Positions 1-48,859 of a stretch of 48,859 bases of DNA are shown piece after piece; positions within the stretch are counted from its first letter, which is position 1; each line of letters begins with the position of its first letter. Under the pieces are notes generated by a model. It was not told the origin of the DNA, did no database searches, and saw only the letters and a program-made list of their open reading frames with translations. Source of the DNA: Porphyromonadaceae bacterium UBA4702 (GTDB lineage Bacteria > Bacteroidota > Bacteroidia > Bacteroidales > Muribaculaceae). Both the position numbers and the translations under genes were made by a program. The DNA is taken from assembly GCA_002404675.1 (NCBI GenBank), contig DHKE01000071.1, positions 4,212-53,070 on the forward strand, in the 5' to 3' direction.

Positions 1-323
<323 letters not shown>

Positions 324-368
324 TCATTATAAAACACAATCTGTATTTTTCACCTGTAATATTCCGCG

Positions 369-400
369 CAAAGATAGGGCAAATGTGCCAACCCCACAAA
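369..400 (-). promoter_or_regulatory. Promoter of the pyruvate:ferredoxin oxidoreductase gene
   Basis: On the minus strand a TTTG at 400-397 is followed after 20 bases by TATCTTTG at 376-369, matching the Bacteroidetes primary sigma consensus. Transcription would start near 363, leaving a leader of about 50 bases before the ATG at 314. Confidence 0.7.
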
Positions 401-449
401 TCAGAGGTATTACGCGGTTGTCAAATTAACACTCTTTACCAATAAATCA

Positions 450-1799
450 TCAGTCCCGGAGCGTGGCGAGAGCTATGCTCGCCTTGACCCTCTTGCCTTT
501 GACCTTGGCGGTGCGGGAGCGTTGCACCACAGCCTCCGCCGATTCCGTCGGCACTGCGACGAGGGCATACCGCTCGGCAACGAATATCTTGCCAACATCC
601 GCAGCCGCGAGTTCGCACTCCTTGACCAGAAAGCCGAGGATGTCGCCACGCGACACCTTGTCCTTCTTGCCGGCGCAGAAATAAACAGTTGTGGAGGGCG
701 ACAGCAAACGGCGCGTCCCGCCCTTCACTTGGTATTCGTCGTCAATGTCGATAAACTCCGCCACACGCTCCTCTGGACCGAGAATGACATAAATGTCGCC
801 CTGCGCAGCCACACGGGCGGTGCGGCCGTTGCGGTGGGCAAACGTCTCTGCACTCACCGGCTGGTGGTAATGTATGATGCTGCGCACCTTCTCGATGTCG
901 AGGCCTCGAGCCGCAAGGTCGGTCGCTATCAGCACAGGCGTAGAGCCGTTGTTGAACATCTCCACACCCTTCTCGCGGTCTATCTGGTCCAGTCCGCCGT
1001 GGTAGATGCCGCAAGGCACGCCCTTGCCGTTCAGCCAACGGAATATGCGTACGGCGCTCTCGCGGTGGTTGGCGAAAACTATGGTGCGCCCTATCGTGCC
1101 GTCCTCTTCCGCCAGCGAGGATAGCAGCGCGTGGAGGCACTCGAGCTTGTCAGCCAGCCGGGAGGTGACACGGTGTATCGCCATGCGGTCGCGCGGCGAG
1201 TCGCTGCCGCCAGTGAAATCGAGGCGTAACGGATTGTTCAGGCTGATATAGCCGGGTATTTCCGCTATGTCGGTCGCCGATGTCAGGTAAGTGTGGCTGA
1301 CATTCTTCAGGCGGCGGCATATTCGCTCCATCTCGTCGGTGAAGCCGAGTTCGAGTGTCTTGTCAAACTCGTCAAGCACAAGTATGCGCACCGGGAGGAG
1401 GTCGATGTTGCGGCGCACAGCATGGTCGAGCAGCCTTCCGGGGGTTGCGACCACAATGTCGGGAGTTGACGCCAGCGAATTGATTTCCTCCTCGACCTTG
1501 TGGCCGCCATAGAGAGCCGTCACCTTGAAGCCTGGCGTAATCTCGCGGGCAATCGAGGCTATCTGCGTGACAAGTTCGCGTCCCGGGGCGATTATGACCG
1601 CCTGCACGCGCCCTGTTGAGGGGCGCAGCAGTTTCAGCACGGGCAGTAGGAATGCAAGCGTCTTGCCGCTACCCGTAGGCGACAGCAATATAATATCGTT
1701 ATGTGAGGTCGCCGCCTCCATCATCTTACGCTGCATCTCGTTTACAGACTCGATGCCGAGCCGCGAAGACACAAGGGGCAGAAATTCTTTTTCTCGCAT
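450..1799 (-). CDS. DEAD-box-like ATP-dependent RNA helicase with DbpA-type C-terminal domain
   Basis: 449 residues. RecA-like domain 1 carries motif I SPTGSGKT (40-47), Ia PGREL, Ib ATPGRLLDH, motif II as DEFD (143-146) instead of DEAD, and TSAT (173-176). Domain 2 carries IVFANHRESA, TDLAARGLDI and HRNGRTAR. The last 75 residues resemble the DbpA/CsdA RNA-binding domain. The protein should unwind or remodel structured RNA, probably in ribosome assembly or cold adaptation. It is 114 bases downstream of recG on the same strand. The DEFD variant keeps both acidic residues, so activity is expected. The exact orthologue (DbpA, RhlE, CsdA type) is not resolved. Confidence 0.9.
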   Translation of the reverse strand: MREKEFLPLVSSRLGIESVNEMQRKMMEAATSHNDIILLSPTGSGKTLAFLLPVLKLLRPSTGRVQAVIIAPGRELVTQIASIAREITPGFKVTALYGGHKVEEEINSLASTPDIVVATPGRLLDHAVRRNIDLLPVRILVLDEFDKTLELGFTDEMERICRRLKNVSHTYLTSATDIAEIPGYISLNNPLRLDFTGGSDSPRDRMAIHRVTSRLADKLECLHALLSSLAEEDGTIGRTIVFANHRESAVRIFRWLNGKGVPCGIYHGGLDQIDREKGVEMFNNGSTPVLIATDLAARGLDIEKVRSIIHYHQPVSAETFAHRNGRTARVAAQGDIYVILGPEERVAEFIDIDDEYQVKGGTRRLLSPSTTVYFCAGKKDKVSRGDILGFLVKECELAAADVGKIFVAERYALVAVPTESAEAVVQRSRTAKVKGKRVKASIALATLRD

Positions 1800-1913
1800 T
1801 GTAGTTGTTTCTTTTGTACGTTATTACTGCCGGCACGAGGTGAAAGCCACCCTCCTACCGGTGAAAACAACCGTGCCGCCAATACGGTTGCCTGAAAATA
1901 TGGCAGAGAGTGT

Positions 1914-4049
1914 TCATGAGATGAGCGACCAGTCGATTTTGCCGGAGAAACGTTCTTTCATTTCCTCACGTATCAGAGCCAGCGATTCAGCCGAAAGGAC
2001 AATGCCACGGCTGCTGTCCGCCTCGCCGCTGTCCACGTCGCACAGCGAGGGGTTGCCCTCGAGGACAGCCATGGCGGCATCACGAGCACACTGGACAATC
2101 TGGCCGTCGGTGGCAAGGTTGGCGACACGCAGGTTGAAGGCAAGCCCGCTCTGCTGCGTCCCCTCGACATCTCCGGGTCCGCGCATCTTCATGTCGGCCT
2201 CGGAAATCAGGAAACCGTCCGTAGTCTCGGTCATGACATTGAGCCGTTTGCGCGTCTCGGCGGCAATCTTGTATTTCGTCATCAGCACACAATAGCTCTT
2301 GTCCGCGCCGCGCCCTACACGGCCGCGCAGCTGGTGGAGCTGCGACAGCCCGAACCGCTCGGCGTTCTCTATCACCATTACGGTTGCGTTAGGCACGTTC
2401 ACGCCTACCTCAATGACCGTCGTAGCGACCATGATACGCGCCTCGCCGCTCACGAACAGGTTCATCTGGTAATCTTTCTCCGCCGGCTTCATCTGGCCGT
2501 GGACGAAGCAGACCTTGTAGCCGGGGAATTTCTCGCGCACATACTCGATGTCGTTGTCAAGGCTTTTGAGCGACAGCTTCTCGTTTTCGTGAATCAGGGG
2601 ATAGACCATGTACACCTGCCTCCCCTGCTTAAGCTGGTCGGCGATGAGACGGTCCACGTCTCGGCGGTTCTCGTCATAGCGCAATATAGTGTGCACAGGC
2701 TTGCGCCCGGGAGGCAGCTCGTCGATAACCGAGACATCGAGGTCGCCGTAGACAGTCATGGCGAGCGTCCTGGGTATCGGGGTAGCAGTCATGACAAGCA
2801 CATGGGGCGGCACAGTGCCCTTGCCCCACATACGCGCACGCTGCGCCACGCCGAAACGGTGCTGCTCGTCGATGACAGCCATGCCGAGCTTTGAGAACAC
2901 CACCTTCTCCTCAAGCAGCGCGTGTGTGCCGACCAGCAGATTGAGCGAGCCGTCACGCAGCCCCTCGTCTATCATGCGCCGGGTCTTGGCTGGCGTGCTG
3001 CCCGTGAGCAGTGCCACCGTCACCCCTATCTTGCCGCACCACTCCGACAGGCTTTCGTAATGCTGCGTGGCAAGTATTTCAGTGGGAGCCATAAGCGTGG
3101 CCTGAAAGCCGTTGTCAACCGCCATAAGCATCGACATGAAGGCGACAAGCGTCTTGCCGCAGCCCACATCGCCCTGAACGAGGCGGTTCATCTGCCTCCC
3201 GGCACGCACGTCGGCGCGTATTTCGTGGAGGACGCGCTTCTGCGCACCCGTAAGAGGGAACGGCAACACATGGTCATAGAAACTGCGGAACTTCTCGCCG
3301 ATACGCAAGAACACATGCCCCTTGATGATATGCGACCGCCGCTTGGAATAGCGCAATATGTGCAGCTCCAGATAGAACAGCTCCTCAAACTTAAGCCGCT
3401 CGCGGGCCTGTTGCAGCTGGCCGGGCGACGATGGAAAGTGCATCGACAGTATGGCGTGCTTGAACGGCATGAGGCGCAGCCCCTCGACTATCTCCCGCGG
3501 CAATGTCTCCTGCCACTCCGCAAATTGCTTGGAATTGATTGCGTTGCTGATTATGGTCTGGAAAACGCGCTGCGAAAAGCCGCGCTTGCGCAGCGTCTCG
3601 GTCATCGGGTATATCCCGCGGAAGCCCTGAGGGGGCTTGGCTGGGTCGTAAGCCTCGACCTCAGGGTGCACCATCGAGTATGCGCCACGGAAGAAATTGG
3701 GTTTGCCGAAGACCACATACTCCACTCCTGGCTGATACATCTCCTTGATAGCCTTGATGCGCGAGAACCATACGACTTCCATCATGCTGCGCGAGTCGGT
3801 GAAAAGGCCTATGTAACGAGCCTTCGCCCCCTCGCCTTCGGTGCGGAATCGTATGAAATGCCCCTTGACCTGGACTGTCGGCATCTCGCCGTCAAACTCC
3901 GAAATCATGTAGAATTTGCTGCGGTCAACGTGCCGGTTCGGGAAATAGCAGACTATGTCGCGCAGGCTGTGCACGTCACACTCCTTGCCGAGCAATTCTG
4001 CACGCTTGTCCCCTACACCCTTGATATACTTTACGTCAAACTGCTGCAT
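1914..4049 (-). CDS. recG: ATP-dependent DNA helicase RecG
   Basis: 711 residues, the usual RecG length. The N-terminal wedge/OB region (about 1-270) is followed by helicase domain 1 with QGDVGCGKT and the DEQHRFG motif II box, then helicase domain 2 with VATTVIEVGVNVPNA and QLRGRVGRG, and the C-terminal RecG-type tail. RecG regresses stalled replication forks and processes branched DNA in recombination and repair. It starts 12 bases after ispD and probably belongs to the fabG-ispD-recG transcription unit. The ATG at 4049 gives MQQFDVKYIKGVGDKRA, a normal RecG start for Bacteroidetes. Confidence 0.96.
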   Translation of the reverse strand: MQQFDVKYIKGVGDKRAELLGKECDVHSLRDIVCYFPNRHVDRSKFYMISEFDGEMPTVQVKGHFIRFRTEGEGAKARYIGLFTDSRSMMEVVWFSRIKAIKEMYQPGVEYVVFGKPNFFRGAYSMVHPEVEAYDPAKPPQGFRGIYPMTETLRKRGFSQRVFQTIISNAINSKQFAEWQETLPREIVEGLRLMPFKHAILSMHFPSSPGQLQQARERLKFEELFYLELHILRYSKRRSHIIKGHVFLRIGEKFRSFYDHVLPFPLTGAQKRVLHEIRADVRAGRQMNRLVQGDVGCGKTLVAFMSMLMAVDNGFQATLMAPTEILATQHYESLSEWCGKIGVTVALLTGSTPAKTRRMIDEGLRDGSLNLLVGTHALLEEKVVFSKLGMAVIDEQHRFGVAQRARMWGKGTVPPHVLVMTATPIPRTLAMTVYGDLDVSVIDELPPGRKPVHTILRYDENRRDVDRLIADQLKQGRQVYMVYPLIHENEKLSLKSLDNDIEYVREKFPGYKVCFVHGQMKPAEKDYQMNLFVSGEARIMVATTVIEVGVNVPNATVMVIENAERFGLSQLHQLRGRVGRGADKSYCVLMTKYKIAAETRKRLNVMTETTDGFLISEADMKMRGPGDVEGTQQSGLAFNLRVANLATDGQIVQCARDAAMAVLEGNPSLCDVDSGEADSSRGIVLSAESLALIREEMKERFSGKIDWSLIS

Positions 4050-4061
4050 ATTCTCGTTTCA

Positions 4062-4829
4062 TCATTTGCCCCTGCGGTTAAGCAGCATTTCAGCCGTGCC
4101 GAAATCAGACGGCGAGGTTATCTTTATATTGTCAACATCGCCGGGGAATATCGAAATGGCGCGGCCGCATGCCTCAACTACGGAAGCGTCGTCGGTGAAC
4201 GTGTCACGGCAAGGCTCTGAATAGGCCGACTTCAACAAGCGAGTGTCAAACACCTGCGGTGTCTGGACTGCCATATACCGGCTGCGGTCTACCGCGTGCG
4301 AGCTGCCGTCGCTGCCGCAGACGCGCAACGAGTCGGTCACAGGCACTGCAGCCACACACGCACCCGTCTCCGCGCCACACTTCCACCCTTCGGCTATCAT
4401 CTCCGCCGTTACCAGCGGCCGCGCACCGTCATGCACAGCCACAAGCCCGTTCACATCATCAGGAATTACCGTCAAGCCGTTCTTGACAGACAGCCAACGT
4501 GTCGCGCCGCCGTCAACCACATCATACTGAAAAGGCATCTCTTCACACAACCGGGACAACCCTTCAGATGCCAGCTCGCGGTAATCGGGATGCACCACCA
4601 CTATGATATGCGTAGCGGCATCGGCTCGCAGGAAAGCTCTTACAGCATATAGGAAAACCATCTGCGCGGCGAGCAGGTGAAACTGCTTAGGCAGACCGCC
4701 GCCAGCACGCCGGCCTGAACCGGCTGCCACAATCACGGCATACGTCTGCGGGGGGACAGCTCCGCAGTGGGCTGCCTCCCCGCTATATGTGCCTATGCCA
4801 TTATTCACACACGACATAGTTTCTGTCAC
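4062..4829 (-). CDS. ispD: 2-C-methyl-D-erythritol 4-phosphate cytidylyltransferase
   Basis: 255 residues. It transfers CMP from CTP to methylerythritol phosphate in the MEP pathway of isoprenoid synthesis. The nucleotide-binding start AVIVAAGSGRRAGGGLPKQF is present, then VAVHDGARPLV and, near the C-terminus, the FTDDASVVEACG block, all diagnostic of IspD. The ATG at 4829 adds about 28 residues before the fold; no later ATG precedes the glycine-rich loop, so either this extension is real or a non-ATG start is used. It lies 10 bases after fabG and 12 before recG, pointing to one operon. Confidence 0.94.
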   Translation of the reverse strand: MTETMSCVNNGIGTYSGEAAHCGAVPPQTYAVIVAAGSGRRAGGGLPKQFHLLAAQMVFLYAVRAFLRADAATHIIVVVHPDYRELASEGLSRLCEEMPFQYDVVDGGATRWLSVKNGLTVIPDDVNGLVAVHDGARPLVTAEMIAEGWKCGAETGACVAAVPVTDSLRVCGSDGSSHAVDRSRYMAVQTPQVFDTRLLKSAYSEPCRDTFTDDASVVEACGRAISIFPGDVDNIKITSPSDFGTAEMLLNRRGK

Positions 4830-4839
4830 CAGGATTGGC

Positions 4840-5586
4840 TTACATATTCATGCCGCCGTCAACCTGGATAACCTGGCCGGTTACGTATGACGACAGGTCA
4901 GAGGCGAGGAACGTTGCGACATTGGCGATGTCCTCTGGCTTTCCGCCGCGACGGAGGGGTATTTTGGCAGCCCACTCCTTGCGCACCTCCTCGGGGAGGG
5001 CGGCAGTCATGGCAGTCTCGATGAAGCCAGGGGCGATGGCGTTGGCGCGTATCTTGCGCGAGCCGACTTCCTGCGCTATGCTCTTGGCGAGGGCGATGAG
5101 GCCTGCCTTGGACGCTGCATAGTTGGACTGGCCGGCGTTGCCATGCACTCCCACGACAGAGGCCATGTTGATGATCGAGCCGGCACGCTGGCGCAGCATT
5201 GCCGGGAGGACTGCATGAACGAAGTTGAACGCAGACTTGAGGTTGACATTGATGACAGCGTCCCACTGCGCCTCGGTCATGCGCATCATCAGGCCGTCCT
5301 TGGTGATGCCAGCATTGTTGACGAGGATGTCAATCTTGCCGAAGTCTTTGAGGATTTCAGCCACTACCTGCTCGGTCTGGCCAAAGTCGGCAGCGTTTGA
5401 GGCATAGCCCTTGCACTCCACCCCGAGTGCGGCTATCTCCTTACGGGTCTCCTCGCCTACCTCATCTATCACGAGGTCAGTGAACGCGATGTTCGCGCCT
5501 TCCTGGGCAAACTTGACAGCAATGGCCTTGCCTATGCCACGTGCCGCACCTGTGATGAGTGCGGTCTTTCCTTCCAATAATTTCAT
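4840..5586 (-). CDS. fabG: 3-oxoacyl-[acyl-carrier-protein] reductase
   Basis: 248 residues, a classical short-chain dehydrogenase. TGAARGIG (12-19) binds NADP, NNAG (90-93) is the structural motif, and Ser143, Tyr156 and Lys160 (SNYAASK) are the catalytic residues. It reduces 3-oxoacyl-ACP to 3-hydroxyacyl-ACP in fatty-acid elongation. Position beside a ketoacyl-ACP synthase III gene supports FabG rather than another SDR. A TAACTTTG box at 5661-5654 lies 68 bases upstream, so it may have its own promoter. Confidence 0.93.
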   Translation of the reverse strand: MKLLEGKTALITGAARGIGKAIAVKFAQEGANIAFTDLVIDEVGEETRKEIAALGVECKGYASNAADFGQTEQVVAEILKDFGKIDILVNNAGITKDGLMMRMTEAQWDAVINVNLKSAFNFVHAVLPAMLRQRAGSIINMASVVGVHGNAGQSNYAASKAGLIALAKSIAQEVGSRKIRANAIAPGFIETAMTAALPEEVRKEWAAKIPLRRGGKPEDIANVATFLASDLSSYVTGQVIQVDGGMNM

Positions 5587-5653
5587 AACCAGTATAGTTT
5601 GTCTTGCGAGCAGAAGGCGGCAAAATGCGCCGTCTGCCGATGTGTTAAGACTG

Positions 5654-5661
5654 CAAAGTTA
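5654..5661 (-). promoter_or_regulatory. Putative -7 box of the fabG-ispD-recG unit
   Basis: TAACTTTG on the minus strand, matching TAnnTTTG, directly after the stop codon of the synthase III gene and 68 bases before the fabG ATG. No clear -33 box was seen. Confidence 0.45.
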
Positions 5662-5662
5662 A

Positions 5663-6613
5663 TCAAAATTCCACAATGAAGCAACCGCAGGAGTAGCCGC
5701 CTCCGAACACAGCCAGCGCGGCACGCTGCCCAGGCTTGAACTCGTCACGGTGCTGCGCCAGCACCAGCGGCGCGGATGCAGAGCCGGTGTTGCCGAGCTC
5801 CTCAATGTTGTTGATGAAGAAATCCATCTCCTTGCCAAGCTGGTGAGCCACCTGCGCCACGATGCGCTTGTTGGCCTGGTGGCAGATTATCTTGTCGATG
5901 TCATCCATGGTCAGGCCGGCATTGGCGAGGGCTTTGTTTATGGCGTATATCATGTATCGGCAAGCGTGGATGAACACGTCGCGACCGTCGGGCATGGTGA
6001 TGCCGTCCTCTGCCGGGCGAAGCTTCACGCCGCCTGGGCCACGGCCTACGTCGCCGAGACCCTCGGTGAAAATCTCGTTGACTGCGACATCGCCGTCGCC
6101 GGCCTTCTCACAGGAGAGGAAATAAGCGACCGCGCCGTCGCCCCAGAGGTGTCCGCTCTTCGGGTCAGCCTCGTTGCTGTAGTATGTATTGTGCTCGCTG
6201 CATACGAGTATCGCCTTTTTCGCCTTGCCTGAAGCGAAATAGCCCTCGACTATCTCGAGACCGTTGATGAACGACGAGCACGCCGACGAGGCATACACGG
6301 CCTTGGCATGGGCGATGCCGAACTTGCGCTGCACCTCATGCGCCACCGTGGCAACGGAATCATATACACAATAGTGGGCAGCAACTATAAGGTCAACATC
6401 CTTGACATCATACGGCAGGTGCTTCAGCGCGTCCTCAACCGCTGCGATGCCCATGGTGTTGACGTTCTCCCCCTCGGCACATTTGGATCGCGTCACGATG
6501 CCTGTGCGCTGGCGTATCCAGTCGTCGTCGAGGCCGTTAATGTTCTTGAAATAGTTGTTGTCTATGCGTATGGAGGGCACATAATAGCCCATAGCGTTTA
6601 TATACATTGACAT
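5663..6613 (-). CDS. 3-oxoacyl-ACP synthase III family protein (FabH-like)
   Basis: 316 residues with a thiolase fold and the Cys-His-Asn triad of KAS III: Cys112 (SSACSSF), His245 (ICHQANKR) and Asn275 (GNTGSAS). FabH enzymes condense an acyl-CoA starter with malonyl-ACP. The gene starts 12 bases after a TetR-type regulator and is followed by fabG, so a lipid role is likely. The sequence around the active-site Cys differs from the typical FabH block, and Bacteroidales usually carry several KAS III paralogues. This may therefore be a specialised synthase, for example for branched starters or flexirubin-like or aryl lipids, rather than the housekeeping FabH. Confidence 0.85.
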   Translation of the reverse strand: MSMYINAMGYYVPSIRIDNNYFKNINGLDDDWIRQRTGIVTRSKCAEGENVNTMGIAAVEDALKHLPYDVKDVDLIVAAHYCVYDSVATVAHEVQRKFGIAHAKAVYASSACSSFINGLEIVEGYFASGKAKKAILVCSEHNTYYSNEADPKSGHLWGDGAVAYFLSCEKAGDGDVAVNEIFTEGLGDVGRGPGGVKLRPAEDGITMPDGRDVFIHACRYMIYAINKALANAGLTMDDIDKIICHQANKRIVAQVAHQLGKEMDFFINNIEELGNTGSASAPLVLAQHRDEFKPGQRAALAVFGGGYSCGCFIVEF

Positions 6614-6625
6614 TTCTGTTATGCG

Positions 6626-7222
6626 TTAGTTCGGTTGTTCTTTGTGGGTTATGCCGTCGAGTATAAGGCGGCTCAGGCAGTCTATCAGACGGTATTTGTC
6701 GAGGCCGCGCTCACGCAGCCCGTCCTGAATATATGAAACGTCGAGACCCTGTATCGCCATCGTTATCACCACGGCGGTATCGGGGATGTTCTCTACATGA
6801 AACACTCCCTGCTCCGCCCCCTCGCGCAGTATTGTACACAGGAAGCGTATTTCGCGGTTTGTCACGAGCTTGCGGGCGCGGTCTACCTTGCGCACGTCGC
6901 GGAAGAAGCCGGCTCGCAGCGTGCCGTTGCGGCGCACTATCTCCTTCATCGCCTCAAAGCGGCAAGCCACATACTCGCGCAGCTTCTGCTCGGGCGACTC
7001 GTCGCGGTGCACTATCGTCTTAAGCTTCTCGAGCAGCTGCCCGGTCTCGCTCTCTATGACTGCGTTGTATATCTCGCGTTTGCTCTTGAAATACGTGTAT
7101 ATGGTGCGGCGTCCCTTGTCGGACGCATTGGCAATGTCGTTCATGGTGGTATTCTCCACGCCCTTGTGGGCGAAGAGCTGCCGTGCCACTTCTATCAGTT
7201 TGTCGCGCGTCTTTCTTACCAT
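6626..7222 (-). CDS. TetR/AcrR family transcriptional regulator
   Basis: 198 residues from the chosen ATG at 7222 (MVRKTRDKLIEVARQLF). The N-terminal helix-turn-helix of TetR proteins is clear (FAHKGVENTTMNDIANASDK, then RRTIYTYFKSKREIYNAVIE); the remaining helical part would be the ligand pocket. A further ATG at 7288 is in frame, but a TAATTTTG promoter box at 7293-7286 would place the transcript start after it, so 7222 is preferred. It sits 12 bases before the FabH-like gene and probably controls that transcript and itself. The ligand is unknown, perhaps an acyl-CoA. Confidence 0.9.
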   Translation of the reverse strand: MVRKTRDKLIEVARQLFAHKGVENTTMNDIANASDKGRRTIYTYFKSKREIYNAVIESETGQLLEKLKTIVHRDESPEQKLREYVACRFEAMKEIVRRNGTLRAGFFRDVRKVDRARKLVTNREIRFLCTILREGAEQGVFHVENIPDTAVVITMAIQGLDVSYIQDGLRERGLDKYRLIDCLSRLILDGITHKEQPN

Positions 7223-7285
7223 AGTCTTACAAGGATACGGAAAGGGCGCCCGGCTTGCGGACTGCACACTTTCGCCGTTTGTGCG

Positions 7286-7293
7286 CAAAATTA
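7286..7293 (-). promoter_or_regulatory. -7 box of the TetR regulator/FabH-like transcript
   Basis: TAATTTTG on the minus strand. A start near 7280 excludes the ATG at 7288 and supports translation from 7222. Confidence 0.5.
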
Positions 7294-7440
7294 CAAATTA
7301 TTTCCCATACCGCCGCAAGTCTTTCGGCAAAAATTTAATAGCATCTTCTACACATTACTGAAAATCAGGCAACTACAATAGGTTAAATCAAATTAACGAC
7401 ACCCATGCCGAGATTTAACGGAGGATTTCTCGCCGAAAAC

Positions 7441-7471
7441 TTGCACAGTATCGGGAAAAGCAGTAATTTTG
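7441..7471 (+). promoter_or_regulatory. Promoter of the initiator tRNA
   Basis: TTG at 7441-7443, 20 bases, then TAATTTTG at 7464-7471, ending 16 bases before the tRNA 5' end. This is the standard layout for a Bacteroidetes tRNA promoter. Confidence 0.7.
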
Positions 7472-7487
7472 CACTCGAAAATGACAC

Positions 7488-7562
<75 letters not shown>

Positions 7563-7564
7563 AG

Positions 7565-7597
7565 AAAGACCGACATTTGAGCCGGTCTTTTCTTTTT
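7565..7597 (+). terminator. Intrinsic terminator after tRNA-fMet
   Basis: AAAGACCG (7565-7572) and CGGTCTTT (7583-7590) form an 8-bp stem with a 10-base loop, followed by TCTTTTT. It ends the tRNA transcript 26 bases before the next start codon. Confidence 0.85.
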
Positions 7598-7623
7598 ATA
7601 CCGCACACATACCCCTCACTGCA

Positions 7624-8304
7624 ATGGAAGTTATCTACGAGGACAACCATATCATCATCGTCAACAAGGCAGTCGGCGAGATAGTCCAAGGCGACAAGAC
7701 AGGCGACACTCCCCTTTCGGAAATTGTAAAGCAGTATCTGAAAGAGAAGTACAACAAGCCTGGCAACGTGTTCTGCGGCGTTGTGCACCGCCTCGACAGA
7801 CCCGTTTCCGGCCTCGTGATTTTCGCCAAAACCTCCAAAGCCCTGTCGCGGCTCAACGAGATGCTGCGCAAGGGGGAAATACACAAGACTTACTGGGCCC
7901 TCGTGGAGGGCAAGCCGTCGAAGGCGGAGGACCGGCTCGAAGATATGCTCGTCTCTGACGGCCGCATCAACAAGACATTCCGAGCACGACCGGGCGACAA
8001 GGACGCCAAGTCATGCCGGCTGGAATACAAGACCGTTGCACACGGCGACCGATATACGCTGGTTGAAGTAAACCTGCTCACCGGGCGAAAGCACCAGATA
8101 CGCGCACAGCTGTCGCTCGCCGGGTGCCCGATAAAGGGCGACCTGAAATACGGCGCACGGCGCAGCAATCTCGACGGAGGCATCTCGCTCATGGCACGAC
8201 GCATACAGTTCGTCCACCCGGTTTCGCACAAGGAAATTGACCTCACCGCAGAGCCGACTGCCGAAATGAGTAGGATACTCAACGACGCTTCCCCTGCGCG
8301 ATGA
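7624..8304 (+). CDS. RluA-family RNA pseudouridine synthase
   Basis: 226 residues. The catalytic block VHRLDRPVSGLVIFAKTSKA contains the HRLD motif whose Asp is the nucleophile, and LLTGRKHQIRAQLS is the RluA-family C-terminal signature. The protein isomerises specific uridines in rRNA or tRNA to pseudouridine. It lacks an N-terminal S4 domain, so it belongs to the short RluA-like subgroup; the target base cannot be told. Its 3' end overlaps the 3' end of the convergent bioG-bioC gene by 26 bases. Confidence 0.92.
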   Translation: MEVIYEDNHIIIVNKAVGEIVQGDKTGDTPLSEIVKQYLKEKYNKPGNVFCGVVHRLDRPVSGLVIFAKTSKALSRLNEMLRKGEIHKTYWALVEGKPSKAEDRLEDMLVSDGRINKTFRARPGDKDAKSCRLEYKTVAHGDRYTLVEVNLLTGRKHQIRAQLSLAGCPIKGDLKYGARRSNLDGGISLMARRIQFVHPVSHKEIDLTAEPTAEMSRILNDASPAR

Positions 8305-9658
8305 AGTACAGCGGACGGTAAGTGAGGTAGCAACGCCCATGCTCGTCATGGGGGATGGCCTCTATCAGCGGGCCCATGCCCAGTTTCGGGTTTGACGAGC
8401 CGCCTACGCCGGTGAGCCGCAGATGCATCAGCGCGTCCTTGGCCGTCGGAAATGTCACACGTATGTCCTCGACAGAGGTATCCACCTGCGCGAAAAACTC
8501 TTCCAGCCACCCATGTATGCACTCAGGAGTGCGGTAAAGCATCGGCGACGGACGAAGAGCGTCAAACTCGCCGAGGTTGCCTGGAGCAAATGTGGAGCAA
8601 GCCAGCACCCCGTTTTCCGACAGGTGCAGGCATGCATTGCGTATGAACCCGCGCAAGTCGGCAAACCACTGTATGGCAGACGCGGAGAGTATGTAGTCCC
8701 AGCACCCTTCGGTTTCCGCGACCCACTGCTCGGCATCGCCGGTATGGTAGCGTGCCGGCACGCCAAGTTGCAGCTCGGGCGTGCGGTACAAGTCCACGCA
8801 ATCTATTTCCGAAGGCTTCAGCTGCTCGGCAAACAGCCGCGTTGACAGGCCTGTCCCCTGCCCTATTTCGAGCATCCTTCCTCCGTGTGCCACGCCGCTG
8901 CGGGCGGCAAATGCGGCAAGGCGCGTGGCTATCGTGCGCTGTGCCGTGGCGTTGTCGTCGTATGTCGGTACTGATGCCTCGAATTTGCGCCCCACGAGGC
9001 GCGGATTGGGCACGGTCGAGGCAACTATTTTGGCTATGTTCACTGCGTGTGCGCCCTCGCGCTCGCACACTTCGCAGCCGCTCGGGTGGCCTGTCCAAGC
9101 CCTGCGCTGCGCTGCGGCAGGGAATATGCGGTCTGACGCGAATATGTAGGCTCGTGTCCAGAACGCCGCAGGCTCTTTCACCTCGGTTGAGGAGGCGACT
9201 GTGAGCTGACGCTTCAGAGCCTCAATGTCAGGAGATTGCGGCAGCCGCTCAGCAGCTTGGGCATAGTCGGCTGACGATGCGAACATACGCTTGCGGAACT
9301 TGGTCAGGTTGCGCATATCGAGGTTGTCGCGTGTGCCCAGGAATACCGCAGCCTGTATACCCCGCTCGTTGTCACAGGGATGCTCTGTTCCGTTTATGGC
9401 AAAGGCGGCTGTGATGTTCTTGACTCCGCGCAGTGCGCACGCGGCTGCGTGGACTCCCAGTGACCACGCATAGAGGTAAACGGTGTCGTAACGGCTTGTC
9501 AACGAGGTGTCAAACTCATAGTCGTCAAAGTCGTAACACACCAGAACGTCCCACCCCTCGGCAGTAATACCGTTATAGTACGAGGCATCTGTCCCCCAAC
9601 CGGCAAACAGAAGAACAAGACGGCTGTTGCCGTCACACCTTAACCACTTATATTTCAT
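8279..9658 (-). CDS. bioC: BioG-BioC fusion: pimeloyl-ACP methyl ester esterase plus malonyl-ACP O-methyltransferase
   Basis: 459 residues. Residues 1 to about 210 are BioG (DUF452): FAGWGTD near the start and the nucleophile in YAWSLGVHA (Ser66). From about 250 on it is a class I SAM methyltransferase with MLEIGQGTGLSTRLF (about 261) and the BioC-like DYILSASAIQWF. BioC methylates malonyl-ACP so that fatty-acid synthesis can build a pimeloyl chain; BioG then removes the methyl ester. One polypeptide thus opens and closes pimeloyl synthesis. The ATG at 9658 overlaps the bioF stop (ATGA), which decides the start. BioG-BioC fusions are known in Bacteroidetes. Confidence 0.9.
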   Translation of the reverse strand: MKYKWLRCDGNSRLVLLFAGWGTDASYYNGITAEGWDVLVCYDFDDYEFDTSLTSRYDTVYLYAWSLGVHAAACALRGVKNITAAFAINGTEHPCDNERGIQAAVFLGTRDNLDMRNLTKFRKRMFASSADYAQAAERLPQSPDIEALKRQLTVASSTEVKEPAAFWTRAYIFASDRIFPAAAQRRAWTGHPSGCEVCEREGAHAVNIAKIVASTVPNPRLVGRKFEASVPTYDDNATAQRTIATRLAAFAARSGVAHGGRMLEIGQGTGLSTRLFAEQLKPSEIDCVDLYRTPELQLGVPARYHTGDAEQWVAETEGCWDYILSASAIQWFADLRGFIRNACLHLSENGVLACSTFAPGNLGEFDALRPSPMLYRTPECIHGWLEEFFAQVDTSVEDIRVTFPTAKDALMHLRLTGVGGSSNPKLGMGPLIEAIPHDEHGRCYLTYRPLYFIAQGKRR

Positions 9659-10797
9659 AGTTCGCGACTGATGCAATCCAATACATACTCTATATCCTCA
9701 CGCCCCAGCGACGCATTGACGGTGAAGCGGATGCGCTCCGTCCCCGGCGGGACTGTCGGGCGGCGTATCGGCAACGCCAGCACTCCCCTCTCGCGCAGAC
9801 GCGCCGAAAGGTCGAGCACGCGCCCGGCATCGCACACCATGAGCGGCACTATCTGCGAGGTTGACAAATTCGGCGTGCCGGTAATCCGCTCTATACCCTG
9901 TCGGAACAGGCCGGCCAACTCTGCCAGCCGCTCGCGCCGCTCAGTACATTCTTCCGACAGGCGGCGCACCATGACCGAGGTATGGCGGAAACATGCCGGC
10001 GGCAATGCTGTCGAGAATATCAGCGACCGGGCGGTATTGACCAGATAGTCGTGCAGCACTGGCGACGCTATGGCAAACGCCCCCATTGACGCTGCCGCCT
10101 TGCCGAATGTCCCTATCAGCAAATCGACGTCGCCGAGCAAGCCCAGCTCCTCGCACACCCCCAGCCCTCGCGCACCACGCACGCCGAAGGCATGAGCCTC
10201 GTCCACATACAGCAGCATGTTGTCATGCTCGCGGCGCAGCCGGGCCATTTCAGCCAGCGGCGCGACATCGCCGTCCATGCTGAATATCGACTCCGTGACC
10301 ACTAGCACCTGATGCCCCTCAGCACTCTCCTGTGCGATGATGCGCCGCAGATGCTCCATGTCGTTGTGGCGAAACCGCTTGAACGGCGCTCCGCTAAGCC
10401 TCATCCCGTCAATGATTGACGCATGGACAAGCCGGTCGGCAACTATCGTCATGCCGCCGCCCGACGCTATCGCGCTCACGCAGCCCGTATTGGCATGATA
10501 GCCGGAATTGAACAGCAACGCCGGCCAGCCGTAAAGGTCGGTCAGCAACGCTTCCAGCTCGCGTGCGTCTCTCTGCTCGCCGGCAAGCAAGCGCGACGCG
10601 GACGAGGTCATCTCCGATGCCCGCAGGCAGTAGCCGGTGTCCTGCATCTCTGCCGCAAGGCCCATGTAGTCGTTGGTCGTCATGTCGATGCACCCGTCGG
10701 GGAAACCGTCAGGGATTACGCGCAGACAATGTTCCTCGCGAAGCCTTTCGAGCGTCGCGGCAAACCTGGCATATCTGTCCACTGCCTCACTTGCCAT
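9655..10797 (-). CDS. bioF: 8-amino-7-oxononanoate synthase
   Basis: 380 residues from the ATG at 10797. This PLP enzyme of the alpha-oxoamine synthase family condenses pimeloyl-ACP with alanine. Visible features are TTNDYMGLA near the N-terminus, [19 protein letters not shown] (PLP-ring Asp and His) and [15 protein letters not shown] with the PLP-binding Lys. Translation starts 11 bases inside the end of bioA, consistent with coupling. Upstream in-frame ATG at 10827 is possible but would overlap bioA further. Confidence 0.94.
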
Positions 10798-12076
10798 ACA
10801 TGACGGATATGATGTCAAGCAGCGCACTGCACAGTTTCTCGAGCTGCTCGTCTGTCACGACCATATACGGAGGCATGATGTATGCGTTCTTGCCGAAGGG
10901 GCGTATCCACACGCCGCGCTCCACGCACAGCCGCTGGAACTCGCCGAGGTTGACATCCTCTTTCAGCTCCACGACACCGATGCCGCCAAGCACGCGCACA
11001 TCGGCGACACTCCCCCACGAGCGTGCCGGCTCAAGCATGCGCCGCATCTCCGCCTCCACGTGAAGCACACGCTGCTGCCAGTCCTGGCTAAGCAACAGGC
11101 GCGTAGATGCCAACGCGACGGCGCACGCCAGCGGATTGCCCATGAATGTCGGGCCGTGCATCATGCACCCGGCACTGCTGCTCGATATCATGTCGGCAAT
11201 GCGGGCGGTGGTGGCGACGGCGGCAAATGTCATGAACCCGCCAGTGATGCTCTTGCCTACGAGCATGATGTCCGGCTCTACCCCCGCGTGTTCCCACGCG
11301 AACAGCTTGCCGGTGCGCCCGAAACCGGTCGCTATTTCGTCAAATATCAGGATGATGCCGCGGCGGTCGCACTCCTCGCGGAGCCAGCGCAGGTACTGCG
11401 GATGATAGAAGCGCATACCCCCTGCACCCTGGACTACCGGTTCGAGTATCACTGCCGCCAGCTCCTCCTCGTGTTCGTCAAGCAGACGGCGCATCGGCTC
11501 GAAGTCTGCGTCGTCCCACTCGCTGCCGAAACGGCATTGCGGCGCGGCGGCAAAGTAGCGTATCGGCAACGCCGACCCGAATGAGCCGTGCATGCCGGTC
11601 ACGGGGTCGCACACCGACATGGCGTTCCACGTGTCGCCGTGGTAGCCGCTGCGGATAGTCGCGAAATTGGTTCTCTTGGGGTTGTACTGCGCCTGGACTG
11701 CCATTTTCATGGCCACCTCCGTGGCGACAGAGCCGGAATCGGCATAGAATATATGCTGCATCGACGGCGGAAGTATCTGCAGCAACAGCTTGCCAAGGTC
11801 TATCGCCGGCTGGTGCGTCAAACCGCCGAACATGACGTGAGACATCTTGTCTATCTGCTCTTTGGCTGCCTCTACAAGCACCGGGTGCGAATATCCGTGT
11901 ATCACGCACCACCATGACGACATGCCGTCAACGAGTTCCGTGCCGTCGGCAAGCGTGATGACAGCGCCATGCGCCGAGGCCACCTTGTACGTGGGCAGCG
12001 GATTGTGCGTCGATGTATAGGGATGCCACAGATGGGCGCGGTCGAACGGGTCGAAAACTTTTTCCTCGCTTATCAT
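10787..12076 (-). CDS. bioA: Adenosylmethionine-8-amino-7-oxononanoate aminotransferase
   Basis: 429 residues, class III aminotransferase. LWHPYTS near the N-terminus and [16 protein letters not shown] are characteristic of BioA, as are [14 protein letters not shown] and [12 protein letters not shown] with the PLP Lys. It makes 7,8-diaminononanoate using SAM as amino donor. It is the first gene of a bioA-bioF-bioGC operon on the minus strand. No bioB or bioD is seen next to it. Confidence 0.95.
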
Positions 12077-12104
12077 AGTTGCTTTGCCTCCTTTTAAGCG
12101 ACGA

Positions 12105-12112
12105 CAAAGTTA
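12105..12112 (-). promoter_or_regulatory. Putative -7 box of the biotin operon
   Basis: TAACTTTG on the minus strand, 28 bases before the bioA ATG; a purine-rich AAAAGGAGG lies between. No BirA-type operator palindrome was recognised. Confidence 0.45.
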
Positions 12113-12179
12113 ATCAAAATCCGCGAGAGTAAGGCGCGACCATTGCCGAAAACAGCCGCCATCCGCACCGCTGCGGCTG

Positions 12180-13169
12180 TCACTGCTCGCTGCCCTCGCC
12201 GGCGGGAGCTGACTTTTCCTCCTGCGGCGTGGGCGTTTCCTCTGCCGGCGACTTCTCAGCCGGTACTTGCTCCAGTTTCTCCTCCGTTGTGGTCGAGTCG
12301 TTCTCGCAGGCTGTGGCGGTTTCCTTCTTCTTGGCCTCCTTGCGCTTCTCGGTGGCCTTGACCGGGGTGTCGCCGGTGGTCACGGCGGCTATCGTGTAAC
12401 CCTCGTCCTCGTTGACACGCATATCACGAGGCCCGGGGCTGACGATGACCGGCATCCCCACTTCGGCATATTTCACCAGCTCCAAGATATTATCGTTGGT
12501 CACGCGGATACATCCGTGGCTCACGCGACCGCCGATGCTCCACGGCGCACAGGTGCCGTGTATGCCGATTTGGCTGCTTACGGGAGTGTTCAGCCGTATG
12601 AAACGCGGGCCGAACTGCCCCTTCTTCTTCGAGGTGCGGCCGTTGTCGTCCGTGAACAGCCAGTCCGTGCTGTCATATATGCCCGACACGGTGAAATACC
12701 CCTCAGGGGTACGCGAATCGGCCTTCTTATGCTTCGTGCCGAACCGTTTGGCACACGCCATGCCGTACTCCTTGACCACCTCGCCGTATTTGCTGTACAG
12801 GAAGACTTTCATCACCGCCTTGTCCACGACGATGAAATACTTATGGTCGTTGTTCAGCAGCTTGCCGGCATACTCCAGGTTCTCGTCTGCCATGCGCGGC
12901 AGTATTCCGCTCTGGTACTTGTCCCAATGCCCCGAGTTGCGCATATAGTCCATCGCCTTCTCCGTGTCGGCAAACGCCATCCGCGGCTTTGGCTTCTCAT
13001 CCTCCGTCTTTTCTTGCTGCCGGGTGCTGTCGGTGGTTATCTGGTTTGACGAATCAAAAGGAAACGAATCGCTGTCCGCTATCATCTCCTTCTTGCTCCC
13101 CTGGTTGCCGCCGCATGACATCAGCGCAACCGCTGACACACACGCCATAAATATCGCTAATACTTTCAT
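12180..13169 (-). CDS. L,D-transpeptidase (YkuD) lipoprotein
   Basis: 329 residues from the ATG at 13169, chosen because it opens a lipoprotein signal: MKVLAIFMACVSAVALMSC with a lipobox ending LMSC. The YkuD domain carries IGIHGTCAPWSI and GRVSHGCIRV, the HGT and S-H-G-C-I-R blocks with the catalytic Cys. Such enzymes form 3-3 cross-links in peptidoglycan or attach proteins to it. The last 70 residues are rich in Glu, Lys, Pro and Thr and probably disordered. A promoter box lies at 13275-13268. Confidence 0.9.
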   Translation of the reverse strand: MKVLAIFMACVSAVALMSCGGNQGSKKEMIADSDSFPFDSSNQITTDSTRQQEKTEDEKPKPRMAFADTEKAMDYMRNSGHWDKYQSGILPRMADENLEYAGKLLNNDHKYFIVVDKAVMKVFLYSKYGEVVKEYGMACAKRFGTKHKKADSRTPEGYFTVSGIYDSTDWLFTDDNGRTSKKKGQFGPRFIRLNTPVSSQIGIHGTCAPWSIGGRVSHGCIRVTNDNILELVKYAEVGMPVIVSPGPRDMRVNEDEGYTIAAVTTGDTPVKATEKRKEAKKKETATACENDSTTTEEKLEQVPAEKSPAEETPTPQEEKSAPAGEGSEQ

Positions 13170-13267
13170 TTTCTGTTTTGTCCTCACCGTGACAGTTCTT
13201 TGCAAATCACGGCGTGGCTCGCCGGTCGATACATACCCCGCATCGGTCTGAATTTTGTAATTTTGTG

Positions 13268-13275
13268 CAAATATA
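13268..13275 (-). promoter_or_regulatory. Putative -7 box of the L,D-transpeptidase gene
   Basis: TATATTTG on the minus strand, about 100 bases before the ATG at 13169, so the gene would have a leader of roughly 90 bases and upstream in-frame ATGs would not be in the transcript. Confidence 0.4.
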
Positions 13276-13377
13276 GGCAAATCCTGCGATATAACGCACA
13301 CATTGCGCCAAAAATCAACATCAGCAACCGATACTACCCTCAAAATCGCCGTTTTTTGCCCATTAAGATGCCGAAAT

Positions 13378-14148
13378 TCACCCGTTCCAGCGGCGCATTG
13401 CCAACTCTTTGCCGTCAAACTCCGCGTAAGTGTACTTGTCTATCCAGTCGCCGAGCACCGCCATTTCAGCCCCGCCGGCAAGCCGGCAACAATGCTCGAT
13501 GTGCAGATGCCCGTAGATGAAATAATCGATTTCGGGGTGCTTCGCGCTGTACTCCTCCGAAAATCGAACGAGCCGCACCGGGTCGGCTACGACATTCGCC
13601 CGGCTGTCGCTGTGGCGGCTGCTGCGGCTCCACCGCAACGCAAACGGCACCGTCCAGCGCGGATGTACCGCAGCATAGAGCCGCTGGCAGAAACGGCTGC
13701 GGAACAGGCCGCGCAACAGGCGGAACGACCGCGAGTCGCCATCGATAGCGTCGCCGTGCTCCATGTAAAACCGCTTGCCGCATATCGTTGTTTCTACCGC
13801 GCCGTCAACGACCGTAATCCCCAGCTCCGTCGGCAGGTAGTCGAATATCCATATATCATGGTTGCCGATCAGCCACGTTATCTGCACGCCCGCGTCCGAC
13901 AGCTCCGCCAACTTGCCGAAAAACCGTGTGAAACCGCGAGGCACCACATAGCGGTACTCGTACCAATAGTCCAGCACGTCGCCGACCAGGTATATCGCAG
14001 CCGCGTCACCCTTGACAGCGTCGAGGAAACGCACCACCCTCCGCTCCGCCCCCTTCGGGTCGCGGAAATAACCCGCACCGAGATGCAGGTCGCTCAGGAA
14101 ATACACACGCTTTCCCGACGGCAAGGTGTCAGAGAAATCCGAGTTCAA
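13378..14148 (-). CDS. lpxH: UDP-2,3-diacylglucosamine diphosphatase (LpxH-type metallophosphoesterase)
   Basis: 256 residues. Calcineurin-like metal-binding motifs occur in order: SDLHLG (Asp-x-His), LVGDVLDYW, GNHDIW, HGDAID, and GHLHIEHC. This pattern is that of LpxH, which hydrolyses UDP-2,3-diacylglucosamine to lipid X in lipid A synthesis at the inner membrane. The ATG overlaps the last 20 bases of the DUF59 gene, so the two are probably translated from one message. Another metallophosphatase of the family cannot be excluded but is less likely. Confidence 0.87.
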   Translation of the reverse strand: MNSDFSDTLPSGKRVYFLSDLHLGAGYFRDPKGAERRVVRFLDAVKGDAAAIYLVGDVLDYWYEYRYVVPRGFTRFFGKLAELSDAGVQITWLIGNHDIWIFDYLPTELGITVVDGAVETTICGKRFYMEHGDAIDGDSRSFRLLRGLFRSRFCQRLYAAVHPRWTVPFALRWSRSSRHSDSRANVVADPVRLVRFSEEYSAKHPEIDYFIYGHLHIEHCCRLAGGAEMAVLGDWIDKYTYAEFDGKELAMRRWNG

Positions 14149-14599
14149 GCTTAGCCTCCTCGCTCATCATGTCATAGCACCAAACCGGATCGAAAACCAA
14201 CTGCAAGTCAACTGCCTCCAGGCCGTCTATGCTCATCAGCTTCTGCCGCACATCCTCCATGATGAAGTCAGCCGCTGGACACCCCGGTGCAGTGAGCGTC
14301 ATGTCAACATGGAGCGTCTTGTCCTCCGGCGTATAGTCAATCTTGTAAATCAGCCCGAGGTCATACACATTGACCGGTATCTCCGGGTCAAAGACCGTCC
14401 GCAGCATCTCAATAGTCCGCTGCTGCACAGCCAAAACCTCGTCACCCGCCGCTGCCGCCTTGCCAGCGGCATCGGTTGCCGGCGCAGGAGTTGTAGCCTC
14501 CTTGGCATCGACAGCATTGGCAACCGTATTTGCATCGGCAGTTGGGGATGTAATATCGTCATTATTAGCCTCGAGGGGCTTGTTATCGTCGTTTGCCAT
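14129..14599 (-). CDS. DUF59/MIP18-family iron-sulfur assembly protein (SufT/PaaD-like)
   Basis: 156 residues. The first 55 are rich in Ala, Asn and Asp and look disordered. The MIP18 domain follows: IEMLRTVFDPEIPVNVYDLG, then LTAPGCPAADFI with the conserved Cys. Family members help mature iron-sulfur proteins or metal-dependent oxygenases. It is followed in overlap by lpxH. The low-complexity N-terminal tail is longer than in the usual 100-residue family member; no internal ATG would give a clean shorter form. Confidence 0.85.
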   Translation of the reverse strand: MANDDNKPLEANNDDITSPTADANTVANAVDAKEATTPAPATDAAGKAAAAGDEVLAVQQRTIEMLRTVFDPEIPVNVYDLGLIYKIDYTPEDKTLHVDMTLTAPGCPAADFIMEDVRQKLMSIDGLEAVDLQLVFDPVWCYDMMSEEAKLELGFL

Positions 14600-14758
14600 A
14601 ACATCTAATTATTAGACTGCGAAATTAGCAAAATCCCCCCACTCCTCCAAATACCATTCCCGCGAGCCTCCACACCCCGACCTGAGTTCTACAGCCATTT
14701 TGTCTCGATTGCGCAACCGCCACGGCGGGGATTTTATGGTAATGTCGGGATTTCTGCC

Positions 14759-14766
14759 TAACTTTG
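14759..14766 (+). promoter_or_regulatory. mnmE -7 box placed for a leaderless transcript
   Basis: TAACTTTG ends only four bases before the mnmE ATG at 14771, with a TATG 20 bases upstream as an imperfect -33 box. Transcription would start at or within a base or two of the start codon. Confidence 0.45.
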
Positions 14767-14770
14767 TCCT

Positions 14771-16156
14771 ATGATTTTCACGGACAGAACTGACACGATT
14801 GCGGCCGTATGCACCGCCCCGGGGATGGGCGCGATTGCGGTTATACGCATTTCCGGCACTGATGCCTTTGCAATTACCGACACGCTGTGGCGCGGCAAAC
14901 CTCTTGCCGACGCGCCGTCGCATACCGCGCACCTCGGCTTCATCACTGACACTACGGGCAACGACATCGACCAGGCGGTGGCGACAGTGTTCCGTGCGCC
15001 GAACTCATACACAGGCGAAAACACCGTGGAACTGTCATGCCACGGCTCGACATACATACAGCAAGCGGTGCTGAACGCGCTCGTTGACAGCGGCGTGCGC
15101 ATAGCGCTGCCCGGGGAGTTCTCGCAGCGAGCATTCGCCAACGGCAAGGTTGACCTCGCCCAGGCCGAAGGTATTGCCGACCTCATCGCGTCACGCTCTG
15201 CCGAGGCACACCGCCTCGCCCTTTCGCAGACCAAGGGGGCATTCTCTCACGAACTCGACACGCTGAGGCAGAAGCTGATAGACCTCGCCTCGCTGATAGA
15301 GCTGGAACTGGATTTCTCGGAAGAGGACGTGTCATTCGCCGACCGCACGCAGCTGCTCGAGCTGTGCGAATACACACTCGGCAGAGTGACAGCCCTTGCC
15401 GGCTCATACGCGCAGGGGCGCGTAATCCGCGACGGCTACCCCGTGGCAATCGTCGGCGCACCCAATGCCGGCAAGTCTACGCTCCTCAACACGCTGGTCG
15501 GCGACGACATCGCCATAGTGTCGCAAATCCCCGGCACGACGCGCGACGCCATACAGGCCACCACGCTCATCGGCGGAAGCCTCTTCCGCCTGATTGACAC
15601 GGCAGGGCTGCGCGATACCGACGACACCGTGGAAAGGCTCGGCATAGGCCGCACACACCGCCACATAGAACAGGCATCGACGATAGTATGGCTCATCGAC
15701 CCGACGGACAACCCGATGCGCCAGCTCGAGGAAGCGGCTGGAACGCTCGCCGGCGCAGCGGCACATCACAAGATAATCGCCGTCGGCAAGCGCGACCTCG
15801 CCGACACGTCAGCTCTCGTCAGCCACATCAAGTCAGCACATCCCGAATACACAGCGGTCGCCATATCGTCGCTCGACAGCGACGGCATAGAGCCGCTCCT
15901 TGAGCAGCTGCGCAAAATCGGCGACACCGCAAGCACAGCAGACGTGACAGTCACCAACGCTCGCCACTATCAGGCGCTGTGCGAGACACGCGACGCGCTG
16001 GAACGGGTGCGCGACGGGCTGGAAAGCGGCATCAGCGGCGACTTCGTCGCGCAAGACCTGCGTCAAGCCACCGCCGCCCTCGGCACGATAACCGGCGCCG
16101 TGACCACCGACACACTCCTCGCCACCATCTTCTCCCGCTTCTGCGTCGGTAAATGA
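14771..16156 (+). CDS. mnmE: tRNA modification GTPase MnmE
   Basis: 461 residues, full length. The N-terminal folate-binding domain begins DTIAAVCTAPGMGAIAVIRI. The central G domain has G1 GAPNAGKSTLLN, G2 IPGTTRDAI and G3 DTAGLRDTDD. The C-terminus ends FSRFCVGK, the CxGK motif. With MnmG it makes the 5-carboxymethylaminomethyl modification of U34 in certain tRNAs. The prophage begins just downstream and leaves the gene intact. Confidence 0.96.
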   Translation: MIFTDRTDTIAAVCTAPGMGAIAVIRISGTDAFAITDTLWRGKPLADAPSHTAHLGFITDTTGNDIDQAVATVFRAPNSYTGENTVELSCHGSTYIQQAVLNALVDSGVRIALPGEFSQRAFANGKVDLAQAEGIADLIASRSAEAHRLALSQTKGAFSHELDTLRQKLIDLASLIELELDFSEEDVSFADRTQLLELCEYTLGRVTALAGSYAQGRVIRDGYPVAIVGAPNAGKSTLLNTLVGDDIAIVSQIPGTTRDAIQATTLIGGSLFRLIDTAGLRDTDDTVERLGIGRTHRHIEQASTIVWLIDPTDNPMRQLEEAAGTLAGAAAHHKIIAVGKRDLADTSALVSHIKSAHPEYTAVAISSLDSDGIEPLLEQLRKIGDTASTADVTVTNARHYQALCETRDALERVRDGLESGISGDFVAQDLRQATAALGTITGAVTTDTLLATIFSRFCVGK

Positions 16157-16179
16157 CCCTCTGCACACAACCCCACAGC

Positions 16180-16209
16180 CATTGCACGCCGCTGCATTTC
16201 ATTGCACGC
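16180..16209 (+). repeat. Direct repeats upstream of the integrase
   Basis: CATTGCACGC occurs at 16180-16189 and 16200-16209, exactly 20 bases apart, so both copies face the same side of the helix. They lie between mnmE and the integrase, where attL and integrase arm or excisionase sites would be expected. Role inferred only from position. Confidence 0.45.
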
Positions 16210-16292
16210 AACACGCCGAAAATCAGCACATTGCAAAAGATTAATCATTCACAAAAACGCACAATCCCTGCAATGCGTGCGTAATTAGTTGC

Positions 16293-16300
16293 TATCTTTG
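16293..16300 (+). promoter_or_regulatory. Putative -7 box of the integrase gene
   Basis: TATCTTTG, 73 bases before the chosen integrase ATG; no good -33 box. Confidence 0.45.
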
Positions 16301-16309
16301 CGGTGTTCA

Positions 16310-16348
16310 TTTGGTACTCGCGCAATGCCGAGTACCAAAAGTACCAAA
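16310..16348 (+). repeat. Inverted repeat with an extra direct half-site in the integrase leader
   Basis: TTTGGTACTCG (16310-16320) and CGAGTACCAAA (16329-16339) form an 11-bp perfect dyad with an 8-base loop. A further GTACCAAA at 16341-16348 repeats the half-site. Lying just after the -7 box, it may be an operator, an integrase-binding site or a leader hairpin. Confidence 0.6.
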
Positions 16349-16373
16349 ACGAACCTCTAATACAGGCACGACC

Positions 16374-17525
16374 ATGAACACCGCAAAAGCAAAAGAGCCG
16401 GTAAAGCTCCGGCAGAAGACACTCGCCAACGGAAACGTGTCGCTCTACCTCGCGACTTACGTCCGGGGACAGCGCGAATACGAGTTCCTGCGGCTGTACC
16501 TAATCCCCGAAAAGACGAGGGACGACCGACAGCGCAACCGCGAGACCCTCGCGCTCGCCAACTCCATAAAGGCGCAACGCATCGTCGAGATACAGAACGG
16601 CTTGCACGGCTTCAACACCGCAGGCAAGGAACACACGCGCTTCTTCGACTACTACCTCGCACTCGCCGAAAAGCGCAAGAAGAAGGAGAGCAACAGCAAC
16701 TTCAGCAACTGGGCATCGGCTCTCCACCACCTGCACAGCTACGAGCGCAGGGAGGACATCACATTTGCCGACATTACCCCGAAGTGGGTGCAGGGCTTCC
16801 GCGACTACCTCGACCGTGAAGCAGAGGCCTTCGGAAACGACACACGCAAGCGGAAAGACCGCCGCTCACTGTCACCAAACTCAAAACAAGCGTATTTCAA
16901 CAAACTGAGGGCGACACTGAACCAAGCATACGAAGACGGCATCATACTCAAGAACCCGATGAAAGGCATACACACATTTTCTTCAGTCGAGGGTACACGC
17001 GAGTACCTCACGCTCGAAGAGATACGCGCCCTTGCCGCCACGGACTGCGACTATCCCGAAGTGAAGCGGGCGTTCCTGTTCTCGTGCCTGACAGGGCTGC
17101 GGCGGTCGGACGTGGAAAAGTTGACATGGGACGAAGTAACGCAACTGGACGGCAGGACGCGGCTCGTGTTCCGCCAGAAGAAGACCGGCGGGCAAGAATA
17201 CCTCGACATCACGCCGCAAGCAGCGCAACTGGTCGGCACTCGCGGAACTGCCGCTGCCGACAGCCACGTATTCGGCAACTTCCTATCTCCCTCACGCACC
17301 AACCAGGAACTGCGAATATGGACGCAGCGGGCAGGGATAGGCAAGCACATCACCTTCCACTGCGCACGCCACACATTCGCCGTGCTGATGCTCACGCTCG
17401 ACACCGACATTTACACCGTCAGCAAGCTGCTCGGACACCGCGAGCTGCGCACCACGCAGATATACGCCAAGATTGTAGACCGCAAGAAGCAGCAAGCCGT
17501 AGACAACATCCCCGAAATCTTCTGA
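16374..17525 (+). CDS. Tyrosine-type site-specific recombinase (phage integrase)
   Basis: 383 residues from the ATG at 16374. Arm-binding/SAM-like domains occupy the first 180. The catalytic domain shows Arg in SCLTGLRRSDVEKLTW, the His-x-x-Arg pair in HITFHCARHTF, the second His in LLGHRELRTT and the nucleophile Tyr in QIYAKI. It should integrate and excise the prophage. Its position directly after mnmE, reading away from it, marks the left end. An upstream TTG at 16311 is in frame, but lies inside the dyad and is less likely. Confidence 0.93.
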   Translation: MNTAKAKEPVKLRQKTLANGNVSLYLATYVRGQREYEFLRLYLIPEKTRDDRQRNRETLALANSIKAQRIVEIQNGLHGFNTAGKEHTRFFDYYLALAEKRKKKESNSNFSNWASALHHLHSYERREDITFADITPKWVQGFRDYLDREAEAFGNDTRKRKDRRSLSPNSKQAYFNKLRATLNQAYEDGIILKNPMKGIHTFSSVEGTREYLTLEEIRALAATDCDYPEVKRAFLFSCLTGLRRSDVEKLTWDEVTQLDGRTRLVFRQKKTGGQEYLDITPQAAQLVGTRGTAAADSHVFGNFLSPSRTNQELRIWTQRAGIGKHITFHCARHTFAVLMLTLDTDIYTVSKLLGHRELRTTQIYAKIVDRKKQQAVDNIPEIF

Positions 17526-17529
17526 CCGC

Positions 17530-17557
17530 CGACAGTTGCATTTTTTTGCAACAGTCG
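17530..17557 (+). terminator. Possible terminator hairpin after the integrase
   Basis: GTTGCA-TTTTTT-TGCAAC with outer CGAC/GTCG arms separated by an A-A mismatch, five bases past the integrase stop. There is no trailing T run, so it may be a processing or stability hairpin instead. Confidence 0.4.
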
Positions 17558-17682
17558 CAGAGGGCAACCATTCGAAAATTTCGAGCGGTTCACCCCGAAG
17601 ACCTCGGCATTAACAGCCGCTAAATAAACATAAACCTTCGGGCAATTCCGAATGACATTATCCGTAATCCAAAATAAAGCGG

Positions 17683-17690
17683 TATCTTTG
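17683..17690 (+). promoter_or_regulatory. Putative -7 box of the HigB-HigA unit
   Basis: TATCTTTG, 50 bases before the toxin-like gene; the -33 region is weak. Confidence 0.5.
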
Positions 17691-17740
17691 CAACACAAAC
17701 GTATAACACCAAGAGTAATTCAATTCGCAACGCACCTTCA

Positions 17741-18079
17741 ATGGATATAACCTTCAAGAATACGAAACTGGAGAAAACAGTATCCGACCCGAGGAAATGC
17801 GCAAAGGAGTTCGGAAAACGCCGGGCTGACCTGCTGCAGTTGAGAATCCAGCAACTGGCCAGAGCAACCACCCTCGAAGACGTGCGCTATCTGGCCGGCC
17901 ATTACCATGAACTCAAAGAAGACAGGAAAGGGCAATGGGCGTGCGACCTCGACCAGCCGTACCGGCTCATCTTCGAGCCTCACGAAGACCCGATACCGAC
18001 AGACAGCAACGGCCGCTTCATTTGGATTGAAATAAAGGGTGTCGAAGTAGTTGAAATAGTGAATTACCACGGAAAATAA
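17741..18079 (+). CDS. HigB/RelE-type toxin-like protein
   Basis: 112 residues, beginning MDITFKNTKLEKTVSDPRKC. The order of a helical N-terminus, LQLRIQQLARATTLEDVRYL and QWACDLDQPYRLIFEP, then a final beta strand VEVVEIVNYHGK, is that of the HigB branch of RelE/ParE toxins. These usually cut mRNA on the ribosome. The partner follows after 12 bases. It is longer than minimal HigB (about 92 residues) because of an insertion near 90. The fold call is from motif order; activity is not shown. Confidence 0.8.
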   Translation: MDITFKNTKLEKTVSDPRKCAKEFGKRRADLLQLRIQQLARATTLEDVRYLAGHYHELKEDRKGQWACDLDQPYRLIFEPHEDPIPTDSNGRFIWIEIKGVEVVEIVNYHGK

Positions 18080-18091
18080 CAGCACAGCATT

Positions 18092-19183
18092 ATGGCAACA
18101 TTCAGAAAATTCATACCGGCAGTTGAGTTTCACCCCGGAATAACCCTCGCTGAAAAACTTCAGGAAATGAGAATGAGCATCAAGGAGTTTGCACTGCGCA
18201 CTTCCAAGCCAGAGAAGACCATTCACGCTGTCATCGGCGGCAGCAGCAGCGTTACTTCGGACATGGCAGTGGCTTTTGAAAACGTCACCAAAATACCTGC
18301 GCACTTCTGGCTGAACCTGCAGAAAGGGTACGACGAGTATGTTGCCCGCAGGAAAAGGGAAATGCAGCTCGAAAGCGACTATGCATGGGCGTGCCTGTTC
18401 CCGGTGTCCGAAATGACAGACCTCGGCTGGTTGCCAACAGCAGACACCAAAGAGAAAACCGCGCACGCAATGTTCTCGTTCTTCCAAGTCAGCACTGCCA
18501 AGGCATGGCAGGACTACTACATGAACCAGCAGCTGAAGGTGGCGTTCCGCATTTCGCTGAACGGCATCAACGACCCGTATGCCACATCCGCATGGCTACG
18601 GCGCGGAGAGATACAGGCAAGCGAAATGACAGTGGAGGAATTTTCCGACAAGACTCTGCGCGAAGCAATCCCCGCGATGAAGGCATTATGTGCAGAACAG
18701 CCCGAAAATTTCGCAGAGGCGTTGCAGGAGATGTGCGCCGCAGCAGGTGTCAAGCTGGTCTATACAGAAGGCTTGCAGAACGCGCCAATAAACGGCGCAA
18801 CACGGTGGTTGAAAGACACGCCGTGCATACAGATGTCAGGTCGGCTAAACCGCAACGACAGGTTCTGGTTCACGTTCTTCCACGAACTGGGGCATATCCT
18901 GCTGCACGGCAAGAAAGACATCTTCCTCGAAGACATAAACTATCCCGACAGACAGACGAAAAAAGAGGAGGAAGCCGACGCATTTGCATCACGGACACTG
19001 CTGCCGCAAGCCGCAGAAAAAGAGATTGCCAAAGCCGGGGACTACTCGGCAGATGCCATACGCCGCTACGCCGAGAAATACAAGACACACCCCGGCATAA
19101 TAGCCGGACGGCTTCAGCACAAAGGGCTAATCCCCAAAGAGGGGTACGCAGACCTGTTTGAAGCGGTTGTGCTGTTCCGATAA
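18092..19183 (+). CDS. HigA-type antitoxin fused to an ImmA/IrrE metallopeptidase domain
   Basis: 363 residues. The N-terminal 90 form a HigA-like helix-turn-helix domain (GITLAEKLQEMRMSIKEFAL, then FWLNLQKGYDEY). The C-terminal half is an ImmA/IrrE peptidase with HELGH at 264-268 and a downstream EEEADAFASRTLLP block. It should repress the operon and hold the upstream toxin. The peptidase domain may degrade a regulator, as ImmA does for the ICEBs1 repressor. HigA with a fused peptidase occurs in mobile elements; its substrate here is unknown. Confidence 0.88.
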   Translation: MATFRKFIPAVEFHPGITLAEKLQEMRMSIKEFALRTSKPEKTIHAVIGGSSSVTSDMAVAFENVTKIPAHFWLNLQKGYDEYVARRKREMQLESDYAWACLFPVSEMTDLGWLPTADTKEKTAHAMFSFFQVSTAKAWQDYYMNQQLKVAFRISLNGINDPYATSAWLRRGEIQASEMTVEEFSDKTLREAIPAMKALCAEQPENFAEALQEMCAAAGVKLVYTEGLQNAPINGATRWLKDTPCIQMSGRLNRNDRFWFTFFHELGHILLHGKKDIFLEDINYPDRQTKKEEEADAFASRTLLPQAAEKEIAKAGDYSADAIRRYAEKYKTHPGIIAGRLQHKGLIPKEGYADLFEAVVLFR

Positions 19184-19267
19184 ACTTTACACTTTGGGAA
19201 TAGCTGCGTCGTGGAGGGCAACTATTAAGTTTTTTCTAATAGTTCAATGCGGTGCTGCCACATTTGC

Positions 19268-19456
19268 TTATTCGATTGTGTCGGAGAGGTGGCTGCCTAC
19301 GCGCCGCCAGTCGCCGGCGAGGGCTTCAGCGTCGCTGCGGCCAGGGGTGAAGCGGCAGTACCCTCCGAACATGGATACGGTGCTGCCCACACCCTGTGCG
19401 AATGCATTGCGAAGATGCTGCCGTACTGACTTTTGTAAGGCTTTGGTATGATACAT
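19268..19456 (-). CDS. Small hypothetical protein, 62 residues
   Basis: Starts at the ATG at 19456 (MYHTKALQKSVRQHLRNAFA) and ends at 19268. The start is supported by AAGGAG two bases upstream, unusual in this phylum. The product is basic, with a helical N-terminus and SMFGGYCRFTPGRSD in the middle; no family is recognised. It lies 95 bases downstream of the GIY-YIG gene on the same strand and converges with the HigA fusion. It is probably part of the prophage repressor transcript. Confidence 0.6.
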   Translation of the reverse strand: MYHTKALQKSVRQHLRNAFAQGVGSTVSMFGGYCRFTPGRSDAEALAGDWRRVGSHLSDTIE

Positions 19457-19551
19457 GTCTCCTTCTTTTATATAGTAACGTTTTAGCTTGCGGTTTGGTG
19501 CGTCCGCCCCTGTTTGCTGCCACAGGACGCGGCGGAAGCGACACTCCGAAA

Positions 19552-20217
19552 TCATTCGTCGGTGAGGGGGAAGGCGCGGTCGTAAACATCGGTCAGCTTG
19601 TCGCCGTTGTACAGCCAGAAGGGCGTAGGCTGCATAGGGTAGTTTTCAGGCTTGCCCAAAAGCGTGCGGGTGACCATTGTCAGTGACTGAACCTCGCCCA
19701 GGTACTCGACCTTGCGGGCTTCCGCAATGACTACGGACTTCGAGGGGTCGCTCTCAAAGACAAGCACGTCGCCCTTTTTCAAGCCCATGTCGAAAAAGTT
19801 CAAGGCAGGGCGGCGCGAGTGTTTCGTCTTTTCAATGGCAGCGACATCGCTGGCGGTTATGTCGTTGCTTATTTCAGCGGCGACCTCGGCAGTGGCATCA
19901 CCCTCGTTCAGGTGGTTCATCAGCTTCAGCAGCGGTATTGCTTGCGAGGGCGAGATGCGGAAGAACTCACGGTTGTCATTCACGCGGTCGGGCGCAAAGG
20001 CCGAGTGGAGAGCGGACTCCAGCTCGCCCATGTGCGAGAGCTTGACCTTGCAAGCGTATGCACACTCGAAAGGGAGCGGAACGCCGGTGGTATACAGCTC
20101 GCGCATACGCGCATCGAGGTCTTTGCGCGAGGTCATCCCTATTTTGACAAGACCGGGCATGCACTCATTCGTCAACAGGTATACGATACCGTACTCCTTT
20201 TTATCGGACATGGTCAT
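19552..20217 (-). CDS. GIY-YIG nuclease family protein (T5orf172/MUG113 type)
   Basis: 221 residues. The N-terminal 100 match the T5orf172 variant of the GIY-YIG fold: YGIVYLLTNECMPGLVKIGM, then LDARMRELYTTGVPLPFECA and the acidic end DNREFFRIS. The C-terminal part (130-221) has no recognised domain. The gene is six bases after the HsdR_N-type gene in the repressor operon, so it should be expressed in the lysogen. It could be a nuclease acting against other DNA or a regulator; catalysis is inferred from the fold. Confidence 0.8.
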   Translation of the reverse strand: MTMSDKKEYGIVYLLTNECMPGLVKIGMTSRKDLDARMRELYTTGVPLPFECAYACKVKLSHMGELESALHSAFAPDRVNDNREFFRISPSQAIPLLKLMNHLNEGDATAEVAAEISNDITASDVAAIEKTKHSRRPALNFFDMGLKKGDVLVFESDPSKSVVIAEARKVEYLGEVQSLTMVTRTLLGKPENYPMQPTPFWLYNGDKLTDVYDRAFPLTDE

Positions 20218-20223
20218 TCCTCC

Positions 20224-21348
20224 TTAGGCGTATGACGCGGCGGCAGCGCGAAGCGCGTCAGCGAAGTTGTAAATATCGTCCAAGGACTTAATCTCGTGCT
20301 TCGTCTCATTCCGTTCGGCATCGAGCAGACCGATATACTTGACCGATTTGGCATTCAGCCGCAGACGGCATATCGGGCGGCGGTTGTTGTCGTCCATAAG
20401 CACCGAGAAATAGTTCTGCGCATCACGGTAAGTGACGCGAGACACGTCCACGACAGAGCGGACAATCGCCTTAACAATAAGGTAGCCGTCAATCTCCTCC
20501 TGCGTGGTCACGATGCCGCGCTCTTCATCAATGAACACAACACCCGGCGGCAGTTCCTTTTGCGGAGCGGAAACAGGAGCGTCCGAGGGAACAGCATCAG
20601 CAGCAGGTTCGGGAGCAGCGACCTTCGGAGCATCATCCACGGAACGCATCGCGATGCCGAGCCGCTCTGAAATTGCATCGTTGACAATGCCCGAAATGGC
20701 ACGCTTCACAAGAGGGGTGAACTGCTCCAGCACCTTCTGGTTGACGACACCGTCATAGACCTGCTTTGTAATGTACTTGACGAAATCGGGCGAGGGGGAA
20801 TTGAACTCACCCGAAAGCACGCTGCGCAACTGGGTGGTGTATTTCAGCTCCTGCGCCGTATCGAGAATTTTGCTGACATCGTAATACGACTTGTGGAACT
20901 TCTTCAACTGCTCAATGTCGGCATCCGACAGGTCAAGCATATCGACCACGAGGAAAGGCTTGTCGTCCATGATGTTCGGCTTTTCGAGGTCAGTGTAAAA
21001 GCGGTACTCGATGCCGTTAGTCAGCACGCCGAAGCGGGCGTTTGTGGCAGCAAAGTAGCGGCGCAGCTGGGTATCATGCAGGTTGAGGTTCTGGGCGCAG
21101 TGCTTACATTCGATGAGCAGAATAATTTCGTCGTCATGCTTAATGGCGTAGTCTATCTTTTCGCCCTTCTTCTTGTTCAGGTCGCAGTCCACCTCCGGCA
21201 CAACCTCAAAGGGGTTGAACACATCATAGCCCAGAGCCGAGATGAGCGGAAGAATGAAGGCGTTTTTGGTGGCTTCTTCGGTGGCGATGCTGTCCTTCTG
21301 TTTGCCGATGCGCTCCGACAGCTGGAGCACAGAGTCTTTGAAATCCAT
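20224..21348 (-). CDS. Type I restriction HsdR N-terminal-like nuclease
   Basis: 374 residues. The first 170 show the HSDR_N pattern: ATKNAFILPLISALGYDVFN, then a PD-(D/E)xK core with Asp66 (KIDYAI) and Glu80-Cys-Lys82 (LLIECKH), then FGVLTNGIEYRFYTDLEKPN. No helicase motifs follow, so it is not a full HsdR. The C-terminal 100 residues look like a small beta domain. It starts nine bases after the repressor gene. Stand-alone HSDR_N proteins are common in prophages; possible roles are superinfection exclusion or defence. Confidence 0.82.
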   Translation of the reverse strand: MDFKDSVLQLSERIGKQKDSIATEEATKNAFILPLISALGYDVFNPFEVVPEVDCDLNKKKGEKIDYAIKHDDEIILLIECKHCAQNLNLHDTQLRRYFAATNARFGVLTNGIEYRFYTDLEKPNIMDDKPFLVVDMLDLSDADIEQLKKFHKSYYDVSKILDTAQELKYTTQLRSVLSGEFNSPSPDFVKYITKQVYDGVVNQKVLEQFTPLVKRAISGIVNDAISERLGIAMRSVDDAPKVAAPEPAADAVPSDAPVSAPQKELPPGVVFIDEERGIVTTQEEIDGYLIVKAIVRSVVDVSRVTYRDAQNYFSVLMDDNNRRPICRLRLNAKSVKYIGLLDAERNETKHEIKSLDDIYNFADALRAAAASYA

Positions 21349-21357
21349 ATTCCGATT

Positions 21358-21735
21358 TTATTTTGATTGTTTTTCGATGATTGAGATTAGACGGTCGATT
21401 TGCTCCTGTGCTTTGGCAACGAGTTTTCGATGCTCCGCAATTTCCAACAGGGCAATTTCAAGAGCAGAACCTCCCACGGCATTATTGTCGCCAACTACCT
21501 GCGTAGAGTTGTTACCATTGGTATTGCCGTCGTTTTGAGGATTGTCGAGGAAATGCGATGTCGGAAGCGAGAGTGATGCCGCGATTTTTTCAAGGGTATC
21601 AAGAGATGTAGAACCCGTACGGATAATTCGGTTCAGCTGCTGATACGAAATACCAGCTTCAGATGCAACATCCGACAGTCTCTTTTTTTTGAGAGCCGCG
21701 AGTGCTTTTATTTGGTCAAGATTTTTCATTAGCAT
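21358..21735 (-). CDS. CI-like helix-turn-helix repressor
   Basis: 125 residues; the ATG at 21729 two codons later is an equal choice. XRE-type helix-turn-helix at about 15-60 (KKRLSDVASEAGISYQQLNR, then SLDTLEKIAASLSLP), an Asn/Gly-rich linker, then a C-terminal coiled coil likely for oligomerisation. There is no LexA-type peptidase domain, so induction would need another factor, perhaps the ImmA-type peptidase. Position at the divergence between the leftward operon and the rightward early genes makes it the candidate lysogeny repressor. Confidence 0.82.
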   Translation of the reverse strand: MLMKNLDQIKALAALKKKRLSDVASEAGISYQQLNRIIRTGSTSLDTLEKIAASLSLPTSHFLDNPQNDGNTNGNNSTQVVGDNNAVGGSALEIALLEIAEHRKLVAKAQEQIDRLISIIEKQSK

Positions 21736-21786
21736 TATTTAGTATAGTTTTATCGCGTAATATTTTCTGTTTAGAACATATTGCGC

Positions 21787-21794
21787 TATCTTTG
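21787..21794 (+). promoter_or_regulatory. Rightward early promoter, -7 box
   Basis: TATCTTTG, with a weak TTTC-like -33 element. Transcription would begin near 21800 and run into the early genes from 21867. Confidence 0.55.
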
Positions 21795-21819
21795 CACCGT
21801 AAACCAGTGCAGACACGCA

Positions 21820-21827
21820 CAAAGTTA
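21820..21827 (-). promoter_or_regulatory. Leftward repressor-operon promoter, -7 box
   Basis: TAACTTTG on the minus strand, giving a start near 21814. This faces the rightward promoter, and the two transcripts would overlap by about 14 bases. Confidence 0.5.
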
Positions 21828-21866
21828 CGAAAAAGAACACGAAACCGAAAACATAACATCAGGAAT

Positions 21867-22055
21867 ATGAGAAAGATAACCTCAAAGACCGACAACGAAA
21901 TCAGCGCGATGATTGACCGCGCCGTCTACCTCGAGGGGTGGGCGGAACACTTCTCGAAGCGCAGCAACCCGAACTGGCTGGCGGCACGCGAAGGCGTGGA
22001 AGCGGCACGCAAGGAGGCTGCGGAACTCCGCGAATTGATACACCAAGCAATATAA
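21867..22055 (+). CDS. Small early phage protein, 62 residues
   Basis: From the ATG at 21867, MRKITSKTDNEISAMIDRAV. Almost entirely helical, ending in a heptad-like Ala/Glu/Leu segment (AARKEAAELRELIHQAI). It is the first gene of the rightward early transcript, where Cro-like or anti-repressor functions often sit, but no helix-turn-helix is visible. Function unknown. Confidence 0.7.
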   Translation: MRKITSKTDNEISAMIDRAVYLEGWAEHFSKRSNPNWLAAREGVEAARKEAAELRELIHQAI

Positions 22056-22067
22056 AACGAAACGACT

Positions 22068-22439
22068 ATGGAAGAAAAGAACGAACCGAAAGACGGAAAG
22101 AAAATGGGACAAGTGACGCTCGAACAGGCAATCGCAGAGCCGTGGCGGCTCGACACCCCCTGCACGCTCGACCTGGGCATCGGCGCGAAAGCCGAAATCA
22201 CCGAGGAACTGGCAGCGGCGCATGAGAACTTCTGGTACTGGCTCAACCTCCTCGAAGACGCAGAGCCTGACCGCTACTCATGGCTGATACTCCGCGACTG
22301 GCTCGACACATGGGTCAAGGAGGCACGAACACAGGACAACATGCTGGGGGCGACAGCCGTGTACGCCTCGGTGATGCGCGGCATACTGGCTGAAAAGGAC
22401 AGAGCGGAAGAACGCTTCGGCAAAGACAAGGAGGACTGA
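22068..22439 (+). CDS. Hypothetical early phage protein, 123 residues
   Basis: Starts MEEKNEPKDGKKMGQVTLEQ. Mostly helical, with Trp-rich stretches (NFWYWLNLLEDAEPDRYSWL and WLDTWVKEARTQ) and no membrane segment or known motif. It begins 12 bases after the previous gene and ends 2 bases before the next start, so it is part of a tight early operon. Function not recognised. Confidence 0.75.
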   Translation: MEEKNEPKDGKKMGQVTLEQAIAEPWRLDTPCTLDLGIGAKAEITEELAAAHENFWYWLNLLEDAEPDRYSWLILRDWLDTWVKEARTQDNMLGATAVYASVMRGILAEKDRAEERFGKDKED

Positions 22440-22441
22440 CC

Positions 22442-22681
22442 ATGGCAAAGAGAGGAAAGAGCAAGACAAGCCGCGTGATGAAGTGGCTGGGGCTTTGGCT
22501 GATGACGGCAGTATGCCGCACGGCGGTGATAGTGCTGATATTCGGCGGCGCGATGTGCGCGGCGCAGAACCTCATCGACAACTTCGGCGCGGGGCTGCTG
22601 GGGCTGCTCGCCGCAGGGCTGGGCATAATGCTCGCTATAGGGACGGAATCGCTGCTCTCGCGGCTCGGCTGGAAACACTGA
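22442..22681 (+). CDS. Small membrane protein, 79 residues
   Basis: A basic N-terminus (MAKRGKSKTSRVMKWLG) is followed by two hydrophobic segments, roughly residues 17-42 and 48-70, separated by NLIDNFGAG. The product should span the inner membrane twice. Function unknown; superinfection exclusion is one possibility for such an early phage membrane protein. Confidence 0.7.
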   Translation: MAKRGKSKTSRVMKWLGLWLMTAVCRTAVIVLIFGGAMCAAQNLIDNFGAGLLGLLAAGLGIMLAIGTESLLSRLGWKH

Positions 22682-22718
22682 AACAACAAGACGACAACAC
22701 ATAAAAACGACACTGACA

Positions 22719-23027
22719 ATGGCAAAGATACCGCCGACAAAGGCAGAGTTCACATTCGAGGAGCGGATGCTCCGCATCAGCAGCCTCAGCATACTCGACG
22801 CAGGAGACATCGCTGCATGGCTTAACGTCTCGGAATCATGGGTGCGCCACATGGTGAGCGGCCGAGGCATCCCCCACTGCAAGACAGCAGGAGGACGCAT
22901 ATACTTCAGCAAGGAGGACATCGAGGATTGGATGAAGAAATTCCGAGTGCCGACACGCGAGGAAATCGAATCACAAGCGGTGACATACACGACGCTCAAC
23001 AGACAAAACGCACGCGCACGGAGATGA
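22719..23027 (+). CDS. Helix-turn-helix excisionase-family protein
   Basis: 102 residues. The centre has the MerR-like winged helix-turn-helix of the excisionase family: SILDAGDIAAWLNVSESWVR, then HCKTAGGRIYFSKEDIEDWM. These proteins bend DNA for excision or act as small regulators. In an early lytic operon of an integrase-bearing prophage, excisionase is plausible. The stop overlaps the next start as ATGA. Confidence 0.8.
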   Translation: MAKIPPTKAEFTFEERMLRISSLSILDAGDIAAWLNVSESWVRHMVSGRGIPHCKTAGGRIYFSKEDIEDWMKKFRVPTREEIESQAVTYTTLNRQNARARR

Positions 23028-23209
23028 ACACGGACTACGCACACTGCGTCGGCGCGGGCTATTTCAGCCACCCAGAGCCTTGCCGCACCTGCCGGCGGCA
23101 CTTCCCCTTCTCGCAGCCAACGGAGGGCGGCATGACTTGGGTGATGCCGATGTACGACGAGCGGACAGGAAGCTGCCCGATGCGCGACCCCAAACCAGAA
23201 AACGAATAA
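23024..23209 (+). CDS. Small cysteine-rich phage protein, 61 residues
   Basis: MNTDYAHCVGAGYFSHPEPC starts it, overlapping the previous stop as ATGA. Cysteines at about 8, 20, 23 and 51, with His residues between, suggest zinc binding but no named finger is recognised. Function unknown. Confidence 0.65.
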   Translation: MNTDYAHCVGAGYFSHPEPCRTCRRHFPFSQPTEGGMTWVMPMYDERTGSCPMRDPKPENE

Positions 23210-23214
23210 CCGAG

Positions 23215-23421
23215 ATGCCACGCACCGTAACCACGGCAGACCTCCGCGCGCTCGCCCCCGGCGAGGTGCTGACGGCAAGGCCGCTAAACGCCGGCGACAG
23301 CAAGCGCATACAGCGGCTTGCCGCCAAGCAGGGGCTGGAGACACTACCCCACCACGGCCTGCTCCGTATATGGCGCGAGACACCCGACATAGTAAAACAA
23401 CCAAAAAGGACAAGACAATGA
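23215..23421 (+). CDS. Small phage protein, 68 residues
   Basis: MPRTVTTADLRALAPGEVLT begins it. The layout, with LNAGDSKRIQRLAAKQGLET and a basic end, is reminiscent of small nucleic-acid-binding proteins, but no family is recognised. Its TGA overlaps the next ATG. Confidence 0.65.
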   Translation: MPRTVTTADLRALAPGEVLTARPLNAGDSKRIQRLAAKQGLETLPHHGLLRIWRETPDIVKQPKRTRQ

Positions 23422-23463
23422 CACCGCAAGACATCATCAACGCCGCCAAGGAGTGGCGCGACG
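23418..23463 (+). repeat. 46-bp direct repeat, copy 1
   Basis: Identical to 24434-24479, from the ATG through the 15th codon of two family members. This points to a recent duplication or gene conversion. Confidence 0.9.
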
Positions 23464-23714
23464 CGAACCGTGGGACGCGCAACTGTATCGTGACCACGAT
23501 AGACGACGAGACGGGGAAGTCGCAAACATACGTAAAGGCGGTGACACCGCAAGACATCACCGTAATGTTGCTCATGATGTTCGACGACAACGAAGCGTAC
23601 TACACCGCCGCAAAAGATGCAATCGAGATGTACAAAAAGCCGAACATCCAGCAGATACTGAATGACAGTACTGCGACCCAGAGAACGGCATCACCCGAAA
23701 GACATAAGTCATGA
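23418..23714 (+). CDS. Tandem paralogue family protein, copy 1 (98 residues)
   Basis: Begins MTPQDIINAAKEWRDANRGT. A helix is followed by a strand (NCIVTTID), an acidic loop and a helical half with VMLLMMFDDNEAYYTAAKDA. The same pattern recurs in the genes at 23746, 24018, 24434 and 24712. The first 46 bases are identical to those at 24434. No function is known for this family; size and copy number suggest host-takeover or anti-defence proteins. Confidence 0.7.
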   Translation: MTPQDIINAAKEWRDANRGTRNCIVTTIDDETGKSQTYVKAVTPQDITVMLLMMFDDNEAYYTAAKDAIEMYKKPNIQQILNDSTATQRTASPERHKS

Positions 23715-23749
23715 AGAACAATACTCACGCCAATAGGACAAGACAATGA
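23711..23749 (+). CDS. 12-codon bridging frame, probable gene remnant
   Basis: MKNNTHANRTRQ. Its ATG overlaps the stop of copy 1 (ATGA) and its TGA overlaps the ATG of the next gene (ATGA). Its start resembles that of the 24712 gene (MKNDSKLQ). It looks like a family member whose body was deleted while both junctions stayed, keeping translational coupling. It may have no product of its own. Confidence 0.45.
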   Translation: MKNNTHANRTRQ

Positions 23750-24021
23750 CACTAAGCAACATCTCAGTACCAGACATCATGGAGGTCGTGCAGCGCTGGC
23801 GGCGCGAAGGCCAGAAAGCCGCGCGCTCCGCGATAGTGATTACAGACGACCCCGAATCTTACACCGCTGTCGAACCAACGACAGCAAACGTGCTGAAGCT
23901 GGGCAAGCCATTCGGCATGGCGGCTGTGCGGCGGATGCTCCAGACGCTGTTCGAGGAATACCCCTACGCAGCCGACATCGCCAAAGAAATACTCACGACA
24001 AAAGACCAAGACCAGCAATGA
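23746..24021 (+). CDS. Tandem paralogue family protein, copy 2 (91 residues)
   Basis: Begins MTLSNISVPDIMEVVQRWRR. It shares the family layout: N-terminal helix, strand SAIVITDD, and a helical end VRRMLQTLFEEYPYAADIAK. It is more diverged than copies 1 and 4. Coupled to its neighbours by ATGA overlaps on both sides. Function unknown. Confidence 0.65.
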   Translation: MTLSNISVPDIMEVVQRWRREGQKAARSAIVITDDPESYTAVEPTTANVLKLGKPFGMAAVRRMLQTLFEEYPYAADIAKEILTTKDQDQQ

Positions 24022-24291
24022 CACAGCAAGAACTGTATGACAAAGCCTACGAATGGGTAGAGGAAGACAACCTCAACTCATACATCGTCCTCACGCATCA
24101 TTATAACGAAGACGGCAAACTTGAAGCGCATGGCGAAATCAATGCCGAGTATTACGACATTATGCCGTATGCTCCACGAGATGATGCGTCACAACAGACG
24201 CTTCCGCGAAGCGACGGCGAATGCGCTGCTTGACCTAATATGCCATCCCGAAAAAATCATCGACAACCAAACAGAGGAGGACAAGCAATGA
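24018..24291 (+). pseudogene. Tandem paralogue family protein, copy 3, frameshifted
   Basis: The frame from 24018 (MTQQELYDKAYEWVEEDNLN) stops at 24233 with an unrelated tail. From about 24145 the +1 frame reads ITTLCRMLHEMMRHNRRFRE, which matches the second half of the family, and ends at 24291, where its TGA overlaps the next ATG just like every neighbour. So an ancestral frame of about 90 codons is broken by one inserted base or two missing bases around 24145-24165. Mutation, sequence error and programmed frameshifting are all possible. Confidence 0.7.
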
Positions 24292-24437
24292 CACAGCAAG
24301 AAAGTTTTGACACGATAGCGGCAGAGTTCCTCGACTTCATGGAGCGCAAGACCTCATGGCTCGCGAGCATCGCAGGACGCGGCGGCATCGACATCGAGGA
24401 CGTGGAATACGAGGAAGTGAAGGAGGACAGGCAATGA
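24288..24437 (+). CDS. Small acidic phage protein, 49 residues
   Basis: MTQQESFDTIAAEFLDFMER, ending in a very acidic tail (IEDVEYEEVKEDRQ). ATGA overlaps on both sides. The start shares MTQQE with copy 3, hinting that it may be a shortened relative. Function unknown. Confidence 0.55.
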   Translation: MTQQESFDTIAAEFLDFMERKTSWLASIAGRGGIDIEDVEYEEVKEDRQ

Positions 24438-24479
24438 CACCGCAAGACATCATCAACGCCGCCAAGGAGTGGCGCGACG
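24434..24479 (+). repeat. 46-bp direct repeat, copy 2
   Basis: Identical to 23418-23463. Confidence 0.9.
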
Positions 24480-24715
24480 AGAACCCCGGCAAACGCTTCT
24501 TCATCGTCCAGACCGCAGACACAGACGCACGAATGGCAGAGGGGGAAGAAGCAACCACCTTCGGGGCTTGCGTGGGGATGCTGTCCCACATGTTCGCCTC
24601 CGACCCCCGGTTCATCGAAGCGGCAAAAGCGGCAATCGACAACGTCGAGGAACTAATCGCAAAGCAGCTGGCAGATGAACTCCGCAAGCAGTTCCCGAAA
24701 AACATAAAGTCATGA
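24434..24715 (+). CDS. Tandem paralogue family protein, copy 4 (93 residues)
   Basis: Begins with the same MTPQDIINAAKEWRD as copy 1 and continues RFFIVQTADTDA, then a helical end VGMLSHMFASDPRFIEAAKA. Its first 46 bases are identical to copy 1, while the rest is well diverged. Coupled on both sides by ATGA overlaps. Function unknown. Confidence 0.7.
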   Translation: MTPQDIINAAKEWRDENPGKRFFIVQTADTDARMAEGEEATTFGACVGMLSHMFASDPRFIEAAKAAIDNVEELIAKQLADELRKQFPKNIKS

Positions 24716-24981
24716 AGAACGACAGCAAATTACAGGCAATAATCGATGCCGCAAATGAATGGATTGATGAAGACCAAAACAACCACACATGCATTATACT
24801 CACATTTGATGAGATAGGCTCCCCACAATCCCATTCATTTACTTACGCAGACCGCTCCGACATAAAATGGATGCTGCACGATGCATTTAAGGACGACGAC
24901 TTTCTGCACGCGGCCAAAGCAGCAATGGAGTGGATTGAGAAGGACAAAGACATAAAATCAGAACCAACGACATTCGTATGA
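24712..24981 (+). CDS. Tandem paralogue family protein, copy 5 (89 residues)
   Basis: MKNDSKLQAIIDAANEWIDE, then THTCIILTFDE and DIKWMLHDAFKDDDFLHAAK. Same layout as copies 1-4. The gene is visibly less GC-rich at third positions than its neighbours, for example in its first 100 bases, which suggests a different recent source. Function unknown. Confidence 0.68.
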   Translation: MKNDSKLQAIIDAANEWIDEDQNNHTCIILTFDEIGSPQSHSFTYADRSDIKWMLHDAFKDDDFLHAAKAAMEWIEKDKDIKSEPTTFV

Positions 24982-25694
24982 CACCGACGCTCATCTTCGA
25001 CCCGAAATACCCCCAGTACCGCGCCACCGCGCAGCCCCTGCCAGCCGACACAGGCGTAAGGGCGGCACGCTGGCGGCACTACGACAGCATACCCGAACAC
25101 CTCACCATACCCTTCGCAATGCGCCTGTTCGCGATGCAGAACCTCACACTCCAGTACGTAGACACCGTCACGGACTTCTGCGTTGAGAAACGCATCGACG
25201 GCACGAAGCCCCTCGTCCGCGCCGTCCGCGAGCTCCGCAAAGGCATCGACCGCCTGTACGCCGGCAGCTTCAAGGGCGAAGCAGGGCGGCTCGCAAAGGA
25301 GAGCGAGGCAAGCAACGCCGCCGAGTTCGAGGACAACGCGGACGAACTGCTCACGCGGCTCTTCTACGGCCTTGACACGGAGGTCGGGCGGCTGGGGCTG
25401 ACAGGCGACCACAAGGCGCTGGTCATCGCCGTCCACCAGGCGCTCACGATAGCGGACGTGACGCGGATGCACGCACGCGAAGGCGACGAACTGCTCCGCC
25501 GCTACCATGTCCCCGTAGCGCCGACAGGCTGCTCGATGCTCCCGAATGAGTTCCTCGCCATAGCCGACCTGCTGCCGCAGTTCGCCGGCGACTGTTACAA
25601 GCTCTCGCCGTCAAGGGAGATAACCGCCAAGGCGCTGCTCACCGCGCTGCGCAAACACGTAATCGTAATGCCAGACGGCACGACACTGCAATGA
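24978..25694 (+). CDS. Hypothetical phage protein, 238 residues
   Basis: MTPTLIFDPKYPQYRATAQP at the start, then a mostly helical protein with VRAVRELRKGIDRLYAGSFK and a GCSMLPNEFLAIADLLPQFA block near the end. No catalytic motif or known family is recognised. It closes the chain of coupled small genes; its start overlaps the previous stop as ATGA. Confidence 0.72.
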   Translation: MTPTLIFDPKYPQYRATAQPLPADTGVRAARWRHYDSIPEHLTIPFAMRLFAMQNLTLQYVDTVTDFCVEKRIDGTKPLVRAVRELRKGIDRLYAGSFKGEAGRLAKESEASNAAEFEDNADELLTRLFYGLDTEVGRLGLTGDHKALVIAVHQALTIADVTRMHAREGDELLRRYHVPVAPTGCSMLPNEFLAIADLLPQFAGDCYKLSPSREITAKALLTALRKHVIVMPDGTTLQ

Positions 25695-25821
25695 CAGACC
25701 TACAGCCCGACCCGTGAGGGCGGCTGCGGCAAGAGAGCCGCGAAACCCGATGGCCGCCGCCACAGCGGCAATGTGGCCAAATGCGTTGCCCCGCGGCAGC
25801 GGCCATCCACTGTTCATATAA
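25691..25821 (+). other. Two very short coupled frames, possible gene remnants
   Basis: ATG at 25691 overlaps the previous stop and reads eight codons (MTDLQPDP) to 25717. Its TGA in turn overlaps a GTG at 25714, which opens a 35-codon Ala/Pro/Arg-rich frame to 25821. Both continue the ATGA/GTGA overlap pattern but look like debris. The stretch also has strong GC-rich hairpin potential. Confidence 0.3.
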
Positions 25822-25838
25822 TCGTTTTCACGTTTTGA

Positions 25839-25846
25839 TAGATTTG
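25839..25846 (+). promoter_or_regulatory. Possible -7 box within the 25.7-26.0 kb gap
   Basis: TAGATTTG fits TAnnTTTG, just upstream of the structured tRNA-like stretch; the -33 region is poor. Confidence 0.35.
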
Positions 25847-25912
25847 TTTTGGTGAAACTATGAATGGTTACACAAGCCGCACAAGCCCGAGAGGGTGCAA
25901 CGCGGCGAAAAC

Positions 25913-25998
25913 GGACGGGAAGCCCTCGGAGGGCAGGAAAGCGGGCGCAAGAGCGCCGTCAAGCAGACCAGACAGGGGTTCGACTCCCCTTCCGCCCA
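25913..25998 (+). ncRNA. tRNA-like structured element
   Basis: A canonical T arm AGGGG-TTCGACT-CCCCT (25974-25990) is followed by TCCGCCC and A. Upstream in tRNA order are GGACGGG (imperfect acceptor partner, 25913-25919), a GCCC/GGGC arm, a GGCGC-AAGA-GCGCC hairpin and a small GTC/GAC arm; the span of 86 bases would fit a class II tRNA. But the presumed anticodon loop has only four bases and no CCA follows. An alternative acceptor partner GGGCGG lies at 25718. It may be a decayed tRNA or a phage tRNA mimic. This stretch explains the absence of a good gene between 25822 and 26021. Confidence 0.35.
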
Positions 25999-26021
25999 CA
26001 ACGAACAAAACCGATAAAAAG

Positions 26022-26249
26022 ATGACAAAAAGACACCTTACACTCGAAAGGCTCACGCCGCTCCAGAGACAGCGGCAGGAGCGCAACAAGGCACTCGCGG
26101 CGGAGTACCGCCAGCTCGCCGGCACGCCCGGCCAGAGCCTCACCAACCTGCGCTATTACCTGATGCAGAAGCACGGTCTGCACAGCCCCAGCGCGTACTA
26201 TAAGATACTCAAGGACGAGGGCGTGCCATACGGAAAGGAGGGGGCATGA
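26022..26249 (+). CDS. Small phage protein, 75 residues
   Basis: MTKRHLTLERLTPLQRQRQE starts a basic, helical protein ending HGLHSPSAYYKILKDEGVPY, reminiscent of a small helix-turn-helix without a clear family. An open frame extends upstream to 25860, but that part overlies the tRNA-like element and has composition unlike a protein, so the ATG at 26022 is used. The TGA overlaps the next ATG. Confidence 0.62.
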   Translation: MTKRHLTLERLTPLQRQRQERNKALAAEYRQLAGTPGQSLTNLRYYLMQKHGLHSPSAYYKILKDEGVPYGKEGA

Positions 26250-26536
26250 ACGAGGCGACATTCACGGCTACGACAGCATGGGCGGCGGCGATGCAGGACT
26301 TCAGCAAGGAAGACCGCTGCGAAGTATATGACGCGATATTCGCATACGCCGCAGGAGACCCCCTCCCCGAAATGAGCCAGGCGGCAGCGGCGGCATTCGC
26401 CTTCGCTCGCATAGACCTCGACCGCGAAGCCGCCAAGGCACGCAACCGCAGCGAGAAACGCCGAGCCGCAGTGAACAAGCGGTGGAGCGAGACAAGAACA
26501 ACAAAAGAAACGAAACCCAAAACACCAAAGAAATGA
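26246..26536 (+). CDS. DUF6291-like phage protein
   Basis: 96 residues. DFSKEDRCEVYDAIFAYAAG and SEKRRAAVNKRW match the N-terminal domain of the gene at 30455 (EVRCAVYDAVFEYAESG, CEKRKAAVNKRW), the DUF6291 pattern common in Bacteroidales phages and mobile elements. Here the domain stands alone. It lies before the SbcC-like ATPase with an ATGA overlap. Likely a replication accessory, inferred from its longer paralogue. Confidence 0.72.
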   Translation: MNEATFTATTAWAAAMQDFSKEDRCEVYDAIFAYAAGDPLPEMSQAAAAAFAFARIDLDREAAKARNRSEKRRAAVNKRWSETRTTKETKPKTPKK

Positions 26537-28605
26537 ACACAGAAACGACAACAAGCAAGGCGACGGCAATGAGGAAGATAACCCTCAAGGCAATCAGCCT
26601 GATGAACTTCAAGGGCATCCGCGACCTGAAAATCGACTTCGGAGGGCGCGACACAGACATCAGCGGCGCAAACGGGCTGGGCAAGTCCACGGTCTTCGAC
26701 GCATTCACATGGCTGCTCTTCGGCAAAGACCGCCGCGACCGCAAGCAGTTCGGCATCAAGACACGCGACGAACAGGGCGCAATCATGCCGCGCCTTCCGC
26801 ACGAGGTCGAAGCCACGCTCTCCGTGGACGGCCGCGACATCACGCTGACGCGCCGCTTCCGCGAGAAGTGGGTCAAGCGCAGAGGCTCGGCGGAGGAGGA
26901 GTTCACCGGCAACGAGGAGGAACGCCTGTGGGACGGCGTTCCCTGCTCGCTGCGCGACTGGAACGACAAGGTCGCTGCGGTATGCCCCGAACAGGTCTTC
27001 AAGTTCATCACCAGCCCCCTCCACTTCACCGCGCAGAAGCCCGAAGTGCAGCGCGAGATGCTGATGCGCATGGCCGGGGGCGTAAGCGACGAGCAGATAG
27101 CAGCCACCGACCCCGACTTCGCCGCCCTGCTCGCCGACATGACCGGCAAGACCATGGAGGAATACCGCCGCGAGACAGCAGCCGCCAAGCGGCGCATCCG
27201 CGCAGAGATAGACGAAATCCCCGGCCGCATCGACGAGCGCAAGCGCGACAACGCCACGGAAGACACCGAGGACTGGGACGCGCTCGCCAAGGAGTACGAC
27301 ACGCTCAAGGCACGCCGCGCAGAGGTCGAAAAGCAGACGGCATCAGCCGTCGAAACGCAGAAAGCGCACGCCGCAAGGCTCGCCGAGATGATGCAGCGCG
27401 TCACCGCCAAGGAGACAGAGGCAGCGCAGCGGGCGGCCAAGGTGGCGGCAGACACCCTCGCCGACACCGAGAGGCAGCGAAGCCGCCGCAGCCAGCTGCT
27501 CGCACGCCACAGCACGGCGGCTGGCGCACGCGCATACCGCGAGCAGGAACTCAAAGGCCTCGAAGCGGAAGTGCAGCGGTGCGACGAGCAGCGCGTGACA
27601 CTCATCGCCGAGTACCGCCAGCTTATGGCCACGGCACGAGGCATCACCCGCGAGATAGAGTGCGGAAGCCCGGAGATGCGCACCTCCGACTACGTCTGCC
27701 CCACCTGCGGCCACCCATACGACGCGGAGCGAATACTCGAAGTGCAGCAGAAAGCCCTCGACAACTACCGCGAGGAGCGGCACGAAAAGCTGCGCCGCAA
27801 CGCCGAGAAGATAGCCGAGAACAAACGCAGGGGGCTGGAGAACAACAGCCGCAAGCAGCAGCTGGAGGAACGCATCAGCGAGACGCGAGGGCAAATCGCA
27901 GCCCTTGCCGCCGAGACAGCCGAAATCGAAGCCGACCCCCTGTACGCCGCAGAGCCGGCCGCTCCCGACACCGCGCCGGCCATCGAGGCAGACACGCAGC
28001 ACACGCGCCTGGTGCAGGAAGCCGCCGAGCTGCGCAGCCAGTACGACGCGCTTGCCGGGGAGATGCCCACGGCGGCAGACCCGAAACTCGCGGAGGAAGC
28101 CGCAGACCTCGCCGCACGGATAGAGCAGACGGCCGTCCGCCTCTCACGCCGCGAGGACCTCGCCGCCAACGGCGAGCGCATAGCCCAGCTGCAGCGCCAG
28201 CTCACCGCCGCCAACCAGACGCTCGCCGACCTTGAGAAGCGCGAGTTCACGATACGCGCCTTCCAACGCGCACGCACCGACGCGATGCAGCAGAAGATAA
28301 ACGCCCTCTTCGCGGCGGTGAAGTTCCGCATGACGGACACGCAGGTCAACGGCGAGGAAGTCGAGACCTGCGAGGCGACGGTGGACGGCGTGCCGTTCTC
28401 CGACCTGAACGACGCAGCGCGGATAAACGCCGGCCTCGACATCATCAACGCGATATGCCGCACCGAGGGCATCTCCGCGCCAATATTCATCGACAACGCC
28501 GAGAGCGTCAACCGCCTCACGCCGACACTCTCGCAACGCATACGCCTCACCGTAAGCAGCGACACAGCCCTGACGGTGACGCACCCCGACCCCTCGCTCC
28601 TATAA
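26533..28605 (+). CDS. SbcC/Rad50-like AAA ATPase with zinc-hook motif
   Basis: 690 residues. Walker A is ISGANGLGKSTVFDAF at about 45; long coiled coils run from about 190 to 370 and 400 to 590; a Cys-x-x-Cys hook YVCPTCGHPYDAE sits between them near 388; and the Walker B-like FIDNAESVN lies near the C-terminus. This is the architecture of SbcC/Rad50, but shorter than the usual 1,000 residues. No SbcD/Mre11 nuclease is nearby; the RecT and MBL-fold genes follow. It probably supports phage recombination or replication. The start overlaps the previous stop. Confidence 0.87.
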   Translation: MNTETTTSKATAMRKITLKAISLMNFKGIRDLKIDFGGRDTDISGANGLGKSTVFDAFTWLLFGKDRRDRKQFGIKTRDEQGAIMPRLPHEVEATLSVDGRDITLTRRFREKWVKRRGSAEEEFTGNEEERLWDGVPCSLRDWNDKVAAVCPEQVFKFITSPLHFTAQKPEVQREMLMRMAGGVSDEQIAATDPDFAALLADMTGKTMEEYRRETAAAKRRIRAEIDEIPGRIDERKRDNATEDTEDWDALAKEYDTLKARRAEVEKQTASAVETQKAHAARLAEMMQRVTAKETEAAQRAAKVAADTLADTERQRSRRSQLLARHSTAAGARAYREQELKGLEAEVQRCDEQRVTLIAEYRQLMATARGITREIECGSPEMRTSDYVCPTCGHPYDAERILEVQQKALDNYREERHEKLRRNAEKIAENKRRGLENNSRKQQLEERISETRGQIAALAAETAEIEADPLYAAEPAAPDTAPAIEADTQHTRLVQEAAELRSQYDALAGEMPTAADPKLAEEAADLAARIEQTAVRLSRREDLAANGERIAQLQRQLTAANQTLADLEKREFTIRAFQRARTDAMQQKINALFAAVKFRMTDTQVNGEEVETCEATVDGVPFSDLNDAARINAGLDIINAICRTEGISAPIFIDNAESVNRLTPTLSQRIRLTVSSDTALTVTHPDPSLL

Positions 28606-28641
28606 GACACGCACACAACCAAACCAAAAAGAACATAGACA

Positions 28642-29640
28642 ATGGCAACAACAGCACAGGCACGGCAGACAGCCGTGACGACAGCGGCACAAGCAGCCGC
28701 ACAGGCACCGGCGCGGCGCGACAACGCCGTGACCGCATTCGAGTCGATACTCCGCAGCGACTTCATCGACCAGCAGCTCACCTCCGCGCTCGCCGAGAAC
28801 AAAGGCACTTTCGTATCGTCGCTCGTGGAGCTTTACACAGGCGACAAGGCACTGCAGACGTGCAACCCCAAGCTGGTGGCGCTCGAAGCCGTCAAGGCGG
28901 CATCGCTCAACCTCCCCATAAACAAGGCGCTGGGCTTCGCATACATCGTGGTGTACAACAACAGCGTCAAGGCGACAGACCCAAGGACAGGGCGCGACAC
29001 GTGGACGAAAGTCCCCACGCCGACATTCGTCCTCGGCTACAAGGGCTTCATCCAGCTCGCCTCGCGAACCGGGCAGTACAAGACCATTAACGCCACGCCG
29101 GTATACGAGGGGGAATTCCGCTCGCAGAACCGCCTCACCGGCGAAATAGACATCACAGGCAAGCGAACCTCCGACAAGGTGGTCGGCTACGCAGGCTACA
29201 TCGAGTACCTCAACGGCTTCACCAAAGCCGAGTACGTCACCGTGGCAGACATGGCGCGGCACGCCCTGCGCTACTCCCCCTCGCTGCCCAAGTCCACAAA
29301 GCTCGAAGACCTCGTGCGCCTCGCCAACGAAGAGCCGTCAGCCAAGCGCGTGGGCTGGCTCGGCAACTTCGGCGACATGGCGGTCAAGACGCTAATCCGC
29401 CGCATCATCTCCAAGTACGGCTACATGTCGGTGCAGATGCAGAACGCAGTCGCCCTCGACATCAACGCCGACACCGCGATGACTGCCGCCGACCGCGACC
29501 AGCTCATCGGGCAGGAGCAGACGCAGACGGTGAACCTCGAGGAAGCCGAGTACGAGGCCATAGACACCGCCTCGGGCGAAGTAACGGCTGCGCCCTCCGA
29601 GGCACAGGCAGACGAAAAGGACGACGACCCCGGCTACTGA
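28642..29640 (+). CDS. recT: RecT-family single-strand annealing recombinase
   Basis: 332 residues. After an Ala-rich tail, the RecT core is visible: LVELYTGDKALQTCNPKLVA, IVVYNNSVKA, PTFVLGYKGFIQLASRTGQY and VAGYIEY-like VVGYAGYIEYLNGF. RecT anneals complementary single strands and promotes phage recombination. No RecE exonuclease is present; a metallo-beta-lactamase-fold gene overlaps the stop instead. The last 40 residues are acidic. Confidence 0.92.
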   Translation: MATTAQARQTAVTTAAQAAAQAPARRDNAVTAFESILRSDFIDQQLTSALAENKGTFVSSLVELYTGDKALQTCNPKLVALEAVKAASLNLPINKALGFAYIVVYNNSVKATDPRTGRDTWTKVPTPTFVLGYKGFIQLASRTGQYKTINATPVYEGEFRSQNRLTGEIDITGKRTSDKVVGYAGYIEYLNGFTKAEYVTVADMARHALRYSPSLPKSTKLEDLVRLANEEPSAKRVGWLGNFGDMAVKTLIRRIISKYGYMSVQMQNAVALDINADTAMTAADRDQLIGQEQTQTVNLEEAEYEAIDTASGEVTAAPSEAQADEKDDDPGY

Positions 29641-30455
29641 TGACAGCGACTAAAACGACACCGAAACCGCGAGCCGCGCAGGGGAGCGTCACCGGGGCAG
29701 TCACGATGACCTGCCTGGGCAGCTCCTCCGCCGGCAACGGCTACATACTCGCCGCACGCGACGGCATCCTCCTGCTCGAAGCCGGCATACGCTTCGCACG
29801 GGTCAAGGAAGCCCTCGGCTGGGACATCAGCAGCGTGTGCGGATGCCTCGTCACGCACCGCCACGGCGACCACGCAGCGCACCTGCGCGAGACGGCAAGA
29901 GCAGGAATACGCATACTCGCCCCCGAAGACACCGTCAGCCGCCTTGCGCCACGCGACCGCATACTCGCCACGGCGGCGATGCCGATGCACGGCTACCGCC
30001 TCGGCCGCTTTAAGGCTTTCGCCTTCCCCCTGCGGCACGCAGACAGCGACGGAACGCCCTGCCCATGCCTCGGCTGGGTCATAGACCACCCCGAAATGGG
30101 GCGGCTGCTGTTCGCCACCGACACAATGGCGGTAACGCACGACTTCCCCGGCATCGACCATGCCATGATAGAAGCCAACTACTCCGACCCGCTGCTCGAA
30201 AGCGCAATCGAGAAGGGCATCACCGACCCCTCGCAAAGGTCGCGCCTGATGAGTTCGCACCTCGAGCTGCGCCAGACCGCCGCCATACTCCGCCGCCCGG
30301 GCTTCGCCGCGTTGCAGGAGACAGTGCTGCTCCACCTCAGCAGCCGCAACAGCGACCCCGAGCAGTTCCGCCGCGAAATTGAGCAGTCCACAGGACGGCC
30401 GGCATACGTTGCCATCCCGGGGCTGAAAGTCACATTCTCAAAAGAACCCTACTGA
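29640..30455 (+). CDS. Metallo-beta-lactamase-fold hydrolase paired with RecT
   Basis: 271 residues. CLGSSSAGNGYILAARDGIL begins the fold and THRHGDHAAHL is the metal-binding H-x-H-x-D-H motif. HDFPGIDHAMIEANYSDPLL gives a further conserved His and acidic residues. The pattern is that of the YycJ/WalJ and RecT-associated MBL group, expected to cut nucleic acids. Its start shares one base with the recT stop (TGATG), so it is probably the nuclease partner that makes single strands for RecT. Substrate not proven. Confidence 0.85.
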   Translation: MTATKTTPKPRAAQGSVTGAVTMTCLGSSSAGNGYILAARDGILLLEAGIRFARVKEALGWDISSVCGCLVTHRHGDHAAHLRETARAGIRILAPEDTVSRLAPRDRILATAAMPMHGYRLGRFKAFAFPLRHADSDGTPCPCLGWVIDHPEMGRLLFATDTMAVTHDFPGIDHAMIEANYSDPLLESAIEKGITDPSQRSRLMSSHLELRQTAAILRRPGFAALQETVLLHLSSRNSDPEQFRREIEQSTGRPAYVAIPGLKVTFSKEPY

Positions 30456-31252
30456 TGGAAGAGAGAAACAGCTTCGTATTTTTCCTCAACTGGAAGAACA
30501 TACTCCGCAAGTACCCCATGGAGGTACGCTGCGCCGTATACGACGCAGTCTTCGAATATGCCGAAAGCGGCACGCTCCCCGAGGGGATGTCCGACGCGGC
30601 GATGATGGCCTTTGAGTTCATCAAGCAGGACATCGACCGCATGCAGGACAAGTACGAGCAGACCTGCGAGAAGCGCAAGGCCGCCGTAAACAAGCGGTGG
30701 GAGAAGGCGGGCAAAGGCAAAAAGTCCGATACAAAAGCATCTGCGGAATACAAAAGTATTTCAGATGATACAAACGGTACAAAAGCATCAGAGCCGATAC
30801 AAGCCGTACATAATGATAATGATAATGAAGATGATTATGAGTCTCCTTACGGAGACGTGAGTGCCGCGCACGCACGCGAGGCGGAAGCCGAAGAGGAAGC
30901 GGACGATTCTGACGACGCGGCGATTGCAACGACATTCGTAGACCGCCACCCCAAGAGCCGTGACGAGTTCTGCAAGAACAACCGCTGCACCGCCGAGGAG
31001 TTCCGCGACACAATCGCGGCGGTACTCGCCGAATGGCGCATCATCGGCTGGAAGGGGAAGCGCATACGCGACGGAACTGACAGCCACCAGACCGCGCACC
31101 TGCTCTCGGCGGCGCGGATAAAGCTCGAGAGAAAAAGGGAGCAAGAAGCAAAAACCGCAAACCGAAACCAATATGCTGAAAATAGACTTCAACGACGCAG
31201 AGGCATGGTACAAGTGTCTCAAGACCCGGAAAAGTTTAAGGAAGCGTTTTAG
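30455..31252 (+). CDS. DUF6291-domain replication initiator-like protein
   Basis: 265 residues. The N-terminal 85 form the DUF6291 domain. A low-complexity linker (85-150) rich in Asp, Asn and Glu is encoded by the iteron-like repeat element. A C-terminal domain (150-235) contains KSRDEFCKNNRCTAEEF and TDSHQTAHLLSAARIKLERK. A helicase loader follows. This arrangement recalls lambda O, whose gene contains the origin and is followed by the loader P. Initiator function is inferred from context; no catalytic motif is expected. It overlaps the next gene by 80 bases. Confidence 0.72.
   Translation: MEERNSFVFFLNWKNILRKYPMEVRCAVYDAVFEYAESGTLPEGMSDAAMMAFEFIKQDIDRMQDKYEQTCEKRKAAVNKRWEKAGKGKKSDTKASAEYKSISDDTNGTKASEPIQAVHNDNDNEDDYESPYGDVSAAHAREAEAEEEADDSDDAAIATTFVDRHPKSRDEFCKNNRCTAEEFRDTIAAVLAEWRIIGWKGKRIRDGTDSHQTAHLLSAARIKLERKREQEAKTANRNQYAENRLQRRRGMVQVSQDPEKFKEAF
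30728..30878 (+). repeat. Composite iteron/AT-rich/hairpin element, copy A (candidate origin)
   Basis: GATACAAA-like cores start at 30728, 30747, 30767, 30777 and 30796, so spacings are 19, 20, 10 and 19 bases. A TGATAA-rich tract follows (30811-30840), then hairpin GTCTCC-TTAC-GGAGAC (30841-30856) and CGCGCACGCACGCG (30865-30878). The order matches lambda-type origins. It lies inside the initiator-like gene and encodes the linker. Confidence 0.65.
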
Positions 31253-31883
31253 CCTTCCGCTGACGGCGGAGCAGTGCGCCCAAGCCCTCGGCGCGGCGGT
31301 GCGCGTAATCGTCGAGCACCGGGGCGGCGTTTTGCAGCCCGACGAGGAGACGCGCCGCCACATCAGGCAAGCCGCCGAGTGGCTAACTAACCCGCAGGGT
31401 CGCTCCGGGCTGCTGATGTCGGGGATGTTCGGCAACGGCAAGTCCACCCTCATGCGTGCCGTAACCGACCTCGTGGCGTTCCACACCGAAGCCGAAAGCG
31501 GATATTCCGGCCGCAAGGCTTTCGCCTGCAAGACCGCCAAGGAGGTGGCGATGATGTGCTGCGGCACGGACAGGGACTTCGCCGAATACCGCAAGCTCAT
31601 CGACGAGCCGCTGCTCGCAATCGACGACCTCGGCGAAGAGCCGGCGGAGGTGATGCGCTTCGGACAGACGTTCAGCCCCGTCACCGACCTGCTGCTCGCA
31701 CGCTACGACAAGCCGTGGCGCGTCACGCTGGCGACGACCAACCTCGGACACACCGAGATAGAGAGCCACTACGGAGGGCGCATCCTCGACCGCTTCCGCG
31801 AGATGATGACCGAGATAATATTTGCCAACCCCTCCTACCGGGGCAAGAACCAGCCGCCAGCGGCAAAACAGGCAAAACCATGA
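31173..31883 (+). CDS. DnaC-like replicative helicase loader ATPase
   Basis: 236 residues. Walker A LMSGMFGNGKSTLMRA near 84, Walker B LLAIDDLGEEP, sensor 1 VTLATTNLGHTEIESHYGGR and a closing arginine region RILDRFREMMTEIIF match DnaC/IstB-type AAA+ loaders. It would load the host replicative helicase at the phage origin. The N-terminus (KIDFNDAEAWYKCL) would contact helicase. It begins inside the end of the initiator-like gene. Confidence 0.87.
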   Translation: MLKIDFNDAEAWYKCLKTRKSLRKRFSLPLTAEQCAQALGAAVRVIVEHRGGVLQPDEETRRHIRQAAEWLTNPQGRSGLLMSGMFGNGKSTLMRAVTDLVAFHTEAESGYSGRKAFACKTAKEVAMMCCGTDRDFAEYRKLIDEPLLAIDDLGEEPAEVMRFGQTFSPVTDLLLARYDKPWRVTLATTNLGHTEIESHYGGRILDRFREMMTEIIFANPSYRGKNQPPAAKQAKP

Positions 31884-32032
31884 ACAAGGCACGCGACTTC
31901 ATCCGCCGCGTCTGGCGGCTTCTCGACAGCGACAGGGCTGCGATGACGGGCATAATCCTGATGCTCGCCACGGCAGCAGTCGCCGCGATATTCTGCATCA
32001 CGATAGCAACAATCAAAATCAACACACCATGA
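31880..32032 (+). CDS. Small single-pass membrane protein, 50 residues
   Basis: A basic N-terminus (MNKARDFIRRVWRLL) precedes one hydrophobic segment (AMTGIILMLATAAVAAIFCI). ATGA overlaps on both sides tie it to the loader and the DUF4406 gene. Unknown function. Confidence 0.6.
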   Translation: MNKARDFIRRVWRLLDSDRAAMTGIILMLATAAVAAIFCITIATIKINTP

Positions 32033-32340
32033 CCACAGAACGCACCATCTACATCTCGCTGCCCATATCAGGGCGCGACCCCGAAGAAGCGCGGCAGGAG
32101 GCCGACAGCGTCAAGCACGCCCTCTCGCGCCAGGGCTACAGACCCGTAAGCCCCTTCGACATCTGCCACGGAAAACACCCGCAGTATGCCGACTACATCT
32201 GCAACGACCTCCGCGCACTCGCCGACTGCGACGCGATATTCATGTGCCAGGGGTGGAACGCCTCACGCGGCTGCCGCATCGAACACAAGTTCGCCGAGGA
32301 GTTCGGCAAGCGCATCATCTACCAGCAAGCAGAGGAATGA
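32029..32340 (+). CDS. DUF4406 protein (nucleoside 2-deoxyribosyltransferase-like fold)
   Basis: 103 residues. YISLPISGRDPEEARQEADS at the N-terminus and ALADCDAIFMCQGWNASRGC, then RIEHKFAEEFGKRIIY, are the DUF4406 signatures. The fold resembles nucleoside deoxyribosyltransferases, with an acidic residue near the C-terminal block. Such phage genes may act on nucleotide pools; substrate unknown. Confidence 0.85.
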   Translation: MTTERTIYISLPISGRDPEEARQEADSVKHALSRQGYRPVSPFDICHGKHPQYADYICNDLRALADCDAIFMCQGWNASRGCRIEHKFAEEFGKRIIYQQAEE

Positions 32341-32342
32341 CC

Positions 32343-32858
32343 ATGAAGCACAAGATACGCCCGACCAACGACCGGCTGGTCGAATGGTCGACAGAGGAGG
32401 AAGCGCAGATGGCATCAGTCATCAGCTCCCTCCGCAGCCGCGACGAGCCGAAAGCGGCGGCAGCGGCACCGCGCCCGGTACGCAGGTCGGCATTGCAGCG
32501 CACGCACCGCTGCTGGTACAGGGACGACGGCAGCAGTCCGCCGCCGCAGCCGAAGACGGCAAAGGAGACCTTCTACTCCAACCTCCCCGAGATACGCCGA
32601 ATGTGCGCACACCCGGGCTACAGGATGCGCGACATCGCCGCGAGGCACGGCATGTCCGCGTCCACGCTGGCATGGTACGCACACGCATCGCGAATGAGGG
32701 TAGTCCGCTACTGCCGCTCAAGGGCTGCCCTGCTCCGCGGCAAGAGGGCAATCCGCGAGATGCTCCGCACCGGCAAGCCAACAAAAGCCATTGCACGCCA
32801 CGTCGGCGTGACGACGGCGACCCTCAACAAGTTCATCAGCAAACACAAACTCAAATAA
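32343..32858 (+). CDS. Helix-turn-helix phage protein, 171 residues
   Basis: The first 80 residues are a poorly ordered Ala/Pro/Arg region. Then come two helix-turn-helix-like units: MRDIAARHGMSASTLAWYAH and KAIARHVGVTTATLNKFISK, each with the spacing of resolvase- or terminase-type DNA-binding helices. The strongly basic C-terminus supports DNA binding. Target unknown. Confidence 0.72.
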   Translation: MKHKIRPTNDRLVEWSTEEEAQMASVISSLRSRDEPKAAAAAPRPVRRSALQRTHRCWYRDDGSSPPPQPKTAKETFYSNLPEIRRMCAHPGYRMRDIAARHGMSASTLAWYAHASRMRVVRYCRSRAALLRGKRAIREMLRTGKPTKAIARHVGVTTATLNKFISKHKLK

Positions 32859-32869
32859 CCAACACGACA

Positions 32870-33241
32870 ATGACAATCACAGGAACAATCAAGCAGATAC
32901 TCCCCGAACAGAGCGGAGTGTCGAAAGCTGGGAAGAACTGGCGCAGACGCGACCAGATACTCGACATCACCGAAAACCCGCAGTACCCCAAGCTGCTCTG
33001 CTTCACCCTCATGAACGACCGCATCGACGCGGCCGGCATCGCCGAGGGGCAGCGCGTCACCATCGACTGCGACATCGACAGCCGCGAGTACAACGGACGC
33101 TGGTACACCTCCGTCACCGCATGGAGGGTAACGCCCGAAGCCGAAACGGCGGCGGCAACCACGGCAGCACCGCAGCAGCCAGCGCAGCCCGACAACTCCC
33201 TGCCGCCGTTGCAGCAGGACTTCGACCCCATACCCTTCTGA
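32870..33241 (+). CDS. SSB-like OB-fold protein (DUF3127-like)
   Basis: 123 residues. MTITGTIKQILPEQSGVSKA opens an OB-fold, with strands in RVTIDCDIDSREYNGRWYTS. A Gln/Pro/Ala linker leads to the ending DFDPIPF, close to the DDDIPF tip with which bacterial SSB proteins recruit partners. It probably covers single-stranded DNA for the phage replication and RecT systems. Confidence 0.75.
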   Translation: MTITGTIKQILPEQSGVSKAGKNWRRRDQILDITENPQYPKLLCFTLMNDRIDAAGIAEGQRVTIDCDIDSREYNGRWYTSVTAWRVTPEAETAAATTAAPQQPAQPDNSLPPLQQDFDPIPF

Positions 33242-33646
33242 AATCGCTGCCCCGATACAAAAATACTATACTACCATTTGTATTTTCGGGGGCGATACAA
33301 AAGTAGTATAGTATCATTTGTATTTTTCGAGCGATACAAAAATACAAGAGCATTTCGGCTGATACAAACGATACCTCTATGATAATGATAATGAATATGA
33401 TAATGATGACTCCTTACGGAGTCGTGTGTGAAACGCGCACGCACGCGCGTGGGCTACCGCCTCGGCGGTCTTCAATGGCGAAAACCGCGGCAACCGCAAG
33501 GCGGCAAAGGCGGCTCACGCCGCTGCCATATAAGGCAGCAGCCACGCCGTGGACGCACCCCGAAAAACAGGGGGGCGGCGCGGCGACGCGCAGAAACGCC
33601 CCGAATTTCGCGCCAACTACTCCGAAACGATAAACCATACCGCCGA
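33242..33646. other. Largest gene-free gap in the prophage; candidate second origin or control region
   Basis: 405 bases without a convincing gene. The left half is AT-rich and holds tandem 40-bp units and copy B of the composite element. The right half is GC-rich with hairpin GCTGCC-ATATAA-GGCAGC (33522-33539) and other inverted repeats. Frames across it have compositions unlike proteins. Confidence 0.6.
33254..33447 (+). repeat. Composite iteron/AT-rich/hairpin element, copy B
   Basis: GATACAAA starts at 33254, 33294, 33333 and 33361, with inverted TTTGTAT at 33277 and 33317. The first 79 bases are two tandem units of 40 and 39 bp, each with an ATACAAA/TTTGTAT dyad. Then come TGATAATGATAATGAA-like repeats (33380-33407), hairpin GACTCC-TTAC-GGAGTC (33408-33423) and CGCGCACGCACGCG (33434-33447). 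The order is as in copy A. Confidence 0.7.
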
Positions 33647-34009
33647 ATGAAGAAAACGCAACACAGAAGCCCGCAGACGGCAAAAACAGACCTTTTCACC
33701 GCGCTTATCCAGAGCGACCTCCACGTCCGCTGCGAAAAGGAGTACAAGTTCCACCCCACCAGACGCTGGCGGTTCGACTACGCGATACCACAGTTCCGCA
33801 TCGCCATCGAGATAGACGGCGGAGTGTGGACTGGCGGGCGGCACACGCGCCCGAAAGGCTATCTCGGCGACTTGGAAAAGTTTAACGCCGCTGCGGCAAT
33901 GGGCTGGGTCGTGCTGAAATTCACGCCAGCAACGCAGTATAAATCAGGCACTTTCAATATCATCAAAGAGACAATAAGCGTGTTAAAAGCAACAACTAAA
34001 ACTTCATAA
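33647..34009 (+). CDS. VSR/DUF559-like phage endonuclease
   Basis: 120 residues. RRWRFDYAIPQFRIAIEIDG and the downstream FNAAAAMGWVVLKFTP give the core of a small PD-(D/E)xK or VSR-like nuclease: Asp in FDYA and Glu in IEIDGG. Such phage proteins may resolve branched DNA. The start at 33647 (MKKTQHRSPQTAK) follows the large gap; a longer upstream frame overlies non-coding sequence. Confidence 0.78.
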   Translation: MKKTQHRSPQTAKTDLFTALIQSDLHVRCEKEYKFHPTRRWRFDYAIPQFRIAIEIDGGVWTGGRHTRPKGYLGDLEKFNAAAAMGWVVLKFTPATQYKSGTFNIIKETISVLKATTKTS

Positions 34010-34036
34010 AATTGCACCCAGCTCAAACACCCGTTT

Positions 34037-34044
34037 TAACTTTG
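34037..34044 (+). promoter_or_regulatory. Putative -7 box before the DUF4417 gene
   Basis: TAACTTTG with an ATTG 22 bases upstream. The leader contains a small hairpin AGACC-ACGA-GGTCT before the ATG at 34088, so a new transcription unit may start here. Confidence 0.5.
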
Positions 34045-34087
34045 CGCAAAAACGCGAGACCACGAGGTCTGGCGGCAACGACACGGC

Positions 34088-34705
34088 ATGAACACAACTG
34101 GATTTTACGACACGGAGGATGTCCTGTTCCCCAGCAACAACACGCTCGACATCCCTTGCCTGAGGATAGACCGGCAGGCAGGGCATCTGGCCGTCCCCCT
34201 TGCCGCATACGGCACTGGCAGGAAAATGGCGAAAGCGAAAACCGTCCACTTCTACGTGGACGACTACCGCTTCGACACCCTCTGGAAACTTCCTGCAAGA
34301 TTGCTTGCAACAGGGGCAACGGCAATCGTTGAACCGAACTTCTCGACATACGACACCATGCCCATGGCTCTCGGCCTCCAGTTCATCTACAAGAAGCGGT
34401 GGCTTGCGCGGTACTACCAGGAGAACGGCATTAACGTCTATGCCGACCTCAACGTCAGCAGCAAGTTCTACGGCTGCAACCGCCTCGGCATACCGACCGG
34501 GTACAACGCTTTCGCCACTCGCGGTTACGCTAAGATGACCGACAGGCTGGCGGCTGAACACGCCATTGCGAGCGACATCTCCGGCTGGGACTGCCCGAAC
34601 CTCATTGTGTACGGCGGCGGCAGGGAGATACAGGACTACTGCTGCAAGCACTCGCTCGTGTACATACACGACTTCATGACAGCTAAAACTGAGGACAATG
34701 GCTAA
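34088..34705 (+). CDS. DUF4417 phage protein
   Basis: 205 residues. VHFYVDDYRFDTLWKLPARL, then VEPNFSTYDTMPMALGLQFI and NRLGIPTGYNAFATRGY, match the DUF4417 family found in phages and plasmids. Its function is not established. It follows its own promoter box. The next gene starts within its last codons. Confidence 0.82.
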   Translation: MNTTGFYDTEDVLFPSNNTLDIPCLRIDRQAGHLAVPLAAYGTGRKMAKAKTVHFYVDDYRFDTLWKLPARLLATGATAIVEPNFSTYDTMPMALGLQFIYKKRWLARYYQENGINVYADLNVSSKFYGCNRLGIPTGYNAFATRGYAKMTDRLAAEHAIASDISGWDCPNLIVYGGGREIQDYCCKHSLVYIHDFMTAKTEDNG

Positions 34706-35192
34706 GGAATCAGGCAGCAACAGAAGCTCCTCGTGGAGCGGCAATCCGTATTCCGTCAATGGTGTACGCAAGGAATATAACGATTTGCCCCAAGACCGAA
34801 AGAACTACATCAGGGGGCTGTCACGGCGCGTCGGGAAGGAGATGTGGGAAAACCTGAAGGACAAATCCGTCAGCCACACAGCGGACGGACGGAGCATCAG
34901 AATCGAGTTTGACCACAAAGGGGTTGACCATGTGGCGAGGGACGCTATGATTATACTAAGCGGCAAATACCTGAGCAAGCAGTCAATGGTGAACATCCAC
35001 CACGTCCTCGCCAACTCAACATACATCCCGACATCTCACAAAATATCCCATGTGCGTTCAGACGCACGCACCCTGTGGTTCAAATACAAGGACAACCAAG
35101 GGAGAGGCATATACTTTTCAGTCGCCCACAATCCAAATGCTGAAAAGCCTTACACGCTTTACTCAGTCTCGGACAATCCGCCAAGCGGATAA
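34698..35192 (+). CDS. Barnase/EndoU/ColicinE5-like phage nuclease candidate
   Basis: 164 residues. A Ser/Asn-rich N-terminus precedes a compact alpha-beta region with VNIHHVLANSTYIPTSHKIS, then HVRSDARTLWFKYKDNQGRG and IYFSVAHNPNAEKPYTLYSV. The pattern resembles the phage-Barnase-EndoU-ColicinE5/D-RelE-like nuclease domain of large polyvalent phage proteins, though here stand-alone. Active-site residues are not assigned with confidence; it could instead be structural. Confidence 0.55.
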   Translation: MAKESGSNRSSSWSGNPYSVNGVRKEYNDLPQDRKNYIRGLSRRVGKEMWENLKDKSVSHTADGRSIRIEFDHKGVDHVARDAMIILSGKYLSKQSMVNIHHVLANSTYIPTSHKISHVRSDARTLWFKYKDNQGRGIYFSVAHNPNAEKPYTLYSVSDNPPSG

Positions 35193-35233
35193 AAAAAGAA
35201 GCCGGGACACAACACCGGAATACCGATCCGGCT
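35191..35233 (-). terminator. Intrinsic terminator of the candidate small RNA
   Basis: Minus-strand AGCCGG (35233-35228) pairs with CCGGCT (35205-35200), followed by TCTTTTTTTA. It overlaps the stop codon of the gene ending at 35192. Confidence 0.7.
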
Positions 35234-35333
35234 GTCTCCCGACGAAACCTAAGACGTACCAACTTCGAGGCACCCACCTTTGCAGATGAGGGTTGGAGTA
35301 ATAATAAGCCCCACGCTTTCCAAGCGCTTCTTT
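35191..35333 (-). ncRNA. Candidate prophage small RNA on the minus strand
   Basis: About 143 bases between a good promoter (35339-35370) and an intrinsic terminator (35191-35233). Predicted helices are CGCTT-GGA-AAGCG near the 5' end, a CCAAC/GTTGG closed arm with an inner CCC/GGG helix, and CCGGA/TCCGG nested inside a GGGA-containing arm that competes with the terminator stem. No convincing reading frame. It is antisense to the gap before the methyltransferase gene. Confidence 0.55.
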
Positions 35334-35338
35334 GACTG

Positions 35339-35370
35339 CAAAGTTAGCAACTAAATACCACACAACCAAA
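35339..35370 (-). promoter_or_regulatory. Promoter of the candidate small RNA
   Basis: Minus-strand TTTG (35370-35367), 20 bases, then TAACTTTG (35346-35339): a full match to the consensus layout, pointing away from the methyltransferase gene. Confidence 0.7.
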
Positions 35371-35371
35371 T

Positions 35372-36805
35372 ATGCAGACAGAAAAAGTCCCGCTGAAAAG
35401 CGTCAACACCAACAAAGACAACCCGCGCAAGATTGACAAGGCGCAGTTCGACCGCCTCGTCATCTCGCTGCTCGTGTTCCCCGAAATGCAGCAGCTCCGC
35501 CCCATTGTCGTGGACGAGACAGGCACTGCCCTCGGCGGCAACATGCGGTACCGCGCTCTGACAGCAATCGCGCAGAAGAAGACCGCCGCTAACATCGCCG
35601 ACACCCTCCGCGACAGCCGCGACTTCGCCAAGAAGACACCCCAGCAGCAGAAGCGGCTGCTCGACTACTGGGAGCAGTGGCTCGCCAGTCCGACCGCGAC
35701 CATTGTCCGCGCCGAGACGCTCACGCCCGAGCAGAAGCGCGAGTTCATCATCAAGGACAACGTCTCTTTCGGCGACTGGGACGAGGAGATACTGCTCGCC
35801 GACTTCGACATGGCTGACCTCGAAGACTGGGGATTTACAGACCTCGACGACCTCGGCGTTGAACTGCCGGTGGACGACACGGAAGCCGAGGAGGACGACT
35901 TCACGGACGAAGACGCGGAGGATGCGCCGACGCGGTGCAGCCCCGGCGACATCTGGCGGCTCGGCGACCACGTCCTCATGTGCGGCGACAGCACCAAGGC
36001 GAACGACGTTGCAAGGCTCATGGACGGTGTCAGTGCCGACCTGCTGCTCACAGACCCTCCGTACAACGTCGATTACAGCGGCAAAAACGAGATGCTCAAC
36101 AAAGCAGACAAAGGCAACCGCGTACAAAAGGCCATAGCCAACGACAGGATGTCCGATGCAGCTTTTGAAGCATTCCTGACCGCGGCTTTCGAGTCCGCAA
36201 ACCAAGCGATGAAGCCCGGTGCGGCTTTCTATATCTGGCACGCAGACTCGAAAGGGCTTGCATTCCGTCAAGCACTCTCAAACGCAGGTCTGACGCTTCG
36301 CGAAAATCTTGTATGGGTAAAAAACGCGATTGTCCTCGGTCGCCAGGACTACCAGTGGAAGCACGAGCCGTGCCTGTACGGCTGGAAAGACGGCGCGGCT
36401 CACTACTTCGTTGACGACCGCAGCCAAAGCACCGCCATAGAGGACGCGGCGGTCGATTACCGCAAGCTCAAGAAGGAGGAGCTGCTCAAGGTTGTGCTGG
36501 AACTGACCTCGCCGAGGGTCGCCACGACCGTAATCTACGAGAACAAGCCCTCGCGCAGCGACATCCACCCGACAATGAAGCCGGTGAAGCTGATGGCTCG
36601 ATTAATCAAGAACAGCAGCAAGCCGGGGCAGACAGTCCTCGACCTGTTCGGAGGAAGCGGCACGACGCTGATTGCTTGCGAACAGCTCAAGCGCAAGTGC
36701 TGCATGATGGAGTTCGACCCGAAATACTGCGACGCTATCCTCGCCCGGTGGGAGAAGCTCACTGGCAGGGAAGCCGAACTGGCAAGCCGTGGCAGCAACG
36801 AATAA
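35372..36805 (+). CDS. ParB-like nuclease domain fused to a DNA adenine/cytosine-N4 methyltransferase
   Basis: 477 residues. The first 100 show the ParB/Srx-type fold (DNPRKIDKAQFDRL, then RPIVVDETGTALGGNMRYRA). The methyltransferase follows, with catalytic TDPPYNVDYSG at about 226 and the SAM motif DLFGGSGTT at about 424, the order of beta-class enzymes. It would methylate adenine or cytosine amino groups, probably to protect phage DNA. It directly precedes the terminase genes, common for such fusions in phages. Target sequence unknown. Confidence 0.92.
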   Translation: MQTEKVPLKSVNTNKDNPRKIDKAQFDRLVISLLVFPEMQQLRPIVVDETGTALGGNMRYRALTAIAQKKTAANIADTLRDSRDFAKKTPQQQKRLLDYWEQWLASPTATIVRAETLTPEQKREFIIKDNVSFGDWDEEILLADFDMADLEDWGFTDLDDLGVELPVDDTEAEEDDFTDEDAEDAPTRCSPGDIWRLGDHVLMCGDSTKANDVARLMDGVSADLLLTDPPYNVDYSGKNEMLNKADKGNRVQKAIANDRMSDAAFEAFLTAAFESANQAMKPGAAFYIWHADSKGLAFRQALSNAGLTLRENLVWVKNAIVLGRQDYQWKHEPCLYGWKDGAAHYFVDDRSQSTAIEDAAVDYRKLKKEELLKVVLELTSPRVATTVIYENKPSRSDIHPTMKPVKLMARLIKNSSKPGQTVLDLFGGSGTTLIACEQLKRKCCMMEFDPKYCDAILARWEKLTGREAELASRGSNE

Positions 36806-36824
36806 CCCAAAAACAAAGCAACGA

Positions 36825-37328
36825 ATGGCAAATCCAAAGGGCAATCCGCAAAACCTATTGCCGCCGATACGGCCGGGCGAGACGCGCAATCCGCGAGGAT
36901 GCTCTGCCAAGGCCCGCGCACGAAAGGCGGAGAAAGACCGCCTCGCAGCCTTGCGCCGCGCCGTGTTCGGCAAAAAGGGAAACCCCGACCGCACGCTCGC
37001 CCCGGCGCTCCTCGCCGACGGCTTCAACGCCTCCAAGGACGAACTCAAGGCTCTCCTCTCGCACGAGGACGCGCCCCTCGGCGTGCGCATGATGCTCAAC
37101 GAGATAACGAAGAACCCCGACTTCGCCCTCAAGGTCTACAACACCATATACGGCAAGGACACGCCGCAGAAGGTCGAGCATACCGGCAAGGACGGCTCGC
37201 CGCTCGTGCCGCAGCCGCTGACAATAGAAATCATCGACAGCCGCGAGCAGGTGGACACCCCTGACGACACCCCTGACGAACTGACGACACAGAATGGCGA
37301 AAATCCAGACCACGCGGATATTCCGTGA
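36825..37328 (+). CDS. Terminase small-subunit-like protein (DUF5681 N-terminus)
   Basis: 167 residues. NPKGNPQNLLPPIRPGETRN, then PRGCSAKARARKAE, resembles the DUF5681 motif found in many phage small terminases. The middle is helical; the tail is acidic with repeated Thr-Pro-Asp-Asp. It overlaps the large subunit start by 35 bases. Small terminases recognise packaging sites on DNA; assignment rests on position and the motif. Confidence 0.75.
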   Translation: MANPKGNPQNLLPPIRPGETRNPRGCSAKARARKAEKDRLAALRRAVFGKKGNPDRTLAPALLADGFNASKDELKALLSHEDAPLGVRMMLNEITKNPDFALKVYNTIYGKDTPQKVEHTGKDGSPLVPQPLTIEIIDSREQVDTPDDTPDELTTQNGENPDHADIP

Positions 37329-38481
37329 CATCAGCAACGCCGTGGCGAAGGGCTTCACAACCGTGTCGCTGCAAGGCTCGGCGCGTTCCTCCAAGACGTA
37401 CAACGTGCTGATCTGGCTCATCGCCCACTGCATGAGCAACCCCGGCACACGCCTGAGCATCGTCCGCGCTACGCTCCCGGCTATCAAAGGCTCGGTGCTG
37501 GTGGACTTCAAGGAGATACTCCAGCGAATGGGAATATACGACGAGCGGCGAATGAACAAGAGCGAGCTCATATACCGCTTCGCTAACGGCAGCTGGGCGG
37601 AGTTCTTCAGCACCGACAGCGAGCAGAAGCTGCGCGGACGAAAGCGCGACGTGCTGTTCGTCAACGAGGCTAACGAACTCGGCTTCATCGAGTGGCAGCA
37701 GCTCAAGATGCGCACCACGCGCCTGAGCATCATCGACTACAACCCCTCGTTCAGCGACGAACACTGGATATGCGCGGCGGTCAACAAAGACCCGCGCACG
37801 CTGCACAGCGTAACCACGTACCGCGACAACCCCTTCCTCGAACAGACCGTCATCGACGAAATCGAGAGCCTCCGCGACAAGAACCAGTCGCTCTGGCAGG
37901 TCTACGGCCTGGGGCAGCAAGCGCTCATCGAGGGGCTGGTCTTCAAGCGGTTCGACACCGTCGACAAGATACCCCAGCACATACGCCGCCGCTGGGTGGG
38001 CATGGACTTCGGCTTCACAAACGACCCCACGGCGATATGCGAGGTCGCCGTGGAGGGCGACACCCTCTACATCGACGAGATAGCGTACCGCACGCAGATG
38101 CTCTCCTCCGACATCATCGCCGTCCTCAAGGCCGAAGCCCCGGCGGCAAGGATAATCTCGGAGAGCGCAGACCCGCGGCTGATACAGGAGATATACCGCG
38201 CCGGCATAGACATCCACCCCGTCCGCAAGTTCCCCGGAAGCGTCGAGGCTGGCCTTGCCAAGATGCAGGAGTTCCGCCTCGCCGTGACGCGCCGCAGCGC
38301 AAACGTGGCTAAGGAGCTGCGCAACTACACATACCGCCAGGACAAGGAGGGGAAGTGGCTCAACGTCCCCATTGACTGCTACAACCACGCAATAGACGCG
38401 GTGCGATACGTGGTAATGGAGCAGCTCATGGCGGGCAAGCCCAGGACGATTGACACGGCGCGGCTGCAGCGGCTCGTGTAA
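37294..38481 (+). CDS. Terminase large subunit
   Basis: 395 residues. The ATPase half has the variant P-loop SARSSKTYNVL and Walker B DVLFVNEANELGF. The nuclease half has GMDFGFTNDPTA, the second acidic site SADPRLIQEI and the third CYNHAIDAVRYV. This is a phage terminase_3 type motor that cuts and pumps DNA into the procapsid. Length is typical. Confidence 0.94.
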   Translation: MAKIQTTRIFRDISNAVAKGFTTVSLQGSARSSKTYNVLIWLIAHCMSNPGTRLSIVRATLPAIKGSVLVDFKEILQRMGIYDERRMNKSELIYRFANGSWAEFFSTDSEQKLRGRKRDVLFVNEANELGFIEWQQLKMRTTRLSIIDYNPSFSDEHWICAAVNKDPRTLHSVTTYRDNPFLEQTVIDEIESLRDKNQSLWQVYGLGQQALIEGLVFKRFDTVDKIPQHIRRRWVGMDFGFTNDPTAICEVAVEGDTLYIDEIAYRTQMLSSDIIAVLKAEAPAARIISESADPRLIQEIYRAGIDIHPVRKFPGSVEAGLAKMQEFRLAVTRRSANVAKELRNYTYRQDKEGKWLNVPIDCYNHAIDAVRYVVMEQLMAGKPRTIDTARLQRLV

Positions 38482-38548
38482 GCGGCAAGCCGCCAGCATA
38501 TACAGACAACCCAAACAACATCACAACAACCCGAAAAACAACTACGAC

Positions 38549-39940
38549 ATGGCAGACATCAAGGAAATCCTCGGCTCGAAGATGACCGAGAAGGAGCGCA
38601 TCGAGGCTCTGATGCAGAAGACAGTGACCGTACCCGTATGGGGTGGCCCTCGAGGGCTGGTCAACGAGTACGACCCGCGAAAGCACCCGGTGATGGACAG
38701 GGCGCACTACCGCGACCTCGTCCGCGACAACGGCGTGGAACACGTCACGCGAATAACGCTCGACCTGCAGCGGCTCGCCGCTAAGCGCATGGGCGAGCTG
38801 GTCTGCGGAATACCCGTCAAGCGCGTGTGCAAGCCTGAGAACGACACCCAGAAGCAGATAGCGGCATACCTCGAAGCGGTGTTCACGCGCAACCGCATCG
38901 ACAGCGTAAACACCGACCGCTGCCACCGCCTGTTCGCCGGCTGCGAGATATTCACCCTCTGGTACGCCGTGGCGCAGCGCAACACCCTCTACGGCTTCGA
39001 CAGCCCCCTGAAGCTCCGCTGCCGCACGTTCAGCCCCATGCTCGGCGACGAGCTGTACCCTTTCTTTGACGAGTACGGCGACATGACGGCGATGAGCATC
39101 GCTTACACGCGCGAGGTCGGCGACAAGAGCGTCCGCTACTTCGACAGCTACACTGCCGACCGCCACATCAAGTGGGGCAACGCATCGGGGCAGTGGGAGC
39201 GCGTCGAGGACGAAATCACGACGCTGCTCAAGATACCGGGCGTGTACGCATACCGCCCCACCCCTGTATGGGAGGACACCTCGCGCATCGTCTGGGAAAT
39301 GGAGTGGGCATTGTCGCGCAACGGCAACTACCTGCGCGAGAACAGCAAGCCGCGCTTCGTGGTATACGCCGACGAGATAATATCATACGGCGACGAGAAG
39401 AGCAGCAACCAGGAGTTCAAGAGCGTCATGCAGTACCCCACAGGCGCAAGGGCGGAGTACATCACATGGTCACAGGCAACGGAAAGCCTCAAGTACCACA
39501 TCGACACTCTCCGAAGCCTCTTCTTCACGCAGCTCCAGCTGCCAGACTGGTCATACGAGAAGATGAGCCAGCAAGCCCTTTCGGGCGAGAGCCGCAAGCA
39601 GATGTTCATCGACGCGGAACTCAAGGTGCAGGACGAGAGCGGGCGGCTGCTGGAGTTCTTCGACCGCGAGGTGAACGTGGTCAAGGCGTTCCTCAAGCTG
39701 ATGCTCGGGGCGCGATACCACGCCGACATCGACGCGCTCCGCGTTGACAACGTCATAACACCCTACCGCATCGGCGACCGCAAGGAGCAGGTCGAGGTGC
39801 TGATGACCGCCAACGGCAACAAGCCCATAATGTCGCAGCGCGAGAGCATCGAGCAGTACGGCATGAGCGACGACGTGGAGCAGACCATGCGCGAAATCGC
39901 CGAGGAGGGGAAAGCGGACAGCTTCGACCTCACCGAATAG
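38549..39940 (+). CDS. Portal protein (SPP1 gp6-like)
   Basis: 463 residues. The start at 38549 gives MADIKEILGSKMTEKERIEA. ITLDLQRLAAKRMGELVCGI, then YDSYTADRHIKWG-like DSYTADRHIKWGNASGQWER, and the long helical end VNVVKAFLKLMLGARYHADI, fit phage_prot_Gp6 portals. It forms the dodecameric DNA entry ring. Position between terminase and head morphogenesis gene supports it. Confidence 0.88.
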   Translation: MADIKEILGSKMTEKERIEALMQKTVTVPVWGGPRGLVNEYDPRKHPVMDRAHYRDLVRDNGVEHVTRITLDLQRLAAKRMGELVCGIPVKRVCKPENDTQKQIAAYLEAVFTRNRIDSVNTDRCHRLFAGCEIFTLWYAVAQRNTLYGFDSPLKLRCRTFSPMLGDELYPFFDEYGDMTAMSIAYTREVGDKSVRYFDSYTADRHIKWGNASGQWERVEDEITTLLKIPGVYAYRPTPVWEDTSRIVWEMEWALSRNGNYLRENSKPRFVVYADEIISYGDEKSSNQEFKSVMQYPTGARAEYITWSQATESLKYHIDTLRSLFFTQLQLPDWSYEKMSQQALSGESRKQMFIDAELKVQDESGRLLEFFDREVNVVKAFLKLMLGARYHADIDALRVDNVITPYRIGDRKEQVEVLMTANGNKPIMSQRESIEQYGMSDDVEQTMREIAEEGKADSFDLTE

Positions 39941-40014
39941 CGCACCGGGCCACGGCAGACACCCTCTCTCCTCCCCCTCACCGACCATATCCGAACCCCT
40001 GACAGCGAAAGGCA

Positions 40015-43002
40015 ATGGCGACACCCTCCGAATACGAAAGGAAGCAGCGACGCAACGTAGAAGCCCTCCAGGCACGCATCGACCGCATTTTCCGGAAGGC
40101 AGCCGAGGAAGCGGCACGCATCGGCATCTCGATACGCGACCTCCCTGACGGCCGCATTTTCTCATTTGACGACTACCCCAAGACACTCAAGCAGGTCGAG
40201 CGGCTGCTCGACGCGCTCCACTCCTCGGTGCAGACAACCGTAACCGACGGCATACGCCTCGGCTGGTCGCTCGCCGACGACAAGAACGACGCGCTGGTGC
40301 GCCAAGTGTTCGGCCGGGGCGCGGACAAACTCACGCCGGCACAGCAGCGCATATACCTCGCACGCAACGCCGACGCGCTCGAGGCGTTCATCGCCCGGAA
40401 GACAGCCGGGCTAAGCCTCTCCGACCGCGTGTGGCGGTACACAAACGCTTTCCGCAGCGAGATTGAAATGGGGCTTGACATCGGCATACGAAGCGGACTG
40501 CCGGCATCGCAGATGGCCCGCGAGCTGAAACAGTACCTCCAGCACCCCGACAAGCTGTTCCGCCGCGTCCGCGACAAGCACGGCATGCTGAAACTCTCGA
40601 AAGCCGCTGCAGCTTTCCACCCGGGCAGGGGCGTGTACCGAAGCTCGTACAAGAACGCACGCCGCCTCGCAGCCACCGAGACTAACATCGCATACCGCAC
40701 GGCTGACTACGAGCGGCGGCAAAGCCAGCCTATGGTGGTGGGCATCGAAGTCCACCTGAGCGGCAACCACACCTGCCTCGGGCGCGACGGCAAGATGCAC
40801 GAGCTGACAGACATTTGCGACGACCTCGCCGGCAAGTACCCCAAGAACTTCAAGTTCACCGGCTGGCATCCCCTCTGCCGCTGTTTCGCCACCGAGATAC
40901 TGAAGACCGACAAGGAGCTGGCTGAAGACCGCCGCCGCATCCTACGCGGCGAAGAGCCGCTACCCTCCTCCGACAGCGTAAACTCCGTCAAGGAATACCC
41001 CCCTGCCTTCAAGGAATGGGTCGAGAAGAACGCCGGCAGGATAGAGGCGGCGGAACAGCGCGGCAAGCTGCCCTACTTCATCGCCGACAACAAGCGGACG
41101 GTTGACCGCCTCCTCGGCAGAGTTCCGTCCATGACACCCCTCGAAGCAGCGGCACAAAGGCACGCAAACCGAACAGCCAAGCAGAGCGGCGCAATACAGC
41201 AGCGGTGGAACGACAGGCGCATCTCAATGCTGGACGCGGCTGTCGCAAACGGTCTGCTGCCAAAGGAGTGCAGCAAAGCCATCGCCAGTCTGCGCAGCCT
41301 GAACCTCGCCGGCAAGTTCGATGAAATCGGACGACGCATCAAGACCTTGCAGAACGCCGCATTGCGGCATCAGGGCCGACCGCAGAGCCAAATCGACCGA
41401 ATACAAGACGCATGGGACGCAAAACTCCGGAGGGACGAGACGACAAGGCTCGTCGCAAGGAATGTCCTCAAAGCCGCGCAGAACTGGCAGGAGGTGGACT
41501 TCAGCCGCCTCGAGCAGCTCGTCAAGGACAACCGCCTCGGGGCTATGGGAGCGGAGACAAAGAACGTCGCACAGGCTATCAAGGCCATGCGTGACAAGGA
41601 AAACGCCCTCAAAGACCTTATCCCTGACGTTCACGCCCTCCACGGCAAATACACCCTCGCTGAACTTGCCGACGCACACAAAAGCATCCGTGACACCCTC
41701 GACTTCTGGAAGACTAAGTACGGGGCTGACCTCGCCACAGACAGCAACCTTGCAAAACTCAAGAGCGAACTGGAACTTAAAATCAAGTTCGTCGCGAACC
41801 CCGGGGCATTCAAGGCTGGCGCAGTCCAGAAGAAGACATGGCAAGTCCAGCAAGACGCATACGCCAAGCTGCTCGAAAAGGTGGAAACGCGCATAGAGTT
41901 CACCACCGTCATTAATCCGAAATACGAGGAGTTGCTCAAGTTCAAGACCACATCCAAGGACTTCAACAACTATATGGCAAAAGTCAAGGCGGCTATTGAT
42001 GCCGGTGACGCGGCAACGGCTAAGCACTTCCTCTCATCCGCCGAGACACGGAAGAAGAGCCTCGAGTTCAAGCGCAAACGCAAGGCAAAAACAACATCAA
42101 GTACAACATTCAATGTTGACAAGCTCTACGCTGGAGGAACACCGTTCACAGCTGCGGAAATCGCCAAGATTAAAGACTTCGAAGACCAAATCGTTCAGAG
42201 TATGCTTAACCGCGGTTTTGTGGACGGCTCACTCAACACTAAATATCATGACTATATTTTGCGCCTTTCAGAGAAATACTACAGCAGGCAGTTGTCTCTT
42301 TACGGCGCAGCAGAACAAGCAGCAATGAAAAAGGCTGCTGATACCTACCTTGCAAGGGCGTCAATCAACCCAGGCTATATATGGGGAACAAATGTCGGCG
42401 GCGTTTACAATGGACGACAGTACCAAAAAAGGCTCTCCTACTTGAAACGGTTGAAAGCTATCCACGACAACGGACTCACAGGGGACGAGTTGTCGATTGT
42501 TCAACGTTTCACCAATGGCTCGACATTCAGCAACGCCTACAACCTTCGCCACACATCCCCATATTGGGAGAACAAATGGAAAGATAAAATGTCAAGACTC
42601 TCGGCAGCACAAAGCAAAGAGATGGAACAGATTATCGAAGAATGGTCTCAAGGGGCAAACTACACCCTTGACCGAATGGTGCGATATAACGGCGTAACAT
42701 TCCGAGGACTTGACAGCGGAGGCGGCCCTGAACTGAGGGCTCAACTCACAAAGGCTTTCAACAGCGGCACGGCATGGGTCAATGAAGCCTCATGTTCAAC
42801 ATCAATGAAATATTCGGTGGCGAAAAGTTTCGATGGAGACCTTATAATGGTTATTCACAACAAAACAGGAGCATACATCCACGCAGTGTCGGATTATAGT
42901 TCGGAATATGAAATCATGACTATGCGCGGCGCAAAATACCGCGTAATTAAACCGCCAACCTTTGTAGGCGGTCGGTGGATTGCAGAACTTGAAGAAATCT
43001 AA
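40015..43002 (+). CDS. Head morphogenesis protein with C-terminal ADP-ribosyltransferase domain
   Basis: 995 residues. The N-terminal 310 match Mu gpF-like minor head proteins (TNIAYRTADYERRQ, HTCLGRDGKMHELTD, FTGWHPLCRCFATEIL). A long helical middle follows. The last 110 residues carry an R-S-E ART fold: Arg897 (VTFRGL), Ser928-Thr-Ser930 (CSTSMK) and Glu964-x-Glu966 (SSEYEIM), the pattern of arginine-modifying ARTs. It could enter the host with the genome and modify a target early, as T4 Alt does. From about 42,100 on, third positions are less GC-rich, suggesting separate acquisition. Confidence 0.85.
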   Translation: MATPSEYERKQRRNVEALQARIDRIFRKAAEEAARIGISIRDLPDGRIFSFDDYPKTLKQVERLLDALHSSVQTTVTDGIRLGWSLADDKNDALVRQVFGRGADKLTPAQQRIYLARNADALEAFIARKTAGLSLSDRVWRYTNAFRSEIEMGLDIGIRSGLPASQMARELKQYLQHPDKLFRRVRDKHGMLKLSKAAAAFHPGRGVYRSSYKNARRLAATETNIAYRTADYERRQSQPMVVGIEVHLSGNHTCLGRDGKMHELTDICDDLAGKYPKNFKFTGWHPLCRCFATEILKTDKELAEDRRRILRGEEPLPSSDSVNSVKEYPPAFKEWVEKNAGRIEAAEQRGKLPYFIADNKRTVDRLLGRVPSMTPLEAAAQRHANRTAKQSGAIQQRWNDRRISMLDAAVANGLLPKECSKAIASLRSLNLAGKFDEIGRRIKTLQNAALRHQGRPQSQIDRIQDAWDAKLRRDETTRLVARNVLKAAQNWQEVDFSRLEQLVKDNRLGAMGAETKNVAQAIKAMRDKENALKDLIPDVHALHGKYTLAELADAHKSIRDTLDFWKTKYGADLATDSNLAKLKSELELKIKFVANPGAFKAGAVQKKTWQVQQDAYAKLLEKVETRIEFTTVINPKYEELLKFKTTSKDFNNYMAKVKAAIDAGDAATAKHFLSSAETRKKSLEFKRKRKAKTTSSTTFNVDKLYAGGTPFTAAEIAKIKDFEDQIVQSMLNRGFVDGSLNTKYHDYILRLSEKYYSRQLSLYGAAEQAAMKKAADTYLARASINPGYIWGTNVGGVYNGRQYQKRLSYLKRLKAIHDNGLTGDELSIVQRFTNGSTFSNAYNLRHTSPYWENKWKDKMSRLSAAQSKEMEQIIEEWSQGANYTLDRMVRYNGVTFRGLDSGGGPELRAQLTKAFNSGTAWVNEASCSTSMKYSVAKSFDGDLIMVIHNKTGAYIHAVSDYSSEYEIMTMRGAKYRVIKPPTFVGGRWIAELEEI

Positions 43003-43322
43003 CGGCTTTCACTGACAACACGAGACAAAGGATAATCGAGGGTCGTTATAAACGACCGAGACCACAGCCCCAGCGAGTAAAGACGTTCAGCTCTCTCATG
43101 AAATTCGCTCTCTGACGTATCGGGTTGGGCATCTCCCTGCCACATCTTTTCCCGGAGGTAATTCCACATAGTGGACGACAATTCTCCGGGAATTTTTTTG
43201 TCACCATGTGCAACGGCTTCCGACTCCAAATGCCACCAAAATGACCGCCCGGAATCACTGAATGGGCAATTCTTTTCGCCCTTGTAGTATCGGCAATGCT
43301 TCAAAAGTTCCGACTTTTCCAT
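42999..43322 (-). CDS. Hypothetical cargo protein, 107 residues
   Basis: From the ATG at 43322: MEKSELLKHCRYYKGEKNCP, a Cys/Trp-rich protein with SFWWHLESEAVAHGDKK and a helical WNYLREKMWQGDA. An ATG at 43346 is in frame but would overlap the upstream gene more. The stop region overlaps the 3' end of the ART-fused gene on the other strand by four bases. It may be a cargo gene or an immunity partner of the ART domain; neither is proven. Confidence 0.65.
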   Translation of the reverse strand: MEKSELLKHCRYYKGEKNCPFSDSGRSFWWHLESEAVAHGDKKIPGELSSTMWNYLREKMWQGDAQPDTSESEFHERAERLYSLGLWSRSFITTLDYPLSRVVSESR

Positions 43323-43326
43323 ATTG

Positions 43327-43623
43327 TCATTTTTTCGTTTTGTCAACCGATGCGACCGTGCGCCGCTTTGAGAACACCTGCTCGCGGCGTATGGTGCAGC
43401 GCGAGCCGTGGTACAGTTCGCCCTTCGGCACTTTGATGTTGTACAGATGCCCCAAGCCGCACCCTATCTGCTCCGCCGTGAACACGTCGTAAATGGCGGA
43501 AAGCGAGGAGAACAGGAACACCCTGCTCCGGCGGCAGTCGCGGAACGGCGGGGCGAAGAATACCACCGAATACACGAAACGCCGTGGCGTTTCGATTGTG
43601 TCTGCGGTTATGCTCATCGGCAT
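43327..43623 (-). CDS. Hypothetical cargo protein, 98 residues
   Basis: The ATG at 43623 (MPMSITADTIETPRRFVYSV) is chosen because a TATCTTTG box at 43648-43641 excludes the longer open frame upstream. The protein has a hydrophobic strand region (VYSVVFFAPPF) and SSLSAIYDVFTAEQIG, and ends in basic residues. No family is recognised. It lies four bases before the next gene, so the two probably form a small leftward operon. Confidence 0.65.
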   Translation of the reverse strand: MPMSITADTIETPRRFVYSVVFFAPPFRDCRRSRVFLFSSLSAIYDVFTAEQIGCGLGHLYNIKVPKGELYHGSRCTIRREQVFSKRRTVASVDKTKK

Positions 43624-43640
43624 CGATTGTAATGTCGGTA

Positions 43641-43648
43641 CAAAGATA
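43641..43648 (-). promoter_or_regulatory. -7 box of the leftward cargo operon
   Basis: TATCTTTG on the minus strand; start near 43635, about 12 bases before the ATG at 43623. Confidence 0.6.
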
Positions 43649-43723
43649 CATGAATTATTCCGATTATACTTCATGTCCCCGATTAAATTTTCTGATACAA
43701 CCCCACAAGCGCACATATATTTT

Positions 43724-43755
43724 TTTGCGGAAACGGCTTACTTGACGTACCTTTG
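43724..43755 (+). promoter_or_regulatory. Promoter of the rightward cargo gene
   Basis: TTTG (43724-43727), 20 bases, TACCTTTG (43748-43755), then the ATG 17 bases later. Confidence 0.7.
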
Positions 43756-43771
43756 CGGCAAACAACAAAGC

Positions 43772-44101
43772 ATGAAACGCATACGACTGACGAAAGATGA
43801 GAAACACGTACTGCTCCATGTGCGCGACCACGGCGAGGAACAGCCGCCGACAATTTCCCCTGCGGTGTTCCGCTTCTGCCTGTCAACGCTACAGGAAAAA
43901 GGGCTGTTGTTTTTCAGGAACAACTACAACGAAGTGATTATCGCGAAACTGACCATAAAGGGTGAGGCATACCTCGAACAGAACCCGAAACTCCGCAACC
44001 CCGTAGACTGGCTTGAGATAATCAAGCTCGTGTTCCTGGGGCTGACTGCGGTCGCATCGATAGTCGCGCTATTTGTAGCGTGCCGCAGCCTAATCCAGTA
44101 A
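43772..44101 (+). CDS. Winged-helix-like protein with C-terminal membrane anchor
   Basis: 109 residues. KRIRLTKDEKHVLLHVRDHG, then FRFCLSTLQEKGLLFFRNNY and LTIKGEAYLEQNP, look like a winged helix. A hydrophobic segment closes the protein (IIKLVFLGLTAVASIVALFV). It has its own promoter, so it may be expressed in the lysogen. Its 3' end overlaps the convergent XRE-ImmA gene by 12 bases. A membrane-held regulator or immunity protein is possible. Confidence 0.65.
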   Translation: MKRIRLTKDEKHVLLHVRDHGEEQPPTISPAVFRFCLSTLQEKGLLFFRNNYNEVIIAKLTIKGEAYLEQNPKLRNPVDWLEIIKLVFLGLTAVASIVALFVACRSLIQ

Positions 44102-45277
44102 CATCGATTTTTCCATTGCCTCAATCGAGGACAAGTCCAGTTCGGGGGCATCGCGCATTTTTTCGCTGCGTGCCTCCTCCATTGCCGCAAGCGTGGTCGC
44201 GTTGGGGGTGTTCCAGCTGCTGAACACCAGGCTGAGGTTGTTGCGGACACGGTCGAGCGGCTCGCCGAGCAGCGCACCAGCCTTTGACACGGAAATCAAC
44301 TCGTCGGCGACAGCGCGGTACACCAGCCGCTCAAACCGCCGCGACCGCTCCGCCTTGATGCGGCTCTTCTCCACGGCAGCGCGGAAAGGCTTGTCCGCGT
44401 TCTTGCGTATGCAGAACGACTTGTGACGGCTCGCCGTTATAACGCCGAGGGACATAGCCTTGTAGACCAGCGCATCGACCGACACGCCGAACTGAACCTG
44501 AAGGTCTGCCAGCTCTTGCAGGGAGATGTCCTTCCTGCGCCCCCCGATTTTCTGAATGAACACGCCGCGTGAAATCAGCATCTCGCTCGCGAACAGGTTG
44601 CACAGCCGCTCGCGCTCCCTGCCGTCCACGCATTCGGCAAAAGGCATCAGGATATGCCCCAGCTCATGCAGCGCGGTGAACCGCTTGCGCTCGCTGTCGA
44701 AGTCATGGTTAAGGACGATGAACGGACTGCGCCCGTCGGCAAAGCCGCTGAGGCCGTCAAACGACTTCGGCGCGGCTATTTCGATGACCTTGATGCCGTT
44801 TTCCTCAATAGTCTCGATAACATTCGATATGCCGTTGTCGCCGAGTTTCCATTCAGCCTTCACGCGCTCCGCAATGGCGCACACGCCGTCAGCGTCGAGG
44901 ACTTCAACGCCGCCGCAAGGGCGGCTGAACACAGGCGCATTGTCCGACACCTCCTCTATTTCGCAATACCGCTCAAGGCGGTCTTTCACCTCCTCGCGTA
45001 TTTTGTCTACCTGCCTTGCGCCGAGTTTCGACTTCTTGCGGAACTCGACGCTGTCAATTGACACGGTGAAAGGACGGAAAAAGTAATCCACAGGCAATGC
45101 CAGCGCGGACGACAGCGCGATGAGCGAGGCGCTGTCGGGCTTCATACGGCCGTTCTCATACTTTGAAATCGACTGCTTAGACAGCCGTCCGCCGGTCTTT
45201 TCGCACAGGGCTTCCATTGACAGGCCGCGCATCACACGCGCCTGTTTCAATCTCTTCTGAAATACATCCTCTTCCAT
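44090..45277 (-). CDS. XRE helix-turn-helix regulator with ImmA/IrrE metallopeptidase domain
   Basis: 395 residues. An N-terminal XRE domain (LKQARVMRGLSMEALCEKTG, then SISKYENGRMKP) is followed by a peptidase with HELGH at 204-208 and RLCNLFASEMLI, the ImmA/IrrE zinc site, and a helical end. Proteins of this layout control antitoxins or stress genes by cleaving partners. It has its own consensus promoter (45312-45341). Partner unknown; the convergent gene is a candidate. Confidence 0.88.
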   Translation of the reverse strand: MEEDVFQKRLKQARVMRGLSMEALCEKTGGRLSKQSISKYENGRMKPDSASLIALSSALALPVDYFFRPFTVSIDSVEFRKKSKLGARQVDKIREEVKDRLERYCEIEEVSDNAPVFSRPCGGVEVLDADGVCAIAERVKAEWKLGDNGISNVIETIEENGIKVIEIAAPKSFDGLSGFADGRSPFIVLNHDFDSERKRFTALHELGHILMPFAECVDGRERERLCNLFASEMLISRGVFIQKIGGRRKDISLQELADLQVQFGVSVDALVYKAMSLGVITASRHKSFCIRKNADKPFRAAVEKSRIKAERSRRFERLVYRAVADELISVSKAGALLGEPLDRVRNNLSLVFSSWNTPNATTLAAMEEARSEKMRDAPELDLSSIEAMEKSMLLD

Positions 45278-45597
45278 AATTCCTAATATCGGGTTTCGTT
45301 TATTCGGTTTACAAAATTACCAATCGCATCTAATTTGTCAACCACAACAGCGGCGTAAATCCTCTGCGTTATGAATATTTAACTGCTCCAGAGGCGCGAT
45401 GACGCGATTTTTCGCAGTGCGAAGCGCAAAAAACGTGCAAAATTTTGACGCAAACACGCTGATTGTCAGGGAGTGAGCAGCGAAAAACGATTCATTTAGC
45501 ACAACTTTTCCCGAAAAAACACGCATGCCATGCAGATTTTTATAGCCACATTTGCAGCGCAAACGAATTTTCGACTATAACTCAATGCACAAACACC
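45278..45597. other. Gene-free stretch between cargo genes and head genes
   Basis: 320 bases. Contents: the leftward promoter at 45312-45341; an inverted repeat CCTCTG/CAGAGG around 45361-45393; and a hairpin TTCGCA-G-TGCGAA near 45411-45423, flanked by T and A runs that could stop transcription from either side. No convincing gene was seen. Confidence 0.5.
45312..45341 (-). promoter_or_regulatory. Promoter of the XRE-ImmA gene
   Basis: Minus-strand TTG (45341-45339), 19 bases, TAATTTTG (45319-45312); leader of about 30 bases. Confidence 0.65.
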
Positions 45598-46281
45598 ATG
45601 AGAAAGGAAATCCTCGAAGCCCTTACAGCCAAGTTTGAGGGGGTATCGGCTTCTATTCTGGGCAGGATAGCGGACAAGCTCGCGAAGACTGCCACAACTC
45701 CAGAGCAGGTCAAGACCGCAGTAGAGGGGATGACGCTGCAGCAGGTCATCGAGAGCTACGGCGACAGCCGGGCGACTGAAGCGTCCAACACCGCACGCGA
45801 GAACGCGGTCAAGGACTACGAGAGCCGCTACGGCCTGAAAGACGGGGCTAAGACGGCCGCAAGCAATGCCGGGGGTGCGGATGCTGCCGCGACCGGCGAT
45901 AACGGCAACGGTGGGGAGAGCGAGCCGCCGGCATGGGCGAAGGCGATGATGCAGCGCCTCGACCGCATGGAGACCGCAAAGACCGCCGAGAGCCGCAGAC
46001 AGCAACTCGACACCGTAATCGGCAAGCTGTCCGAACCGCTCCGCAAGGCATACGCACGCATTCCCCTCGACAACTGCAAGGACGAGGAGTTCAGCGCGAT
46101 GCTTGCGGAAATCACCACGGAGGTGGAGGGCATAGCAGCCGACACGGCAGCGCGAGGGGGTGTCTTCGGCAAGCCGACTGCCGCCACAGGCGCGGCAAAG
46201 ACGGACGAGCTGACCAAGGAACAGCTGGACGCAATCGCTCACCGCGAGGGCGTGCCGGGCAAGGATGGACAGCCGTTCTGA
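45598..46281 (+). CDS. Scaffold-like head protein
   Basis: 227 residues. Starts MRKEILEALTAKFEGVSASI, with helical segments, an Ala/Gly/Asn-rich linker (residues 80-115), then AKAMMQRLDRMETAKTAESR. The acidic, helical, low-complexity character and position before decoration and capsid genes fit a capsid scaffold. No sequence family is firmly recognised. Confidence 0.68.
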   Translation: MRKEILEALTAKFEGVSASILGRIADKLAKTATTPEQVKTAVEGMTLQQVIESYGDSRATEASNTARENAVKDYESRYGLKDGAKTAASNAGGADAAATGDNGNGGESEPPAWAKAMMQRLDRMETAKTAESRRQQLDTVIGKLSEPLRKAYARIPLDNCKDEEFSAMLAEITTEVEGIAADTAARGGVFGKPTAATGAAKTDELTKEQLDAIAHREGVPGKDGQPF

Positions 46282-46310
46282 GTATTAACTTCTAAAACAG
46301 AGAGAAAGAA

Positions 46311-46889
46311 ATGACAATGACAGTAAGACGCAGGAAAGACACCGCCACGCCGCGGGTGCTCCTGCACAAGGTGGCTGACGTGCGCGGAGGCGTGTCCGTA
46401 GCCACATCGGAGCTGGGCGGGGACTACCTCCCCGAAGGCGCGGTGCTAAGCGCAGCCGCGGACGGCATCTGCCACCTCGTAAAGGTCGCCCGCGTGACCG
46501 CCGAGGTCGGCGCGACAGACACCGCCATAAAAGTGGCGAAGATGCACAACTTCAAGGTCGGCGACTACGTCATGGCAAAGGCGGACGACAAGGCATACGC
46601 CATAACCAAGATTGACACCTCCGCCAAGGACTATGACACCATAACCATCGGCACGACCCTCGGCGCAATCGCCCTCGGCGGCTTCCTGACCGAAGCAAAG
46701 GCGGAAGCGACAGGCGCAAGCGGAAGCAAGTCCGAAATCAAGTACCAGCCGCAGTCGGTAAACGGAACAGGCAAGCCGGTCGTCGCCGGCAGCAACCTCG
46801 ACACTGACGCTTGGGTGATTGGAGTGACAAAGGGCAACGACCTGCCCGACTTCATCGCCTCGGCTCTCAAATGCATCGTCAACATCTAA
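46311..46889 (+). CDS. Capsid decoration/head-fibre-like protein
   Basis: 192 residues. A beta-rich protein with LPEGAVLSAAADGICHLVKV and FKVGDYVMAKADDKAYAITK, then TIGTTLGAIALGGFLTEAKA, resembling phage head decoration proteins. It lies 12 bases before the major capsid gene. Decoration function is inferred from position and beta-rich pattern. Confidence 0.65.
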   Translation: MTMTVRRRKDTATPRVLLHKVADVRGGVSVATSELGGDYLPEGAVLSAAADGICHLVKVARVTAEVGATDTAIKVAKMHNFKVGDYVMAKADDKAYAITKIDTSAKDYDTITIGTTLGAIALGGFLTEAKAEATGASGSKSEIKYQPQSVNGTGKPVVAGSNLDTDAWVIGVTKGNDLPDFIASALKCIVNI

Positions 46890-46901
46890 CACCGCAAAGC
46901 A

Positions 46902-47996
46902 ATGGCAACAGTAGTAAACTCACTCATACACGGCCTCTCGCAGCAGATGGTGCAGGCCCGCCTGAACACCATAGACACGAAGCCGTTCATGTTCGGGACT
47001 TATTTCCCGGTCAAGAAGGTGACAGGCTTCAACTGGCGCACGCTGACCAACCAGCTGGCCAAGAAGAACGTCGCCGCCGACCTGCACACCGACAACGGCA
47101 CGATAGTCCGCAAGGCTCGCCCGATGTTCGAGACCGCGAAAGGCGACATCCCGTTCATCTCCGTGTCGCGTGAGATGACGCGCTCGCAGATGAAGGACTA
47201 CCAGACGGAACTCGCCCTCGCGCAGGACGCTGACGCGACCAAGCTGGTGCAGTTCTGGGGCGAGGACGTGGATTTCTGCTTCAACGCAGTCCAGTCCGAA
47301 CTCGAGTACATCGCGTGGATGCTCGCCTCCAACGCCGGCAAGCTCGCCTTCACCACCAAGACCAACGCGACATTCGCCAACGAATACGACCTCGACTACC
47401 AGGTGGACGACGCCAACAAGGTGACGGCCGCCACCGACTGGGGCAACGCATCGGACGCGGACGTAATCGGCGACCTCGTGAAAATCGTCGAGGCGGCAAA
47501 GGGAATGGGCATAAACCCCAAGTTCGCATTCATCAGCCAGAACGAGCTGTACCGCATCTGCACCACGGAGCAGATGATAAAGGCGTGCGCATCGTACCTC
47601 GCCAACGCCACGCAAATGGCGCAGACACCCTCGCTGGAGCAGGTGAACCAGGCGCTCGGCCGCCAGGCATGGCTCAACGGACTGCAGCTGCGCGTCATCG
47701 ACCAGAGCATCACTCGCGAGGCGCAGGACGGCACGCACACCACCGCTAACCCGTTTGCCGACCACCGGCTCGTACTCGCCGAGACCGAGCGGCTCGGCTC
47801 TACGCAGTACGACATCCTCAACGACGGCAACAACTCGGGCATGATACTCCGTGCCGAGCGCGCGCACACCGTCGTCAAGAAGTACGGCACGATTGAGCCG
47901 ATGAGCGAGGTGACTATCGGCGAGGCTGACGCGATGCCGGTGTTCGACACGGCATACCGCAACCTCTACGTGCGCACCGACAAGACCGAATGGTGA
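46902..47996 (+). CDS. Major capsid protein
   Basis: 364 residues. MATVVNSLIHGLSQQMVQAR, then KPFMFGTYFPVKKVTGFNWR, ISQNELYRICTTEQMIKACA and HRLVLAETERLGSTQYDILN, are typical of the GpE-type major capsid proteins of Bacteroidetes phages. The position after scaffold- and decoration-like genes agrees. It assembles the icosahedral shell. Confidence 0.9.
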   Translation: MATVVNSLIHGLSQQMVQARLNTIDTKPFMFGTYFPVKKVTGFNWRTLTNQLAKKNVAADLHTDNGTIVRKARPMFETAKGDIPFISVSREMTRSQMKDYQTELALAQDADATKLVQFWGEDVDFCFNAVQSELEYIAWMLASNAGKLAFTTKTNATFANEYDLDYQVDDANKVTAATDWGNASDADVIGDLVKIVEAAKGMGINPKFAFISQNELYRICTTEQMIKACASYLANATQMAQTPSLEQVNQALGRQAWLNGLQLRVIDQSITREAQDGTHTTANPFADHRLVLAETERLGSTQYDILNDGNNSGMILRAERAHTVVKKYGTIEPMSEVTIGEADAMPVFDTAYRNLYVRTDKTEW

Positions 47997-48015
47997 AACC
48001 GTAACTGAAGCGACC

Positions 48016-48345
48016 ATGGCGACATACCTCGAATGCCTGAAAGGGATAAACGCTTACCCTGTTCCGCTGCGCACGGTTGCCGAGGCGGCGGAGCGGCGGG
48101 GCCTGACGCTCTCGGCTGAAGCCACTGCCGAGGGGCTGCTGGGCAGGGAGTACCGCCTCGTCCGCGCTGACCTGCTGCTCTGGCTGTCCCTCGCCCCGAA
48201 CATCTCGCAGGGAGGGCAGTCGTTCTCGCTGAGCGAAGACCAGCGCAAGGCGTTGCGCCGCGAGGCTCAGGCTGCTTATGACGAACTCGAGCCGGGACAG
48301 GCGGCTGCGACCGCAACTTTCGGCTACAAAGGAGACAGGCTATGA
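48016..48345 (+). CDS. Head-tail connector-like protein (DUF6706-like)
   Basis: 109 residues. MATYLECLKGINAYPVPLRT, then LTLSAEATAEGLLGREYRLV and LLLWLSLAPNISQGGQSFSL, a mostly helical pattern seen in small connector proteins next to the capsid gene. The stop overlaps the next start as ATGA-like (48342). Confidence 0.68.
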   Translation: MATYLECLKGINAYPVPLRTVAEAAERRGLTLSAEATAEGLLGREYRLVRADLLLWLSLAPNISQGGQSFSLSEDQRKALRREAQAAYDELEPGQAAATATFGYKGDRL

Positions 48346-48671
48346 TTATCCCAAACGGCTTCATCGAGTTCAAGGCCAAGACGGCAGGGGCGATTGACCC
48401 GGAAACGGGCTACCCGACGCCGGCTTCGGGCATCGCGTGGAGCGAGCCGATACCCTGCCAGTACCTGCCGAACAACCTCAGCAACCTCGGGAGGGTCAAC
48501 GGCGAGCATTTCACGGCGGCATCGTACACGGTGCTTGTCGAGGAGCAACCGCTGCCTGACAGCGAGCAGCTGCGGCTGACCGCAAGCGACGGCACGAGCC
48601 TCGGCGAGTTCTCGCTCATCGCGCCGCCGCAAGCCATGGAAGCGGTATGTGAAATCAAAATCCTAATCTGA
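48342..48671 (+). CDS. Head-tail joining-like protein, 109 residues
   Basis: MIIPNGFIEFKAKTAGAIDP, then SNLGRVNGEHFTAASYTVLV and AVCEIKILI at the end: a beta-rich protein between connector and tail genes. Likely a stopper or completion protein by position; no firm family. Confidence 0.6.
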   Translation: MIIPNGFIEFKAKTAGAIDPETGYPTPASGIAWSEPIPCQYLPNNLSNLGRVNGEHFTAASYTVLVEEQPLPDSEQLRLTASDGTSLGEFSLIAPPQAMEAVCEIKILI

Positions 48672-48683
48672 AAGGGCATCATC

Positions 48684-48859
48684 ATGGGCATGAGGCAGAC
48701 GACTCCGCAGGGGCGAATTGCAGCCTACATCGAGAAGCAGGTGGAAAGGTACGAGAAGGCATTGTTAGATGCTTTGGAACAGGTCGGCAAACAGTGCGTC
48801 AAAGCGGCGCGTGACCTGCCCTCGCCGAAGTTCCTCAACCGCTCGCACCAGGAAATCCC
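48684..48859 (+). CDS. HK97 gp10-like tail protein, N-terminal part
   Basis: Cut by the right edge; 58 residues visible, MGMRQTTPQGRIAAYIEKQV onward, with helical YEKALLDALEQVGKQCVKAA. The Gln-Val-Gly-Lys-x-Cys-Val region resembles the start of HK97 gp10/minor tail proteins, which lie after connectors. Assignment is weak because so little is visible. Confidence 0.5.
   Translation, partial: MGMRQTTPQGRIAAYIEKQVERYEKALLDALEQVGKQCVKAARDLPSPKFLNRSHQEI

Follow-up and report, generated by a model that had tools for sequence, protein, structure and literature searches.

Does a prophage gene whose product belongs to a domain family of unknown function, DUF6291, encode a replication initiator together with the origin on which that initiator would act? 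We asked this of a 48.9-kb stretch of DNA from a gut bacterium, hereafter the window, which by its gene content is a prophage: an integrase gene lies at 16311-17525, and head, portal and terminase genes start at 37 kb. Our analysis indicates that the DUF6291 protein is very probably a phage replication initiator whose gene contains such an origin. Support comes from the anatomy of the locus, its recurrence across the family, repeats that are independent of reading frame, a link between the repeat cores and the DUF6291 domain, and low duplex stability.

Anatomy of the two elements in the window

The proposed initiator scores 77.6 bits against DUF6291, for which the curated cut-off is 27.2. Its AlphaFold model, built on an 87-row alignment, contains two confidently predicted helical parts (residues 11-87 and 154-264) joined by a linker predicted to be disordered, with pLDDT below 50 in segments between residues 98 and 147. 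Searches with the protein returned DUF6291 as the only Pfam family, with neither an O family nor a RepA_N domain, and no named initiator among PHROGs at E 0.001; a "primosomal protein" PHROG covers residues 51-131 at E 0.0026. Searches of the PDB by sequence or by fold gave zero matches at E 0.001, and in a viral structure library eight of 76 matches lay at E 0.001, all with low TM scores (five DUF6291 proteins, one DnaD-domain protein, one annotated "replication initiation and membrane attachment", and one uncharacterised).

The genes around it are listed in Table 1. Downstream, the loader gene (31173-31883) begins 80 bp before the DUF6291 gene ends; it matched zero Pfam families at E 0.001, and its DnaC-like assignment comes from the PHROGs. 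The start of the DUF3127 gene was chosen by eye inside a longer open frame (32186-33241). In the same orientation, 4.2 kb upstream, lies a stand-alone DUF6291 paralog that shares 43% identity over 89 columns with the N-terminal domain of the proposed initiator (BLASTP) and is possibly a regulator or partner of it. Directly 5′ of the DUF6291 gene lies a gene for a metallo-beta-lactamase-fold protein (29640-30455; PF12706, E 6e-13). Elsewhere in the prophage, ParB-like and DNA methyltransferase matches fall in one fusion-like protein (35372-36805), and a 995-aa head-morphogenesis-like protein (40015-43002, PHROG matches) has an ADP-ribosyltransferase-like terminal part that falls just under the Pfam cut-off (23.0 versus 23.4 bits). 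No close relatives turned up when viral_contigs and genome_contigs were scanned with a single sequence; a protein search found three close proteins beyond the window's own.

Table 1 Positions of the genes and sequence elements considered here, in window coordinates
Feature	Position	Strand	Basis
Stand-alone DUF6291 paralog, 96 aa	26246..26536	+	PF19808 E 8e-15
DUF6291 gene, 265 aa, proposed initiator	30455..31252	+	PF19808 E 8e-22, residues 6-84
Element 1 iterons, six cores	30728..30812	+	sequence; spacing fits family-wide 9.85-bp phase
Proposed unwinding element of element 1: period-6 tract of AATGAT units	30812..30841	+	TRF (30810-30840); lag-6 score 23/30
Element 1 hairpin GTCTCC-TTAC-GGAGAC	30841..30856	+	-5.3 kcal/mol as DNA, z -2.7
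CGCGCACGCACGCG motif, common to both elements	30865..30878	.	sequence, element 1-element 2 alignment
DnaC-like helicase loader gene	31173..31883	+	phrog_50 E 4.9e-22, phrog_3277 E 4.8e-13
DUF3127 / single-strand DNA-binding protein gene	32870..33241	+	PF11325 E 2.9e-26, phrog_4932 E 3.5e-14
Element 2 iterons	33253..33377	.	TRF 40-bp unit; alignment to element 1
Element 2 period-6 tract, ATGATA units	33379..33407	+	TRF
Element 2 hairpin GACTCC-TTAC-GGAGTC	33408..33423	+	alignment to element 1, fold
CGCGCACGCACGCG motif of element 2	33434..33447	.	alignment to element 1

Within the DUF6291 gene, six short cores, GATACAAA at 30728, AATACAAA at 30747, GATACAAA at 30767, GGTACAAA at 30776, GATACAAG at 30796 and CGTACATA at 30805, follow each other at steps of 19, 20, 9, 20 and 9 bp and in differing codon phases. 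Together with the tract and hairpin behind them they form element 1, which encodes residues 92-142, in the low-confidence linker. The preliminary description had reported five GATACAAA-like cores at steps of 19, 20, 10 and 19; repeats of this type are indeed present, and both their number and their spacing are revised here. Its account of a TGATAA-rich tract and a hairpin 3′ of the cores was borne out by TRF and by folding, as were the placement in the linker-coding part of the gene, which the AlphaFold linker covers, and the DnaC-like nature of the next gene, on which PHROGs agree and Pfam is silent. A cumulative GC-skew profile, suggested earlier as a check, runs without a switch at 30.8 and 33.3 kb and counts neither for nor against an origin there.

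A second, similarly built element lies about 2.5 kb downstream at 33253-33447, 3′ of the DUF3127 gene and outside recognised genes, with its parts in the same order as in element 1. Its forward cores start at 33254, 33294, 33333, 33341, 33361 and 33370 and its reverse cores end at 33284 and 33324, so that some GATACAAA cores form inverted pairs within the 40-bp tandem unit. Counted from the fourth-last core, the last four cores, the first TGATAA and the hairpin fall at 0, 9, 29, 38, 47 and 74 in element 1 and at 0, 8, 28, 37, 47 and 75 in element 2. The two hairpins differ by a compensatory change of a T-A to an A-T pair, and CGTGNGTG and CGCGCACGCACGCG both recur behind the hairpin of element 2, where folding of the CGCGCACGCACGCG copy was no better than that of shuffled sequences. 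From tract to hairpin the reading frame of element 2 differs from that of element 1; a mechanically called 84-aa open frame (33379-33633), which begins in the element 2 tract, has no Pfam match. The exact hairpin pattern had zero matches in viral_contigs, Rfam returned no match, and DnaA boxes are absent near the elements, the window's two matches lying far off. L146, L147 and the window (30865-30878 and 33434-33447) share a CGCGCACGCGCG-like stretch 3′ of the tract region, which encodes "AHARE" in the genes; "NAHARE" is also encoded by L163, a locus without a clear tract.

Both elements stand out from the rest of the prophage in composition and predicted stability. GC content is 0.581 across the window versus 0.345 in element 1 and 0.310 in element 2. 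All six exact copies of GATACAAA in the 48.9 kb fall inside one or other element, versus 0.85 copies expected and a maximum of three in 100 shuffles. When non-overlapping 120-bp stretches were ranked by nearest-neighbour stability, the stretch from 33296 was the lowest in the window and that from 30729 the third lowest; with stretches of 50 or 80 bp, element 2 came third, and the rank of element 1 fell to eighth or ninth. Within the initiator reading, element 2, with its more numerous exact cores, the inverted pairs and the lowest 120-bp stability, could be the sole working origin of this phage, and element 1 a fading ancestral copy under coding constraint. We think this unlikely: element 1 sits at the position typical of nearly all relatives, and from its fourth-last core through tract to hairpin it matches the register of element 2 within 1 bp.

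Recurrence of the layout across DUF6291 loci

Loci were gathered by comparing the DUF6291 alignment with IMG/VR (74 loci) and GTDB genomes (50), from five of six phage records, and through genome searches (39 more). A DUF6291 domain profile marked 183 genes in these 168 loci plus the window, and 161 linkers were kept once duplicates, the short paralog of the window and genes extending less than 250 nt past the domain had been dropped; the set is a sample drawn by profile and pattern rather than a census, with 30 further loci left out of the counts. In 127 of the 161 linkers, no other sampled 300-nt window of the locus equalled the best period-6 score of the 300 nt that follow the domain, and in 131 the tract lay in the top 5% of the locus, with 30 missing this mark. 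The tract unit approximates [A/C][T/A]GA[T/A]A, and the coding strand carries more A than T in 115 of the 131. A hairpin occurs in 29 of the 131 loci, an enrichment over the 6.8% found in 20,083 background windows; at this frequency, we rejected the idea that the layout has a hairpin as its regular third component.

Between domain and tract, 118 of the 131 loci contain a repeated 8-mer (absent from 13; in the locus top 2% in 90), and 94 contain one at an offset that is not divisible by three. The 371 offsets from 118 non-redundant loci cluster at 9-10, 19-20, 29-30, 39-40, 48-50 and 58-60 bp, which corresponds to a period of 9.85 bp with a vector strength of 0.78, versus 0.07 for 7,932 background windows drawn from these loci; a null that preserves codon phase gave at most 0.19 in 2,000 trials. 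Equal-length zones 3′ of the tract contained repeats in 28 of 118 loci, with a strength of 0.24. By phylum, the phase was seen in 19 loci from Bacteroidota (0.74) and 39 from Bacillota (0.67), while 60 of the 118 loci carry no phylum assignment. The layout is thus no speciality of Bacteroidales. Among 393 Bacteroidales-order genomes searched, G033 (loci L199, L211 and L213-L219) holds twelve DUF6291 matches, and other genomes with any hold one or two.

Second copies of the array are rare. Apart from the window, only L119 among the 131 loci (flanks of 1.5 to 5 kb) has a second iteron array, at 1730-1889, with the tract of its DUF6291 gene following about 670 bp downstream, and we rejected such an array as a family trait. 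None was found in 20 loci extended to between 6 and 19 kb; in that test rows of true domains scored at most 7, the null from the 131 loci reached 9, and a score of 10 came from a single row based on a chance profile segment. This rarity, with L119 and the window the only cases among 131 loci and none among the 20 extended ones, speaks for element 2 as a recent and functionless duplication, a reading to which we give a small though appreciable chance. Against it, element 2 has diverged and still retains cores, tract and a paired stem with a compensatory change, an argument that is weak with two copies to compare.

Across 106 full-length members, similarity of the cores correlated with similarity of the DUF6291 domain given the C-terminal part (partial rank correlation 0.34, reached in 0 of 500 permutations), versus 0.01 for the C-terminal part (190 of 500). 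Restricting the comparison to a trimmed zone and to frame-shifted matches in 80 members gave 0.29 for the domain (0 of 500) and -0.02 for the C-terminal part (349 of 500). Part of this linkage may be co-inheritance, because domain and cores adjoin. PHROG matches among 91 members comprised a DnaD-like loader (16), an O-like initiator (16, the window protein not among them), replication initiation (16) and "primosomal protein" (60); the last may reflect linker make-up, since it covers the domain end and linker wherever positions are shown.

The gene behind DUF6291 was taken as the first open frame of at least 150 aa, which 34 of the 131 loci lack. Pfam assigned the 97 scanned genes to IstB/DnaC-type (11), AAA (10), DUF6633 (9), DnaB_C (8) and G39P loader (7) families, among others; many had no replication-family match, and unrelated families such as methylases also occur. 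The elements might instead be operators, through which DUF6291 would control its own operon and the genes past 33.4 kb without any replication start there. Iteron-type sites are frequently autoregulatory, element 2 is intergenic and upstream of more early genes, and of three promoter-like sites in 30400-33800 (1.4 expected in the region, sd 1.1) two fall within element 2. However, element 1 lies mid-gene, and the A-rich tract and the frequent pairing with helicase-loader or helicase genes suit an origin better. We therefore regard control by operators without replication as improbable.

DNA signal or by-product of the linker

A repetitive protein could by itself produce repetitive DNA, and the repeats and tract might merely reflect a low-complexity linker with no role as DNA. 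Element 1 is coding and its linker is predicted to be disordered, and some of the repeats are in frame. We compared 103 coding linkers with 300 synonymous-codon shuffles. Observed linkers contained 322 offsets in all versus 75 after shuffling, and their vector strength was 0.79 versus a mean of 0.62 (maximum 0.76) in the shuffles; the shuffled linkers keep phase because part of the spacing is set by amino-acid repeats. Of off-frame offsets, 170 were observed versus a mean of 22 and a maximum of 39 in the shuffles, and taken alone they have a strength of 0.88. The window's own linker has two off-frame offsets, a number matched by one of its 300 synonymous-codon shuffles. Across the family the residues encoded by the tract vary (ND, TD, NV, KE), while its 6-nt period is constant.

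Loci in which the DUF6291 frame ends early offer a second comparison. This frame stops 5′ of the tract in 17 of the 131 loci. In 11 of the 17 the tract is spanned by a different open frame of 60 aa or more, as a protein-level source of the repeats would allow; in the other six, that strand has no frame of this length which starts 5′ of the tract and spans it, and in L104, with repeats at 10-bp steps, it has zero open frames. With the excess of off-frame offsets, these six loci and the copy outside recognised genes in the window, we consider it extremely improbable that the linker alone accounts for the pattern. In four of the early-stop loci (L057, L100, L108 and L113) the DUF6291 frame stops after "...TERF" before the tract and a +1 overlapping frame holds the remaining linker and more, an identical form that makes a split gene or frameshifting possible.

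Known origins and a proposed mode of action

The arrangement had been likened to that of phage lambda, whose helicase loader is the product of gene P. In lambda, iterons followed by an AT-rich tract lie in the middle of gene O, and gene P comes next (PMC7466680); ectopic lambda origins block initiation by lambda (PMC4488673). The window likewise has repeats and an AT-rich tract inside an initiator-like gene with a helicase-loader gene directly downstream, and the comparative evidence lends good support to a putative origin inside the initiator gene just before the loader gene. The details differ. Lambda iterons are 18 bp long at steps of 20, 24 and 23 bp (L169), whereas the window's cores are about 8 bp long at steps of 9, 19 and 20 bp; lambda O has neither a period-6 tract (best lag-6 score 13) nor the 9.85-bp phase. 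The domain of the window's proposed initiator also differs from O, and, unlike lambda, the window has an extra copy outside the gene. With spacing, tract and protein family all different, "lambda-like" is apt as an analogy only.

The Bacillus phage SPP1 is a closer parallel. It has oriL in gene 38 and an intergenic oriR, each with direct repeats and an AT-rich unwinding element and both bound by gp38; its helicase loader is gp39 and its helicase gp40, and forks are thought to stall at oriR-bound gp38 and so to trigger concatemers (PMC6316719). Compared by description, the window's two similarly built elements, one in an initiator-like gene and one between genes, resemble this pair, and the G39P loader family occurs in seven of the 97 genes downstream of DUF6291 relatives. 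The SPP1 origins are about 13 kb apart in the same account, versus 2.5 kb for the window elements. For domain layout, plasmids of the pSK41 type with RepA_N initiators are another closer parallel. In pSK41 rep, whose in-gene origin is known from experiment, Rep boxes at mid-gene are bound by the protein's N-terminal domain, the origin-encoded linker is dispensable as protein, and the N- and C-terminal domains are structurally DnaD-like (PMC5703833). The RepA_N domain is absent from the window protein, and RepA_N structures are missing among the matches listed by the fold search, which falls short of proving a different fold. Among 29 RepA_N genes from Clostridia, 26 have repeats at 22-23 bp, a spacing the window does not share, and four have a strong period-6 tract (11 by a laxer rule), these genes being unfiltered for relatedness. 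Since our scan finds repeats in RepA_N, where an embedded origin is known, it detects such arrays, and the DUF6291 spacing is its own.

The period-6 tract does recur in a second initiator family. Behind the Phage_rep_org_N domain (PF09681) it was the locus top in 20 of 25 cases, all 20 with scores of at least 20. There it is mostly of AGAGAT type, versus ATGATA or CTGATA in DUF6291, and the commonest repeat offsets are 11-12, 21, 24 and 36 bp, without the 9.85-bp phase. The tests differ in scale: for PF09681 the rest of the gene was compared with 300-nt windows, and for RepA_N and HTH_36 600 nt with 600-nt windows. HTH_36 was rejected as a further tract family, with a score of at least 19 in four of 28 (12 of 28 by top-of-locus alone) in a set with many short open frames that was unfiltered for relatedness. 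In Oenococcus phages, replisome-organiser domains are described as shuffled (PMC12403621). The literature available to us, partial and with few subscription papers, contained no mention of DUF6291 and no description of such an origin, Bacteroides phages included.

From these comparisons we infer binding by DUF6291, melting of the tract, helicase loading and replication, in the following order. The N-terminal DUF6291 domain would bind the phased GATACAAA-type cores in its own gene, with the array along one face of the helix, and this binding would open the adjoining A-rich period-6 tract. The C-terminal part, together with the DnaC-like loader, could then load the replicative helicase where the strand has opened. 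Element 2 would be bound by the DUF6291 protein too; like SPP1 oriR, it might be a second origin, or else a site that arrests forks or titrates the protein.

DnaA-trios at bacterial origins are read as a single strand. By analogy, the period-6 A-rich tract may be an unwinding and strand-loading code common to unrelated initiators (DUF6291 and Phage_rep_org_N), read single-stranded and kept in coding DNA as an alternating dipeptide linker (NDND, TDTD, NVNV, KEKE), with the prophage's second copy forming an SPP1-like pair that sets a replication-mode switch; we offer this tentatively, as possible rather than probable. The initiator reading would give DUF6291, so far a domain of unknown function that occurs in both Bacteroidota and Bacillota phages and prophages, a testable role: initiating replication from an origin that its gene itself contains. 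Cores phased at 9.85 bp and followed by a period-6 tract would provide a sequence rule for locating origins in uncultured gut phages, and the occurrence of the tract in a second initiator family makes the melting of phage origins a directly testable question.

A further variation of the gene was seen in L014, L016 and L022, where a DUF6291 start is followed by HNH-like sequence, recognised by eye, and then by a second DUF6291 gene; an HNH gene seems to have entered the initiator gene or its immediate vicinity.
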